In this document: positions 1 through 56,806 of the stretch, piece after piece
Layout of the letters: every line of letters begins with the position of its first letter
Position numbering within the stretch: position 1 is the stretch's first letter
Source: Actinomycetes bacterium
Lineage (GTDB): Bacteria; Actinomycetota; Actinomycetes; S36-B12
Assembly: GCA_024641635.1 (NCBI GenBank)
Contig: JAHECS010000006.1
Span: forward strand, 31,062 to 87,867
Direction of reading: 5' to 3'
DNA length: 56,806 nucleotides
Made by a program: the position numbers and the translations under genes
The notes under the pieces: model-generated
Database searches by the model: none
The model's input: only the letters and a program-made list of their open reading frames with translations
Told to the model about the DNA's origin: nothing

Positions 1-1814
1 GCGTCGTACTGGATGGGCCCGGCGAGCGGCAGGTCGGGACGCCTCGCGGCCACGATCTCCGTCGCGGTCCGCACCTTGTCCACGTCGGAGCCCGCGCCGG
101 ACGTGCCCGTCGAGTAGGACACCATGGCAACGCGCGGGTCCACGCCGAAGGCTCGAGCGGTCTCCGCACTGCTGATCGCGATGTCAGCGAGCTGCTCCGC
201 CGACGGGTCGGGGTTCACGGCGCAGTCGGCGAAGACGAGGACCCGGTCCGGCAGACACATGAGGAACGCACTCGACACGAGGGGCGTGTCGGGCGTCGTG
301 CGGATGATCTCAAGGGCGGGCCGGATGGTGTGGGCTGTCGTGTGCGCCGCACCCGACACCATGCCGTCCACACGCCCGGTGTGGACGAGGAGCGTGCCGA
401 AGTAGGACGGGTCGACGACAGTGTCGAGAGCCTGCTCGAGGGTCACCCCCTTGTGCGCGCGCAGCGCGGCGTACACCTCCGCGAACTGCTCCCTCAGGGG
501 CGAGGTCGAGGGATCCACGATCTCCATGCCGCCGAGGTCCACGCCCGACGACACGGCCATCGCCTGGATCTCCCCCGGGTTGCCGAGGAGGGTGATGTCC
601 ACCACTCCGGCATGCGCCAGTTCCTCCGCCGCGCGGAGCACGCGCTCGTCGCTGCCCTCCGGCAGCACGATCCGGCGGCGATCCAGGCGCGCACGCTCGA
701 GCAGATCGAACGAGAACATCAGCGGTGTCACGGCTTCGGGCTCGGACAGGCGGATCGACGAGGTGAGTTCCTCGACGTCGACGCCCGCCGTGAACTCGCC
801 CAGAGCCGCAGCGATCTTCCTCCGGCTGCTCGCCCGGATCTCACCTCGAAGCGACTCCAGCGCGTGGAGGGTCGCGTAGGTGTCAGCCTCGACCGCCACC
901 ACCGGCATGCCGGACGCCGCGAGGAGCGACTGGGTCATGGGATCCGGCCGATGCCCGCAGGTGAGCAGCACCCCCGAGGGCGTCGGCATCTCGCGGCTGA
1001 GGGCGGACGCTGCCGTGCCCACGGCCAGGTCGGCCCGGTCACCCGAGGCCACGACCAGCGCGCCGTCCGTGAGCGCAGGGAGCAGCGTCTGCAGGTGCCC
1101 TGAGCCCGCGACATAGGCATCGACCTCCCGCTGAAGGCTCTCCGGCGTCCCGGCGAGGACCTCGCCCCCCAGCCCGTCCGCAACCTCCTCCACCGTCAGC
1201 GCCGAGAGGACCGGGAGATCCCGCAGGACGTACACCGGGGCACGGTGCGGCTCGCGGTTGACGTGGTCGCGAACATCGTCGAGCCCGACCGGATCGACGC
1301 GGTTGACGACGACGGCGACAACGGAGCAGCCGAGTCGTCCAAGCAGGCTCGTGGACGCGTCCATCGCGTGATCGATGGCCGACGCACCGAGTTCGTGGCC
1401 GTTGACGACGGCGAGCACGGGCGCGCCCATGTTGGCCGCCAGGCGAGCGTTGAGGGCCAGCTCCGTCGAGGCCGTCGGCCCCGTGAAGTCGGTCCCGATC
1501 ACCAGGACGAAGTCGAACCGGTCACGCATGTGCATGAAGACGTCGACGAGGTGAGCGACGAGCCGGGAATCACCGCCCTCGTCGACGTATGTCGCCGCCT
1601 CGGCATAGGTGAGCCCCACGGCGTCCGACACATCGACTCGGTACCGGTCCGCGATCAGTTCGAGGAGGGCGTCGGCGTGGCCGTGATCGTCGACGATCGG
1701 CCGGAAGACACCGATCCGGCCGACGTTGCGGGCTAGCGTCTCCATCACGCCGAGGGCCACGACCGCCTTGCCCGCGCGGATGGTCGTCGAGGTGAGGTAC
1801 AGGCTGCTGGACAC
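1..1814 (-). CDS. pta: Phosphate acetyltransferase, long form (3' end outside window)
   Basis: Catalyses acetyl-CoA + phosphate <-> acetyl phosphate + CoA in the cytoplasm, the Pta half of the acetate overflow/assimilation route. About 604 residues are visible. The N-terminal P-loop-like/DRTGG region comes first (start SSSLYLTSTTIRAGK), and the C-terminal PTA_PTB domain follows (RIVLPEGSDERVLRAAEEL, DGMVSGAAHTTAHTIRPAL, SYSTGTSGAG). Full long-form Pta is about 690-700 aa, so roughly the last 90 residues, and any ackA partner, lie beyond base 1. The start is GTG at 1814, with GGAG four bases upstream. It is divergent from the GGDEF gene. Family assignment is firm; the exact start is less certain. 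Confidence 0.93.
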   Translation of the reverse strand, partial: MSSSLYLTSTTIRAGKAVVALGVMETLARNVGRIGVFRPIVDDHGHADALLELIADRYRVDVSDAVGLTYAEAATYVDEGGDSRLVAHLVDVFMHMRDRFDFVLVIGTDFTGPTASTELALNARLAANMGAPVLAVVNGHELGASAIDHAMDASTSLLGRLGCSVVAVVVNRVDPVGLDDVRDHVNREPHRAPVYVLRDLPVLSALTVEEVADGLGGEVLAGTPESLQREVDAYVAGSGHLQTLLPALTDGALVVASGDRADLAVGTAASALSREMPTPSGVLLTCGHRPDPMTQSLLAASGMPVVAVEADTYATLHALESLRGEIRASSRRKIAAALGEFTAGVDVEELTSSIRLSEPEAVTPLMFSFDLLERARLDRRRIVLPEGSDERVLRAAEELAHAGVVDITLLGNPGEIQAMAVSSGVDLGGMEIVDPSTSPLREQFAEVYAALRAHKGVTLEQALDTVVDPSYFGTLLVHTGRVDGMVSGAAHTTAHTIRPALEIIRTTPDTPLVSSAFLMCLPDRVLVFADCAVNPDPSAEQLADIAISSAETARAFGVDPRVAMVSYSTGTSGAGSDVDKVRTATEIVAARRPDLPLAGPIQYD

Positions 1815-1861
1815 TGCTCTCCGTTCAGGACACGCGACTGCGATGACCGTACGCTGTTGCA

Positions 1862-1874
1862 CGACGTGACGTCG
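1862..1874. promoter_or_regulatory. 13-bp palindrome in the pta/GGDEF divergent intergenic region
   Basis: CGACGT-G-ACGTCG is a perfect odd palindrome in the 95-bp gap between the two divergent starts. It could be an operator for either gene, but in GC-rich DNA a 6-bp-arm palindrome can arise by chance. I see no convincing -10/-35 pair around it. Confidence 0.25.
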
Positions 1875-1909
1875 GCATGGTCCGCCATCGGCTCGTCTGA
1901 GGGGGTCGG

Positions 1910-3343
1910 GTGACACGATCTCGTGGCGTCGGGCCCATCTGGGTCCTGGGCATGGTCCTGGGCGGCGTCGCCAGCCTTCTGCAGCTCATCCTGCCGGTGG
2001 ACTCCCCCTCGTGGGTCGTCGCCGGGCTGGCGAGCGGGATCATCGCCGCCCTCGTGATGCTCGTCGCGGTGCTCAGGATGAAGGGAGTCGCACGCGGACC
2101 GTGGTGGGCGCTCTTCGCGTACGCCGCGTTGACGGTGACCGCTGACCTCACGTACACCGCTCAGCAGCAGCTGCTCGACAGCGATCCCTTCCCGGGTCCA
2201 TCCGATCCCCTGTACCTGGCCTCCTACCTCGCCGCCATCGTGGCTCTGGTCCTGCTGACGAGGCATCTCTTCCCCGGCCACGACCGCGAGGCATGGATCG
2301 ACGCAGCGATCATCACCGTCGCCGTGCTCGCCGCCATGAACGTCCTCCTGCTCGCCCCCGTCCTCGACGGAAGCGCCGATCTGAGCGCCGAGAACGTCCT
2401 GGCCCTTGCCTACCCGATCCTCGACGTCGTCGTCGTCGCTGTGCTCGTCCGCCTGATCATGGGACTGCGGCGCTTCACCCTGACGCTCTCGCTCATCACT
2501 GCGTCCTTCGCAGCATCCTTCAGCGGGGATCTCATCTACAACAGCATGGTCGTGCACGGGTTCAGCGACGCTGGGACCGCCGTGTCCGAGGCGCTCTACG
2601 TTGCCGCCCTGGTGCTGCTCGCCGGAGCGGCGACCAGTCCGCACGCCGCGGAGCTCGCCGTCCCGGTCACGGCGGCAACGGCACGGCGCGCATCGATCCG
2701 TACCTCCGCACTGACCATCGGCGTGCTCGCCCCTCCCCTCCTCATGCTCGTCGTCGAGTGGCCAGATGAGCAATCGACCACACGGTTCCTCACCTTCGCC
2801 TCCATCGCCGTCATCCTGCTGACCCTCCTGCGGATCCGCGGCCTCATCCGGGTCGTGGAGGTCCAGGCCGCGCAGCTCGCGCGGCAGGCGCGAACCGACG
2901 CCCTGACCGGACTCCCCAACCGCCGTACGCTCGACTACGAGCTGGAGCGGACCGTAAGCCAGTGCGAGGCCACCGGATCGCCGCTCACCGTCGCCATGCT
3001 CGACCTGGACCACTTCAAGGACTTCAACGACGAGCATGGTCACCAGGCCGGTGATGCCCTGCTTGCAGAGACCGCGCGACTGTGGTCGGCGGAGCTGCCT
3101 GCCTCGGCGTTCCTCGCGCGCTATGGGGGCGAGGAGTTCGCCCTCCTGCTGCCGGGGACGAGCGACGCCGAGGCCTTGGGGCTGATGGAACGGCTCCGCA
3201 CGGTCATGCGGGAGTGCTCGGTCTCGATCGGCTGCGCCCTCCGGGCGGACGGTGATGACGCCTTCACGGTGGTCCACCGCGCAGATCAGGCGCTCTACGA
3301 GGCGAAGGCAAACGGACGCGACCGCGTGGTCCGGGCACCGTGA
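1910..3343 (+). CDS. Membrane-bound diguanylate cyclase (GGEEF)
   Basis: Makes c-di-GMP from two GTP. The 477-aa protein has about eight to nine hydrophobic segments over residues 10-310 (a putative membrane sensor), a short linker, then a GGDEF domain at about 320-477. The active-site motif is RYGGEEF, with GGEEF at residues 406-410; the metal/nucleotide loop reads MLDLDHFKDFNDEHGH. The inhibitory I-site RxxD normally lies five residues before GGEEF; here the equivalent is PASA, so product inhibition at that site is probably absent. The GTG start follows GAGGGGG. The gene ends 4 bp before the convergent SIS gene. It is the most divergent of the three GGDEF proteins in the window. Confidence 0.9.
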   Translation: MTRSRGVGPIWVLGMVLGGVASLLQLILPVDSPSWVVAGLASGIIAALVMLVAVLRMKGVARGPWWALFAYAALTVTADLTYTAQQQLLDSDPFPGPSDPLYLASYLAAIVALVLLTRHLFPGHDREAWIDAAIITVAVLAAMNVLLLAPVLDGSADLSAENVLALAYPILDVVVVAVLVRLIMGLRRFTLTLSLITASFAASFSGDLIYNSMVVHGFSDAGTAVSEALYVAALVLLAGAATSPHAAELAVPVTAATARRASIRTSALTIGVLAPPLLMLVVEWPDEQSTTRFLTFASIAVILLTLLRIRGLIRVVEVQAAQLARQARTDALTGLPNRRTLDYELERTVSQCEATGSPLTVAMLDLDHFKDFNDEHGHQAGDALLAETARLWSAELPASAFLARYGGEEFALLLPGTSDAEALGLMERLRTVMRECSVSIGCALRADGDDAFTVVHRADQALYEAKANGRDRVVRAP

Positions 3344-3347
3344 ACCA

Positions 3348-4298
3348 TCACGTCCACAACGTCGCGGACATCAGTTCCCCGACCAGCACCTCCGTCAGCA
3401 GGGCGACGTCGGACGTCTCGTCACCGGGGTACCGGATGACCTGCCTGGCCCCGTCGACGGTGCCGCCGACGCTGACGAGGGTCGAGCCGCGTTCGCGCAC
3501 CCAGCGAAGCAGTTCGGCCTCCCACCGCGAACCAGCGAAGAGCACAAGGCGGTAGTCAGTCGTCTTGGTGAGATAGACGTCGACGTGGCTCCAGTCCCCC
3601 GTCTCGCACGCCACGGCCGGGAGCCGCGGACCCTCGCGCAGCATGAGGGCAGCCTGCTGGGCCGAGCTCAATCGATGGGCCGGGGCCACGATGTGCGTGC
3701 CGTCGGGTCCCACCGCTCGCTCGATGAGCTCGGGCAGCCACTCCGCCCGACGGTGCAGGAGGTGCCCGCTGCCCACGGCAGCAGCGTCGATCGTGTCGGC
3801 CGCGGATCGCCCGGCGAGCAGCCGGCTCTCGAGATCGAGCCAGAGTCCGAGCGTGTGCTGGAAGGACCGGCAGGCCACGCCTCCCGCCTCAGCGCCCGCG
3901 TCCATGCGGACGACGTGGTCGGCGAGGTCCTCGGCTGCGGACCCGTCGCCGTTGGTCATCGCCACCAGGGGGGCCCGTCCGGCATAGCGCTCCATCGCGT
4001 GCAGGGTCTCGGCCGAGCCGCCGCTGGCGGTCACGGCGACGATCACGGTGCCGGGTCGCTCCCGCGGCAGGAGGTCGCTGCTCGCGAGCTCCGCCGTCGC
4101 GTCGATGCCTCGCGACCGGAGTCGTGCCGCCGCGACCCCGTTGGCGTAGTGCGAGGAGCCCATGCCCAGCATGATCAGCCGTGTCCCTGCCTCGATCCCG
4201 GTGCCGGCCCACGGATCGCTGCCGCGAAGTCGCGCGGCGAGGGAGGCGAGGACGTCTGGCTTGGCCTCCAGATCGGCCAGGAAGAGTTCCGGGTTCAC
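3348..4298 (-). CDS. SIS-domain sugar isomerase/deaminase-like protein
   Basis: A 316-aa protein resembling the isomerase half of glutamine-fructose-6-phosphate aminotransferase without the glutaminase domain. SIS features include LIMLGMGSSHYANGVAA (phosphosugar loop), VTASGGSAETLHAM and the C-terminal KTTDYRLVLFAGSRWEAE. By family it should isomerise or deaminate a phosphorylated (amino)sugar. GTG at 4298 is chosen because it overlaps the upstream kinase stop by 4 bp (GTGA) with GGAG five bases before it; an upstream in-frame extension to 4355 would run inside the kinase. It is the last gene of the TetR-glycosyltransferase-kinase operon, consistent with acting on the kinase product. Substrate not determinable. 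Confidence 0.8.
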   Translation of the reverse strand: MNPELFLADLEAKPDVLASLAARLRGSDPWAGTGIEAGTRLIMLGMGSSHYANGVAAARLRSRGIDATAELASSDLLPRERPGTVIVAVTASGGSAETLHAMERYAGRAPLVAMTNGDGSAAEDLADHVVRMDAGAEAGGVACRSFQHTLGLWLDLESRLLAGRSAADTIDAAAVGSGHLLHRRAEWLPELIERAVGPDGTHIVAPAHRLSSAQQAALMLREGPRLPAVACETGDWSHVDVYLTKTTDYRLVLFAGSRWEAELLRWVRERGSTLVSVGGTVDGARQVIRYPGDETSDVALLTEVLVGELMSATLWT

Positions 4299-5572
4299 GA
4301 CGGCTCCGTTCGAGCGAGGAGGGCGGGCAGCGCGGCATCGGGCACATACCGCCAATGCGGGAGGTAGCGGAAGGCGTAGGCGTACTCACGGCACTCCTGC
4401 TGCACCATCAGGGGGACGAGGAGGGAGTCGTCCAGCAGCTCGCCGAGACCCGACTCGTCGAGCACGGCCCGGTACGCCGCAAGGAACGCCGACTGGGCGC
4501 CCTCGATCCAGGACAGAACGCGGTCGCGGGCGGGTTCATCGAGGCCCTCGGTGCGTCGGATGACCACCCTGCCGACATGGTCGAGTGACGCCAGCATGGC
4601 AGCCACGTCCCGAGCGGCGGGCTGCTGTGCGGTGCGCTCGGACTCGGGCTGGGTCGGGTTGCCGTCGAAGTCGATGACGAGATACCGGCTCGGATCCCCG
4701 GTGCGCAGCACCTGGCCGATGTGCAGGTCCCCATGCACGTCGATCGTCGGCGTTCCGGCGCACTCCCCGATCGGCCGCAGCCGGCTCGCCACGCTGGCGG
4801 CGAGGTCGGCACCGAGGCCGGCGGCGTCGGCATCAGCCGATGCCCGGTCGAGCCATGAGGCCGCGTCGGCCGGCGCTGCGTGCCCCACCCCGGCGCTGGC
4901 GAGTGCGGCATGGAGATTGCCGACGAGACGCCCGACGTCGCTCGCGGCCGACACAGACATCGGTCGCTGGCCGAGGGCCATCTCGCGCACGTCGGCGACC
5001 GCCCAGTCCCAACCGTCCTCGGCTCCCGGCACGTACTCCACGACACTCGCCACGAGATAGCAGTCGTCGTCGACGACGACCTGGACGTAGCCCCACATCC
5101 GCGGTGTCCCGGTGAAGCCTGCGCTCGCGAGGGTGGACAGGCGCCTGAGCGCCGGCTGCTCTCCCCCCTCAGGGTGGAGAAACCACTTCACCACCGCACG
5201 CTCGCCGACGACGACCAGCTCGTTCGTCTGATCGACATCGATGCCCCGCTCGCCGGTCACCGCCACTGCGCCCAGATCCGTGACGTCGAGCCGAGCACCA
5301 CGGTGGTCACCCGCTGCGACGAGAGCGACCAACGCTTCGGCAGCTCCGTCGCCTGGACGCGCGCGGACCAGCCGGTCGGTGCGGGCGAGGGGGACGCCGT
5401 ACCTCACTCCGCGCTCGTCCTCGATCAGGACATATGCGACACCGCCGCCCAGGTCGGCGGACGTGACGGGTCGTAGCGGCGCAACGATCCGCTCCGCCTC
5501 ACTGGCCCGGCGCTCGGGCAGCAGGTCCGCGGGGTCGCAGGCAGCAATCCGGCCGACGATGTCCTCGGTCAC
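4295..5572 (-). CDS. APH-fold sugar kinase, glucosamine kinase/maltokinase-like
   Basis: A 425-aa kinase of the aminoglycoside-phosphotransferase fold related to actinobacterial maltokinases and glucosamine kinases. Visible features: an N-terminal cap region (1-110), ATP-binding Lys129 (RAVVKWFL), catalytic loop HGDLHIGQ (His280, Asp282), metal-binding DFDG (301-304), and the C-terminal stretch QECREYAYAFRYLPHWRYVPDAAL (391-414; within it EYAYA and LPHWRYVPD). That tail reminds me of the C-terminal substrate motif described for actinobacterial glucosamine kinases rather than trehalose-pathway maltokinase; this is recollection, not alignment. No trehalose synthase (treS) lies nearby, and the next gene is a SIS amino-sugar isomerase-like protein, which also favours an amino sugar. 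The GTG start overlaps the glycosyltransferase stop by 4 bp. Confidence 0.75.
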   Translation of the reverse strand: MTEDIVGRIAACDPADLLPERRASEAERIVAPLRPVTSADLGGGVAYVLIEDERGVRYGVPLARTDRLVRARPGDGAAEALVALVAAGDHRGARLDVTDLGAVAVTGERGIDVDQTNELVVVGERAVVKWFLHPEGGEQPALRRLSTLASAGFTGTPRMWGYVQVVVDDDCYLVASVVEYVPGAEDGWDWAVADVREMALGQRPMSVSAASDVGRLVGNLHAALASAGVGHAAPADAASWLDRASADADAAGLGADLAASVASRLRPIGECAGTPTIDVHGDLHIGQVLRTGDPSRYLVIDFDGNPTQPESERTAQQPAARDVAAMLASLDHVGRVVIRRTEGLDEPARDRVLSWIEGAQSAFLAAYRAVLDESGLGELLDDSLLVPLMVQQECREYAYAFRYLPHWRYVPDAALPALLARTEPS

Positions 5573-6876
5573 GCCTGCCCGGCGTGGGCCTTCCCCACCT
5601 GCTCGATCACGTCGGCGCCAAGGTGCAGACCGTCACGCGCGCGGATCGCCTCTCCCATCCGGGCCATCCGATCGCGCAGCTCGTGGTCGCCCAGGAGTCG
5701 GTCGAGCGCAGCGGTCATCTCCTCGTCCGTGAACGCGTACGTCGAGAGCCGAACGCCGAAGCCGAGCTCGTCCATGCGCTGGGCGTTGTCGTACTGGTCC
5801 CAGAACAGCGGGAGCAGGACCATCGGCTTGCCGAAGTGGAGTGCCTCAGTGGTCGTGTTGTTCCCGCCATGCGTGATGACCAGGTCGACCTGAGGGATCA
5901 CCTTCGTCTGCGGCAGGAACTCGGCCCCCACCATGTTGGGGGCCAGCTCGATCAGGTCGGCCTGCGGCCCCTTGCTGACGATGAATCGGTGCGGTGTCCT
6001 GCCGAGCACGTCGACGAGGCGGCGCATGAGGTCGACGTCGGCTCCGCCGAGCGAGCCCAGTGACAGGTAGATCAGTGCGCTCCCGTCCGGTCGATCGCCG
6101 ACCTCGGCCGGCACGACGAAGTCGTCATCCGTCTCCCGCACGCTCGAGTCCATCCGGTGCCACGTGGGCGGGAGCGGCCGCCGGTCGGTGTAGTCGGCCT
6201 CCTCGGGAAAGACGTAGAGGTTGGCCTCCTTCGATTCGTGGATGAACTCCAGGTCCGGGAGCGGCGGCGCCCCCTGCTCGACCACCCAGGAGTTGAAGGC
6301 CTCCCACATCGGCCGGTGGGTGCGGTCGTACTCGTCTCGAAAGCCGTCCCACTGGGACCGGTCGCCCTCGGGGAGCCCCGAGTAGGCCGGCGCGACGTCG
6401 GCCCCCTTAACCTCCAGCGGGTTGCAGGAGACGATGCGCACGAAGGGCACTCCAGCCGTGACGAGCGCTGGGAAGGCCACCACGTTGTCCTCGACGATCA
6501 CGTCGGGCCGAACGCGCTCGATGATCTCCTTCACCTGTGGCTCGCAGTAGACCGAGCCGTCAATGAGCGCCTGCCACGTCGGCTTCATGAAGGTGTCGAG
6601 CTGCTCGATCGTCGGCTTGCGGAACTCCGGCGCCGTCTCGCGGATGAAGTCCTTCCAGAACTGCCCGGCGTCCTGGTCACCCGCATCCTCCGGAGGCGGC
6701 GCGAGGTCGACCAGATCCTCCCCGAAGCCCATCGGCTCGAGCTTCCCCTGCCACGAGGCCTCGGCCGCGAACACGACGCGATGACCCCGATCGAGCAGCA
6801 CCTTGCCCAGACCCACGCATTGGTTGGTGGGACCGTAGGCGGACTCCGGCATGAACAAGATGGTGAGCGGTCGCAC
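5569..6876 (-). CDS. MGT-type (macrolide-like) UDP-glycosyltransferase
   Basis: A 435-aa GT-B fold glycosyltransferase of the MGT/UGT family. The N-terminus RPLTILFMPESAYGPTNQCVGLGKVL is the acceptor-domain first strand and loop. The C-terminal donor-binding signature is THGGNNTTTEALHFGKPMVLLPLFWDQYDNAQR with the HGG motif. Known relatives transfer an activated sugar to small hydrophobic acceptors (macrolides, flavonoids, sterols, antibiotics). GTG at 6876 is chosen over a further upstream start because GGAGG lies six bases before it and the TetR stop is 1 bp away. It is coupled to the downstream kinase by a GTGA overlap. It may make or detoxify a glycosylated metabolite; the acceptor is unknown. 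Confidence 0.85.
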   Translation of the reverse strand: MRPLTILFMPESAYGPTNQCVGLGKVLLDRGHRVVFAAEASWQGKLEPMGFGEDLVDLAPPPEDAGDQDAGQFWKDFIRETAPEFRKPTIEQLDTFMKPTWQALIDGSVYCEPQVKEIIERVRPDVIVEDNVVAFPALVTAGVPFVRIVSCNPLEVKGADVAPAYSGLPEGDRSQWDGFRDEYDRTHRPMWEAFNSWVVEQGAPPLPDLEFIHESKEANLYVFPEEADYTDRRPLPPTWHRMDSSVRETDDDFVVPAEVGDRPDGSALIYLSLGSLGGADVDLMRRLVDVLGRTPHRFIVSKGPQADLIELAPNMVGAEFLPQTKVIPQVDLVITHGGNNTTTEALHFGKPMVLLPLFWDQYDNAQRMDELGFGVRLSTYAFTDEEMTAALDRLLGDHELRDRMARMGEAIRARDGLHLGADVIEQVGKAHAGQA

Positions 6877-6877
6877 G

Positions 6878-7480
6878 TCAGGCCTCCGTGGGAAGGGGGT
6901 GGTTGGTGGCGAGCCGGGCATAGCCGAGGATCAGTTCAGCGCAGGCCCTGGTGTCGAGGGTCGGGTGTCCGGCCATGATGCGGTAACCGTAGGCGTCCTC
7001 CAGGGCGACGAGGTTGCGGGCGATGGTGAGGGCGTCGCCGGCGAGGGCGAACACCCCCTGGTCCGCTCCTGACTCGAGGATCGACTGGTACATCGCCACC
7101 TGGCGGTCGTACAGCGAGGTGAGCAGGACGGCGTACACCGTGTTGCGTGCGGCCTCGCCCCCGAGAGCACACAGCAGGCGCACCTCCTCGTCCTCCTCGT
7201 CGATGGGCAGGCCGGAAGTGATCGTGACGACGAGACGTCGTGCGGGATCGGTGACCCCGTGGATCGCGCGGACCCGCTCGTCGTAGAACCGCTCCATGCC
7301 GGCCCGGTTGGCGTCGACGAGCAGCTCCTGCAGGTCGGGGTAGTGGTAGAGGACCGCTCCCGAGGTGAGACCGGCGTGCTGGGCCACCTGGTTGAGCCGC
7401 ACTCCTGCCCCGTGCGCGGCCATCGCGCGTTGCGCCGCCTCGAGGAGGTCCGCCTTGCGCGCGCTGTTGGTCCGTGCCAC
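6878..7480 (-). CDS. TetR-family transcriptional regulator
   Basis: A 200-aa protein with an N-terminal TetR helix-turn-helix (residues about 5-52: ARKADLLEAAQRAM, VRLNQVAQHAGLTSGAVLYHYPD) and a variable ligand-binding C-terminal half. It is first in the operon with the glycosyltransferase, kinase and SIS genes, so it probably controls its own operon. The GTG start at 7480 has no Shine-Dalgarno sequence, but a TAGGCT hexamer lies exactly 6 nt before it, so the mRNA is probably leaderless. A 20-bp palindrome at 7498-7517 sits just upstream, the normal place for a TetR operator. Confidence 0.9.
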   Translation of the reverse strand: MARTNSARKADLLEAAQRAMAAHGAGVRLNQVAQHAGLTSGAVLYHYPDLQELLVDANRAGMERFYDERVRAIHGVTDPARRLVVTITSGLPIDEEDEEVRLLCALGGEAARNTVYAVLLTSLYDRQVAMYQSILESGADQGVFALAGDALTIARNLVALEDAYGYRIMAGHPTLDTRACAELILGYARLATNHPLPTEA

Positions 7481-7486
7481 GGCGGG

Positions 7487-7521
7487 AGCCTAGACGTTAC
7501 TTAATTGGAATTCAGTATTTT
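7487..7521. promoter_or_regulatory. Divergent promoter with TetR-type operator (palindrome 7498-7517)
   Basis: TACTTAATTGGAATTCAGTA (7498-7517) is an imperfect palindrome with 8 of 10 base pairs matching between half-sites. It is conspicuously AT-rich in this GC-rich DNA. The leftward -10 TAGGCT (complement of 7487-7492) is 6 nt from the TetR GTG; the rightward candidate -10 TATTTT (7516-7521) touches the other edge and would serve potD with a leader of about 85 nt. A repressor bound here would block both promoters. Inference from position and symmetry. Confidence 0.65.
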
Positions 7522-7611
7522 CGCGAAAGGCCTTCATCTGAGCGTCGAAGTGGGGTTACATGCCCTGAATCCCGGCTAAGCGTCCGGCTGGCCGGAGTCC
7601 AAGGAGAGCAC

Positions 7612-8766
7612 ATGCGACGTCGATCCCCCCTTGTCCTGGCGGCGGTGGCCACCTCCGCGCTGATCCTGACCGCCTGTGGCAGCAGCGATTCGGGAACCAC
7701 CGAGTCGTCGGCTGCTGCGGAGTCGGCCGCGCCGGCCGAGTCCGCCGCACCCGCGGAGAGCGACGCAGCGGCCGGAGGAAGTGCCGACCTCAGCGGGCAG
7801 ACCCTGACCATCTCCAACTGGGCGGGCTACTACCCCGAGGATCTCGCGACCCAGGTCGAGGCGAGCCTCGGCACCCCCGTGACGATCGCGAACCACGCGA
7901 CTAACGAGGAGATCATGGCCAAGCTGACGGCCGGAGGGGACTCCGGCTTCGACGTGGCCTTCGTCTCCGGGCAGTACGCACAGGCCCTCAACGACGCCGG
8001 CCTCCTCGAGCCCATCGACGCGACCCAGATCCCGAACCTGTCGAACCTCTACCCCGAGGCCACCCAGCTCGCCTACGACCCGGGCAACACCTTCTCCGTG
8101 CCGTACACCTGGGGGACCACGGGCATCTGCTACCGCAGCGACCTCGTCGACGAGCCCACGAGCTGGATGGACATCCTCGAGCCCAGCGACGAGAACAAGG
8201 GCAAGGTCACCCAGATGACGACCGAGCGCTGGCTCGCCCTGCCGGCCCTCAAGGCCCTCGGCTACAGCATCAACACCACGGACGACGGCCAGCTCGCCGA
8301 GGCCAAGGACCTGCTCGTCGCCAGCAAGGCGGACCTTCTGGCCTACGACGACACGACGTTCTACAGCCGGCTCGTCTCGGGTGAGGCCAACGAGGTCGTG
8401 GCGTGGGACGGCTGGTGCAACTACGGCACCGCCGAGAACCCCGACATCAAGTTCGTGATCCCCAAGGAGGGCAGTGACCTCTGGGCGGACACGATGGTCA
8501 TCCTGAAGTCGTCCCAGAACAAGGAGGCGGCACATGCCTTCATCAACTTCATCCTCGACCCGGCCAACCACGCCTGGGTGGCCGAGAACATCCTCTACAA
8601 GGTCCCCAACCAGGCGGCCATGGACGCGGTCGGGGCCGACCTCGCGGCCACGTACGCGAACATGGGGTACAGCCCGTCCGACCTGCTGAAGCAGGAGACC
8701 GTGGTGGATCTCGGTGCGGACAGCGTGAAGTACACCGATCTCGCCACCGAGGTCACATCCAGCTGA
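7612..8766 (+). CDS. potD: Polyamine ABC transporter substrate-binding lipoprotein
   Basis: Extracytoplasmic spermidine/putrescine-type binding protein, 384 aa. It has a lipoprotein signal peptide with lipobox LTAC (Cys22), a low-complexity Ala/Glu/Ser/Pro linker (AAPAES repeats, 30-57), then a type-2 periplasmic-binding fold starting LTISNWAGYYPEDLATQVEASLG, typical of PotD/PotF. ATG at 7612 has AAGGAG six bases upstream; an upstream in-frame extension would place coding sequence across the operator and remove the signal peptide from the N-terminus. It is first in a six-gene operon with permease, ATPase and catabolic genes. Choice between putrescine and spermidine cannot be made from sequence alone. 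Confidence 0.92.
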   Translation: MRRRSPLVLAAVATSALILTACGSSDSGTTESSAAAESAAPAESAAPAESDAAAGGSADLSGQTLTISNWAGYYPEDLATQVEASLGTPVTIANHATNEEIMAKLTAGGDSGFDVAFVSGQYAQALNDAGLLEPIDATQIPNLSNLYPEATQLAYDPGNTFSVPYTWGTTGICYRSDLVDEPTSWMDILEPSDENKGKVTQMTTERWLALPALKALGYSINTTDDGQLAEAKDLLVASKADLLAYDDTTFYSRLVSGEANEVVAWDGWCNYGTAENPDIKFVIPKEGSDLWADTMVILKSSQNKEAAHAFINFILDPANHAWVAENILYKVPNQAAMDAVGADLAATYANMGYSPSDLLKQETVVDLGADSVKYTDLATEVTSS

Positions 8767-8785
8767 CGACCAGCACCCCACGTCA

Positions 8786-9682
8786 GTGAGCGCGACGACC
8801 ACCGAGCCAGAGCGCGGCGCCCCACGGCGCCGCGCTCTGGTCGGTCGCGCCGTCTTCGCAGGGCCGGGCCTGCTGTACGTCACGCTCTTCATGACGCTGC
8901 CCCTGCTCATCATCGCGAGCTACACCGTCCTGACCCGAGGCAGGTTCGGCGGTGTCGAGACGGAGTTCACGTTCGACAACTTCGCCAAGGCCCTGCAGCC
9001 GATCTACCTGTCCGTCCTCGGCAACTCCCTGCTCATCGCGAGCATCACGACCGCGCTCGCGCTGCTGCTCGGGTACCCCACCGCCTACGCCATCGCGCGC
9101 CTGCCGCGTCAGTGGAGGACCGTCGCCCTGGTGCTCGTGGTCCTGCCCTTCTGGTCCAACTTCCTCATCCGGACCTACGCCTGGATCATCCTGCTCAACT
9201 CCGAGGGTCCCCTGAACACGGCACTCGTCAACCTGGGCATCGTCGGAGCGCCGCTCGACCTCCTCTACAACCGGGGGGCGGTGGTCGTCGGCCTGCTCTA
9301 CGCGTACCTGCCGCTGATGATCCTGCCCGTCTACGCGTCCATCGAGCGCCTCGATCCCGAGCTCCAGGAGGCCGCTCGAAACCTGGGCGCGGGCAAGGTA
9401 CGCACCTTCCTCGACGTGACCCTCCCGCTCACCTTGCCGGGGACGCTCATCGGCGCCATCTTCGTCTTCGTGCCCAGCATGGGGAACTTCGTCGTGCCCG
9501 AGCTGCTCGGTGGCGGGAAGACGGAGATGGTGGGCAATCTCATCCGCGACCAGTTCCTCGTCGCCCGGAACTGGCCGTTCGGCGCCGTCCTCGCGCTGTC
9601 CGTCGTGGCCTTCCTCGTCATCCTCTTCGCCATCCAGGCGGCGATCGGCCGACGGATCAACGGGGGTGGAGCCCGTGCGTAG
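8786..9682 (+). CDS. potB: Polyamine ABC transporter permease, PotB type
   Basis: A 298-aa inner-membrane permease with about six transmembrane helices and the ABC permease EAA loop (EAARNLGAGKVRTFLDVTLPL, about 200-220) that contacts the ATPase. The N-terminal sequence AGPGLLYVTLFMTLPLLIIASYTVL and the WSNFLIRTYAWIILL segment are characteristic of PotB/PotH. It starts at GTG 20 bp after potD and overlaps potC. Confidence 0.92.
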   Translation: MSATTTEPERGAPRRRALVGRAVFAGPGLLYVTLFMTLPLLIIASYTVLTRGRFGGVETEFTFDNFAKALQPIYLSVLGNSLLIASITTALALLLGYPTAYAIARLPRQWRTVALVLVVLPFWSNFLIRTYAWIILLNSEGPLNTALVNLGIVGAPLDLLYNRGAVVVGLLYAYLPLMILPVYASIERLDPELQEAARNLGAGKVRTFLDVTLPLTLPGTLIGAIFVFVPSMGNFVVPELLGGGKTEMVGNLIRDQFLVARNWPFGAVLALSVVAFLVILFAIQAAIGRRINGGGARA

Positions 9683-10445
9683 GGTTGGCTGGCTCCATCT
9701 CCCCCTGTGGCTGACGTACGTGTTCCTCTACGTGCCGATCGCCGTCCTCGTCGTCATGTCCTTCAACGCCAGCAAGACCCCGTTCACCTGGAAGGGCTTC
9801 AGCACCCGCTGGTACGGAGAGCTCCTGCAGGACGACCTCATCCGCCAGGGCTTCATCAACACGATGATCGTGGCCGTGGGTGCGACGGTCATCGCCACCT
9901 CGCTCGGCACGCTCCTGGCGATCGGGCTGAATCGGTACTTCAGATCCGCCCTGCTCGAGGCCTACGCACTGACGCCGGCCATCATCCCTGACCTCGCACT
10001 CGCCATCGGACTGCTGGCCCTGTTCGCACTCGTCGGCGTGACGCTCGGGCTGCACACCGTCCTGCTGGCGCACGTCGTCTTCGGCATGGCCTTCGTGGCT
10101 GCGGTCGTCCTGGCCAGGCTCGGGCACGCCGACCCCAGCCTGGAGGAGGCCAGCCGCGACCTGGGAGCCGGTCCGGTGAGCACCTTCTTCCGCATCACCG
10201 TGCCCACGCTCATGCCGGCCATCGTCGCCGGCGCCCTCCTCGTCTTCACGCTGAGCCTGGACGAGTTCGTCATCGCCTTCTTCACGGACGGCCCCTCGAC
10301 TCCGACCCTCCCGATCGTCATCTACTCCATGGTCCGCTTCGGCGTGACGCCCGAGATCAACGCCCTGGCCGCCCTCCTGCTCCTCGTGAGCTTCACCATC
10401 GTCATCTCCGCCCAACGGATCACCAAGCTCACGGATGCGCTATGA
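9666..10445 (+). CDS. potC: Polyamine ABC transporter permease, PotC type
   Basis: A second membrane subunit, about 259 aa, with six predicted helices and an EAA loop (EEASRDLGAGPVSTFFRITVPTLMPAI). The segments FLYVPIAVLVVMSFNAS and TLSLDEFVIAFFTDGP are strongly PotC/PotI-like. GTG at 9666 or 9675 could be the start; both lie inside the end of potB (17- or 8-bp overlap), and neither has an ideal ribosome binding site. The length matches PotC (about 260 aa). The stop overlaps the potA ATG (ATGA), so the transport genes are translationally coupled. Confidence 0.9.
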   Translation: MEPVRRVGWLHLPLWLTYVFLYVPIAVLVVMSFNASKTPFTWKGFSTRWYGELLQDDLIRQGFINTMIVAVGATVIATSLGTLLAIGLNRYFRSALLEAYALTPAIIPDLALAIGLLALFALVGVTLGLHTVLLAHVVFGMAFVAAVVLARLGHADPSLEEASRDLGAGPVSTFFRITVPTLMPAIVAGALLVFTLSLDEFVIAFFTDGPSTPTLPIVIYSMVRFGVTPEINALAALLLLVSFTIVISAQRITKLTDAL

Positions 10446-11521
10446 CCGAGACCGAACCCGCCCTCCTCTCCCTCGCGCACCTGACCAAGTCCTTCGGTGA
10501 CACCCGCGCCGTCGACGATGTCAGCCTCGACATCCGCGCCAACGAGTTCTTCGCCCTCCTCGGGCCCAGCGGCTGCGGCAAGACGACGCTGCTCCGGAGC
10601 ATCGCCGGCTTCGAGCAGCCCGACAGCGGCTCGATCACCATGCCCGGCCAGGACGGCAAGCCCGATGTCGACCTGCGCGCCCTTCCACCCGAGCGACGCC
10701 CGATCAACCTGATGTTCCAGTCCTACGCCCTGTTCCCCCACATGTCCGTCGAGAAGAACGTCGCCTACGGCCTCGAACGCGAGAGGCTCGGCAAGAGCGA
10801 GGTCCGCTCACGCGTCGGTGAGGTGCTCGACACGGTCGGCCTCACCGACAAGGCGAAGGCGAGGCCCGCGCAGCTATCCGGTGGCCAGCGCCAAAGGGTC
10901 GCCCTGGCCCGGGCCATCGTCAAGCGCCCTCGGCTGCTCCTTCTCGACGAGCCGCTGTCCGCCCTCGACCGCAAGGTTCGCGCGGAGATGCAGCTGGAGC
11001 TGAAGCGCCTCCAGCACGAGGTGGGCATCACCTTCGTGGTCGTCACGCACGACCAGGAGGAGGCCATGTCGATGGCCGACCGGATCGCCGTCATGCACGA
11101 CGGTCGCGTCCAGCAGGTGGACACGCCCGTCGACCTGTACCAGCGCCCGGCGAACACGTTCGTTGCCGACTTCATCGGCTCCAGCAACGCCTTCCAGGGG
11201 ACACGCCAGCCGGCAGGGGTGGATGTGCCCGGGCTCGGCCTCCTCCCGGGGCTGCCGGGCGGTGACGGGACCGGCGAGGCAGCCGTCCTCGTCGTGCGAC
11301 CCGAGGACATGCAGGTGGTCGACGCCGATCGCGCCGTACTGACCGGCGAGGTGCTGGACACCCAGTTCTTCGGTGGGCGGTCGACCATCGCCGTTGCCGT
11401 GCCAGGACACGCGGCGCCCGTCACGGCCACTCAACAGGGCACCGCCGACGTCGTGCGGGGCGCTCGGGTCCACCTGGCCTGGCTGCCCGACAAGGGTGTC
11501 GTGCTCCGTGCGCAGGAGTGA
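10442..11521 (+). CDS. potA: Polyamine ABC transporter ATP-binding protein
   Basis: A 359-aa ATPase energising PotBC. Walker A GPSGCGKTT, Q-loop (MFQSYALFPHMSV), signature LSGGQRQRVALARA, Walker B LLLLDEPLSALD and the switch His (VTHDQEEAM) are intact. A C-terminal TOBE regulatory domain follows (about 280-359, VVRPEDMQVVD...). Length and architecture are standard for PotA/MalK-type ATPases. It overlaps potC by 4 bp and is followed after 9 bp by the amine oxidase. Confidence 0.93.
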   Translation: MTETEPALLSLAHLTKSFGDTRAVDDVSLDIRANEFFALLGPSGCGKTTLLRSIAGFEQPDSGSITMPGQDGKPDVDLRALPPERRPINLMFQSYALFPHMSVEKNVAYGLERERLGKSEVRSRVGEVLDTVGLTDKAKARPAQLSGGQRQRVALARAIVKRPRLLLLDEPLSALDRKVRAEMQLELKRLQHEVGITFVVVTHDQEEAMSMADRIAVMHDGRVQQVDTPVDLYQRPANTFVADFIGSSNAFQGTRQPAGVDVPGLGLLPGLPGGDGTGEAAVLVVRPEDMQVVDADRAVLTGEVLDTQFFGGRSTIAVAVPGHAAPVTATQQGTADVVRGARVHLAWLPDKGVVLRAQE

Positions 11522-11530
11522 CCACGCCAC

Positions 11531-12937
11531 ATGACGACCTCCACTCTCCGGGCCGCCGACGCCCTCCGCGATGCAGCCCCGCGTCCGTTCTGGACGGATC
11601 GTCCTGGCGCACCCGATCCGTGGCCGCCGCTGGCCGGGGTGACCGAGTGCGACCTCCTCGTGGTCGGCGGCGGGCTCACCGGGCTGTGGACGGCGATCGA
11701 GGCGCGGCGGCTCGACCCTGCCCGCGACGTCCTCCTCGTCGAGGCTCGCCGCATCGCCTTCGGAGCGTCCGGCCGCAACGGCGGCTTCTTCTCGGAGTCG
11801 CTGACCCACGGGCTGGCGCATGGAGCAGAGCTGTGGCCCTCGGAACTGCCGACGCTGCTTCGACTCGGACGTGAGAACGTCCGCGAGATCGCAGCCTTCC
11901 TCGACGACCAGGGAGTGGACGCATCGCTGCGACTGTGCGGCAAGACCGTCGTGGCCACGAGGGCCCATCACATTCCGGCGCTCGAGGCGGCCGCCGAGCT
12001 GAATCGCCGCCATGGCGAGGACGTGACCCTGCTGGATGGTGACGCCGTCCGGGCCGACGTGCGGTCCCCCACGTACCTCGGTGGCCTGCGCCATCGCAGC
12101 GGAGGGGGCCTGCTCGACCCGGGGGCCCTGTGCTGGGGACTGGCGAGGGCGGCGGCGGCGTGCGGCGTCCGGATCCACGAGGAGACCCCCGCTGTCACGA
12201 TGAGGCGCGTCGGGGAGCGCGTCGAGGTGACCACGGATCACGGAACGATCCGGGCCCGGCGGGTCGTCCTTGCCACGAACGCCTACCAGCCCCTGCTGCG
12301 CCGGCTACGCCACCGGGTCATCCCCATCTACGACCACGTCCTCGTCACCGAACCCTTAGACGCCGCGGCCCTCGACTCCCTCGGATGGCTCGAGGCGCAG
12401 GGACTCACCGATCTCGGCAACCAGTTCCACTACTACCGCCGGACGCCGGACGACCGGATCCTCTGGGGCGGATACGACGCGATCTACTACTTCGGGGGCC
12501 GCACCGACGCGGCACGCGAGCAGCGGGACGCGTCGCACGCCTTGCTCGCGCGCCAGTTCTTCGACACGTTTCCCCAGCTCGAGGGTCTGCGGTTCACTCA
12601 CCGATGGGCGGGACTCATCGACTCGACCTCGCGATTCACGCCAGTGTTCGGGACCGCACTCGGGGGTCGAGTGGGCTACGCCGTCGGCTTCACCGGGTTG
12701 GGCGTCGCCTCGTCCCGCTTCGGGGCCCGGGTCGCCCTGGACCTCGTCGACGGGCGTGACACCGAGCGGACCCGACTCGAGCTCGTCCGACGCAAGCCGG
12801 TGCCCTTCCCACCCGAGCCCCTCCGGTACCCCGTCGTCCAGGCGACCCGGGCGGCACTCGCCCGGGAGGACCAGTCCGGGCGACGAGGTGCCTACCTGCG
12901 CACCCTCGACCGCTTCGGGATCGGATTCAACAGCTGA
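11531..12937 (+). CDS. FAD-dependent amine oxidase of the DAO family (PuuB-like)
   Basis: A 468-aa flavoprotein with an N-terminal FAD-binding Rossmann motif (DLLVVGGGLTGLWTAIEARRL) and the FGASGRNGGFFSESLTHG segment typical of gamma-glutamylputrescine oxidase/glycine-oxidase relatives. The C-terminal GFTGLGVASSRFGARVALDL closes the FAD site. By family it oxidises an amine to an aldehyde, with H2O2 and ammonia released. Placement between a polyamine transporter and an aldehyde dehydrogenase supports oxidation of putrescine or a derivative. No glutamate-putrescine ligase gene is present in the window, so a direct substrate or a ligase elsewhere is required. Confidence 0.82.
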   Translation: MTTSTLRAADALRDAAPRPFWTDRPGAPDPWPPLAGVTECDLLVVGGGLTGLWTAIEARRLDPARDVLLVEARRIAFGASGRNGGFFSESLTHGLAHGAELWPSELPTLLRLGRENVREIAAFLDDQGVDASLRLCGKTVVATRAHHIPALEAAAELNRRHGEDVTLLDGDAVRADVRSPTYLGGLRHRSGGGLLDPGALCWGLARAAAACGVRIHEETPAVTMRRVGERVEVTTDHGTIRARRVVLATNAYQPLLRRLRHRVIPIYDHVLVTEPLDAAALDSLGWLEAQGLTDLGNQFHYYRRTPDDRILWGGYDAIYYFGGRTDAAREQRDASHALLARQFFDTFPQLEGLRFTHRWAGLIDSTSRFTPVFGTALGGRVGYAVGFTGLGVASSRFGARVALDLVDGRDTERTRLELVRRKPVPFPPEPLRYPVVQATRAALAREDQSGRRGAYLRTLDRFGIGFNS

Positions 12938-12946
12938 GGAGCAGTC

Positions 12947-14410
12947 ATGACCCTCTCCCACGGACTTCACGTCGACGGGATGACCACCCTGGGCGGCGGC
13001 GAGGTCGCCGTCCTCGTCGATCCGGCGACCGGGGAGGTCAGCGGCGAGCTCGCCCAGGCCTCGATCGACGACGTGTCCACGGCCACCCGGTCGGCGGCCG
13101 CCGCGGCGGCGGGCTGGGCCGACCTCACTCCGGGCGAGCGGGCGAGGGCGCTGCTCCGACTCGCGGACGCGATCGAGGCGGACGGGCAGACCCTGACGGG
13201 ACTCGAGGTCGAGCAGACCGGCAAGCCGTGGTCCGTCGTCGCGGAGGGTGAGCTGCCCTTCGCCGCCGACAACCTGCGCTTCTTCGCCGGTTCCGCCCGC
13301 TCCCTCGAGGGCACGGGAGCCGGCGTCCTGAGCCGTGGCTACACCTCGATGCTGCTGAGGCGACCCATCGGTGTCGTCGGCAGCATCGCCCCGTGGAACT
13401 TCCCCCTGGTCATGGCGGTGTGGAAACTCGGGCCAGCGTTGGCGGCCGGCAACACCGTCGTCCTGAAGCCCGCACCCAGCACACCCGGCACGGCACTGCG
13501 CCTGGCCGAGCTGGCGGCCGAGGCGGGGCTCCCGCCGGGGGTCGTCAACGTGGTGACCGGGGGCGCCGACGTGGGAGCTGCCCTCGTGAGAGACGACCGC
13601 GTGCAGATGGTGTCCGTCACCGGGTCCACATCGACGGGGCGCGCCGTCATGGCCATGGCCGCCGAGAGCACCAAGCGGGTCCACCTCGAGCTCGGCGGAA
13701 AGGCCCCCGCGATCGTCTTCGCCGACGCGGACATCGGCCAGCTCGCCACTGCCGTGACCCTGGGCGCGACCTACAACACCGGTCAGGACTGCACGGCGGC
13801 GACGCGCGTGTACGTCCACGGCTCGCGGCTCGCCGACGTCGTCGACGCCCTCGCCGCGACGATGGCATCCGTCGTCGTCGGTGATCCACGGGATCCGGCC
13901 ACGGACATCGGCCCCCTCATCTCCCTCGGCCACCGCGAGCGGGTGCATGGATTCGTCCAGAGAGCGAGGGACGCCGGTGCCCGGACGGTCACGGGCGGAA
14001 CCGTGCCGGACGGCGGGGGCGCCTACTACCCGCCAACCGTGGTGGTCGACGCGCGCCAGGACAGCGAGATCGTCCAGGGTGAGGTCTTCGGCCCGGTCCT
14101 GGTCGTCGTCCCCTTCGACGACGAGGACGAGGCGGTCAGGCTGGCCAACGACAGCCGGTACGGGCTGGCGAGCTCCGTCTGGACGGCCGACGGCGGGCGG
14201 GCGCTGCGCGTGAGCCACCGCATGGAGGCCGGCGTCACGTGGGTCAACGACCACCTCCCGATCGCCTCTGAGGCACCCCACGGTGGGGTCAAGGGCAGCG
14301 GCTTCGGCAAGGACATGAGCCATGAGGCCGTCCTGGAGTACTCGGTGACCCGCCACCTGATGATCAAGCACTCCGAGCCGGAGCGGCACGACTCCTTCCG
14401 CCCGGCCTGA
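12947..14410 (+). CDS. Aldehyde dehydrogenase, probable aminobutyraldehyde dehydrogenase
   Basis: A 487-aa NAD(P)-dependent aldehyde dehydrogenase. The cofactor-binding Rossmann segment includes GSIAPWNFPL and VSVTGSTSTGRAVM. The general-base Glu248 lies in LELGGKAP and the catalytic Cys282 in NTGQDCTAATRVYV; the C-terminal EVFGPVLVVVPFDDEDEAV is intact. The QDC rather than QxCxS context matches gamma-aminobutyraldehyde/betaine-aldehyde dehydrogenases. It ends the polyamine operon and should convert the oxidase product to GABA or a related acid. ATG preceded by GAGGAG, 9 bp after the oxidase. Confidence 0.87.
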   Translation: MTLSHGLHVDGMTTLGGGEVAVLVDPATGEVSGELAQASIDDVSTATRSAAAAAAGWADLTPGERARALLRLADAIEADGQTLTGLEVEQTGKPWSVVAEGELPFAADNLRFFAGSARSLEGTGAGVLSRGYTSMLLRRPIGVVGSIAPWNFPLVMAVWKLGPALAAGNTVVLKPAPSTPGTALRLAELAAEAGLPPGVVNVVTGGADVGAALVRDDRVQMVSVTGSTSTGRAVMAMAAESTKRVHLELGGKAPAIVFADADIGQLATAVTLGATYNTGQDCTAATRVYVHGSRLADVVDALAATMASVVVGDPRDPATDIGPLISLGHRERVHGFVQRARDAGARTVTGGTVPDGGGAYYPPTVVVDARQDSEIVQGEVFGPVLVVVPFDDEDEAVRLANDSRYGLASSVWTADGGRALRVSHRMEAGVTWVNDHLPIASEAPHGGVKGSGFGKDMSHEAVLEYSVTRHLMIKHSEPERHDSFRPA

Positions 14411-14430
14411 CGCCGTGGCATCGGCACGCG

Positions 14431-15156
14431 TCAGTGCGGCAGGTCGATGACCTCGCCGTCGATGACGACGCGTGCCTCGACCGAGGCCACATGGTCGACG
14501 CCGTCCGGCAGGTGGACGACGATGCCGCTGAGGTAGGCCACATCGACCGGTTCCCGCCCGCGGGCGAGGTCGACGAAGCGTCGCATGTCCTCGACCGCGG
14601 CGCGGCGCGCCAGTTCGGTCAGGTCCAGCAGTGACGGGGTCCGCCCTGGACCCACCATCCCGCCGAGCCGCATGCTGAGCAACGACTGCTCGACGTCCTC
14701 GGGGTCGAGCTCGAAGGTGGTCCGACCGGTCGACAGGTCATCACGGAAGGCGACGAGAGCACCGCAGGCCGCGGAGTCCCGGTGCATTCCGCGACGCTGC
14801 ACGCGCCCGACGGTCCCGTCGGCGTCGATCCCCACGTGCGGCATGCAGAACGCGACGAAGCGATGCCGACCGTCCTCCCCCGGCACGTGACCGAGAGCGG
14901 CCTGCAGTCCCGTCCGCCCGACGAAGACGAGTCCGGCGAGAGCGCCTGCCTGGAAGGGGTGTCCCCAGCGACCGGCCACGGCCTGGTCGAAACCTGACAT
15001 CAGCTCATCTCGGCATACCCCCACGATGGCAAGGCAGTTCGACGGCACGAAGCCGACGCGGGCGAGCGACCACTCGGTCCACGTGAGGAAGTCATCGACG
15101 GGCACGGACTCCCGGACCAGCGCAGTCGCGGCGGCGACTGCTGGGTCGTGGCTCAT
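14431..15156 (-). CDS. LCIB-type (theta-like) carbonic anhydrase homologue
   Basis: A 241-aa soluble protein whose core matches my memory of the algal limiting-CO2-inducible B (LCIB/LCIC) family. It has NCLAIVGVCRDEL, then GALAGLVFVGRTGLQAALGHVP, then PHVGIDADGTVGRVQRRG, then AACGAL. The zinc ligands expected for that beta-CA-like fold are all present: Cys48 (CRDE), His107 (PHVGID) and Cys131 (ACGAL), with Asp50 as the gate residue. If active it would interconvert CO2 and bicarbonate in the cytoplasm. It is third in an operon with an alpha/beta hydrolase and a small membrane protein. Enzymatic activity is inferred; some LCIB members are inactive. Confidence 0.72.
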   Translation of the reverse strand: MSHDPAVAAATALVRESVPVDDFLTWTEWSLARVGFVPSNCLAIVGVCRDELMSGFDQAVAGRWGHPFQAGALAGLVFVGRTGLQAALGHVPGEDGRHRFVAFCMPHVGIDADGTVGRVQRRGMHRDSAACGALVAFRDDLSTGRTTFELDPEDVEQSLLSMRLGGMVGPGRTPSLLDLTELARRAAVEDMRRFVDLARGREPVDVAYLSGIVVHLPDGVDHVASVEARVVIDGEVIDLPH

Positions 15157-15175
15157 GGACGGGCCGGCGAATCGG

Positions 15176-15442
15176 TCAGCGCGCGATCAGCGCGACGACG
15201 ACGATCGCGGACGCCGCGACGATGCCGATGATGATCCATGGCGCCGACTTCTTGACGCGATGGAACCTGGGCTTGCCCGAGCCGTCGGAGATCTCGCCCG
15301 AGGCTCTCAGCTGATCGTTGCTGCGAGCGATGCGACGGGCCTTCTGGAGGCGCTCGTCGGCCGTCGGCTCCTTGACCCCACCCGACACGAAGTCGTCATC
15401 GAGGGTCAGGTCGTCGAAGGGGTCGGGCTCGGTCGTCATCAC
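15176..15442 (-). CDS. Small tail-anchored membrane protein, unknown function
   Basis: About 87-88 aa. An acidic N-terminal half (DPFDDLTLDDDF), a charged helical middle, then one C-terminal transmembrane helix (WIIIGIVAASAIVVVALIA) ending just before the stop. GTG at 15442 overlaps the hydrolase stop by 4 bp; the ATG one codon later is an alternative. Translational coupling to the hydrolase and a 19-bp gap to the LCIB homologue suggest a three-gene operon; it could tether a partner to the membrane, but nothing in the sequence gives a function. Confidence 0.75.
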   Translation of the reverse strand: MMTTEPDPFDDLTLDDDFVSGGVKEPTADERLQKARRIARSNDQLRASGEISDGSGKPRFHRVKKSAPWIIIGIVAASAIVVVALIAR

Positions 15443-16353
15443 TGCTCCTGGTGTTCGCGCTCACCCCAGAGTACGTGCTGACGCGCGCCGACGTGGGCGA
15501 GCACCACCTCGGCGAACCGCTCGGGATCGTGCAGGTGCGGCTCGTGAGCCGCTCCGGGGAACACGATGAAACGGCTGCCCTGCATGAGCTCGTGGGCGGC
15601 GCGACCGTGCGCGATCGGGATCATGGGATCTCGATCACCCCACACGATGAGCACCCGAGATCCTTCGATCATGTGCAGCTTGTCCAGCGCGGAGACGCGT
15701 TGGCCGCGCGGGCTGACCACGCTTCGCAGCGTGGCCAGGAAGGCGGTCCGACGATCCGGCTCGCCCAGCCAGGACACCGTCTCGAGCGCGCGCGGGCTCA
15801 GCGCGTGCGGCTCGATGCCGACTCGTCCGAGCTGCTGCCCCACCCAGGAGGCGCCGCGGAGCGTGCGCTCGTTGATCGCCCAGCCGATGACAAGCTCGGA
15901 CCCCGGCAGCGCCGCTGCCCGAAGTCCGGTGAACGCCTCCTCCCCCAGCCCCCCACTGGACTCCAGAACCATCGCCTCGACGCGGCCGGGGAACTGGTAG
16001 TCGAACTGCAGCGAGACGCCACCGCCCAGGGAGTGGCCCACGAGGTGCACGCGATCCACCCCCAGGTGGTCGAGCAGGTCCCTCAGCGTGCTGGCGAGGG
16101 CACCGAGGCTGTAGTCCCCGGGTGCGCGGGACGACTCGCCATGCCCGGGCAGGTCGACCGCGATGACGTGCTCACCGGCCGCGGCGAGTCGCTCGGGGAC
16201 CTCCCCCCACGTGTCGAGGGACGAGCCGATCCCATGGACGAGGAGAACCGGAGTGCCGGCGCCGCGCCTGCCGACGCGGCGGAACGCGACGTCGCGACCG
16301 TGGATCTCGACGTGCTCGCGCGTCGCTCCGGTGGTTTCCTGCTCGTGGGTCAT
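15439..16353 (-). CDS. Alpha/beta hydrolase
   Basis: A 304-aa alpha/beta hydrolase fold enzyme. Features: oxyanion strand VLLVHGIGSSLDTW, nucleophile elbow GHSLGGG, acid in VWGDRDPMIP, and the catalytic His in PGAAHEPHLHDPE. Substrate unknown; relatives include esterases, epoxide hydrolases and haloperoxidase-like enzymes. ATG at 16353 has GGAGG about nine bases upstream. A -10 TATAGT lies inside a strong inverted repeat upstream (16380-16403), so the gene and the two downstream genes are probably repressor-controlled. Confidence 0.87.
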   Translation of the reverse strand: MTHEQETTGATREHVEIHGRDVAFRRVGRRGAGTPVLLVHGIGSSLDTWGEVPERLAAAGEHVIAVDLPGHGESSRAPGDYSLGALASTLRDLLDHLGVDRVHLVGHSLGGGVSLQFDYQFPGRVEAMVLESSGGLGEEAFTGLRAAALPGSELVIGWAINERTLRGASWVGQQLGRVGIEPHALSPRALETVSWLGEPDRRTAFLATLRSVVSPRGQRVSALDKLHMIEGSRVLIVWGDRDPMIPIAHGRAAHELMQGSRFIVFPGAAHEPHLHDPERFAEVVLAHVGARQHVLWGEREHQEQ

Positions 16354-16379
16354 GGCATTCCTCCGTCATCTACCCGTCA

Positions 16380-16418
16380 GTAACCTACTATACCGTAGGT
16401 TACGGTTCCGTAGGTTAT
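16380..16418 (-). promoter_or_regulatory. Operator/promoter with three half-sites upstream of the hydrolase operon
   Basis: GTAACCTAC (16380-16388) and GTAGGTTAC (16395-16403) form a perfect 9-bp inverted repeat with a 6-bp spacer. A third copy GTAGGTTA (16410-16417) follows in direct orientation 15 bp on. The leftward -10 TATAGT (complement of 16387-16392) lies within the inverted repeat, so a bound repressor would occlude it. No regulator gene adjoins it. The third half-site overlaps the SOUL gene stop. Confidence 0.7.
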
Positions 16419-16978
16419 TCGGGAGCGACGACCGGCAGCACGACTTCGTTGCGACGCGCGAACGGCGGCTTCCACGGCGGGTCGAATCGAGCCCACCTCA
16501 CGGCGCCGTTCGGGGTCCAGCCTGCCTGCGCCGCGGCGTCGAGCAGGGCGCGGGTGTGCCGCTCCACATTCGCACGGGTCCAGCGGCCCGACCACCGGAG
16601 GGCGACCGCCTCCTCGGCCGGCAGGGCCCGCAGCGACACGCGTGCATCGAGCGGTTCCGGGTAGTCGGCGAGCGCACCGGCGCCCGGAAGCACGAAGGAG
16701 ACAACCCATCGTCCTCCAGCCGTTGCCTCCTGGATGACCGGCGCCGTCATGTCGAGTCGCCGTCCCTCGGACTGCTGCACGACCGGCGCGGTCATCGCCA
16801 GCCGATCGCCCGCTCGGTTGCGGCCGTTGATGTACCCCGCGAGTGCAGAGAAGGCCCGGTTGCCTGCCTGTTCCATGGATCCGGCGACCGCGACGTCGGC
16901 CACCACGCAGGCGTCGTAGCGACGCAGTTCAACGCCGCCATGCGATGCCAGGACGGTGTACGACTGCTCCTCGGTCAT
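16415..16978 (-). CDS. SOUL-family haem-binding protein
   Basis: A 187-aa SOUL/HEBP domain protein. Family-typical segments are ELRRYDACVVADV near the start, NRAFSALAGYINGRNRAGDRLAMTAPVVQ and LDMTAPVIQ in the middle, and WSGRWTRANVERHTRALLDA towards the end. Known members bind haem or tetrapyrroles; bacterial function is poorly defined. ATG at 16978 (MTEEQSYTVL) gives the family's usual length; an in-frame extension to 17059 would overlap the divergent MFS start. No signal peptide. No ribosome binding site is obvious, so the start is moderately certain. Confidence 0.82.
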   Translation of the reverse strand: MTEEQSYTVLASHGGVELRRYDACVVADVAVAGSMEQAGNRAFSALAGYINGRNRAGDRLAMTAPVVQQSEGRRLDMTAPVIQEATAGGRWVVSFVLPGAGALADYPEPLDARVSLRALPAEEAVALRWSGRWTRANVERHTRALLDAAAQAGWTPNGAVRWARFDPPWKPPFARRNEVVLPVVAPE

Positions 16979-17019
16979 GAGTGGTGAAACATGCCTGAGG
17001 CCAGCGGCATTCCACGGCC

Positions 17020-17025
17020 TATCGT
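17020..17025 (+). promoter_or_regulatory. -10 hexamer of a probable leaderless promoter (MFS gene)
   Basis: TATCGT ends 6 nt before the ATG at 17032, placing the transcription start on or next to the start codon. No Shine-Dalgarno sequence is present (bases before ATG are GGCGCC). It also lies between CCACG and CGTGG arms (17012-17027). Confidence 0.5.
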
Positions 17026-17031
17026 GGCGCC

Positions 17032-18246
17032 ATGCCGACGACACCCCTTCTGCGGGCACGCCTGGCCGTCTCGGTCCTGTTCATCATCAATGCATGCGCG
17101 CTCAGCGCCTGGCTGCCGCGGCTGGCGGAGCTGCAGGCGGAGCTCGGTCTCAACGACGCCCAGCTGGGTCTCGTCCTCGCGGCGGGGGCCGCGGGTGGGC
17201 TGCTCGTCGGACCCCTCGGCGGCTACCTCATCGCCCACTCGAGCAGCGCCCGAGTCGCCACGTGGGCCTTCATCCTCATCGTGCCGGCCCTCCCGGTCAT
17301 CGGCCTGGCCCCCAACGGATGGGTTCTGGGCGCCGCCCTCGCGTGGCTGGGCGCTCTGGACGCGGTCATGGACGGGGCCATGAACGCCCACGGGCTCCGG
17401 GTGCAGCGTCGGTACGGCCGCTCCATCATCAACAGCTTCCACGGGTACTGGTCGGTGGGGACGGTCGGCGGCGCCCTCGTCGGGACCGCCTGCCTGGCGA
17501 TCGGCATACCGATCGCCGCAATGATGGCCGGGATCGCCGCTGCGTCGCTGGTCGCGCTCGCCGCGACCCGCCGCTGGCTTCTGCCCGGAGCCGACCCGGC
17601 GTCCGCCGACGAGGACGCCGACGCCGCCTCGGAGGCCACCACCGCGGTGGATCCCAGCTCGATGGCCCCCGCTGGATACGGGCGGGTCCTGACGCGCGCC
17701 ACCGCACTCCTCGGGCTGTTCACACTGCTCGCCGTCGTGGTGGAGGACGTCCCCGCACGGTGGTCGTCGATCTACCTCACCGACGTCGGCGCGCCCGCCG
17801 CCCTCGCCGGCATCGGATTCACCGCGTTCACCATCGCCATGACAGTCGGCCGTTTCACCGGCGACCGACTCGTCGACCGCTTCGGAGAGGCGAGGGTCGT
17901 GCGCGCGAGCATGGCAGCGGCCGGCCTGTCGCTCGGGGCCGCACTCATGATCGGCACGTCGTGGGCGTTCGTCGGATCCTGCGTTGCCATCGGGCTGGGC
18001 GTCGCCACCCTCTTCCCGGCCGCCATGCATGCGGCGACGCAGATCCCCGGGGTGAGACCGGCCATGGGCATTGCCACCGTGGGATGGCTGGCCCGAGGAG
18101 GCTTCGTCATTGCGCCGGTTGCCGTGGGTCTCGTGGCGGAGCGGTTCGGCATCGCCTGGGGGCTGACCGTGCCCATCGCCGCGGCCGCCCTCCTCATCCC
18201 TTTGAGCCGGATCCTGACGCCGCAGAAGTTCGAGCCAATACCCTGA
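17032..18246 (+). CDS. Major facilitator superfamily transporter
   Basis: A 404-aa protein with about twelve transmembrane segments; begins RARLAVSVLFIINACALSAWLPRLAELQAELGLNDAQLGLVLAAGAAGG, resembling the YbjJ-like MFS group. A cytoplasmic loop rich in Asp/Ala (DPASADEDADAASE, about 185-200) separates the two six-helix halves. Substrate unknown. It is followed after 3 bp by an MDR oxidoreductase and then an SDR, so the exported or imported compound may be acted on by those enzymes. Confidence 0.88.
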   Translation: MPTTPLLRARLAVSVLFIINACALSAWLPRLAELQAELGLNDAQLGLVLAAGAAGGLLVGPLGGYLIAHSSSARVATWAFILIVPALPVIGLAPNGWVLGAALAWLGALDAVMDGAMNAHGLRVQRRYGRSIINSFHGYWSVGTVGGALVGTACLAIGIPIAAMMAGIAAASLVALAATRRWLLPGADPASADEDADAASEATTAVDPSSMAPAGYGRVLTRATALLGLFTLLAVVVEDVPARWSSIYLTDVGAPAALAGIGFTAFTIAMTVGRFTGDRLVDRFGEARVVRASMAAAGLSLGAALMIGTSWAFVGSCVAIGLGVATLFPAAMHAATQIPGVRPAMGIATVGWLARGGFVIAPVAVGLVAERFGIAWGLTVPIAAAALLIPLSRILTPQKFEPIP

Positions 18247-18249
18247 GGC

Positions 18250-19257
18250 GTGCCCTCGAACACCTCCGTCCGACTCGCCCGCCGGCCCACCGGTGTCCCC
18301 GTGCACGACGACTTCAGCCTCGTCGTCGACGACGCCGAGGCACCGGGGCCGGGCCAGGTGCTCGTGCGGGTGGACCTCATCTCGCTCGACCCTGCCATGC
18401 GCGGATGGCTCGACGACCGGCCGTCGTACCTGCCCCCGATCGCCCTTGGCGAGGTCGTCCGGGCCGCGGGCGTCGGCGAGGTCATCGCGTCGCAGCACCC
18501 GAGGTACCCGGAAGGCAGTGTCGTCACGGGCACATTCGGCGTGCAGGAGTACGCGGTGGCGGAGGGCGCCAGCCTGACCCGCGTGAATCCCACCCTCGGC
18601 ACACCGTCGATGTACCTGGGGGTTCTGGGCCTCACCGGCCTGACCGCCTACTTCGGCCTGTTCACCCACGGCCGGCCACGAGCAGGCGACACCGTCGTCG
18701 TGTCCGGTGCGGCCGGGGCCGTCGGGTCGGTCGCGGGTCAGCTGGCTGCCATCAGCGGCTGCCGTGTGGTCGGCGTCGCGGGCGGGCCGGACAAGTGCGC
18801 CTACCTGACCGACGCCCTGGGGTTCGACGCCGCCGTCGACTACAAGGCGGCCCGCCTCCGGTCGGCGCTGCGCGAGACCTGCCCTGACGGCATCGACGTC
18901 TACTTCGACAATGTGGGCGGCGCCGTCCTCGACGCCGCTCTCGCCAATCTCGCCATGAATGCACGCATCGTCATCAGCGGGGCGATCTCGCAGTACAACG
19001 CCGATGCGGCGACCCCAGGACCGTCCAACTACATGGCCCTGCTCGTCCGCCGCGCGTCGATGACCGGATTCCTGGTCTTCGACCACGCCGCTGAATACCG
19101 GGTGGCGAGGAACCGCCTGGCGGGCTGGGTCGCGACGGGCCAGGTCGTGGCCCCGGAGACGATCGTGCCGGGACAGGTGGCCGACTTCCACGAGGTCTTG
19201 CTGCGACTGTTCCGTGGCGACAACCTCGGCAAGCTGATCCTCGACATCTCGACCTGA
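18250..19257 (+). CDS. NADP-dependent MDR oxidoreductase, CurA/leukotriene-B4-dehydrogenase type
   Basis: A 335-aa zinc-independent medium-chain dehydrogenase/reductase. Typical motifs: DPAMRGWLDD near residue 50, nucleotide-binding VVSGAAGAVGSVAGQLA, GFDAAVDYK, GIDVYFDNVGGAVLDAAL and GAISQYN. Relatives reduce the C=C bond of enones or 2-alkenals with NADPH. GTG start 3 bp after the MFS stop; followed by the SDR with a good ribosome binding site. Substrate unknown. Confidence 0.88.
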   Translation: MPSNTSVRLARRPTGVPVHDDFSLVVDDAEAPGPGQVLVRVDLISLDPAMRGWLDDRPSYLPPIALGEVVRAAGVGEVIASQHPRYPEGSVVTGTFGVQEYAVAEGASLTRVNPTLGTPSMYLGVLGLTGLTAYFGLFTHGRPRAGDTVVVSGAAGAVGSVAGQLAAISGCRVVGVAGGPDKCAYLTDALGFDAAVDYKAARLRSALRETCPDGIDVYFDNVGGAVLDAALANLAMNARIVISGAISQYNADAATPGPSNYMALLVRRASMTGFLVFDHAAEYRVARNRLAGWVATGQVVAPETIVPGQVADFHEVLLRLFRGDNLGKLILDIST

Positions 19258-19271
19258 CCCGAAGGAGCGCA

Positions 19272-20033
19272 ATGGACCGGACCCTCGAAGGACGCACGGC
19301 AGTGGTGACCGGGGCCTCCCGAGGCATCGGGCGGGCGATCGCCACCCTCTTCGCCGCCGAGGGAGCGAACGTCGCCCTGGTATCGCGCTCCCGCGAGGCC
19401 CTCGACGACGTCGCCGCGGGCATCACACGCGACGGCGGCCAAGCACTCGTCATCGCGGTCGACATCACCGCGGACGAGGCCCCCGAGGAGATCGTCGGCA
19501 GCACCCTCGAAGCCTTCGGCGGCCTCGACATCCTGGTCAACAACGCCGGGGGCAACTCCTTCATGGCACCTCTCCAGACCATGCGCTTCTCCGGATGGCA
19601 GAAGACGATGGTCCTCAACCTCGACTCCACGGTGCGCCTGATCCAGGCTGCCCTCGCGCCGATCACCGCCGGAGGGCATGGCTCGATCATCAACGTCTCG
19701 TCCGTCACCGCCTTGCGCGGATCACCGCTGATGTCCCACTACGGCGCGGCCAAGGCCGCCGTGGTCTCGCTGACCCAGAGCCTGGGCGTCGAGCTCGGCG
19801 AGCAGGGCGTGCGGGCCAACGCCCTGGTGCCGGGCTGGATCGAGACGGACCTCACCGGATTCCTCCGAACCGACGACGCCCTCGAGGACAGCGTCCTCAG
19901 CCGCGTTCCGATGAAGCGCTGGGGGCGACCCGAGGAGATCGCGCAAGCCGCGCTGTTCCTCGCCAGCGATGCGTCGTCGTTCATGACGGGGCAGTCGCTC
20001 GTCGTCGACGGCGGCCTGAGTGCCAATCCCTGA
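19272..20033 (+). CDS. Short-chain dehydrogenase/reductase, FabG-like
   Basis: A 253-aa classical SDR with cofactor motif TGASRGIGRAIA, NNAGG, catalytic Ser in INVSSVTA, Tyr-x3-Lys in HYGAAKAAV, and the C-terminal MTGQSLVVDGG. Likely NAD(P)-dependent oxidation/reduction of a hydroxy/keto group. ATG preceded by GAAGGAG. Third gene of the MFS-MDR-SDR operon. Confidence 0.88.
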   Translation: MDRTLEGRTAVVTGASRGIGRAIATLFAAEGANVALVSRSREALDDVAAGITRDGGQALVIAVDITADEAPEEIVGSTLEAFGGLDILVNNAGGNSFMAPLQTMRFSGWQKTMVLNLDSTVRLIQAALAPITAGGHGSIINVSSVTALRGSPLMSHYGAAKAAVVSLTQSLGVELGEQGVRANALVPGWIETDLTGFLRTDDALEDSVLSRVPMKRWGRPEEIAQAALFLASDASSFMTGQSLVVDGGLSANP

Positions 20034-20103
20034 CGAACCCCGCCATCATGCCTCCCCACGGATACCCTGACCTCGCACGATCGGACCGAGCAGGGAGTCA
20101 TGC

Positions 20104-20226
20104 ATGCGCACACTCATCACGATCGCCATCATCGCGCTCCTGGTCATCGGCGCCATCGCCCTCGGCGTGAAGTTCTTCAGTACGTCAGTGCGCGAGCAGG
20201 AGGACGACAAGGGGTGGGACGAGTGA
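20104..20226 (+). CDS. 40-aa single-pass membrane protein
   Basis: A short gene encoding MRTLITIAIIALLVIGAIAL followed by a short hydrophilic charged tail (REQEDDKGWDE). One N-terminal transmembrane helix with a charged C-terminus. AGGGAG lies about seven bases before the ATG, and a TACCCT -10-like hexamer lies about 40 bp upstream. It ends 35 bp before the SulP transporter, so it may be co-transcribed with it. Function unknown. Confidence 0.6.
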   Translation: MRTLITIAIIALLVIGAIALGVKFFSTSVREQEDDKGWDE

Positions 20227-20261
20227 CCCGGGTCGGCCGGTAGCGGCTGCGGGGCTTGGGC

Positions 20262-22166
20262 GTGAAGGGGGTCGGGGCCGGCACGTGGCGGCGCTACGTG
20301 CCGCTCGCGTCCTGGCTGCCCCAGTACCGACGTCGCTACATCGCCGGCGACCTGCTCGCCGGACTCGTGGTGGCCGCACTCGCCATTCCCCAGTCCCTCG
20401 GCTATGCGGGCATCGCCGGTGTCCCGATCATCGTCGGTCTCTACGCGATCCCGTTGGCACTCATCGCGTATGCCGTCCTCGGATCCTCCCCCCATCTCAT
20501 CGTCGGACCCGTGTCGACGGTGTCGGTGCTGTCCGGTTCCCTCGTCGCGGACATGGCCGGCGGCGATCCCGCCAGGGCGGTGGCGCTGACGTCTGCCCTT
20601 GCCATCGGCGCCGGAGTGGGCCTGCTCATCGGGGGGATCGCCCGTCTCGGCTGGGCCGCCGAGTTCATGTCCCGTCCTATCGTGACGGGGTTCGTCTTCG
20701 GCCTCGTCCTCCTGATCATCATCGGCGAGGTGCCGAGCCTGCTGGGGATCCCCGCCACGTCGGGCGAGGTCCAGGAGCGCGTGTGGGCCATCGTCACGTC
20801 CCTTCCCGAGGCCGACGCCATGACCGCCGCGATCGGCGTGACAGCACTCGTGGTGCTGTTCGTCGGGGCCCGGTTAGCACCTCGGGTCCCGTGGGGACTG
20901 CTCGTGCTCGTGGTCGGCATCGTCCTGTCGTCGGCACTCGACCTGAGCGCAGAGGGCATCGTCACCGTCGGTCCGGTGCCGCAGGGGCTGCCACCGCTGG
21001 GGCTGCCCGGCATCGACGTGACCGACCTGCCGCCGGTCATCTTCGGAGGCATGGCTCTGGCTCTGGTCGGCCTCGCTGAGGGCCTCAGCGCCGCCCGCCT
21101 CTTCGCGGCCCGCGAGGGCTACGCGATCGACACGAATCAGGAGCTCCTCGCCACCGGGGCCGCGAACGTGGCCGCGGGAATCTCGGGCGGGCTGGGAGTG
21201 GCCGGTTCGCTCTCGAAGACCGCCGCCTCCCGCCGCTCTGGAGGGCAGACCCAGCTGACGGGCGTCACGACCGCGGTCATCGTCGTCGTGTCCCTCCTCG
21301 CCTTCGCCGAACTGCTCGCGCCCCTCCCCCGTGCCGTCCTCTCGGCCATCGTCGTGCAGGCCGTCTGGGGACTCATGGACGTCTCCGCCCTGCGCCGGTA
21401 CCGGCACATCCGGCGCAATGACTTCTCCGCATCCCTGGCGGCCATGATCGGAGTGCTCGTCCTCGGTCCGCTCTACGGGCTGCTCGTGGCGGTGGGTCTC
21501 GCCGTTCTCGGGCTGGTGTACCGGTCGAGCCGCGTCGAGACCGACGTCATGGGCAAGGTCCCCGACGAGAAGGCCGCGTGGGGCAGCATCACCGACCATC
21601 CGGAGCGGCGCACGTACGACGGCATCATCGTGCTTCGGCTCGACGTCCCGCTCTTCTGGGCCAATGCATCCGAGATCCACGACCGGGTGATGGCCACGAT
21701 CGACGCCCACCCCGGAACTCGGGCACTGCTCCTCGACCTCGAGGCGACGAGCCAGATGGACACGACCAGCATCGACTCCCTCGAGCTCATCCTGACGCGG
21801 CTTCGCGAGCGGGGCACCGACCTGTACCTCGTCCGCGTCTTCTACCGAGCCCGGCTGACCTTGGCGAAGGCCGGCTTCATCGACGCGCTCGGCGAGGACC
21901 ACATGTGGCACAGCATCTCGGCCGGGGTGCGTGCGGCGCGGGCACATGCGGGCGTGAACGGCAAGCCGCACGCGCAGGCGGCACCAGTCGAGCCCGACGA
22001 CGACTCAGGCGACATCGATCAACCCGGGTCCGAGCGGATCGTCCTCGACCATGACGTGTCCACGGAGGGCGTCGACTCGACGGAGGGGGCGGCGCCGCTC
22101 GGCGGGTACCAGGACCCCGACCGGTCGACGCCGCGACGGCGTCGAATGCCGGGCCGCAGGGGCTAG
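20262..22166 (+). CDS. SulP-family anion transporter with STAS domain
   Basis: About 634 aa. An N-terminal SulP domain has the signature YIAGDLLAGLVVAALAIPQSLGYAGIAGVP and roughly 10-14 membrane segments. A cytoplasmic STAS domain follows (about 450-560; IIVLRLDVPLFWANASEIHDRV, LLLDLEATSQMDTTSIDSLELIL), then a hydrophilic tail (570-634) rich in acidic residues and ending in Arg. Family members carry sulfate, bicarbonate, dicarboxylates or other anions; the substrate is unresolved. GTG at 20262 is preferred over TTG at 20256; both lack a strong ribosome binding site. Confidence 0.88.
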   Translation: MKGVGAGTWRRYVPLASWLPQYRRRYIAGDLLAGLVVAALAIPQSLGYAGIAGVPIIVGLYAIPLALIAYAVLGSSPHLIVGPVSTVSVLSGSLVADMAGGDPARAVALTSALAIGAGVGLLIGGIARLGWAAEFMSRPIVTGFVFGLVLLIIIGEVPSLLGIPATSGEVQERVWAIVTSLPEADAMTAAIGVTALVVLFVGARLAPRVPWGLLVLVVGIVLSSALDLSAEGIVTVGPVPQGLPPLGLPGIDVTDLPPVIFGGMALALVGLAEGLSAARLFAAREGYAIDTNQELLATGAANVAAGISGGLGVAGSLSKTAASRRSGGQTQLTGVTTAVIVVVSLLAFAELLAPLPRAVLSAIVVQAVWGLMDVSALRRYRHIRRNDFSASLAAMIGVLVLGPLYGLLVAVGLAVLGLVYRSSRVETDVMGKVPDEKAAWGSITDHPERRTYDGIIVLRLDVPLFWANASEIHDRVMATIDAHPGTRALLLDLEATSQMDTTSIDSLELILTRLRERGTDLYLVRVFYRARLTLAKAGFIDALGEDHMWHSISAGVRAARAHAGVNGKPHAQAAPVEPDDDSGDIDQPGSERIVLDHDVSTEGVDSTEGAAPLGGYQDPDRSTPRRRRMPGRRG

Positions 22167-22233
22167 ACCCACTACCCTCGGCAAGGCGGCTCTTGGTCAC
22201 GCGGGCCGCACCGGCGGACGACGAGGGAAGACG

Positions 22234-23235
22234 ATGCACCGCGACGAGGTCCGGCTGGGCATCGCCCGCAACGAGGGCGCGCGCATCATGCTCTGGGCGT
22301 CGGCGCTGCTCATCGGCCTGTCGCTCGTCAACCTGGTCAGCACGCCCGACCAGCTCGTCGCCAGTCATGTGATCGACGCGGGCATCGCGATCGTGCTCAT
22401 CCTGACGGGCCTGGCCATCCGACGGGAAGCCGTGACCCCGACGGCCGTTCCGTGGCTCTTCGCTGCGGCGGTCACGCTCGCCCAGGTGGGGTTCTCGGTG
22501 GAGATGTACATCGAGGGAAACCCGGTCATCTTCGCCTATCTCGCCATCGTCATGACCGCGTTCGGGCCCACCGTTCTCGCCTGGCGCCCGGTGATCGTAG
22601 GAAGCACGGTCATGCTCGCCGCCGTGATCGTGGTCGTGCTCACGTGGGAGGCCGGACGCGCCGCCGAACTGATCGTTGCCACTGTGGCCGCCCTGTCGAT
22701 CGGGGCCATGCTCCTGTTCGGGCGACTTCGAAGCATCGACGCACTGGCCGACGCGACAGAGCTCGCCCGCCAGCTCGCCGTCACGGACGAGCTCACTGAC
22801 CTGCTGAACCGGCACGGACTGCAGGCCCGCGTCGGCGTGCTCACCGCCATGGCCGCTCGGCTCGACACTCCAATCTTCGCTGTCTTCGTCGACATCGACG
22901 GGCTCAAGGTCGCCAACGACCGGTACGGACACGTCTTCGGCGACGAGGTGATCACGACCGCCGCGCGGGCCCTTCAGGATTCCGTCCGAGGTGGTGATCT
23001 GGTCGCTCGCTGGGGCGGCGACGAGCTCGTCGTCGTGGGTCTTGGCCGGCATCCCGATCCCGAGGACTTCATCCTCCGGCTCGACGAGCACGTCAGCGCC
23101 GGCGGCATCGACCGGGCCAAGTGGCCCGGCAGCCTGAGCGCCGGCTTCGCCTATGGGAATGCGGAGCACGTCAGCATCGACGAACTGATCGAGCAGGCAG
23201 ACTCCGACATGTACCGTCGTCGTGGGGCACGATAG
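22234..23235 (+). CDS. Membrane GGDEF diguanylate cyclase with intact I-site
   Basis: A 333-aa protein with about six transmembrane helices (20-165), a short helical linker, then a GGDEF domain. Active site RWGGDEL (GGDEL 261-265) with substrate loop VDIDGLKVANDRYGH. RGGD (252-255) sits exactly five residues upstream, an intact inhibitory I-site. ATG at 22234 is chosen because the membrane domain starts directly after it; upstream sequence overlaps the SulP tail. It is paralogous to the protein at 34547-35569 (shared AYLAIVMTAFGP/AYIAVVMAVFAP and ADSDMYRRR). Confidence 0.88.
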   Translation: MHRDEVRLGIARNEGARIMLWASALLIGLSLVNLVSTPDQLVASHVIDAGIAIVLILTGLAIRREAVTPTAVPWLFAAAVTLAQVGFSVEMYIEGNPVIFAYLAIVMTAFGPTVLAWRPVIVGSTVMLAAVIVVVLTWEAGRAAELIVATVAALSIGAMLLFGRLRSIDALADATELARQLAVTDELTDLLNRHGLQARVGVLTAMAARLDTPIFAVFVDIDGLKVANDRYGHVFGDEVITTAARALQDSVRGGDLVARWGGDELVVVGLGRHPDPEDFILRLDEHVSAGGIDRAKWPGSLSAGFAYGNAEHVSIDELIEQADSDMYRRRGAR

Positions 23236-23247
23236 TCAGGAGATGCC

Positions 23248-23811
23248 ATGAACGCACTGCTCGTCACCGCGATCGTCGTCGTCGTCGCAGCAGCCATCGC
23301 ATGGTTCGTCGTCGCGCAGTTCAACCGGCTCCGACGGCTGGACGTCCAGGCGCAGGGTGCGTGGGCCGGCATCGACACGCTGCTCGCCAAGCGGGCCGAC
23401 CTCGTCCCCAACCTGGTGGAGACCGTCAAGGGCGCCGCCGACTTCGAGCGCGGCACGATGGAGGACGTCACCAACGCACGGGCCAAGGCCGCCGGAGCAA
23501 GCACTGTGGCCGAAGCCGCAGCAGCGGACGGAGCGCTCACCCAGGCGCTGGGACGCCTCTTCGCCGTCGCCGAGTCCTACCCCCAGCTCACCGCGACGGC
23601 CGGCTTCCGCGACCTGCAGGGACAACTCACCCAGGTCGAGGGTGAGCTGCAGTTCGCGCGCCAGTACTACAACGACTCCGTCGTGACCCTCAACACCGCG
23701 CTCCGGACCATTCCGTCCATGTGGTTCGCCGGCATGGCAGGCGTACACGAGCGAGAGATGTACGCCGAGCCGGACGCCGGTCGACGCGCTGCCCCCACCG
23801 TCGACTTCTGA
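23248..23811 (+). CDS. LemA-family protein
   Basis: A 187-aa protein with one N-terminal membrane helix (LLVTAIVVVVAAAIAWFVV) and the LemA core (FNRLRRLDVQAQGAWAGIDTLLAKRADLVPNLVETVKG, LTQVEGELQFARQYYNDSVVTLNTALRTIPS). Family function is unsettled; LemA often travels with a DUF2207/TPM-domain membrane protein, as here. GGAG precedes the ATG, 12 bp after the GGDEF gene. Its stop shares a base with the next ATG (TGATG). Confidence 0.92.
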   Translation: MNALLVTAIVVVVAAAIAWFVVAQFNRLRRLDVQAQGAWAGIDTLLAKRADLVPNLVETVKGAADFERGTMEDVTNARAKAAGASTVAEAAAADGALTQALGRLFAVAESYPQLTATAGFRDLQGQLTQVEGELQFARQYYNDSVVTLNTALRTIPSMWFAGMAGVHEREMYAEPDAGRRAAPTVDF

Positions 23812-25580
23812 TGTCCCTCTCGCGACGGCGCATCGTCGCAGCGGTGGGCACGGGACTGCTCGTCGGGGCAGCATCCCTGGGCCTCGCCTCACCCGCCTGG
23901 GCCGAGTACATCCGCGAGTTCGACGTCGACGTGGCCGTCAGCGCGGACACGTCCTTCCGGGTCGTCGAGACCATCACCTACGACTTCGAGGACGAGCTCC
24001 GGCACGGGATCTTCCGCGACATCCCCGTCGCCGACGAGACCCTCACGGGCCAGCGTCGCGAGTACGGGATCTCGGTGAACTCGGTCACCATGGACGGCGG
24101 ATCGGTCCCCTGGGTGACCTCGACGAACGGCCCGTTCCTCAACGTCAAGATCGGCGATCCGAACGCGACCATCGCTGGGGCGCACACCTACGTCATCGAC
24201 TACACGGTTCGCGATGGCCTCCGGGCCATCACGGCGGACGACGCCGCCGACCCGCTGGTACCTGCTGCCGTGTCACAGGGTGACGTGGAGCTGTACTGGG
24301 ACTTCGTCGGTACGGGGTGGGGAGTTCCGATCAGCAGCGCTCGCGCGTCCGTTGTCGGACCGGCACCCGCGCTGGCCGCGGCGTGCTACTTCGGCCCCCC
24401 GTCACGGAATGCCGGCGACACCTGCATCGCGGCCACGACCAGTTCGGTCGTCGCGCTCGGTCCCGTGCGGCTGGCTGCGGGCGACGCCCTCACCGGCTCG
24501 ATCGTGTGGCCGTCATCCGCGTTCTCCCGGACCCCCACGGAGAACGTCTCGCAAGGGCTCCCCTCGAGCCCGCTGGTCGGGTTCCTGGTTGCTCTCATCC
24601 CGGCGGCGCTGCTGGCGGCGATCCCCATCGCCCTCGCGGTGCGACACCGGCGACAGGACGCCGGGGCACCGGTACCCGGGGCACCGCCGCAGTACGCCCC
24701 TCCGGACGCACTGACTCCCGCGGAGCTGTCGGCGGCGTGGGAGGGCCGCAAGGGGACCACCGATGCCCGGGTACTGGTCGCCACGCTCCTCGACCTGGCC
24801 GGACGGCGATGGATCGACGTGTCCACCGACGCCGGCGACGACCTCAGCATCGACTGGGTCGGGCGCGGCGCGGTGCAGATGCGGCCATGGGAGGAGTCGC
24901 TGGTCGGGGTCATCCTCAAAGGGGCCCGCACGGCGACTCTCAGCGGCTACGACAAGGAACTCGCCACGCTCTGGGGATCATCCGTCCGCACCCTCGTCGC
25001 CGAGCAGGAGTCGAACGGCCGCCGGAACCCGCGCGGCGATGATCCCGACCGCCGCTGGAACGTTCTCGCTCTGGTCGGTGGCGCCCTGCTCCTCCTCGGG
25101 TTCTTCTCGATCTTCGTCGAGCAGCCCTTCCTCACCGCGGTCACCCTCACCGCTGGGGCCGGCGCCATGATCGGCTTCTTCATCGCCCGGGCCATCACCC
25201 CCCGCCAGCAGACGCCTCAGTCCGCCCGTTTCATCGCCCAGGTGGAGGGGTTCCGCAAGGTACTGGGCACCGATCCTGCGGCCTCGCGCCGCGAGTTCGC
25301 CCATCGTTCGGGGCTCGGCCCGGAGGCCATCTTCGCGACGATGCTCCCCTTCGCGGTCATCTTCGGCCTCGAGAACGCGTGGATCGGAGCCTTCCCCGAC
25401 CTGACCGCAGAGCAGCTCTCGGGCGTCGGCTTCCACGTGGGCGGCATCTACGCGATGGACAGCCTCGTCAGCAGCGGCACGTCGTCGATGTCCAGCGCCA
25501 TGACCGCCCCCAGCAGTGGGGCGGGAGGCGGCGGGTCGTCCGGCGGCGGGGGCGGCGGCGGCGGGGGCGGCTCCTGGTGA
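23811..25580 (+). CDS. DUF2207-domain membrane protein
   Basis: A 589-aa protein. Signal peptide to about residue 31 (SPAWA-EY), an extracytoplasmic DUF2207 domain (32-250; YIREFDVDVAVSADTSFRVVETITYDFEDELRHGIFRDIPV), a membrane helix at about 262-284, a cytoplasmic region, two more helices (420-460), and a C-terminal Gly/Ser-rich tail ending in a run of glycines and SW. Such tails are normal for this family. Coupled to lemA by a TGATG overlap, suggesting a shared envelope function. Function unknown. Confidence 0.88.
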   Translation: MSLSRRRIVAAVGTGLLVGAASLGLASPAWAEYIREFDVDVAVSADTSFRVVETITYDFEDELRHGIFRDIPVADETLTGQRREYGISVNSVTMDGGSVPWVTSTNGPFLNVKIGDPNATIAGAHTYVIDYTVRDGLRAITADDAADPLVPAAVSQGDVELYWDFVGTGWGVPISSARASVVGPAPALAAACYFGPPSRNAGDTCIAATTSSVVALGPVRLAAGDALTGSIVWPSSAFSRTPTENVSQGLPSSPLVGFLVALIPAALLAAIPIALAVRHRRQDAGAPVPGAPPQYAPPDALTPAELSAAWEGRKGTTDARVLVATLLDLAGRRWIDVSTDAGDDLSIDWVGRGAVQMRPWEESLVGVILKGARTATLSGYDKELATLWGSSVRTLVAEQESNGRRNPRGDDPDRRWNVLALVGGALLLLGFFSIFVEQPFLTAVTLTAGAGAMIGFFIARAITPRQQTPQSARFIAQVEGFRKVLGTDPAASRREFAHRSGLGPEAIFATMLPFAVIFGLENAWIGAFPDLTAEQLSGVGFHVGGIYAMDSLVSSGTSSMSSAMTAPSSGAGGGGSSGGGGGGGGGGSW

Positions 25581-25586
25581 GAGCGG

Positions 25587-26465
25587 CTACCCGCCGACCT
25601 TGCACGCCTTGATGAGATTCCGGATGCCCTGGATATCGGCGTTGCTGAGCGTGTTGTTCGTGTCGACGAGGTAGTACATGACGTCCGGCTTCTCGGTCCC
25701 GTGAGCCAGCCCGAGGGCGTGGCCGAGCTCGTGGAGGTAGAGGGCGCTCTGCTTCCTCGCATTGATCTTCTTCACGTAGTCGATGCTCAGGACCACACTG
25801 CCCTCGGTGATCTCCTTGGCGTCCTTCCAGACCTTCGTGGGCGAAGCGAAGCCGACCGTGCGGGTATCCAGCAGCGTCGACTCGGCATCGGTGAGGAAGG
25901 CCAGGTAGAGGTGTCGCTCGCTGGGATGAATGTCGCTCGTGACGACGTAGTTCGTGTCGTCGTAGACGACAGGAACCTCGCCCACATACTCGAAGTCGAG
26001 ACCTGACACCTCCCCCCACTTGGCCAGGTCGGAGGTCATCTGCTTCACGGCGATCGTGGCGTCCGCGGCCGACAGCCGGGACGTGTCGATGCTCCACGTG
26101 ATGGGCGTGTCGCAGTCGGCCCAGCCGCTGTTGATCAGCTCGGGGCTGCTCTCGGCGAAGATGGAGGCAACCTGCGATTCGGCGTAGGCGACGACCCCGA
26201 TGATGGACAGGAAGACGGCGGACACGACGACAGTGGCCAGCTGCCATGCGGGCTTGCCCTTGCGGCGGTCGACTCCACTGCGACGGTCAGCGACGCGTCG
26301 GTCGGCCATCCCGGCCGGAAGGGCGTGCACGCCCCGACGCCGATCAGTCGCGCGTCGGTCGCCCGTGCGCCTGTCCGGCGGATGCGTCTTCTGGAAGTAG
26401 CGGACGCTCACCATGCCGAGCCCGAAGGCCACGAGCATGGCAAGGACCCACCAGTACCAGCTCAT
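25587..26465 (-). CDS. Membrane-anchored matrixin-like zinc metalloprotease
   Basis: A 292-aa metzincin. The zinc-binding motif HELGHALGLAH (His245, Glu246, His249, His255) fits HExxHxxGxxH, with a Met-turn at DVMYY (Met263). A first membrane helix (residues 3-22) is followed by a strongly basic segment (31-70) carrying six DRR triplets, then a second helix (74-95) before the catalytic domain, which would lie outside the cell. The protein therefore looks like a helical hairpin with a cytoplasmic basic loop, an unusual N-terminus for this family. It is convergent with the DUF2207 gene (6-bp gap). Substrate unknown. Confidence 0.83.
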   Translation of the reverse strand: MSWYWWVLAMLVAFGLGMVSVRYFQKTHPPDRRTGDRRATDRRRGVHALPAGMADRRVADRRSGVDRRKGKPAWQLATVVVSAVFLSIIGVVAYAESQVASIFAESSPELINSGWADCDTPITWSIDTSRLSAADATIAVKQMTSDLAKWGEVSGLDFEYVGEVPVVYDDTNYVVTSDIHPSERHLYLAFLTDAESTLLDTRTVGFASPTKVWKDAKEITEGSVVLSIDYVKKINARKQSALYLHELGHALGLAHGTEKPDVMYYLVDTNNTLSNADIQGIRNLIKACKVGG

Positions 26466-26572
26466 GCCCCACCCCCAGCCCCTGCCGCCAGTATGGACGA
26501 AGAACGCCTACGACCATACGACGTGAGTGGTCAAAGACAGGTCACACTCGCCGTCGGCATCCAGCGGGGACG

Positions 26573-27016
26573 TCAGGCCTGCTCAGGGGTCACCTCATCC
26601 ATGACCATTGGTGCCGCCTGGAAGAGGTACGTGACGACGCGGGCGAGGTGCAGCGGCACGAGTGGGCGCCCGTCCACGTTCGCCGACACCCACAGGTGGC
26701 CGTCGAGGATCGAGAAGGTGAGGAACGCCGATCCCGCGTTCTCCTCGTTCAGGTACTCGAGCAGTTCGGTGGTCGCCCGGAACTCCCCCGGCAGCCGGAG
26801 TTCGAGGCTCACCACGAAGTCGCTCAGGACGCTGACGAACAACGTGCCGAGGTCCGTCTCCGCGGCCAGCGCGTCGTCAGGGATCGGCGTGAGGGAGAAG
26901 CCGAACAACTCGGGGAACAGCCCCCCGACCACGTCGAGCAGCATGGCGTCGTCAGGCACGCTGATGACGGCGTGCTCCTCGGCCTCGATGGCAGCCGCCT
27001 CCGCCTCGTACGACAT
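26573..27016 (-). CDS. YbjN-like / chaperone-like small protein
   Basis: A 147-aa acidic protein without membrane segments or cysteines. The alternating helix/strand pattern (AFLTFSILDGHLWVSANVDGRPL, then ARVVTYLFQAAPMV) recalls YbjN or type III chaperone-like folds, but this is a weak resemblance. Good ribosome binding site GGAGGTG; a TAGGGT -10 (complement of 27035-27040) gives a short leader. The 107 bp between this gene and the metzincin start show no further gene. Confidence 0.55.
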   Translation of the reverse strand: MSYEAEAAAIEAEEHAVISVPDDAMLLDVVGGLFPELFGFSLTPIPDDALAAETDLGTLFVSVLSDFVVSLELRLPGEFRATTELLEYLNEENAGSAFLTFSILDGHLWVSANVDGRPLVPLHLARVVTYLFQAAPMVMDEVTPEQA

Positions 27017-27073
27017 GACCCACCTCCGGTTTCGACCCTACGCCGCCGCACCCGTGAATGGTCGGTCGTGCGG

Positions 27074-27322
27074 CTAGGACGGAACGTGGGCGGCGATGTA
27101 TTCGCTCATTCCGGTCAGGCTCCGCACCTGCGGGTAGTCCGTCTCCGGGATCTCCACCCCGGTTGCCTCGGCGACCTGCTCGACGAGGGTCTGGAAGTCG
27201 AGTGAGTCGAGGTCCACCTCGCGCCTCATGTCGCGCTCGGGGTCGATGCTGGTCAGATCAACGTCCGGGGCGATCTGCTCCACCAGCCCCGCCACGACGG
27301 ATCTGGACTCGTCGACGTTCAT
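27074..27322 (-). CDS. Acyl carrier protein
   Basis: An 82-aa acidic ACP. The phosphopantetheine attachment site is Ser40 in VDLDSLDFQTLVE (DSL motif). Helix I starts at residues 4-16, and EIPETDYPQVRSLTGMSEYIAAHV forms helices III-IV. Its ATG overlaps the E2 stop by 4 bp, so it is translationally coupled to the 2-oxoacid dehydrogenase genes. No ketosynthase, FabD or other fatty-acid gene is nearby, so it is a dedicated carrier rather than the primary FAS ACP. Its likely loading partner is the E2 or the acyl-CoA-synthetase-like enzyme. Confidence 0.88.
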   Translation of the reverse strand: MNVDESRSVVAGLVEQIAPDVDLTSIDPERDMRREVDLDSLDFQTLVEQVAEATGVEIPETDYPQVRSLTGMSEYIAAHVPS

Positions 27323-28596
27323 GACGTCCCTCCTTGAAGGTTCTCCGGGGATTGCAGTGCCGCGTCGATCGCCGCCAGGAAGAGCCCGCCTCGATGCCCG
27401 TCACTGACCCGGTGGTCAGCGGCCAGCGTCGCCACCAGGAGGGGCCGGACGGCGAGCATGCCCTGCACCGCGATCGGGCGCTCGACGATCCGTCCGAAGC
27501 CGACAAGCGACACCTGCGGCGGATAGATCACTCCGTGGACGAGCTCGGCTCCCTGCTCTCCGAGGTTCGTGACGGTCAATGTGGGATCCGACATCTCCGA
27601 CGACCGCAACCTTCCACTTCGCGCCCGCTGGACGAGATCCTTCATCCGGGGCATGAGGTCATCGAGCGACGCCAGGTCGGCGTCGTGAAGAGCGGGAGCG
27701 ATGAGGCCCCCGCCGCGCAGCGACACGGCCACGCCGACGTGCACGTGGTCCTGCGGGCGGAAGTTGCCGTCGACGAAGAAGCCGTTCATGTCCGGCATCC
27801 CCCGGGCCGAGACCGCTACGGCCTTGAGCAGCAGCGCAGCTGGCAACACGCGTTCCGCGACGGTCCGCTCGGCGTTGAGTCCGCTGAGCCAGTCCAGGGC
27901 CGCGGACATGTCGATCGTGGTCTGCAGGTAGTAGTGCGGGATCTCCCGCTTCGATCGGGCCATCAGGGCCCCGATCGCCTGCCGCATCGCTGCCGCGTGG
28001 TCGCTCGCGGCGGGCGCCGACGGTGGTTGTGCTGGGGGCACAGACTCCGGGGGGGCCTCGCTGGGCCCGCTGCCGGCGGCCGCCTCGACATCAGCGACCG
28101 AGATCACGCCGCCATGCCCGACCACCGTCGACAGGTCCACTCCGAGCTCCTGCGCACGCCTCCGGGCGAAGGGAGACGCCGCGATGTGACTGCCGTCGCG
28201 GTGCTGCTGCGCCGCGGGTGCGCGCCTGGCCGCCTCCTTCGCGGGCGGGACAGGCGAGGGCGCCGGCGTCAGCGTCTCCTCGGGCTTCGGCTTCGGCTTC
28301 GGCTTCGGCTTCGGCGTCGCCTCGGGCTGAGGACCGCGCCCTCCTTCGTCCGTCGCGACCCCGACACCGTCGAGCCGGGCCAGGGGCGCCCCCACCGGCA
28401 CCGTGGTCCCGGGCTGGACGAGCAGCTCGACGACGCGGCCCTCCTCGAACACCTCGACGTCGATGGCGGACTTCGACGTGTCCACGACAGCGATGATGTC
28501 GCCACGATGCACGACATCCCCGGGATGGACGAGCCACTCGAGCAGGGTGCCCTCGGTCATGTCGGCACCCAGCGACGGCATCCGGAAGTCACCCAC
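27319..28596 (-). CDS. 2-oxoacid dehydrogenase E2 (dihydrolipoamide acyltransferase)
   Basis: A 425-aa E2. One lipoyl domain (1-80; [16 protein letters not shown], lipoylated Lys42 in DTSKSAID) is followed by a Pro/Lys linker encoded by a GGCTTC/GAAGCC hexanucleotide repeat. Then come a peripheral-subunit-binding domain ([22 protein letters not shown]) and the catalytic acyltransferase domain with active-site DHRVSDG. Normally it moves the acyl group from lipoyl to CoA; here an ACP gene is fused to the operon by a 4-bp overlap. GTG at 28596 gives the usual (M)GDFRMPSLG start; ATG at 28581 is the alternative. No E3 (dihydrolipoamide dehydrogenase) gene is in the operon. Confidence 0.9.
28283..28318 (+). 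repeat. GGCTTC hexanucleotide repeat within E2 linker
   Basis: Five perfect GGCTTC units (28283-28312) plus a degenerate sixth (GGCGTC). On the coding strand this gives alternating Lys-Pro codons of the E2 inter-domain linker. Expansion or contraction by whole units would stay in frame, changing linker length only. Confidence 0.85.
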
Positions 28597-29590
28597 GACG
28601 ACCCACCGCCCGCTCCGCCGCCGCGACCACGCGCTCCACGCTCGGCAGGGCCGCCTGCTCCAGATGGCGGGGGTACGGAATCGGCACCTCGACCGACGCG
28701 ACGCGACCCACCGGGGCATCGAGGTCGTAGAAGCATTCCTCGGCGACCCGGGCCGCCACCTCGGCGGACATCCCGACGCTGCGCCAGCCCTCGTCGACGA
28801 CCACCGCCCGATGCGTTCGCGCGACCGATGCCATGACGGTCTGGTCATCAAGCGGTCGCAGCGTGCGCAGGTCGATCACCTCGGCGGAGATGCCATCCGC
28901 AGCCAGCTGGTCAGCAGCGGTGAGGCACAGCCGCAGGCTGCCCCCGTGGGTGATCAGCGTCAGGTCGTCTCCCCCGCGTCGCACGCGTGCGAAGTCGATG
29001 TCCACGGGCGCGGCCGGCTGTGGCAGCTCGCCTTTCTCGTTGTACAGCGATCCGTGCTCGAAGATGACCACGGGATCCGGATCCTCGAGCGCCGTGGCCA
29101 GCATTCCGAAACCGTCCTCGACCGTCGCCGGCGACACGACGCGCAGTCCCGGGATGTGCGCGTAGAAGCCCTCGAGGGAATGAGAGTGCTGTGCGGCGAG
29201 CTGCCGACCCGCGCCGGTCGTCATCCGGATCACCAGCGGAACGTTGAACTGGCCTCCACTCATGTGCCGCAGGGTCGCTGCGGTGTTGAGGATCTGGTCG
29301 AGAGCGAGCAAGGAGAAGTTCACGGTCATGATCTCGACGATCGGACGCATTCCTCCCAGGGCCGCACCGATGCCGGCCCCTACGAAGCCGGACTCGGACA
29401 ACGGAGTGTCCCGGACGCGCTCCTCTCCGAACTCCTCGAGCAGGCCCAGACTCACGCCGAACCCGCCGCCATAACGACCGACGTCCTCCCCCATGAGGAA
29501 GACCCGCTCGTCGCGGCGCATGGCGTCACGGATCCCCTCCCGCACCGCGTCCCGGAAGCTGAGGACCTGTACGTCCGGCATGACGGTCAC
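28589..29590 (-). CDS. 2-oxoacid dehydrogenase E1 beta subunit
   Basis: A 333-aa transketolase-like beta subunit. It includes [48 protein letters not shown] (with the Glu expected to activate TPP), and the C-terminal [30 protein letters not shown]. It pairs with the E1 alpha gene to decarboxylate a 2-oxoacid and reductively acylate the E2 lipoyl group. GTG start overlaps the E1 alpha stop by 4 bp; its own stop overlaps the E2 start. Pyruvate, acetoin and branched-chain substrates cannot be told apart by eye. Confidence 0.9.
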
Positions 29591-30548
29591 GGCCGAACAC
29601 CTCCGCTGGTCACATGACGCTCGAGATCGGCGACGTCCTCGTCCGTCCCGGCCTCAGCCGCGGCGACGGCGGCGTCCACCTCCGAGGTGACGTCAGCGTC
29701 GATCGCGTCGAGGGCCTCCTGATCCATGAGGCCGCGCTCGATCAATCGCGTCGACGCGATGGTGATCGGGTCGCGCTCCCGCCAGCGCTCGATCTCCTCC
29801 CGCTCCCGGTAGCGATCAGGGTCGTACATCGAATGGGCGCGGAATCGGAAGGTGCGCGCTTCCAGGAAGACCGGGCCGCCGGAGTCTCGGACGAGCGCCA
29901 CGGCGCGCTCAGCAGCGTGCGACATGGCCTCCACGTCCATCCCGTCGCATGACCAGGACGGGACCTCGTAGGCGGCCGCCTTCACGGCGAGGTTCGTCTC
30001 CGACTCGGACCGCGCGAGCGCGGTTCCCATCGCGTACAGGTTGTTCTCGCAGACGAACAGGACGGGCAGTCGCCACAGGGCAGCCAGGTTGATGGACTCG
30101 TGGAACTCCCCCTCGGCCATCGCTCCCTCGCCGAAGAAGCAGGCCGTGACGCGTTCGCGATCCTGCATCCGATCAGCCAGCGCGAGCCCGACTGCCAGTG
30201 GCAGCCCGCCGGCGACGATGGCGTTGCCGCCGTAGAACCGCGAAGGTGCGTGGAACAGGTGCATGGATCCGCCTCGGCCGTGGCTGACCCCCTGCGTCCG
30301 GCCGTACATCTCCGACATGACCGCGTCCATCGCGATCCCCCGCGCGAGGGCATGCCCGTGCTCGCGATAGGTCGCCACGATGGCGTCGTCCGGCGTGAGG
30401 CGGTCGATGACTCCTACCGCGACCGCCTCCTCCCCGATGTAGAGGTGGACGAAGCCGCGGATGCGCTCGCCTGAGTACAGCTCGGCACATCGCTCCTCGA
30501 ACCGTCGGATGCGCAGCATCTGGCGGTACAGCGACGGCAGGTCGGCCA

Positions 30549-30552
<4 letters not shown>
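29587..30552 (-). CDS. 2-oxoacid dehydrogenase E1 alpha subunit
   Basis: A 321-aa TPP-dependent subunit. [24 protein letters not shown] and GRGGSMHLF are typical of pyruvate/acetoin dehydrogenase E1 alpha. The TPP motif reads GEG-x-NN ([33 protein letters not shown]) where most relatives have GDG, a conservative change at a metal ligand. [14 protein letters not shown] is the regulatory-loop region. ATG at 30552 overlaps the upstream synthetase stop (ATGA); an upstream in-frame extension lies in the synthetase gene. Confidence 0.9.
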
Positions 30553-32357
<1,805 letters not shown>

Positions 32358-32511
32358 GCCCGCCTTCGGCCCGATGCCTTCAGTCCAGCACTCGGACCGG
32401 GCCGTTGCAACGCAGACGGAAGCGGGCCTGAGACGAGTCGAGTTTCGCGTGCGGTCGACGCGGCCGTGCCACCGCTTCATACTGGACGAGGGCCGACGAA
32501 CGGGAGGATCC

Positions 32512-32868
32512 ATGAACTCTTCACAACCCGAACGGGCCGACTGGCAGGGCGTCGGGGCGTCGTTCCGAACGCTGGGACGAAGACTCAAGGGTCACGCCAC
32601 AGAGGCGGGTGGCGCCATCAGTGCGGCGGGACGCGAGCAGGCTGGGGCCGTCGACCAGATCAGTGCGGCGTTCACGACCGCTGTCGCCAAGCTCGACGAG
32701 ACGACCACGGATCCCGAGGTCGCCAATGCGACCCGCGAGGCGACGGCCCGGCTGCTGGACGCCATCAAGCAGGAGTTGACGGGCATCGGTCCCGACAGCG
32801 GCTCGCCGGCCGAGGCACCCGATGATCCGGAACCCCCAAGTTCGCTCGAGCCTGGCCCGACCGTCTAG
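32512..32868 (+). CDS. Small helical protein, unknown function
   Basis: A 118-aa protein. Residues 10-90 look helical and Ala/Arg/Gln-rich ([33 protein letters not shown]...), and the last 25 residues are Pro/Ser/Glu-rich and disordered. No membrane segment or cysteine. GGGAGG lies six bases before ATG 32512. It is divergent from the synthetase operon, and its stop shares the palindrome CTAG (32865-32868) with the stop of the convergent small membrane protein. The 154-bp divergent gap shows no clear operator. I do not recognise the family. Confidence 0.7.
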
Positions 32869-33083
32869 GAGTCGGGGGGGCCACCAGGGTTGATCCCGCG
32901 CGGCTCCCGGCGCCGGTCCCGGCGCGAGAGCAGGTCGCTCGGGTGCAGCCGAGGCAGCATCTTGGCGATCGCGAGCGTCACGTACATGAGCGTGTTGATG
33001 GCGACGAACGTCGCAAGCACCTGGAAGAACTCGGTCTGCAGGAACGACTCCGGCAGCAGGATGCCGGCGATGACCGCGTTCAT
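32865..33083 (-). CDS. Small membrane protein downstream of GT2
   Basis: A 72-aa protein with a hydrophobic segment over residues 17-43 (FFQVLATFVAINTLMYVTLAIAKMLP) and a basic C-terminus (SRRDRRREPRG). ATG overlaps the GT2 stop by 4 bp, so it is coupled to the glycosyltransferase and may assist it. Function unknown. Confidence 0.72.
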   Translation of the reverse strand: MNAVIAGILLPESFLQTEFFQVLATFVAINTLMYVTLAIAKMLPRLHPSDLLSRRDRRREPRGINPGGPPDS

Positions 33084-34513
33084 GACGGCACGTCCTCGGA
33101 GACGGATCCTTCACGGTTGACGTGCCCCCACGACGCCACGCGACCGATGGTGATGTCGAACAGTCCCACGACGAAGACGGCGCTGAGGTACATGTCGTAG
33201 ACGAGTTCGGGGAACAGCGTCGCCGCGAGGACGCGCGCGCGGGCGCCGCCATGCCACACGGTCACGATCCGCTCGAGCACGAAGACGGCCCCGATCCACA
33301 GCCAGAAGGGGAACCAGATCCAGGTGTCCACCGACACGATCATGAGAAACATGAGCAGCATGAACGCGTAGAGGGCGATGGTCCCGTAGCCGATGCCGAT
33401 CTGCTGGGCCCAGTAGCGGGCGGTCGCGGGCGTGAGTCCGTATGCGCCGATGTTCTCGACCGCCCCGCGCTGCCACCGCATCCGCTGGCGCCACAGCGCA
33501 CGCCAGGTGGGCATGAGCTCAGTCACCACGGTGCACTCCGGGGGCGACACCATGGCCGCACCCAACGACTTGAGCGCGATCGTGATCTCGTTGTCCTCCG
33601 TCAGCGCATGCGTGTCGTAGACGTCGCCGGCACGCCCCGGGATCGTCACACCCCGCGCGGCGGCGACCGCACGCAGGCCCTCCGGTCGGAACATCGAGGA
33701 CGTACCCGTGAGGACGAACACGCGACCCCGACGGCGATTGATCTGACGCGAGTAGCGGATGTACTCGTTGCGCTGGAACTGGCCCAGCAGTCCGTGTCCC
33801 TCCTCGCCGTAGAAGATGCCACCGACGGCCATGAGCACGCGATCCCCCTCGAACCGGCGCACCGCCTCCGCGATGAAGCCCTGATCGAGGCTCGTGTCGG
33901 CGTCCATCACCATGATGACGTCGTTGGCCCCCTGCTCGGGGAGGAGGTTGGCCAGTACCTGGTTCAGCGCCCCCGCCTTCTTCTCCGTGTTGCCGGATGT
34001 CTCGTACACATCGACGCCGCTGCGCCGCGCCACCTCAACCGTCGCGTCGGTGCAGTTGTCGGCGACGACGATGACCCGGTCGGGACAGCGGGACTGCGCG
34101 AGCAGGGCCGGCAGGGTGGTGGGGAGGATGTCCTCCTCATCGTGGGCGGGGATGAGCACGGTCACGGTGACGGGTCCGGCGTAGTCGCGGGTGGCCGCCA
34201 TCTGAACGGCCGGGGACAGCGGGGTCTCCCGGACGTCCGCCGACCTGCGTGCACTCCGAGCGGCGACGCGCTCGACCAGGGCGACGCTCGAAGCCGCCAG
34301 GACCGCGATGGCGATGGCCGCCCAGACGACTCGAGAAGGCGGACGGACGCGGGCATAGAGCACGTCCCAGCCGAGGAGTACCGCGTCATGCACAGGGGGA
34401 AAGGGGTTCACCGGCTCATCCGCGCCCACGGTGATCCACAGCAGCGCGGCGGCGCCGATCGACGCGAACGCGATGACCACGCCGATCACTCGGGCGAGCC
34501 ACCTCGTCTGCAC
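33080..34513 (-). CDS. Membrane processive-type GT2 glycosyltransferase
   Basis: A 477-aa family-2 glycosyltransferase of the cellulose/hyaluronan/poly-GlcNAc synthase type. Two N-terminal membrane helices (8-28, 62-82) precede the GT-A domain. This carries VTVLIPAHDEEDILPTTLPAL, the DAD metal motif (VMDADTSLDQG), the acceptor TED (ALTEDNEIT) and the Q(R/Q)xRW motif (QRMRWQRGAVEN). Three or four helices follow at the C-terminus. By family it polymerises and extrudes a polysaccharide. A TAGCAT hexamer (complement of 34521-34526) lies 7 nt before the GTG and no Shine-Dalgarno is seen, so it is probably leaderless. A GGDEF gene is immediately upstream in the same direction; c-di-GMP control is plausible, but no PilZ domain is visible. 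Confidence 0.88.
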   Translation of the reverse strand: MQTRWLARVIGVVIAFASIGAAALLWITVGADEPVNPFPPVHDAVLLGWDVLYARVRPPSRVVWAAIAIAVLAASSVALVERVAARSARRSADVRETPLSPAVQMAATRDYAGPVTVTVLIPAHDEEDILPTTLPALLAQSRCPDRVIVVADNCTDATVEVARRSGVDVYETSGNTEKKAGALNQVLANLLPEQGANDVIMVMDADTSLDQGFIAEAVRRFEGDRVLMAVGGIFYGEEGHGLLGQFQRNEYIRYSRQINRRRGRVFVLTGTSSMFRPEGLRAVAAARGVTIPGRAGDVYDTHALTEDNEITIALKSLGAAMVSPPECTVVTELMPTWRALWRQRMRWQRGAVENIGAYGLTPATARYWAQQIGIGYGTIALYAFMLLMFLMIVSVDTWIWFPFWLWIGAVFVLERIVTVWHGGARARVLAATLFPELVYDMYLSAVFVVGLFDITIGRVASWGHVNREGSVSEDVPS

Positions 34514-34546
34514 CGGCCCGATGCTAGCCCCCAGCCAGGCCGCGCC

Positions 34547-35569
34547 TCAGGACGCGCTGCGGCGTCGGTACATGTCGGAATCAGCCCGGGCCACGAGCTG
34601 ACTCAGATCGTCGTCGCTCGAGCCCGACGCAAAGCCGACGGTGACCCGACCGCGCCATCGACCGGCGATCTTCGGGTCGGCCGCCAGCACCGCGTCGACC
34701 CTCTCGTTGAGTTCGGCGGCCGAGCCCGAATGGCCCGATCCGAGAACGAGAAACTCATCCCCTCCCCAACGGATGAGGAGGTCATTCGTGCGGATACAGG
34801 TCCGTACGGCTACGGCGACGCCCCTGATCAGCTCGTCGCCGAACTGGTGACCCAACTCGTCGTTCGCTCGCTTGAGCCCGCGAATGTCGATGAACCACAC
34901 GAGGACGGACTCGCCATTGCGTTGTGCGGCGGCCCGGACTGCAGAGGCGGACCGGTCGAAACCGTTGCGGTTCAGCACGTCGGTCATCGGATCGAACATG
35001 GCCTGGTGCGCGAGTTCGGCCTGGATATCGGCCGTCGTGGACAAGGCGTTCAGCCGGAGCCGCAGCAGCGCCGCTCCCACCATCAGGGCCGCTGCACACA
35101 CGAGGGCGTTCTCGCGAGCCACGACAGCGGATTCCGTCATCGCGAAGACGAGGAGCGCGGTGCCCTCCATCAGCACAGCTGCTACGACGAACGGCAGCCA
35201 TCCATGCGTCACGGGCGCAAATACGGCCATGACCACCGCGATGTACGCGAGGTTGGCGGCAGTCGGCTGAAGGCGATAGGTCTCGACGAGCATGAGGACC
35301 AGCGCCAGGCTGCACGCCGCCCACGCCCACGGCAGGGAAGCATCCGGCAGCCGACCGCGACGGTACGCCCAGGCCACCCCCAGGAACAGCGGCCCGAAGA
35401 TCACGTTGATGACCCAGGTGTGTCCGCCCTCCTCTGGCAGCGTGAGGTAGTTGACCAGCGCGAACACCAGGGTCAGCAAGCCCGCCCAGAGCAGGATCTC
35501 GGGGACCTGGGCACGGGCGACGCGAAGTACGAGGGCGCGCTTGTCGCCCGCCGACGCGTAGATGGCCAT
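34547..35569 (-). CDS. Membrane GGDEF diguanylate cyclase with intact I-site
   Basis: A 340-aa protein: about six membrane helices (24-175), linker, GGDEF domain. Motif RWGGDEF (269-273), I-site RTND (260-263) exactly five residues before, substrate region FIDIRGLKRANDELGH (metal Asp present). It is paralogous to the 22234-23235 protein. It lies 33 bp upstream of the GT2 gene, an attractive pairing of a c-di-GMP source with an exopolysaccharide synthase. ATG at 35569 is preceded by a G-rich stretch; TATCCT about 30 bp upstream could be the -10. Confidence 0.88.
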   Translation of the reverse strand: MAIYASAGDKRALVLRVARAQVPEILLWAGLLTLVFALVNYLTLPEEGGHTWVINVIFGPLFLGVAWAYRRGRLPDASLPWAWAACSLALVLMLVETYRLQPTAANLAYIAVVMAVFAPVTHGWLPFVVAAVLMEGTALLVFAMTESAVVARENALVCAAALMVGAALLRLRLNALSTTADIQAELAHQAMFDPMTDVLNRNGFDRSASAVRAAAQRNGESVLVWFIDIRGLKRANDELGHQFGDELIRGVAVAVRTCIRTNDLLIRWGGDEFLVLGSGHSGSAAELNERVDAVLAADPKIAGRWRGRVTVGFASGSSDDDLSQLVARADSDMYRRRSAS

Positions 35570-35641
35570 TCGGGCCCCCCAGGGAGGTAACCCAAGGATA
35601 GATCGCCACGCACTGGTGAAGCCGGGTCGACGGGGTGCGCC

Positions 35642-36049
35642 TCACTCCGTCCGTCGGAGCCACCACAGCCCGACGAAGGGAAGCACCAGCGGGATGAAGA
35701 CGTACCCACTGCCGAAGGTGGACCAGACCGACGCGGAAGGGAACTCGTCCGGTACGAGGAGGCTTGCCGTGCCGACGACGAGGACGCCGACGAGCTCGAT
35801 CGTGATCGCGATGCGAGCCACTCCCCGCGAGGTCCGATCGCCGCGGGCGAGGGCGACGGTTGCCACGATGTAGACGGCGGCGGCGAAGGCGGACAGGACG
35901 TAGGCGACGGGCGCCTCGTCGAACCGCGTCGTGATCTGCACGACCGATCGCGCGGTCGCCGCCAGGGCGAAGATGCCGTACACGACGACGAGGACACGGC
36001 CGAAGCCCGCATTGGTGCGCCGCACAGGCGGGTTCGAGGGTTCAGGCAC
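35642..36049 (-). CDS. Small four-helix membrane protein
   Basis: A 135-aa protein with four predicted transmembrane helices (about 18-36, 50-68, 78-98, 108-130) and the C-terminal LWWLRRTE. It overlaps the next small membrane protein by 8 bp. The pair resembles uncharacterised actinobacterial membrane proteins; function unknown. Confidence 0.75.
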   Translation of the reverse strand: MPEPSNPPVRRTNAGFGRVLVVVYGIFALAATARSVVQITTRFDEAPVAYVLSAFAAAVYIVATVALARGDRTSRGVARIAITIELVGVLVVGTASLLVPDEFPSASVWSTFGSGYVFIPLVLPFVGLWWLRRTE

Positions 36050-36407
36050 CGGAGCCTGCCCAGACCTGCTGCACCCGGACGATCATGACCGGCAGGACAA
36101 GGAGGACGACGACGAGGACGGCCGCGGCCGCCCGCGACTTCTCATCCTTGACCCACCATCCCGCCAGGGGCACGATCGCCGCGCAGCCGAGGAGGTAGAG
36201 CACGAACTCCAGGCGGGCGAAGTCGGTGTCCCGCCCGACCATCTGGACAACGCCTCCGATGAGAAAGGTGACGAGCAGGAGCTCCAGGACCCCGAGCGCC
36301 CCCCACAGGGCCCGGTTCGGCGGACGGTTGACCGCCAGCAGGACGCCGGCCCAGAGGGCCAGCACGAGCGACACGACGATGATCGCCGAGGCGAAGGGGC
36401 CGGTCAC
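36042..36407 (-). CDS. Small four-helix membrane protein
   Basis: About 121 aa from GTG 36407 (VTGPFASAIIVVSLVLALWAGVLLAV). Four hydrophobic segments with a short charged loop (KDEKSR) before the last. The start is uncertain: no ribosome binding site; the bases GAGAAT lie 6 nt before GTG and could be a leaderless -10. Co-directional with and overlapping the next gene. Function unknown. Confidence 0.7.
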   Translation of the reverse strand: MTGPFASAIIVVSLVLALWAGVLLAVNRPPNRALWGALGVLELLLVTFLIGGVVQMVGRDTDFARLEFVLYLLGCAAIVPLAGWWVKDEKSRAAAAVLVVVLLVLPVMIVRVQQVWAGSGA

Positions 36408-36447
36408 GCGGAGATTCTCGCAGGAGTCCAGCCGCGCGTGACCGCGA

Positions 36448-37185
36448 CTACTCGATCGACCATGCCACGTTGAGGGTGACGCTGACCTGCGTCGTTCCGG
36501 GCTCGATGGGCGTCGGGACCTTCTCCGCAGACGCCGCTGCATCCTCGGCGTAGGCGATGGGCGGCGGGGCGATCGTCGACGACGACTCGGAGACAGAAGC
36601 CACCGGTCCGAGCGTGAAGCCGAGCAGCTGGGCGTACTGCTCGGCCTGGGCCTCCGCGATGTCGACCGCCTGGGCGCGGGCCTTGTTCGCCGCGACGGTG
36701 GGGTCGGTCACGTACGGCGACAACGAGTCGATCCGCGCAGCGTTGCCCCCCGCGGCGACGACCGAGTCCAGGGTGGATCCGGCGGTCGTCAGGTCGCGCA
36801 AGGTGACGGTGAGGGACTGGGACGCGCGGTAGCCGATGAGGGTCTGGCCGCCGTCCGACGTGTAGTTGTACGCAGGAGAGACGTTGATCCCCTGAGTCGC
36901 GATGTCGGCATCGGCGACTCCCGCGGCGTTGAGGGCCTTCAGCACCGCAGTGGCGGCAGTGGCGGCGTCGGCCTGTGCCTGCTGAGCGGAGGCGGGGTCT
37001 GTCACCTCGATGGTGATGGCCGCCTTGGCCGCATCAGGCACCGCATCCGCCTGCCCCGTTGCGGAGACGCTGACGGTGCGCGGTGCCTGGGCGTCCGGCG
37101 ACACGACGGTGGGCGAGGAGCAGGCGGTCAGGACGAGGGCCGCCGCCGCCACCGCGGCTGCCAACGAGCCGGATCTGGCATTCAC
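36448..37185 (-). CDS. SIMPL-domain (DUF541) lipoprotein
   Basis: A 245-aa lipoprotein with a signal peptide and lipobox LTAC (Cys22), then a SIMPL/DUF541 domain (RTVSVSATGQADAVPDAAKAAITIEV, IATQGINVSPAYNYTSDGGQTLIGYRASQSLTVTLRD, ARAQAVDIAEAQAEQYAQLLGFTLGPVASVSES). Function of the family is not settled; bacterial members are linked to oxidative/envelope stress. Start overlaps the DsbA-like gene stop by 4 bp (GTGA), so the two secreted proteins are co-translated. Confidence 0.88.
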   Translation of the reverse strand: MNARSGSLAAAVAAAALVLTACSSPTVVSPDAQAPRTVSVSATGQADAVPDAAKAAITIEVTDPASAQQAQADAATAATAVLKALNAAGVADADIATQGINVSPAYNYTSDGGQTLIGYRASQSLTVTLRDLTTAGSTLDSVVAAGGNAARIDSLSPYVTDPTVAANKARAQAVDIAEAQAEQYAQLLGFTLGPVASVSESSSTIAPPPIAYAEDAAASAEKVPTPIEPGTTQVSVTLNVAWSIE

Positions 37186-38135
37186 GAGGCACCTCCGAGT
37201 TCGAGCACGGACGGATCGGTGAAGGGGTTGCCGAGCGTCTGCCCGTTGACGATGACCGTTGGCGTCCCGCCCACGCCACGGCCGAAGCCGGCCTGGGTCG
37301 TCGCCGCCACGAAGGGCACGTTGGTCTCCGCCTCGATGCAGGCGACTGTCTCAGGCGATGCTCCCGCCTGCGTCGCCAACGACGTGAGGACGTCGGCGGT
37401 GAACTGGCCCGGGGGCTCGCTCGGGTCTGCCGCCTCGAACACCGACCTGCTGAACGCGACGAACGCCTCCGGCCCGTCGTGGTTGACCACGCAGGCGGCC
37501 GCACTCGCTGCTCGTGCAGACGCCCCCGCCGGGCTGAGGGATGCGCTCGTCTCCCCCAGGAAGGCGAGGTTGTACTGCTTGATGAGAAGGTCCGACCCGG
37601 GCTGCATCGCGCGGTCGGCCAATGCGGACCCGATCGTCGCCTCCCACTTCTGGCAGAACGGGCACTGGTAGTCCACGTAGACCTCGACGACGTTCGCGGC
37701 GTCGGGGTTCCCGATGAGGATCGCTCCGCCCGCATCCGCACCCGCAGGCAGCGGGGTGCCCGCGGCGAGCGTCGGAGCCTCACCCAGCTGGGTGACAGCG
37801 CTCTCCTGGGCCGGCGCCTGCGCCTGGGACTCGGGCTGCGTCGCTGCTGGAGGGGCGCTCACGGTCGCCTCGAGCGCGGCCACCTGGGCGCTGAGGTCGG
37901 ACATCTGGCCCTGGCTGGTGACGAGGGAGACGACGAGTCCGGCCGTCAGGACGACCAGCAGCGCCAGGCAGCCGAGGACGAGATAGCGAAGGGTGCGCAG
38001 CTGGCTCCGCAACCCCGCGACACCGGGGCTGGCATAGCCGGCGCCCGGTTGCGGCATGGCGGAACTCGGATAGCCGACGACCGTGGTCGGCGTCGGGTTC
38101 GGGGGTACCGCGGGCTGCTGGGGTCCCTCACTCAT
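37182..38135 (-). CDS. DsbA/DsbG-like membrane-anchored thiol oxidoreductase
   Basis: A 317-aa protein. Cytoplasmic Pro-rich N-terminus, one membrane helix (51-74), a coiled-coil-like spacer (QMSDLSAQVAALEATV), a Pro/Gln/Ala linker, then a thioredoxin-fold domain outside the membrane with active site CPFC (Cys158, Cys161) and cis-Pro loop GVGGTPTVIV. It should form or reshuffle disulfides in exported proteins. TAGTGT (complement of 38142-38147) lies 6 nt before the ATG and no Shine-Dalgarno is present, so it is probably leaderless. Coupled to the SIMPL lipoprotein. Confidence 0.87.
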   Translation of the reverse strand: MSEGPQQPAVPPNPTPTTVVGYPSSAMPQPGAGYASPGVAGLRSQLRTLRYLVLGCLALLVVLTAGLVVSLVTSQGQMSDLSAQVAALEATVSAPPAATQPESQAQAPAQESAVTQLGEAPTLAAGTPLPAGADAGGAILIGNPDAANVVEVYVDYQCPFCQKWEATIGSALADRAMQPGSDLLIKQYNLAFLGETSASLSPAGASARAASAAACVVNHDGPEAFVAFSRSVFEAADPSEPPGQFTADVLTSLATQAGASPETVACIEAETNVPFVAATTQAGFGRGVGGTPTVIVNGQTLGNPFTDPSVLELGGAS

Positions 38136-38504
38136 GTCCGCACACTAACCCGGGCCCGCGCCCGAGAACACGAGGCGGTGGTCTCCCCGCCGCCCCGCCG
38201 ACGGTCGATGCTGGCAGACGGAGAGACCAGCACGCCCCCCGTCCGGGGCCGCCATCCCAGAGCGGTGCGCGACCTCGGCACTCGCGCGATCGAGGGACGC
38301 CGACATTTCCGCGTTTATGGCACGATCCATAGACCCGGTGTGGCAGGATCGCATGTGTTCGACCGCGGGGGATTCGAACACCGCACTCCGCCTGCAGGTC
38401 GAAATCCCCGGACGCAGGACGAGCGCCGTGGGACCATTGGCGGGCCCTGCAGGCGGAGTACCGCGGACTCGATGCCTCGCCGCCGGCGCCGGATCGGGGG
38501 GTTG
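38136..38504. promoter_or_regulatory. 369-bp gene-free region upstream of lacI-type gene
   Basis: The region holds the leaderless promoter of the DsbA-like gene at its left end; a TATGG-CACGAT-CCATA inverted repeat (38316-38331) that could be an operator; GTGTTCGA/TCGAACAC arms (38355-38381); and a perfect 14-bp inverted repeat ACTCCGCCTGCAGG / CCTGCAGGCGGAGT at 38385-38398 and 38446-38459. The frame in phase with the LacI gene is open through it but shows no LacI homology, and I do not call it coding. Confidence 0.5.
38385..38459. repeat. Perfect 14-bp inverted repeat, 47-bp loop
   Basis: Left arm 38385-38398, right arm 38446-38459. CCGCGG occurs just outside both arms (38363-38368 and 38461-38466), extending the possible stem discontinuously. 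If transcribed with the LacI gene it would fold into a large hairpin ending about 45 nt before the start codon. Confidence 0.7.
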
Positions 38505-39548
38505 ATGACCACGCCACGTCGCCCGGCGACCATGCGCGACGTCGCTGCACGCGCTGGCGTGTCCCGATCCCTCGTCTCGACGGTGTTCCGCGGCGTTCCC
38601 GGCGCCAGCCCGGCGAACCGCGAGCGGATCCTCCAGGCCGCGGCCGACCTCGGCTACCGTCCCGACGGGCGCGCACGCCAGCTGCGCAGCAGCCAGCGTC
38701 GCGTCATCGGCGTCACCCTCACGGCCACTCAGCCGTTCCACGTCGCCATGGTCGAGGCGCTGCATGACGCCACCGAACTGCGCGGCTACGAGCTCTCCAT
38801 CGCCCTCAGCACCGACACCCGCACCATCGCCCGCGCGGCCGACACTCTGCTGGCCCAGCGCTGCGCCGCGCTGGTGCTCATCGGACCCTCCGCCCCTGAC
38901 GAGGAGATCGTCGATCTCGCCGAGGCATCCGGCGGCATCCCCGTGATCGCCGCGGACCGCTTCCTCGACGCCCCCGGCGTCGACGCCGTGCGCATCGACG
39001 ACGAGGCGGCGATGCTCCAGCTCGTCGGCCATCTCGCCCACCTCGGGCACAAGGACATCTGGTACGCCGATGGAGCCGGGTACGTGAGTGCCGAGCCGCG
39101 ACGCCGCGGCTTCGTGTCCGCCATGGCGGTGCACGGCCTCAGCGAGAGGGGTCGCGTCATTCCGGCCGGGGCAACGCTGAGGGAGGGCGCAGCCGTGGCG
39201 CTGACGATGCTGGATCATGGCGAGCTGCCCACCGCCGTGGTGGCCTACAACGACTGGGTCGCCTGTGGCCTCATCGACGTGTTCACCAGGGGCGGGGTGC
39301 GGGTTCCCGAGGATGTCTCCATCGTCGGCTTCGACAACATCCCGGAGTCAGCCCTGCCTCATCTCGACTTCACCACGATCGAGCAGCGGTCCGACGACCT
39401 CACCTCACGCGTCGTGGAGATCCTCGTGCAGCGGCTCGCGGGGGCGCCGTCGACCGGGCTGCAGCTCATGCCTCCGGGACCGCTCGTCGTCCGGTCCAGC
39501 ACCTCGTCGCCGAGGCCGGGCGGTCGCCTGCGGTCGGTCGCCGGCTAG
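38505..39548 (+). CDS. LacI-family transcriptional regulator
   Basis: A 347-aa repressor. N-terminal LacI helix-turn-helix (TMRDVAARAGVSRSLVSTVFRGVPGASPANRERILQAAADLGYRPDGRARQLRS), then a periplasmic-binding-like sugar-sensing domain (VIGVTLTATQPFHVAMVEAL, AVVAYNDWVACGLIDVFTRGGVRVPEDVSIVGFDNIPESAL, HLDFTTIEQ). ATG at 38505 follows a run of G. The downstream gene is a class I aldolase 86 bp away; this or a distant sugar operon may be its target. Ligand unknown. Confidence 0.92.
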   Translation: MTTPRRPATMRDVAARAGVSRSLVSTVFRGVPGASPANRERILQAAADLGYRPDGRARQLRSSQRRVIGVTLTATQPFHVAMVEALHDATELRGYELSIALSTDTRTIARAADTLLAQRCAALVLIGPSAPDEEIVDLAEASGGIPVIAADRFLDAPGVDAVRIDDEAAMLQLVGHLAHLGHKDIWYADGAGYVSAEPRRRGFVSAMAVHGLSERGRVIPAGATLREGAAVALTMLDHGELPTAVVAYNDWVACGLIDVFTRGGVRVPEDVSIVGFDNIPESALPHLDFTTIEQRSDDLTSRVVEILVQRLAGAPSTGLQLMPPGPLVVRSSTSSPRPGGRLRSVAG

Positions 39549-39634
39549 CCCCGGCCGCGGCTCCTCCGGAGTGCCACCGCGGCGCGATCTCGCTACCGTG
39601 GTGACGTAGGTCATCGACCACCGAAGGGACTGGC

Positions 39635-40522
39635 ATGAACGGCGAGATGCTGCAGAAGATGGGCAGCGGCAAGGGTTTCATCGCGGCGCTCGACCAGAGC
39701 GGGGGCAGCACCCCCAAGGCACTCCGCCTCTACGGCATCGAGGAGGCGCAGTACTCCGGCGACGCCGAGATGTTCGACCTCATCCACCAGATGCGGGCAC
39801 GCATCATCACGAGCCCGTCGTTCGACGGCGACCGCATCGTGGGAGCGATCCTGTTCGAGATGACGATGGAGCGCCAGATCGAGGGCATGGGGACGTCCGA
39901 GTTCCTGTGGACGCACAAGCAGGTGGTGCCCTTCCTCAAGGTGGACAAGGGTCTGGCGGACGAGGCCGACGGAGTCCAGATGATGAAGCCCATCCCCGGC
40001 CTCGGGGAGCTGCTCGAGCGCGCCAAGGCCCACGGCGTGTTCGGCACCAAGATGCGATCGGTGATCAAGCTCGCCGACCCGAACGGCGTGGCCGAGGTGG
40101 TCGGGCAGCAGTTCGAGATCGGGCGGCAGATCCTGGATGCGGGCCTCGTGCCCATCATCGAGCCTGAGGTGGACATCCACAGCACGGAGAAGCAGGCGGC
40201 CGAGGAGCTGCTCAAGACGGCCATCGCCGCACAGCTCGACGCGTTGCCCGAGGGTCAGCAGGTCATGCTGAAGCTCACTCTGCCGACCACCGCCGACTTC
40301 TACCTCGACTTCGTCGAGCACCCGAAGATCCTGCGCGTGGTCGCACTCTCCGGTGGGTACAGCCGGGCCGAGGCCGACGGGCTCCTGCGGGCCAACCACG
40401 GCGTGATCGCGTCCTTCTCGCGGGCCCTCACCGAGGGGCTGAGCGCCCAGCAGAGCGACGACGAGTTCAACTCAATGCTGGATGCGACCATCCAGAGCAT
40501 CTACGACGCCTCCATCACCTGA
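39635..40522 (+). CDS. Fructose-bisphosphate aldolase class I
   Basis: A 295-aa Schiff-base aldolase of the short bacterial class I type ([78 protein letters not shown]). The Schiff-base Lys is expected in QVMLKLTLP. It cleaves fructose-1,6-bisphosphate to DHAP and glyceraldehyde-3-phosphate without a metal. GAAGGGA precedes the ATG; TACCGT at 39594-39599 is a candidate -10. The gene ends back-to-back with the convergent MOSC gene, with no intervening base. Confidence 0.93.
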
Positions 40523-41296
40523 TCAGGCCGGAAGGAGCTCCAACGAGTCGCCCACAGCAACCCGACCCTCGTTCACCACGGTGGCGTACACGCCGAAGTT
40601 GAACCCCAGGCCGAAGACGGACTCCTGCCGGCCCCGGTAGTCGCCGATGAGGGCAAGCGTCCTGAGGTCGACCTCCCCGGTGTCGGGGTTGCGGGTGGTG
40701 CCGGCGCATCGCTGCACGGGTCCCCCGACCTCCGCGACGAGCGTTCCGACCTGCAGGCGCTGACCCTGCCAGCCGTCCTCGGCATGCGCGCTCGCACCGT
40801 CGAACTCGATGAGCATGCGGAACCGACGGCTGTCCACGCCTGTCCCCGCCACCTCCGCGAGGCGGCGGACCGACTCCTCCCCGAGCAGGGTGAGCGGTTC
40901 GACGTCATGGGCGCCGTCGAGGTCACGAGCCCGAACCAGCCGCAGTCGGCGGCGGGCACGGTCCGAGAAGACCTCGTCCCACGGCCCCGGAACCAGGCGC
41001 CCGGGCACCTTCCTGAAGGCGAAGAAGTCTGCTGAATGCCCCTCGGCAGGGGCCGCCTCCGCCTGGGCGACCACCTGCCCGTCCTCATGGATCGTGAGGC
41101 GGTCCGTCGCGACGTCGAACTCCGCGCTCAGCCCCACGAGTCCCCCCGTCTTGGCGATGGAGACCAGGGCGTCCCTGTCGTCGACGAGGTAGAAGAGCCG
41201 GTCGCCGACCACCCCGGTCCGACGCACGTCGACGCTGTCCGGGTGGTGGAGCGCGAGCCCCTTGATCGGTGTGACGGAGAGTCGGGTGACACGCAT
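40523..41296 (-). CDS. MOSC-domain protein
   Basis: A 257-aa protein with an N-terminal MOSC_N beta-barrel (RVTRLSVTPIKGLALHHPDSVDVRRTGVVGDRLFYLVDDRD) and a C-terminal MOSC domain whose conserved Cys lies in VQRCAGTTRNPDTGEVDLRTL, similar to the molybdenum-binding Cys of YiiM/mARC relatives. Probably a molybdenum-cofactor enzyme acting on N-hydroxylated compounds, or a sulfur-transfer protein. ATG 41296 has TACGGT (complement of 41303-41308) exactly 6 nt upstream and no clear Shine-Dalgarno, so it is probably leaderless. Confidence 0.87.
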   Translation of the reverse strand: MRVTRLSVTPIKGLALHHPDSVDVRRTGVVGDRLFYLVDDRDALVSIAKTGGLVGLSAEFDVATDRLTIHEDGQVVAQAEAAPAEGHSADFFAFRKVPGRLVPGPWDEVFSDRARRRLRLVRARDLDGAHDVEPLTLLGEESVRRLAEVAGTGVDSRRFRMLIEFDGASAHAEDGWQGQRLQVGTLVAEVGGPVQRCAGTTRNPDTGEVDLRTLALIGDYRGRQESVFGLGFNFGVYATVVNEGRVAVGDSLELLPA

Positions 41297-41331
41297 CCCC
41301 CGACCGTATCCCGCGGCTCCCCGCCGCCAGT

Positions 41332-41337
41332 TACTAT
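41332..41337 (+). promoter_or_regulatory. Candidate -10 (TACTAT) of the flavoprotein gene
   Basis: TACTAT lies 32 bp before the ATG at 41370, giving a leader of about 25 nt that contains GAAGGG before the start. No good -35 is visible. Confidence 0.35.
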
Positions 41338-41369
41338 GACGTCCACATATCTCCGGGCGAAGGGATCCC

Positions 41370-42848
41370 ATGCCGGTCATCGAAGGACCCGTCCGGGCCA
41401 GCGAGGTCCCCGCGTGGGACTCCTCCGCCGACGTGGTGGTCGTCGGGCTCGGGGTCGCCGGCGCCTGTGCCGGCCTGGAGGCCCATCGGGCTGGAGCCGA
41501 CGTCCTCGTCATCGAGCGGGCGGGCGCCGGTGGCGGTGCGAGCGCCCTGTCCCAGGGCCAGTTCTACCTGGGCGGCGGCACCGACGTGCAGCGAGCATGC
41601 GGGTACTCGGACTCGCCCGAGGCCATGTACTCCTTCCTTCGTGCTGTCACGACGACCGGGGACGAGGACAGCCTGCGGGTCTTCTGCGAGCAGAGCGTGG
41701 CCCAGTTCGACTGGCTGGAGGCGCAGGGCGTGCCGTTCGCTCGCGAGGCCTACCGGCACAAGGCCGTCTACGTGCGGTCCGGCGAGGGCCTGCTGAGCAC
41801 GGGGAACGAGAAGGTGTGGCCGTTCCGCGAGGTCGCCCCTCCCGCCCCCCGAGGGCACCAGGTGTCCGGCGACGGCGAGATCAGTGGCGGATACATCGCG
41901 ATGAAGGCGCTCCTCGGCACGTTCGAGCGCGAGGGAGTTCCGGCCATCTACGACGCCGCCGTGACGGGGCTCGTGCAGGACGACGACGACCGCGTGGTCG
42001 GGGTGACCGTCATGAGCGCGGGACGAGCCTCGTTCGTGCAGGCACGCCGGGGGGTGGTCCTCGCCGCGGGCAGCTTCAATCTCAACCCTGAGCTCACCTC
42101 GGAGAACATTCCGCTCTTCAGCCGGTTCGGGAAACCCCTCGGCGAGCCCACCAACGACGGCGCTGGGCTGCTCCTGGGGAGGTCTGTGGGCGTGGCGGAG
42201 AAGGGCATGTCCGGCGTCGTCGCCACCGCGTCCATCTACCCGCCCGAGGACCTGATCAAGGGCATCGTCGTCAATGCCGCCGGAGAGCGGTTCATGCCCG
42301 AGGACGCGTACCACGGACGCATGGCAGCCAATATCGCTCGGCAGCCCGACGCGGTCGCCTACCTCATCCTCGACGAGGAGATCTTCGCCTACCCCAAGCA
42401 CGGCTCGCACACCTTCGTCGACGCGTTCGAGACGGTCGACGAGATGGAGCACGCCCTCGGCGTGCCGGTCGGCTCGCTGGCAGGGACGCTTGCCGCGTAC
42501 AACTCCGACGTCGAGGCGGGTGAGGATTCGGCCTTCCACAAGCATGGGGACTGGCTGAAGGTGCTGACCGCGCCGTACGCGGTCTTCGACATCTCCATCC
42601 CGCGTTCGGACTACCACTGGATGTCCCTCGGCGGCCTGTGGACCGACGAGTGGGCCCGCGCGCTGAGGCCCGACGGGACGCCCGTACCGGGTCTCTACGC
42701 CGCCGGGGCGTGCGCGGCACACCTCGCCCAGGACGGCGACGAGTACGCCAGCGGCATGAGCCTCGCGGCCGCGTCGCTCTTCGGCCGGCGCGCCGGCGCG
42801 CACGCCGCGTCGGACGGCGCGAATAGGGGCGCCGCGACACATGGGTGA
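41370..42848 (+). CDS. FAD-dependent oxidoreductase, fumarate-reductase/ketosteroid-dehydrogenase-like
   Basis: A 492-aa flavoprotein of the FAD_binding_2 group. Dinucleotide motif DVVVVGLGVAGACAGLEAHRAGADVLVIERA; internal LAAGSFNLNPEL and NDGAGLLLGRSVG; C-terminal SLGGLWTDEWARALRPDGTPVPGLYAAGACAAHLAQDG. Homologues include fumarate reductase flavoproteins and 3-ketosteroid-delta1-dehydrogenases; no haem-binding CxxCH and no signal peptide, so a soluble cytoplasmic enzyme. Substrate unknown. Its end overlaps the HAD gene start by 8 bp. Confidence 0.82.
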   Translation: MPVIEGPVRASEVPAWDSSADVVVVGLGVAGACAGLEAHRAGADVLVIERAGAGGGASALSQGQFYLGGGTDVQRACGYSDSPEAMYSFLRAVTTTGDEDSLRVFCEQSVAQFDWLEAQGVPFAREAYRHKAVYVRSGEGLLSTGNEKVWPFREVAPPAPRGHQVSGDGEISGGYIAMKALLGTFEREGVPAIYDAAVTGLVQDDDDRVVGVTVMSAGRASFVQARRGVVLAAGSFNLNPELTSENIPLFSRFGKPLGEPTNDGAGLLLGRSVGVAEKGMSGVVATASIYPPEDLIKGIVVNAAGERFMPEDAYHGRMAANIARQPDAVAYLILDEEIFAYPKHGSHTFVDAFETVDEMEHALGVPVGSLAGTLAAYNSDVEAGEDSAFHKHGDWLKVLTAPYAVFDISIPRSDYHWMSLGGLWTDEWARALRPDGTPVPGLYAAGACAAHLAQDGDEYASGMSLAAASLFGRRAGAHAASDGANRGAATHG

Positions 42849-43644
42849 CGCCGCCATGCCATCGGACCTCGCACCGCGGCTGATCGCCCTGGATCTCGAC
42901 GGCACCCTGGTGCAGCAGAGCGCCGGGGTGCCGGCTGGAGTGGCCGAGGCGATCTCGCGGGTCAGCGCGGCGGGGGCGGTGGTCGTCGCGGCCACCGGCA
43001 GGTCGCTGTCCACCACCGGGTACGTCGCGCGCGAGGCCGGGATGCACGAGTACGCGGTCGTCAGCAACGGGGCGATGATCGTGACGGTCGACCCCGAGAC
43101 GGTGGTCGAGGCGAAGACGTTCGATGCGACTGCGCTGCTGGCCGAGCTGACGGATCTCCTCCCTGATGCGACCTTCGCGGTGGAGCGCCCCGACGGGGTC
43201 TTCCTGACGAGCCGGCACTTCGTCGATCGCGGCGTGTCCCTCGATGTGCGTGAAGTTCCGCATGCCGCCCTGTCGACCGATCCCGTCGTGCGGGTGATCG
43301 TGCGCAGCGACGAACACGTCCGCGAGGGTCTCGGCCGCGTGGTCGAGCATCTCGACATGCATTCGATCGCGTTCGGGGTCACCGACGTGGCCTGGCTCGA
43401 CCTGGGCATCAAGGGGGTCACGAAGGCCACCGGCCTGCAGTCCCTGTGCGAGCGCCTCGACATCGACCGCTCCGAGGTCCTTGCGATCGGCGACTCGATG
43501 AACGACATCGAGATGCTCGAGTGGGCTGGCTACTCCGTGGCCATGGGCCATGCGGCTGACCGCATCAAGGCCCTCGCTGACCACGTCACCGGCCCGGAGC
43601 CCGGCAGGGGCGTCATCCAGGTCCTCGACCGCCTGTATGCATGA
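42841..43644 (+). CDS. HAD-superfamily phosphatase, Cof-like
   Basis: A 267-aa HAD hydrolase with type-IIB (Cof) cap. Motif I LDLDGTLVQ (nucleophile Asp), motif II TGRS, motif III Lys in IKGVTKATGL, motif IV IGDSMNDIEML. Likely dephosphorylates sugar phosphates, phosphoglycolate-like compounds or cofactors. ATG 42841 overlaps the flavoprotein stop; ATG 42856 is an in-frame alternative closer to the conserved core. Confidence 0.88.
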   Translation: MGDAAMPSDLAPRLIALDLDGTLVQQSAGVPAGVAEAISRVSAAGAVVVAATGRSLSTTGYVAREAGMHEYAVVSNGAMIVTVDPETVVEAKTFDATALLAELTDLLPDATFAVERPDGVFLTSRHFVDRGVSLDVREVPHAALSTDPVVRVIVRSDEHVREGLGRVVEHLDMHSIAFGVTDVAWLDLGIKGVTKATGLQSLCERLDIDRSEVLAIGDSMNDIEMLEWAGYSVAMGHAADRIKALADHVTGPEPGRGVIQVLDRLYA

Positions 43645-43655
43645 CCGCGGGTCCG

Positions 43656-44447
43656 TCAGCGATGTTCGACGGACCTGCCTCCGTCACGACCCCCGCCGAT
43701 CAGGATGTTCTGGCCCGTGACCCAGCCCGACGCCGGTGACGCGAAGTACAGCACCGCGGCCGCCATGTCCTCGGGCGTTCCCATCCGCCCCAGCGGCACG
43801 GTCCTCGCCAGCTTCTCGAGGTCCGCTTCGGTGAACTGCAGTACGCGGTAGAACGAATCCGTCGGAACCATTCCCGGGGAGATGGCGTTGACCCGGATCC
43901 CGTGGGGCGCGAGCTCGGCAGCCATGGTCTGCGTCAGGTTGAGCAGTGCCGCCTTCGAAGCCGCATACGCCGCGGTGTTCGGCGCTGCCCGCATGCCCGC
44001 GCCCGACGACACGTTGACGATCGCGCCGCCGCGCGTCATGCGCAGGGCCGCCTCCCGCGAGCCGGCGGCCGCCGCAACGAGGTTGAGCTCGAACATGTCT
44101 CGGAGCTCGTCGTCGGTCACCTCGGTCATGGGCTTCACGTGCGCATCGTCAGTGCCCCCGGCGTTGTTGACCCAGATGTCCAGTCGGCCGAACTCGGCGA
44201 CCGCGGCCTCAGCCAACCGCTTCGGCGTACCCGGCTCGCGGAGGTCGCCCGGGACCTCCAGCGCCCTTCGCCCGCACGCCCGCACCGCGTCGGCCACCTC
44301 GGCCACGTCCGCGGCCCGACGGCTCGAGACGACCACGTCGGCACCCGCCTCGGCCAGGGCGATGGCGATGCCACGACCGATCCCGCGACCCGATCCCGTC
44401 ACGACAGCAGCCTTGGAGTCGATTCGGAAGAGGTCCAGTATCGGCAT
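43656..44447 (-). CDS. Short-chain dehydrogenase/reductase
   Basis: A 263-aa classical SDR: TGSGRGIGRGIA, NNAGG, INVSSGAG-like (VNVSSGAGM), YAASKAALL, and the C-terminal VTGQNILIGGG. NAD(P)-dependent redox on an unknown alcohol/ketone. No Shine-Dalgarno; a CATACT -10 (complement of 44454-44459) lies 6 nt before ATG, and a perfect 12-bp palindrome sits just upstream, pointing to a leaderless, repressor-controlled single gene. Confidence 0.88.
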   Translation of the reverse strand: MPILDLFRIDSKAAVVTGSGRGIGRGIAIALAEAGADVVVSSRRAADVAEVADAVRACGRRALEVPGDLREPGTPKRLAEAAVAEFGRLDIWVNNAGGTDDAHVKPMTEVTDDELRDMFELNLVAAAAGSREAALRMTRGGAIVNVSSGAGMRAAPNTAAYAASKAALLNLTQTMAAELAPHGIRVNAISPGMVPTDSFYRVLQFTEADLEKLARTVPLGRMGTPEDMAAAVLYFASPASGWVTGQNILIGGGRDGGRSVEHR

Positions 44448-44453
44448 CCCGGG

Positions 44454-44473
44454 AGTATGTCACTGACGTCAGT
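44454..44473 (-). promoter_or_regulatory. Leaderless promoter plus 12-bp palindromic operator
   Basis: CATACT (complement of 44454-44459) is the -10 for the SDR, 6 nt from its ATG. ACTGACGTCAGT (44462-44473) is a perfect palindrome 2 bp upstream of that -10, overlapping the stop of the next gene. The arrangement mirrors the TetR operator at 7498-7517. Confidence 0.55.
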
Positions 44474-44954
44474 ATTGGATGCCGAAGATCGCCGTGCCGC
44501 ACGCCGCGCAGCGCTCCTCGCCCATCGAGTGCGCCGGCGCCACGAGCGAGCCGCAGTACCGGCAGGTCACCAGTGAGGGCGCAGCACGCTCGTACGCCGC
44601 ATCGACGGCGGAACGAAGCTCCTCGAGCAGGAGATCCACGGCGGTGGACGGAGCTGTGGCAGGGGGCACCTCGACGGTGCCGGTCCGTTCGTCCAGCATC
44701 CACTGCAGCGTCGTAGGTCCCTGCCATCGCCCGCGCACAGTTCCCACGTCCACGACGGGAGGCCCGTCGTCGTCGACCAGGATGGCGACCGATGGACCCG
44801 CCCGGCCGATGAACAGGGTGCCCGGTTGCTCCTGCTCCAGCTCGGGGATGCGCCAGGACACCCGCCACGGGCCGCCGATCGCTCGGATGAGCTCGTTAGG
44901 GCCTACTCGCAGGCGTTGTGCGAGCTGGGTCGTATCCGTCTCGTCGATCCACAC
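44469..44954 (-). CDS. Zinc-ribbon protein, unknown function
   Basis: About 161 aa from GTG 44954 (WIDETDTTQLAQRLRVGPNELIRAIGG). The C-terminus holds CRYCGS and CAACGT, a CxxC...CxxC zinc ribbon 17 residues apart; the middle is a beta-rich domain (TLFIGRAGPSVAILVDDDGPPVVDVGTVRG). It follows the SpoIIAA-like gene by 44 bp and is probably in the Sir2 operon. The start is uncertain: no strong ribosome binding site. Confidence 0.68.
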   Translation of the reverse strand: MWIDETDTTQLAQRLRVGPNELIRAIGGPWRVSWRIPELEQEQPGTLFIGRAGPSVAILVDDDGPPVVDVGTVRGRWQGPTTLQWMLDERTGTVEVPPATAPSTAVDLLLEELRSAVDAAYERAAPSLVTCRYCGSLVAPAHSMGEERCAACGTAIFGIQY

Positions 44955-44998
44955 CCGGACATTGTGGCGCTCCGGGGGTGTGCCGACCCACCGGTCGC

Positions 44999-45364
44999 TC
45001 AGGGCTCCACGAGCCACGCGACGGCAGCGTCCCGTTCCGAGACCGGAAAGGTGCGGATCCGGGCGGGCACCGCCCACGCGAACGCCTGGATGCCGGCCTT
45101 CACCCACTCGGTGTCGGACACCACCGCGATCCGCTCCCACTTGGAGAAGTCCTTCGTCCCGACCATCGCGTCCTCCCACAACGCGCCCGCGGAGTATCCG
45201 GAGAACTCCTCGCCGAGGACGTACAGGACGCGGATGGCGCCGTGCTCGGCAATGGCCTTGCTGAGGGCGGGTTCCAGCTTCTCCTTGTAGTCGGCGACCT
45301 CGACCTTGCCGGTGGCCTCGAAGCCGACGATCGTGTCGGGCAGTCCGGTCAGCATCGTGATCAT
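44999..45364 (-). CDS. SpoIIAA-like (STAS/SEC14-type) protein
   Basis: A 121-aa protein of the SpoIIAA-like/DUF3478 group (GFEATGKVEVADYKEKLEPALSKAIAEHGAIRVLYVLGEEFSGYSAGALWEDA, WERIAVVSDTEWVKAG). These fold like anti-sigma-factor antagonists or lipid-binding SEC14 domains; role unknown. Start overlaps the Sir2 stop by 4 bp. Confidence 0.82.
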   Translation of the reverse strand: MITMLTGLPDTIVGFEATGKVEVADYKEKLEPALSKAIAEHGAIRVLYVLGEEFSGYSAGALWEDAMVGTKDFSKWERIAVVSDTEWVKAGIQAFAWAVPARIRTFPVSERDAAVAWLVEP

Positions 45365-46221
45365 GCTGAATCACTCCTTCGGGGTTGCGTCCCTGACGCG
45401 AACGATCCTGTCACCGTCACCAGCTCGATGAGGGCCTGGCCGAGCGGTGCCTCCACCTTCACCCGAGCGACGTCGTCCCCGCGGGTCGGCCCCTGGTTGA
45501 CGATCGCCACCGGCAGCCCCCGTTGAGCAGCCCGAGCGACGAACCGCCTCCCCGAGAACACATGGAGCGACGTCCCGAGCACGAGCAGCAGCCGAGCCTC
45601 GTCGAGCAGCGCGTAGGCGTCCGCAACGCGGGCCGGGGGAACGTTCTCGCCGAAGTACACGACGTCGGGCTTCAGCACACCGCCACAGACCGCGCAGCCC
45701 ACGACCGTGAAGGCGTCGAGATCGTCCTCGTGGAGGTCCACGTCTCCATCGGGGTTGACCGCCAGCACGGTCCCCCTCCAGGTGCGATTGGCGTCCCGCA
45801 GGCGGTCGTCGACCACGCGCCGGGACCACATTTCTCCGCACTCCAGGCAGACGACGCGGTCCAGCCGGCCGTGCAGATCGACGACCCTGCGCGAACCCGC
45901 GGCCGAGTGGAGGCCGTCGACGTTCTGCGTGATGACTCCGCGCACAAGCCCCGCCTGCTCGAGGTCGGCGATCGCGCGGTGCCCGTCATTCGGCTGCGCC
46001 GACGACATCGCTCGCCAGCCGAGATGACTTCGGGCCCAGTAGCGCCGCCGGGCGACGGGATCGCGGGTGAACGCCTGGTACGTCATCGGGGTGTGGCGGC
46101 GCTGGGCAGCGCCGCTAGGCCCGCGGTAGTCCGGGATCCCCGACTCCGTCGACAGGCCCGCGCCGCTGAGGACGACGACGTCTCCGCCGGACATCAGGCT
46201 CGCGATCGACTCCATCGTCAC
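45361..46221 (-). CDS. Sir2-family NAD-dependent protein deacylase
   Basis: A 286-aa sirtuin. Motifs: VVLSGAGLSTESGIPDYRGP (NAD), TQNVDGLH, catalytic His in DLHGRLD, zinc Cys pairs CLEC and CAVC, then KPDVVYFGE and GTSLHVFSG. Removes acyl groups from lysines using NAD; AMP-forming acyl-CoA synthetases are classic targets, and one is encoded at 30549-32357. GTG 46221 has CATGAT 6 nt upstream (possible leaderless start); ATG 46215 is the alternative. Coupled to the SpoIIAA-like gene. Confidence 0.9.
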   Translation of the reverse strand: MTMESIASLMSGGDVVVLSGAGLSTESGIPDYRGPSGAAQRRHTPMTYQAFTRDPVARRRYWARSHLGWRAMSSAQPNDGHRAIADLEQAGLVRGVITQNVDGLHSAAGSRRVVDLHGRLDRVVCLECGEMWSRRVVDDRLRDANRTWRGTVLAVNPDGDVDLHEDDLDAFTVVGCAVCGGVLKPDVVYFGENVPPARVADAYALLDEARLLLVLGTSLHVFSGRRFVARAAQRGLPVAIVNQGPTRGDDVARVKVEAPLGQALIELVTVTGSFASGTQPRRSDSA

Positions 46222-46295
46222 GACGCCATCATGCGGCAGATCGCGGCGACCGGCATCTGTGGCGATCCGGAGGTGCCCGGTGCGAGGCTGGTGCC

Positions 46296-47300
46296 GTGCG
46301 CGCATGGTTCGTCGACTCACCCGGCCCGATGAGCTCCCATCCCCTCGTCCTCGGGGATCGACCCGAGCCCGTGCCCGGACCTGGACAGGTGCGGGTGCGG
46401 GTGACGTGCTGCGGCGTGTGTCGCACCGACCTGCACCTCGCCGAGGGTGACCTCGCCCCGCGGCGGCGCGGAGTCGTACCCGGGCACGAGGTGGTGGGCC
46501 GCGTCGACGCCGTCGGGCCGGCAACGTCCCGGCTGTCCGTGGGCGACCGAGTCGGGGTCGCCTGGCTGGGAAGGACCGACGGCACCTGCCGGTACTGCCG
46601 CGCAGGACGGGAGAACCTGTGCACGTCCCCGACGTTCACCGGGTGGGACGTCGACGGCGGCTACGCCGAGCAGTGCCTCGTCGATGAGGCCTTTGCCTAC
46701 CTGCTCCCGGAGGGGCTCGCCGATGAGCAGGCGGCTCCCCTGCTGTGCGCAGGCATCATCGGGTACCGCGCCCTGCGACTGGCGGAGGTGCCCTCCGGCG
46801 GTCGCCTCGGGATCTACGGCTTCGGCGGTTCGGCCCACCTGACCGCCCAGATCGCGATCGCCCAGGGGCTCGAGGTGCACGTCCTGACCCGCGGCGAGGA
46901 CAACCGCCGCCTCGCTCTCGAACTCGGCTGCGCGTCCGCCGCAGGTGCCAGCGACACCCCTCCCGTCCTCCTCGACGGGGCCATCCTCTTCGCCCCCGCC
47001 GGGGACCTGGTGCCCGTCGCCCTGCGCTCGCTCGACCGGGGCGCGACCCTGGCCACCGCGGGCATCTGGCTGTCCGACATCCCGCCCCTCGCCTACGAGG
47101 ACGAGCTGTTCTACGAGCGTCGGCTCCGCAGCGTGACGGCCAACACCCGCCAGGACGGACAGGAGCTGCTCACCCTCGCCGCGCGCCTCGGCGTCCGGGC
47201 GTCGACGACGCCCTATGCGATGGAGGACGCCGACCGCGCCCTCGCCGATCTGGCCCTGGGCCGTTTCAGCGGGGCGGCCGTGCTGCACGCGGCGTCCTAG
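46296..47300 (+). CDS. Zinc alcohol dehydrogenase (AdhA-like MDR)
   Basis: A 334-aa MDR alcohol dehydrogenase. Catalytic zinc ligands in GVCRTDLH and PGHE. The structural-zinc loop reads DGTCRYCRAGRENLC: three of the usual four cysteines remain, the first being Asp. NAD(P) motif GIYGFGGSAHL. C-terminal SVTANTRQDGQELLTLAARLGV is typical of the AdhA group. GTG start at 46296 with GAGG about nine bases before. Substrate probably a primary alcohol/aldehyde. Confidence 0.87.
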   Translation: MRAWFVDSPGPMSSHPLVLGDRPEPVPGPGQVRVRVTCCGVCRTDLHLAEGDLAPRRRGVVPGHEVVGRVDAVGPATSRLSVGDRVGVAWLGRTDGTCRYCRAGRENLCTSPTFTGWDVDGGYAEQCLVDEAFAYLLPEGLADEQAAPLLCAGIIGYRALRLAEVPSGGRLGIYGFGGSAHLTAQIAIAQGLEVHVLTRGEDNRRLALELGCASAAGASDTPPVLLDGAILFAPAGDLVPVALRSLDRGATLATAGIWLSDIPPLAYEDELFYERRLRSVTANTRQDGQELLTLAARLGVRASTTPYAMEDADRALADLALGRFSGAAVLHAAS

Positions 47301-47303
47301 GAC

Positions 47304-47738
47304 CTACACGCAGAACTCGTTGCCCTCGGGATCCTGCAGTGTCGTCCAGCTCTGCGGGCCCTGCCGGCCACCGCCGACGACCGTGGCACCGCGCTCGACG
47401 AGGCGCGCCACGACGGCCCGCACGTCCGCATCGCCGGTCCTGATGTCGAGGTGGACCCTGTTCTTCACGGTCTTGGACTCGGGCACGCGCTGGAACAGGA
47501 TTCTGGGATGGCCGCCCGGAGACCCCTCCGGCGCAACGATGGCGGCGCCGACACCCCACACCAGGGCGCCGTTGTGGGTGGTGGTGTCGTCGTCCGTGGC
47601 GTGCCCCTGGGCCACCATGCTCCGGATGAAGTCGGGGTCCTGATGCTCGACCTCCCAGCCCAGCGTCTCGGCCCACCAGTCGGCGAGCTCATGCGGATGC
47701 GCGGAGTCGACCGTCACCTGCACCCCGAAGCTCACCAT
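47304..47738 (-). CDS. VOC-family (glyoxalase-like) protein
   Basis: A 144-aa vicinal-oxygen-chelate fold protein (VTVDSAHPHELADWWAETLGWEVE, NRVHLDIRTGD, TLQDPEGNEFCV). The His, Glu and C-terminal DPEGNEF strand are as in glyoxalase/bleomycin-resistance relatives of actinobacteria. Substrate unknown. It overlaps the aldo-keto reductase stop by 7 bp and is translated with it. Confidence 0.87.
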   Translation of the reverse strand: MVSFGVQVTVDSAHPHELADWWAETLGWEVEHQDPDFIRSMVAQGHATDDDTTTHNGALVWGVGAAIVAPEGSPGGHPRILFQRVPESKTVKNRVHLDIRTGDADVRAVVARLVERGATVVGGGRQGPQSWTTLQDPEGNEFCV

Positions 47739-48712
47739 GCGTAGGCCTCAGGGGCGGTGCCGCCCGGGCCGGGGAAGATCTCGTCGATGCGCGCCAACGC
47801 GGCCTCGTCCAGCGCGACCTCGAGCGCACCGAGCGCACTGTCGAGCTGGCCCATCGTGCGCGGGCCGACGATGGGAGCCGTCACTGCAGCCTGGTGCAGC
47901 AGCCAGGCCAGCGCGACGTCGCCGGCAGCCTCACCCCGCTCATCGCAGAAGGCCTCCCACGCCTCGATCGCCGGACGATGCTTCTCCAGCGTGTCCGACG
48001 CCCGACCGCCCCTGCTGCGATGAACATCGCCGGCCGCCTGCTTGCGCAGGATCCCGCCCAGCAGGCCACCGTGAAGGGGCGACCACGGGATGATCCCTAT
48101 CCCATATGCCTGCGCAGCCGGCAGCACCTCGAGCTCGACCGTGCGCTCGACCAGGTTGTAGATCGACTGCTCGCTGACCAGGCCCAGGACGCCTCGGCGG
48201 TTCGCCGACTCCTGACCCTGCGCAAGGTGCCAGCCGGCGAAGTTCGATGACCCCACGTACAGGATCTTGCCCTGCTGCTTGAGGTACTCCATCGCCTCCC
48301 AGATCTCGTCCCACGGCGTCGCGCGATCGATGTGGTGCATCTGGTAGAGGTCGATGTAGTCGGTCTGCAGGCGTCGCAGCGACGCGTCGCAGGCACGCCG
48401 GATGTTGAGGGCCGACAGCTTGCCGTCGTTCGGCCAGTCCCCCATGTCCCCGTACAGCTTCGTCGCGAGCACGGTTCGCTCGCGGCGCCCACCGCCCTGA
48501 GCGAACCACTCGCCGATGATGGTCTCGGTCAGGCCCTTGTTCTCGCCCCAGCCGTAGACGTTCGCGGAGTCGAAGAAGTTGATGCCCGTCTCGTGGGCGT
48601 GATCCATGATCGCGTAGGAGTCCTCACGCCCCGTCACGGGTCCGAAGTTCATTGTCCCGAGGCAGATGCGGCTCACTTTCAGACCGGTGCGACCGAGGTG
48701 GGTGTAGTCCAT
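47732..48712 (-). CDS. Aldo-keto reductase
   Basis: A 326-aa AKR of the YajO/Kvbeta-like group (LGRTGLKVSRICLGTMNFG, FFDSANVYGWGENKGLTE, LATKLYG, YIDLYQMHHID, VGSSNFAGW). Catalytic Asp, Tyr, Lys and His are all in place. NADPH-dependent carbonyl reduction. GGAG eight bases before ATG; TAGGGT (complement of 48748-48753) is a good -10 with a short leader. Confidence 0.9.
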   Translation of the reverse strand: MDYTHLGRTGLKVSRICLGTMNFGPVTGREDSYAIMDHAHETGINFFDSANVYGWGENKGLTETIIGEWFAQGGGRRERTVLATKLYGDMGDWPNDGKLSALNIRRACDASLRRLQTDYIDLYQMHHIDRATPWDEIWEAMEYLKQQGKILYVGSSNFAGWHLAQGQESANRRGVLGLVSEQSIYNLVERTVELEVLPAAQAYGIGIIPWSPLHGGLLGGILRKQAAGDVHRSRGGRASDTLEKHRPAIEAWEAFCDERGEAAGDVALAWLLHQAAVTAPIVGPRTMGQLDSALGALEVALDEAALARIDEIFPGPGGTAPEAYAW

Positions 48713-48791
48713 GACGTGGCTCCAGATGACGAGGGGGGGTCAGAATGACCCTATCCACGTGCGCCGCCAGCCGCGCGGGGGCGACCATGGC

Positions 48792-49466
48792 TCAGGCCGG
48801 ACCTGGCCCCAGCCAGCGCAGGTACTCGCGGTCGCCCAGCAGGTCGAGTCTGGCCCAGAGCGCGCTGCCGGGAACGGCTTGGCTGGGGTGGCATTCGACG
48901 GCTCGCCGCTGCCCCGACCTGTCCACCTCGACGACGAGGTCGATCTCCTCGGGCTCATGCCCGCGGAAGGGCACACCGAGGTCGGTACGCAGCCGGGCAG
49001 CGACGGACTCGGGGATGGTCCAGCCGAGCACGGAGACGCCACGCTCCTCGGCCACGCGCATCGCCACCGCCGTCGCTGCCGTGTGGTCGGGGTGCCCGGT
49101 CACGCCACTGGGGTCGAACGCAACGAACCCGTCGGCGGCCACGTCATCGGCCATCACCCTCACGGCTGCGGCCAGGCCATCGGCATCGACACCGGCCAGC
49201 CCGCCGTCGGGGTAGGACAGCAGCCGGACGTCGGACAGGCCCAGCTCCCCAGCCGCGCCCGTCAGCTCCCCCGCACGGATGCCGGCGAGAGGTCCCTCGA
49301 CCCCATGCACCGTCGATGCCTCGCCGTGGGTGAAGCACAGCACGGACACCCGCGCCCCGGAGCTGACGAAGGTGCTGAGCACGGCTCCCAGCCCGAAGGA
49401 CTCATCGTCGGGGTGAGCCACGACTGCGAGGACCGAGCCCCACGTCGGCAGTCGGCCTGACGCCAT
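48792..49466 (-). CDS. PIG-L/LmbE-family deacetylase
   Basis: A 224-aa zinc deacetylase with AHPDDE near residue 17-22 and the second metal/His motif GHPDHTAA. It belongs to the superfamily of MshB, Mca and BshB (de-N-acetylation of GlcNAc-type substrates, including thiol-cofactor precursors), but is shorter than MshB/Mca (about 290-300 aa). GGGAGG precedes ATG 49466. Its -10 (TATCGT, complement of 49498-49503) overlaps a CsoR/CstR-type operator shared with the divergent cysteine-rich gene, which hints at a thiol- or metal-related role. Confidence 0.87.
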   Translation of the reverse strand: MASGRLPTWGSVLAVVAHPDDESFGLGAVLSTFVSSGARVSVLCFTHGEASTVHGVEGPLAGIRAGELTGAAGELGLSDVRLLSYPDGGLAGVDADGLAAAVRVMADDVAADGFVAFDPSGVTGHPDHTAATAVAMRVAEERGVSVLGWTIPESVAARLRTDLGVPFRGHEPEEIDLVVEVDRSGQRRAVECHPSQAVPGSALWARLDLLGDREYLRWLGPGPA

Positions 49467-49497
49467 GAGTCCCTCCCTCCACCGGCCGGTCGCAGTC

Positions 49498-49519
49498 ACG
49501 ATACCCCCTGGGGTATCAT
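49498..49519. promoter_or_regulatory. CsoR/RcnR/CstR-type operator overlapping two divergent -10 boxes
   Basis: GATACCCC-CT-GGGGTATC (49500-49517) is a perfect 8-bp-arm palindrome of the ATACCCC/GGGGTAT type recognised by DUF156 regulators (copper CsoR, persulfide CstR). Leftward -10 TATCGT (complement of 49498-49503) serves the PIG-L gene; rightward -10 TATCAT (49514-49519) serves the cysteine-rich gene. Both overlap the palindrome ends. No regulator gene of this family is in the window. Confidence 0.75.
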
Positions 49520-49563
49520 CCACACTCGACGCACCCGGCGTCCCGCGACCCGAACGGATCACC

Positions 49564-49731
49564 ATGTGCCGACAGACCACCTGCCGTGCCTGCAAGAAGG
49601 CCACCTGGGCCGGCTGCGGCCAGCACAAGAACGAGGTGCTGCGCGGCATCCCCAAGCCGCAGCGCTGCTCGTGCACCGCCGCAGAGAAGGCCGCGGCCAG
49701 GGGCTTCTTCGCCCGACTCCTCGGCGCCTAG
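49564..49731 (+). CDS. 55-aa six-cysteine mini-protein
   Basis: Encodes MCRQTTCRACKKATWAGCGQ... with Cys at 2, 7, 10, 18, 35 and 37 plus His21; the CxxC (7-10), CG and CxC (35-37) spacing looks like a metal or persulfide ligand set. A basic C-terminal helix (EKAAARGFFARLLGA) follows. I recall similar uncharacterised proteins in actinobacteria and fungi. ATG 49564 preceded by ACGGATC; the leader from the CsoR-type promoter is about 40 nt. A metal chaperone/buffer or sulfane-sulfur carrier fits; untested. Confidence 0.75.
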   Translation: MCRQTTCRACKKATWAGCGQHKNEVLRGIPKPQRCSCTAAEKAAARGFFARLLGA

Positions 49732-49760
49732 GCTGCTGAACCGTCCGGATCGGAGGGGCC

Positions 49761-49910
49761 ATGGAGGACCAGCACGATGAGGGCCGCGGCGTCCACGAGC
49801 ACCGGGTTCGCCACGACCGCCGCTACATGATGTTCGCGATCGGCCTCGCACTGGTCGTCCTGGCGTTCGCTGCGATCTCGATCACCGTGGTCGTGTCGAC
49901 GACTCCCTGA
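49761..49910 (+). CDS. 49-aa single-pass membrane protein
   Basis: A His/Arg/Asp-rich N-terminal half (MEDQHDEGRGVHEHRVRHDRR) followed by one transmembrane helix (FAIGLALVVLAFAAISITVVV) and a short tail. CGGAGGGG lies just before ATG 49761, 29 bp after the cysteine-rich gene, so it may share the CsoR-type promoter. Four His in the first 20 residues could bind metal. Function unknown. Confidence 0.6.
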   Translation: MEDQHDEGRGVHEHRVRHDRRYMMFAIGLALVVLAFAAISITVVVSTTP

Positions 49911-49916
49911 CGCGCG

Positions 49917-51098
49917 TCACCCGGTCGGGAAGGCCAGCGTGGCACGCACCATCTGGTGGTCGGACGCCTGGAAGTCCCTCGCGAAGGTGCCGTCCGGGTT
50001 GAGCCTGACGACCACCTCGTAGTCCACGGCCTGCAGTCCCGCGCCGAGGGCCATGACGTAGTCGATGCGCGTGGCGTCGAGAACCGGCTTCTTCCTGCTG
50101 GTCTTGAAGACGTAGGGCGCCGCCGGGAAGCCCTGCTCGCTCAGCGCGAGCAGCGGGTTGTAGTTGATGGTCGAGAACTGGACGTTCCTCTTGTCGGGCG
50201 CCGCCGCGGCGTCCAGCCAGCCGCTGTCAACGAGCACCTGCTGAACGCCGCGAGGCTGGCGCTTGCGGTAGGAGTTGAGGTCAGCCATGAGGATGACGGG
50301 CGCCCCCGACATCCCGTGCTGGTCGTTCCAGGCCGACGCGAAGGTCGCCATGGCTCCACCGATCGCGATGCGTGAGGCCTCGGCCTCGGGGGTCTTCGCC
50401 GAGTCCGTGTGCAGGCTGATCGCGAGGAACGGCCCGGTGCCGTTGAGCCCCTCCAGGTACGCCCACGCGACCGAGCGACGACCCGACAGCGGGTCGATGC
50501 CGGGTGCGATGGTCGAGGCCATGACGATGCCCGAGGCCTCGCCCCTGGGAACGGACGCGGGCCGGACCGTCGAGGTGCGGTACAGCAGCATCGAGGTGTT
50601 GTCGCAGGGCGACGGTCCTGCGAGCTGGCCCGCAGCGTTGCGTGGTCGCCGGCACTCGTTCGCGTCGTTCGAGTACTGCGGCGTGGCATAGCCGACCGGC
50701 GCGGTGAGGTTGGCCAGGTCCTCGGCCTGCGTCTTGGCGAACGAGGTGGGGTTGTTGGTGGCCTCCTGCAGCCCGATGACGTCGGCGCCGGTCTCCGCGA
50801 TGACTCGAGCGACCCGGTCGCGCCGGACGTCCCACGACGGAGCCGGCGCTGCGCAGTCGACCTTGCACACGTTGAACGACGCCGCCACGAGGGTGGGGCC
50901 AGGGACGGTGGCTGCCGCCGTCACGGATACGTCGACGAGAGCGTCACCTCCGTCGGCTCGATCGGACGTCGGTGCCGCCCACCCCACCGGCCCGAGGTCA
51001 GCGCTGGTCGACACTGCCGGACCGGCGATGGTCGACAGCAGCAGGGCAACGACCGACGCCGCCAGCACGCTGGCAGTCAACGGCAGTCTCCACCGCAT
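49917..51098 (-). CDS. Secreted endonuclease/exonuclease/phosphatase-family protein
   Basis: A 393-aa exported protein. Signal peptide or anchor at 6-35 (LTASVLAASVVALLLSTIAGPAVS), then the EEP fold: VAASFNVCK (first strand/Asn), VIGLQEATNN (metal Glu), ISLHTDSA, VILMADLNSY (Asp/Asn pair) and ASDHQMVRATL (catalytic Asp-His). Likely a secreted DNase or phosphodiesterase; substrate unknown. GAGGAGC precedes the ATG. Confidence 0.87.
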   Translation of the reverse strand: MRWRLPLTASVLAASVVALLLSTIAGPAVSTSADLGPVGWAAPTSDRADGGDALVDVSVTAAATVPGPTLVAASFNVCKVDCAAPAPSWDVRRDRVARVIAETGADVIGLQEATNNPTSFAKTQAEDLANLTAPVGYATPQYSNDANECRRPRNAAGQLAGPSPCDNTSMLLYRTSTVRPASVPRGEASGIVMASTIAPGIDPLSGRRSVAWAYLEGLNGTGPFLAISLHTDSAKTPEAEASRIAIGGAMATFASAWNDQHGMSGAPVILMADLNSYRKRQPRGVQQVLVDSGWLDAAAAPDKRNVQFSTINYNPLLALSEQGFPAAPYVFKTSRKKPVLDATRIDYVMALGAGLQAVDYEVVVRLNPDGTFARDFQASDHQMVRATLAFPTG

Positions 51099-51212
51099 CG
51101 ATCGCTCCTCGAGGCCGACATTGGTCCGTGCTACCAGTGTCGCCCGGGCGATCGCCCCGGAGTGGCTACTGAAGGGTCGTTTTCAGTCAAGGAACGGGCA
51201 ACGCCCCCGCAC

Positions 51213-51413
51213 TCAGCCGGCCGCCCCCTCGACGGATTCGACCACCGTGCCAGGCCCGGGGAAGACGAGCGACTCGTGTCCGTTGTCCGACCAGCGAACG
51301 AGGAACGGCGGTCCGCCATCCTCGCCGTGGACCTCGATGATCTCTCCGTCTCGCGTCGGATCGCTCACGTGCGCTCCGTGGACCACGAGCCGGTCTCCGG
51401 CCTTGGCCTGCAT
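51213..51413 (-). CDS. DUF1918 protein
   Basis: A 66-aa protein (MQAKAGDRLVVHGAHVSDP, ... GEDGGPPFLVRWSDNGHESLVFPGPGTVVE), a textbook DUF1918 domain, small SH3-like barrel. AAGGAGG lies five bases before ATG 51413, which decides the start against an upstream in-frame alternative. TAGCCT (complement of 51442-51447) is a -10 with a short leader. Function unknown. Confidence 0.9.
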   Translation of the reverse strand: MQAKAGDRLVVHGAHVSDPTRDGEIIEVHGEDGGPPFLVRWSDNGHESLVFPGPGTVVESVEGAAG

Positions 51414-51470
51414 CTCGACCTCCTTCGTCGTCACCACCGTCAGGCTACGCCCGCGGACGTCGCGGTTTCG

Positions 51471-51539
51471 CGGTGAGGACGATCGCCGATCAGCGGTGAG
51501 GACGACCGCCGACTAGCGGCGAGGACGACCGCCGATTAT
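51471..51539. repeat. Three tandem copies of a 23-bp repeat
   Basis: Units at 51471-51493, 51494-51516 and 51517-51539 share CGGTGAGGACGA(T/C)CGCCGA with 1-3 differences between neighbours. They lie in a non-coding gap between the DUF1918 promoter and the promoter of the 50-aa zinc-ribbon gene. The 23-bp period is about two helical turns, so repeated protein binding on one face is possible. Confidence 0.8.
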
Positions 51540-51559
51540 GGGATCGCCCCGGCCCGTGT

Positions 51560-51565
51560 TACCGT
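51560..51565 (+). promoter_or_regulatory. Candidate -10 (TACCGT) for the zinc-ribbon mini-gene
   Basis: TACCGT matches the TANNNT pattern of other promoters here. If used, the transcript has a leader of about 135-140 nt before ATG 51711, containing two hairpins. Confidence 0.35.
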
Positions 51566-51664
51566 CGAACAACGCGCAGGCCGCCCATGGCCGCGCAGGC
51601 ACGGCCCGGCACGGTGAGCGCTCTCACGGCAGCTCCCGAGCGAGGCAGGCCAAACAGACCACGT

Positions 51665-51694
51665 GGTGCACACGCTGCAGCGCAGCTGTGCACC
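51665..51694 (+). promoter_or_regulatory. Strong hairpin in the leader of the 50-aa zinc-ribbon gene
   Basis: GGTGCACA (51665-51672) pairs with TGTGCACC (51687-51694); inside it GCTGC pairs with GCAGC around an AGC loop, with one bulged C. That is 13 bp of stem ending directly before the GAAGGAG ribosome binding site. A second small hairpin, GTGAG-CGCT-CTCAC, lies upstream at about 51614-51627. Could be a mRNA stabiliser, thermosensor or ligand-responsive element. Confidence 0.6.
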
Positions 51695-51710
51695 GAAGGA
51701 GAAGAGAACC

Positions 51711-51863
51711 ATGTACAGCACCACCCTTTCCCATGTCCTCGTCGACGACGAGTTCCGTGAGCCGATGGGCCTCACCGATCGTGACCGATGCCGCGCCTGC
51801 CGCGGCCCCGTCAACCGCACCGACGCATCCGGCCTGTGCTGGAGTTGCATGCCCACGTCGTGA
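51711..51863 (+). CDS. 50-aa zinc-ribbon mini-protein
   Basis: MYSTTLSHVLVDDEFREPMG then CRAC (27-30) and CWSC (43-46), a treble-clef/zinc-ribbon pair. AAGGAG is ten bases before the ATG. Isolated single gene with a long structured leader and upstream 23-bp repeats. I do not recognise a named family; a role in RNA or protein binding is possible. Confidence 0.7.
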   Translation: MYSTTLSHVLVDDEFREPMGLTDRDRCRACRGPVNRTDASGLCWSCMPTS

Positions 51864-51917
51864 CGCCCGGCATCGGGGTCGCACAGGCGTGTCGCAACAC
51901 CGACCGAACGTCGTTCC

Positions 51918-54452
51918 CTACTCGGTGCTGATCGCCTCGAGGACGTTGAGCCTGCCTGCCCGGAAGGCCGGCCACAGTGCCGCGAGAACGCCCACCACTC
52001 CGGCGAGCACGAGGAAGAACGCCAAGCCCGCCCACGGGATCTCCAGCACCTCGATCCCCTGGTCGACGAGCGTCCGCTGCAGGGACACGGCGAACCACAC
52101 TCCGAGCCCGAGGCCGACGACCGCGCCGAACACGGCGATGACGAGGGCCTCCAGCACGACCATCGATCGGATCTGGCGCCGCAAGGCGCCGACCGCACGC
52201 AGCATCCCGATCTCCCGCGTCCTCTCGACGACCGAGAGCACGAGCGTGTTCACGATGCCGAGGATCGCGATGAGGATCGCCAGGCTCAGCAGCATGACCA
52301 TGACGAGCAGGATCTGGTCCACGCTGCTGGTGATCTGAGCCTTGAACTCGGCCTGGCTCTGCACCTGCACCGTCGGGTAGTCCGCGAGCCCGGCCTCGAG
52401 GTCGGACTGCAGCTGGCCCAGGTCGGCCCCCTCGGCGGCAAGCACGTAGACGAACGAGTCCCCGACGGCGACGTCGGCCTCGGCAAGTGAGGCGCGATCC
52501 ACCACGTAGCCCGAGTAGGCGCCGGCCGGCTCGTAGAGGGCGGTCACGCGATACTCGAGGGTCGCCCCCGTCGGCAGCTGCACGCTCACCGGGTCGCCCG
52601 CGGCAATCCCCTGGTCGGCGGCGGTCTGCGTGTCAACGGCCACTCCCCCTGCGCCGACGTCCGCGAGGGAGCCGGCCACGAACGGCAGGGTGATCATGCG
52701 GCCGAGTGCACCGGGGTCCGCGGCCACGAGGAGCGTCCCGGTGTCGGCCACCTGCACCGGCACCAGCTTGACGCCGGCCACTGCCGCGACTCCCTCCGTC
52801 GCAGCCAGGTCTGAGGCGACCTGCTCCGGGAACGGACGCTGCGCACCGCTGCTGACGAGGAACTCCGCTCCGATGACGCGATCGATCACCTCGGTGATGG
52901 ATGCCTTGGCCGAGGTGGCGAAGATCGTGAGCGCCGACACCAGGGCGAGGCCGATCATGAGCGCTGAGGCCGTGGCTGCGGTGCGCCGGGGCTGGCGCTC
53001 GGCGTTCTGCACGGCGAGCGAGCCGACCGTTCCGAACAGGCGCGGGAAGGCGAAGCCGAGCACGCGCACGAGCGGACCGGCGATGGCGGGGCTGACCACG
53101 ATGGCCCCCACCAGGGCACCGACGACGCCGAGGCCGACGAGCTGCGACCCCGATCCGCCGCCGGACGCCGCACCCGCCGTCATCGCCGCGAGACCCCCCG
53201 CAAGGAGCAGCGTCCCGAGGACGGCGCGCAGCCTCAGCGACCGCGTCGGCAGCGCGACGTCATCGCGGAGTGCTGCCATCGGCGGGATCCGTGAGGCGCG
53301 GATGGCAGGAGACAGGGCCGCGATCACGGTGACGAGGACGCCGATCGCCACTCCCACGACGATCGTGCGCGGCAGCACGACGAGACCCTCGGTCGGGATG
53401 TCCGCGCCCAGGGCGCCGAACAGGCCCTCCAGCCCGAACGCGACGCCGACGCCCACCGCGATACCGAGGACGGCCCCGACAAGGCCGAGGACCGCCGACT
53501 CGAGGATGAGGGATCGCACCAGCTGCCCACGGGTGGCGCCGAGGGCGCGGAGGAGCGCGAGTTCCCTGCTGCGCTGGGCGACGAGCATCGAGAAGGTGTT
53601 GAGGATGATGAACGTGCCCACGAACAGGGCGATCCCGGCGAAGACGAGCAGGAAGATGTTGACGAACGCGAGCCCCTCGGTGATCTGCGCGGTGGCATCG
53701 TCCGCCGCCTCCTGGCCCGTGCGCACCGTCACGCCGTCACCGACCACGGCACGGACGGCGGCAGCCAGCGCATCCTGCGTGACGGATTCCGACGCCACCA
53801 CGTCGATCTCCGTGTACGCGTCCTCTCCCCCCAGGAGGAGCTCCTGCGCGAAGTCCGTGGAGAAGGCTGCGATGGTGGCACCCGCGAGGTTCCCGGAGGT
53901 GCCGTATCGGAACACGCCCGCCAGGGTCACCGACAGGGGCCCGGTGGGCGTGACCAGCCGCACGGTGTCGCCTACCGAGTAGCCGGACTTCTCCGCCGAC
54001 ACCGAGTCCAGGGCGACCTCGTTCGGGGCAGACGGCCCTCGGCCCTCCACGAGCCGGAAGGGCGTGAGCCGCTCGTCGTCGGACCAGTTGCTGCCGAACT
54101 GCGGGGCACCGGGCGTTCCGAGCACCTCCCCCGCCTGGTCCACGACCGAGACTCCGTCGACCAGCACCTGTCCGCCGGCTGCGGCGACTCCTTGGACGGC
54201 GCGAACATCGTCGAGCGTCGACCCCGGCATGGTCGGCACCGTGCCGGCGAATGCTCGCCCGCCCGAATCCTGCGCAGGCGTCACGACGACGTCGGACGAG
54301 GTGTCGGCGAAGAGGTTGGTGAACGTGGTGTTGAGCGTGTCGGTGAAGATCAGGGTGCCGACCACGAAGCCGACCCCGAGGACGATGGCCACGCCGGAGA
54401 GGATGAGGCGGAGCTTGTGGTGCAGCAGGCTCCGCCATGCGCTGCGCAGCAT
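51918..54452 (-). CDS. ABC transporter permease, FtsX/MacB type with two FtsX domains
   Basis: An 844-aa permease. N-terminal helix (16-40) and a large extracytoplasmic MacB_PCD domain (about 45-250), three helices (about 265-385), a mid-region helix cluster, a second periplasmic domain (about 490-700) and three C-terminal helices (about 715-835). The second FtsX signature is ILGIVNTLVLSVVERTREIGMLRAVGALRRQI. Such permeases use mechanotransmission to export lipids, peptides or lipoproteins. The start is 4 bp after the ATPase stop. Substrate unknown. Confidence 0.9.
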   Translation of the reverse strand: MLRSAWRSLLHHKLRLILSGVAIVLGVGFVVGTLIFTDTLNTTFTNLFADTSSDVVVTPAQDSGGRAFAGTVPTMPGSTLDDVRAVQGVAAAGGQVLVDGVSVVDQAGEVLGTPGAPQFGSNWSDDERLTPFRLVEGRGPSAPNEVALDSVSAEKSGYSVGDTVRLVTPTGPLSVTLAGVFRYGTSGNLAGATIAAFSTDFAQELLLGGEDAYTEIDVVASESVTQDALAAAVRAVVGDGVTVRTGQEAADDATAQITEGLAFVNIFLLVFAGIALFVGTFIILNTFSMLVAQRSRELALLRALGATRGQLVRSLILESAVLGLVGAVLGIAVGVGVAFGLEGLFGALGADIPTEGLVVLPRTIVVGVAIGVLVTVIAALSPAIRASRIPPMAALRDDVALPTRSLRLRAVLGTLLLAGGLAAMTAGAASGGGSGSQLVGLGVVGALVGAIVVSPAIAGPLVRVLGFAFPRLFGTVGSLAVQNAERQPRRTAATASALMIGLALVSALTIFATSAKASITEVIDRVIGAEFLVSSGAQRPFPEQVASDLAATEGVAAVAGVKLVPVQVADTGTLLVAADPGALGRMITLPFVAGSLADVGAGGVAVDTQTAADQGIAAGDPVSVQLPTGATLEYRVTALYEPAGAYSGYVVDRASLAEADVAVGDSFVYVLAAEGADLGQLQSDLEAGLADYPTVQVQSQAEFKAQITSSVDQILLVMVMLLSLAILIAILGIVNTLVLSVVERTREIGMLRAVGALRRQIRSMVVLEALVIAVFGAVVGLGLGVWFAVSLQRTLVDQGIEVLEIPWAGLAFFLVLAGVVGVLAALWPAFRAGRLNVLEAISTE

Positions 54453-54456
54453 GGCG

Positions 54457-55233
54457 CTAGGACCTCCGGCCCTTGCCGTCGAAGCCCTTCATGCGGTCCA
54501 GGACCCGGTCCGGCGTCGGATCCTCCATCGTGTCGACGATGAGCCCGTCGGCCAGGAAGAGCACGTGATCGGCGTAGGACGCGGCCGTGGGGTCATGCGT
54601 GACCATGACGATCGTCTGGCCGAACTCGTCGACGCTGCGGCGCAGGAAGGACAGCACCTCAGCACCGGCACGCGAGTCCAGGTTCCCGGTCGGCTCGTCC
54701 GCGAAGACGATCTGCGGCCGACTGGCGAGCGCCCGAGCCGCGGCGACGCGCTGCTGCTGGCCCCCGGAGAGCTGGCTGGGCCGGTTCCGCAGCCGATCTC
54801 GCAGGCCGATCGTGTCGATGACCGCGTCCACCCACTCCTGGTCGACGGGACGGCCCGCGATGTCCATGGGGAGGGTGATGTTCTCGAGTGCCGACAGCGT
54901 CGGGACGAGGTTGAACGCCTGGAAGACGAAACCGACGGCGTCTCGCCTCAGCCGCGTGAGGTCGTTGTCCTTCAGCGTCGTCAGGTCGACGTCACCGATG
55001 TAGACCTTGCCCGACGTCACCGAGTCCAGGCCGGCGCACACGTGCATGAGCGTGGACTTCCCCGAACCGGACGGTCCCATGATGGCCGTGAACCGCCCAC
55101 GGTCGAACTCGACGCTGACAGCGTCGAGCGCCGTGACCGCGGTGTCGCCCTCCCCGTAGACCTTGGTCAGGCCCACCGCCCTCGCGGCAGGCCCAGCCTC
55201 GTCGGAGGGGACGCTGAGTGGTGCGGTGCTCAC
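54457..55233 (-). CDS. ABC transporter ATP-binding protein, LolD/MacB type
   Basis: A 258-aa ATPase: Walker A GPSGSGKST, Q-loop VFQAFNLVP, signature LSGGQQQRVAAARAL, Walker B IVFADEPTGNLD, switch His VTHDP. The sequence around TALDAVSVEFDRGRFTAIMGPSGSGKST is characteristic of FtsX-partner ATPases. GTG 55233 with GGAG seven bases before. Energises the downstream permease. Confidence 0.93.
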   Translation of the reverse strand: MSTAPLSVPSDEAGPAARAVGLTKVYGEGDTAVTALDAVSVEFDRGRFTAIMGPSGSGKSTLMHVCAGLDSVTSGKVYIGDVDLTTLKDNDLTRLRRDAVGFVFQAFNLVPTLSALENITLPMDIAGRPVDQEWVDAVIDTIGLRDRLRNRPSQLSGGQQQRVAAARALASRPQIVFADEPTGNLDSRAGAEVLSFLRRSVDEFGQTIVMVTHDPTAASYADHVLFLADGLIVDTMEDPTPDRVLDRMKGFDGKGRRS

Positions 55234-55286
55234 GGCTGCTCCGAGTGGTCGCCCAATGGTGCGACCACCCTATGCGTCGGCTCCGC

Positions 55287-55736
55287 TCAGGCGCGGGCCT
55301 CTGCCGCGCGGAGGCGTCCCACGATGACCTTGAGCATGGTGATGGCCACCGTCGGGTTCTCCTCGAGGATGGGCCTGAACGCCCAGGCGGTCAGGGCGAA
55401 CGCCCTCATCCCCTCCGGCCCGGCGTGGACCGTGGCCGTTCTCGGCTGGCCGTCGATGAGCGATGCCTCCCCGAAGTACTGGCCGGCGGTGAGACTCGCG
55501 CGACGATCTCCGTGGACGTCGATGTCCGCGCCGCCGTCGAGGATGACGTAGAAGCAGACGCCCTCCTTCGAGAAGGACGACCAGTTCTTGACCTCGGCCC
55601 CCTCCTCCACCACGAGAACGCCCGGATCGTAGGACCGGACCGTGCCGTACGAGGCGATCTTCTTGAGGACCTTGGGGGGCAGTCCCTCGAAGAGGTCGAT
55701 TGCCCCCAGATGCCGCATGATCTCGTCGTCGCTCAT
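55287..55736 (-). CDS. Stand-alone cyclic-nucleotide-binding domain protein
   Basis: A 149-aa CNB fold without a DNA-binding domain: FEGLPPKVLKKIASYGTVRSYDPGVLVVEEG, then FYVILDGGADIDV, then the phosphate-cassette region YFGEASLIDGQPRTATVHAG (the GE...RTA pattern of cNMP-binding sites), then a C-terminal helix. It could be a cAMP-responsive partner protein. TACTGT (complement of 55743-55748) is 6 nt before ATG 55736 and no Shine-Dalgarno is present: probably leaderless. Divergent from flavodoxin. Confidence 0.86.
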   Translation of the reverse strand: MSDDEIMRHLGAIDLFEGLPPKVLKKIASYGTVRSYDPGVLVVEEGAEVKNWSSFSKEGVCFYVILDGGADIDVHGDRRASLTAGQYFGEASLIDGQPRTATVHAGPEGMRAFALTAWAFRPILEENPTVAITMLKVIVGRLRAAEARA

Positions 55737-55742
55737 GCGGGC

Positions 55743-55748
55743 ACAGTA
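55743..55748 (-). promoter_or_regulatory. -10 hexamer (TACTGT) of probable leaderless CNB gene
   Basis: Read on the minus strand, TACTGT ends 6 nt before ATG 55736, placing transcription start at the start codon. Confidence 0.5.
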
Positions 55749-55837
55749 GTGGACGATGCCCCGCGCGCGAGGCCTGTTTCGAACCACAGTCTGCGCCGGG
55801 TACACCTCTGGGCAGGGCATCACGTGGCCCTCATGAT

Positions 55838-55843
55838 TACCGT
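55838..55843 (+). promoter_or_regulatory. -10 hexamer (TACCGT) of probable leaderless flavodoxin gene
   Basis: TACCGT ends 7 nt before ATG 55851, which supports that start over the in-frame ATG at 55833. Confidence 0.5.
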
Positions 55844-55850
55844 GGATGAC

Positions 55851-56369
55851 ATGAAGGCTGTGGTGATCTACGAGTCCATGTTCGGCGACAACCAGCAGGT
55901 GGCCCGTGAGGTCGCCGCGGGGCTTGTCGACAGCGGGGTGGACGCCGAGGCCGTCGAGGTCGGCGAGGCCCCCACGACGGTCGACGATGACGTCACCCTT
56001 CTGGTGGTCGGCTCCCCCAATCACGCGTGGAGCATGCCGCGCGAGCAGACCCGTCAGGACGCCGCGACGAAGAGCGACAAGCCGATCATCAGCCAGGGCC
56101 GAGGGGTCCGCGAGTGGCTGGACGACGCTGCCCTTCCGCCCGGCCTGCGCACGGCCGCCTACGACACCCGCGGATCGCACCCGAAGGCCGTCGTCCGGTT
56201 CGACCACGCGTCGACGAGCATCGAGAAGGGCCTGGCCAGGCTGGGCGGCACGAGGGTGGCCCGCGCCGAGCACTTCCTCGTGGCCGGGATGACCGGACCG
56301 CTGGAACCAGGCGAACTGGAGCGGGCCCGGGCCTGGGGCATCCAGCTCGGCGCGAGCCTGCCAGCCTGA
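55851..56369 (+). CDS. Flavodoxin-domain protein
   Basis: A 172-aa protein starting [24 protein letters not shown]: the FMN phosphate loop (ESMFGDNQ) follows the first strand. [20 protein letters not shown] and [11 protein letters not shown] are further FMN-site loops as in actinobacterial flavodoxin-like proteins. Likely an FMN electron carrier or NAD(P)H quinone reductase relative. ATG 55851 is chosen for the TACCGT -10 at 7 nt and the canonical start; ATG 55833 is possible. Confidence 0.87.
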
Positions 56370-56583
56370 TCAGACGCGCAGGCGGGGGGTGATGTTTGCC
56401 CTTTGCCCCCCGGTAGGGGAGACTTACCGCAGGAAGGCGACTTCCTCACTTGAAGCTTCACACGCCACCCCAGTCGTGCTCGGCACAACCGGAGCCAGGC
56501 ACGGGACGCGACGGGTGCGGGAAATCGGCAGCCACGTGATGGGCAACCGTCCGCCACGATCTTTACAAGAAGGAATGCGCACC
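56370..56583 (+). promoter_or_regulatory. 214-bp region with hairpins before the cold-shock gene
   Basis: No gene seen. Contains AGGAAG-GCGA-CTTCCT (56431-56446), a perfect 6-bp stem with a GNRA tetraloop, and the 10-bp palindrome TGAAGCTTCA (56451-56460). A long structured 5' leader is usual for cold-shock genes. I could not identify a -10 with confidence. Confidence 0.5.
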
Positions 56584-56787
56584 ATGGCTCAAGGCACTGT
56601 CAAGTGGTTCAACGCGGAGAAGGGCTTCGGCTTCATCGAGCAGGCCGATGGCGGCCCCGACGTGTTCGTCCACTACTCGGCCATCGACTCCAGCGGCTAC
56701 CGCTCGCTGGACGAGAACCAGACCGTCGAGTTCGAGATCACCCAGGGTCCGAAGGGCCCGCAGGCCGACAAGGTCCGCGTGATCTGA
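56584..56787 (+). CDS. Cold-shock protein
   Basis: A 67-aa CspA-family RNA chaperone: [33 protein letters not shown] with RNP1 (KGFGFI) and RNP2 (VFVHY) motifs intact, ending [10 protein letters not shown]. Full length for the family. Upstream AGAAGGAATGCGCACC provides the ribosome binding site. It is the last gene; the final 19 bases of the window show nothing. Confidence 0.95.
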
Positions 56788-56806
56788 TCGACTCACCCTG
56801 AAGTGA

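Follow-up and report, generated by a model that had tools for sequence, protein, structure and literature searches.

What regulates the two divergent genes on either side of a short palindrome in this actinomycete genome, and what does the small cysteine-rich product of one of them do? The locus lies in a 56,806-nt stretch of a single contig (the window), taken from a genome of 3.06 Mb in 82 contigs that is 96.9% complete. The original prediction described a perfect palindrome bound by DUF156 regulators that sense Cu(I) or persulfide, with a 55-aa six-cysteine protein (the mini-protein) and a PIG-L deacetylase as joint targets. The palindrome is present at 49500-49517 with 0 mismatches, separates the PIG-L gene (minus strand) from the mini-protein gene (plus strand), and has no second match in the window when up to three mismatches are allowed; 3e-6 perfect forms are expected in the window under a Markov model. 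A persulfide (sulfur-stress) repressor very probably binds there. Features are listed in Table 1.

Table 1. Features of the locus and operator sites found across the genome
Feature	Position	Strand	Remarks
Operator palindrome GATACCCC-CT-GGGGTATC	49500..49517	.	Core TAC-X8-GTA at 49502-49515, CstR-type spacing
Likely -10 of mini-protein gene, TATCAT	49514..49519	+	Overlaps right operator half; from sequence and orthologous operators
Candidate -10 of PIG-L gene, TATCGT	49498..49503	-	Overlaps left operator half; from sequence only
Mini-protein gene, 55 aa, MCRQTTCRACKKATWAGCGQHKNEVLRGIPKPQRCSCTAAEKAAARGFFARLLGA	49564..49731	+	Subfamily A; probable metal-binding micro-protein
PIG-L superfamily deacetylase, 224 aa	48792..49466	-	Pfam PIG-L E=3.4e-25; divergent partner, same operator
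49-aa ORF	49761..49910	+	Several His, one hydrophobic segment; left out of the module
Site 1			Sole DUF156 regulator, then copZ, copA; CMD/AhpD-like gene divergent
Site 2			55-aa mini-protein and PIG-L
Site 3			Second mini-protein, 38 aa; small GlsB-like membrane protein divergent
Site 4			Rhodanese
Site 5			Rhodanese, then metallo-beta-lactamase/rhodanese protein of persulfide-dioxygenase type
Site 6			SLAC1-family exporter and membrane protein with CPVCNK motif
Site 7			Thioredoxin
Site 8			Rhodanese lipoprotein

Genome-wide sites were listed by pattern searches. TACCCC-NN-GGGGTA occurs at 6 sites against 0.02 expected, and the reversed control pattern at 0. TACCC-N4-GGGTA occurs at 8 sites against ~0.2 (0.23) expected, with 0 for the control. 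All eight lie at promoters whose genes serve sulfur, thiol or copper functions or transport, and sulfurtransferase and persulfide-dioxygenase-type genes (rhodaneses, a rhodanese with an MBL-rhodanese protein, and thioredoxin) share the operator. Within the genus (14 genomes), the site lies 45-70 bp before the start codon in 25/25 mini-protein genes. In wider Actinomycetota, it is found within 100 bp upstream of 50/94 mini-protein genes, counting copies from named genomes. Farther out, 752 kb of flank contains 44 operator sites and no match to either of two control palindromes. The predicted palindrome is therefore found again upstream of orthologues, although about half of the more distant mini-protein genes are without an operator within 100 bp, which counts against the preferred reading. 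A chance palindrome with no regulatory role is extremely improbable, given the conservation at a near-fixed distance throughout the genus, the genome-wide enrichment, and control patterns near zero.

The operator was also predicted to overlap the -10 boxes of both genes. When promoters were aligned on the operator, a TATNNT hexamer was present at the mini-protein-gene edge in 75 of 97 distinct orthologous operators, mostly as TATAGT or TATACT, with TTG enriched 17-18 bp upstream. These hexamers make the overlap well supported for the mini-protein gene; on the PIG-L side it is plausible, judging from the local sequence. With the operator over the -10 box in the aligned promoters, binding of a repressor would be in competition with that of RNA polymerase.

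The genome encodes one DUF156 regulator (G000:C11:30291-30551; 76.9 bits against a cut-off of 22.8), and an X8 site lies directly upstream of its gene, which agrees with a DUF156-type operator. In this regulator, Cys-Gly-Cys stands in place of the Cys-His-Cys of CsoR, with Gly at the position of the Cu-ligand His. Regulators of the genus carry C-G-C in 11/12 cases and C-H-C in 0/12; the twelfth reads C-G-F where the sequence diverges. DUF156 regulators beside mini-protein genes are without this His in 37/37 scorable cases in named loci and in 4/4 on plasmids, and it is present in the best-scoring DUF156 genes of the order (30/30) and of the phylum (30/30). The best PDB match of the regulator is 7mq1/7mq2, and 7MQ2 is named as CstR (PMC9774590).

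Operator spacing was compared between regulator types. CHC CsoR loci of the order have X9 in 29/30 and X8 in 0/30, and CsoR loci in a phylum sample have TAC-X9-GTA in 21/30 and never X8. His-less loci of the genus and family have TAC-X8-GTA in 29/30. Spacing is associated with regulator type at p=4e-15, with relatedness ignored. The copper CsoR of Streptomyces lividans has a TAC-X9-GTA operator (PMC3902906), and the sulfane-sulfur-sensing ScCsoR of Streptomyces coelicolor binds ATACC-N6-GGTAT, which is X8 (PMC7533328). The X9-type pattern ATACCC-N5-GGGTAT was absent from the genome in the pattern search, and no true CsoR was detected in it, the single DUF156 match being His-less. The His-less Cys-Gly-Cys, CstR as the closest match, and X8 spacing narrow the predicted "Cu(I) or persulfide" toward persulfide. 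The evidence, drawn from sequence comparison, places the regulator and its spacing as CstR-type (persulfide), not CsoR-type (copper). The operator is likely under the control of this CstR-type His-less DUF156 repressor, whose gene is at another place in the genome. The one-base difference between X9 and X8 splits His-containing from His-less DUF156 operators almost perfectly in the order. This suggests a one-base rule that would tell copper from persulfide DUF156 sites in Actinomycetota by DNA alone.

The mini-protein follows the same division. Among 99 genomes of the order, it co-occurs with His-less regulators (OR 13.9, p=4e-6) but not with CsoR (OR 1.3, p=0.8), with relatedness ignored in both tests. 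Of the regulator genes in the order, 23/75 His-less ones but 0/37 CsoR ones have a mini-protein gene no more than 3 kb away; regulator types were assigned by bit score and about half were checked by sequence. In other Actinomycetota, neighbors of mini-protein genes include the His-less regulator (35 loci), CoA-disulfide reductase-type enzymes (22), persulfide dioxygenase (19), and TauE/SafE exporters (15), as well as rhodaneses and thioredoxin. On plasmids of Curtobacterium, Rhodococcus, Arthrobacter, and Clavibacter (n=4), the gene lies inside or beside sulfur-detoxification clusters; the PLSDB tables, which are incomplete, list no feature under it on these four plasmids.

A copper reading of the operator is disfavored by the ligand residues, the spacing, and the co-occurrence. 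As a full alternative, it would have the regulator sense Cu(I) and the mini-protein act as a copper metallothionein, like RicR-MymT of Mycobacterium tuberculosis, in which a DUF156 repressor controls MymT, a metallothionein that binds Cu(I) through Cys (PMC10470581). The regulator does head copZ-copA in this genus, copA needs another controller where true CsoR and X9 sites are absent from the genome, and some g239 mini-protein genes have CsoR-type X9 sites. This alternative is nevertheless quite improbable. The His ligand is missing and the spacing is X8, the mini-protein neither neighbors nor co-occurs with CHC CsoR genes in the order, its neighbors elsewhere are sulfur genes, and its near-invariant K12, T14, W15, G17, and G19 exceed the needs of a passive metal buffer. 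The persulfide half of the predicted sensing thus holds up better than the copper half, yet the regulator heads a copper operon.

That operon follows the His-less regulator directly in 12/12 genus genomes with a regulator match; in the window's genome the regulator-copZ-copA locus is at G000:C11:30260-33090, with an AhpD-like CMD gene divergent. Its position in all twelve makes a copper input conceivable. Sister genera have the His-less regulator and the CMD gene in divergent orientation with no copZ-copA attached, and their copZ-copA is headed by a His-containing CsoR with an X9 site. In the draft genomes of the window's genus, and apparently of g240, CsoR is missing and copZ-copA lies behind the His-less regulator. 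Conversely, no His-less regulator was detected in three g239 draft genomes (G432, G491, and G493), where several mini-protein and CoA-disulfide-reductase/rhodanese genes have X9 sites and two mini-protein genes keep X8. One of these drafts, G432, has no DUF156 match at all despite its X9 and X8 sites. Being drafts, these genomes may encode a regulator that escaped detection. X9 at sulfur genes in g239 indicates that X8 tracks regulator type, not sulfur genes as such, and operator spacing seems to follow whichever regulator is left. Persulfide and copper control appear merged in the window's genus, the absence of CsoR and X9 sites suggesting that copper efflux was taken over by the persulfide regulator. 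These seem to be natural cases in which copper and sulfur regulons have been exchanged.

An extension of the persulfide reading, overlapping with it, is that the CstR-type regulator of the genus responds to copper as well as persulfide, or to the chemistry of the two together, and that the mini-protein handles the resulting soft species. Two observations are consistent with such a sensor: in the window's genus, and apparently in g240, CsoR is absent and copZ-copA adjoins the CstR-type regulator, and in g239, conversely, sulfur genes have X9 sites. It is unlikely, since the regulator is without the His ligand and copA expression might simply track sulfide stress. A broader proposal with two parts may be put forward tentatively: that the mini-protein is a new class of persulfide-inducible metal- or sulfur-handling micro-protein core to reactive-sulfur defense in Actinomycetota, and that CsoR and CstR swap targets through a one-base change in spacing, fusing copper and persulfide control. 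The target swap is based on X8 beside copZ-copA in the window's genus and X9 at sulfur genes in g239.

Under the persulfide reading, the apo-repressor would sit on TAC-X8-GTA over the -10 boxes and keep RNA polymerase from the two divergent promoters. Once its two Cys had been modified by persulfide or polysulfide, the repressor would leave the DNA and the regulon would turn on. Genes switched on would be those for rhodaneses, a persulfide-dioxygenase-type protein, thioredoxin, an AhpD-like protein, and a SLAC1-family exporter, together with copZ-copA, two mini-protein paralogs, and PIG-L. Persulfide as inducer and the mode of repression are proposed by homology with the characterized CstR and ScCsoR.

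The mini-protein was predicted to be a 55-aa six-Cys protein with CxxC and CxC motifs. ORF 49564-49731 encodes exactly this, with C7xxC10 and C35xC37 among its 6 Cys. All 130 distinct mini-protein sequences (130/130) keep C2, C7, C10, G17-C18-G19, H21, and C35. At position 37/38 the residues are exclusive, with C37 in 68 and G37-H38 in 62 of the 130. A switch between Cys-x-Cys and Cys-x-x-His within an otherwise invariant set of positions is a usual sign of metal ligands, not of redox-only Cys. This ligand swap points to a putative thiolate metal site, around which the mini-protein most likely folds. Subfamily A has a C-terminal GFFxRLFGR-like tail, and subfamily B ends after the last Cys. An AlphaFold model (pLDDT 84) has strands at 3-6 and 13-16 that bracket C7xxC10. 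Foldseek and VIA-align gave no significant fold match to the model (best E above 5), so no fold is claimed.

In the working model, a zinc-ribbon-like scaffold would use C7xxC10 with C35xC37 or C35xxH38 as the metal site, and a second invariant triad (C2, C18, and H21) would handle sulfane sulfur or a soft metal. This two-site division and the sulfur-handling role are speculative and held with less than even confidence. Small zinc ribbons often serve as adaptors. Instead of carrying sulfur or metal, the mini-protein could be such a structural adaptor built around zinc, serving for instance a rhodanese or a persulfide dioxygenase. A specific partner is suggested by the invariant non-ligand residues and by the conserved tail of subfamily A. 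The adaptor role is nonetheless somewhat unlikely, with the tail wholly absent from subfamily B, no partner identified, and paralogs in separate operons.

Searches of Pfam-A and NCBIfam found no family for the window mini-protein and no model matching more than 2/91 relatives. A PDB sequence search returned nothing below E=0.2, and a literature search with the peptide motif WAGCGQH and variants returned no relevant paper. The family has at least 588 confirmed loci and is present in 80/99 sampled genomes of the order. It has the look of a standard component of the response of bacteria to reactive sulfur that has so far been overlooked, and a known stress regulon would gain a widespread protein family that is without a curated model. 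Four contigs of the IMG/VR viral collection encode relatives of the mini-protein.

The PIG-L ORF (48792-49466) lies outside the interval 49498-49731 to which the original prediction was assigned, and its pairing with the mini-protein gene holds up elsewhere. Seven genomes, from four genera and two families, have PIG-L divergent from a mini-protein gene across an operator: the window's genome, G006, and G003 in the genus, G422 and G432 in the family, and G461 and G444 in another family of the order. The linkage is real, and PIG-L is a recurrent partner. Feeding of mycothiol synthesis by the deacetylase is not supported. PIG-L was rejected as MshB (48.9-52.7 bits against the NCBIfam equivalog cut-off of 224.35) and as Mca (40.4 bits against 277.15). 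It shares the PIG-L superfamily match with MshB, Mca, BshB1, and BshB2 but falls far below the cut-off of all four NCBIfam models. The genome encodes an MshB (366 bits) and an MshC (636 bits) apart from this gene, both above cut-off, so the organism can make mycothiol with other genes. PIG-L may act on an adduct of mycothiol or on a persulfide. The His-rich 49-aa membrane protein of the original prediction exists as an ORF; its membership of the module was rejected for want of conservation, with no homolog in any other locus examined. ORF 49761-49910 may not be a gene.

The regulon was compared with known systems. The ScCsoR circuit of S. coelicolor comprises SCO0620 with persulfide dioxygenase, rhodanese, and TauE (PMC7533328). 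It shares with the window regulon a two-Cys DUF156 regulator, which in ScCsoR senses sulfane sulfur, an X8 operator, and persulfide dioxygenase, rhodanese, and sulfite exporter targets. It differs in that no mini-protein or PIG-L is among its reported targets (PMC7533328), and in being one gene cluster, whereas the window's genome has eight scattered promoters and a regulator that also heads copZ-copA. CstR (Staphylococcus aureus, Streptococcus pneumoniae; PDB 7MQ1/7MQ2) is the closest solved structure to the window regulator. It likewise has a Cys pair without the Cu-ligand His and sulfurtransferase and persulfide-oxidation targets, but no mini-protein or PIG-L targets in the literature compared, and a different gene arrangement. 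S. lividans CsoR shares a type-2 G-tract palindrome with TAC/GTA ends and a copZ-copA target; its operator is one base longer (X9) and it is a Cu(I) sensor (PMC3902906). RicR-MymT also places a small Cys-rich protein under a DUF156 repressor (PMC10470581); its input is copper, whereas the window family occurs with sulfur genes and His-less regulators. The original prediction is right in kind, in that this is a DUF156-controlled module. The sequence evidence points to the persulfide branch, that of CstR, to which a copper operon has been joined, with the mini-protein as a probable conserved, unnamed member.

An X8 site at G000:C79:48673-48686 lies between the SLAC1/TehA-family exporter gene and that of the uncharacterized membrane protein with the CPVCNK motif. 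Relatives of this membrane protein are also encoded near mini-protein genes in other Actinomycetota.
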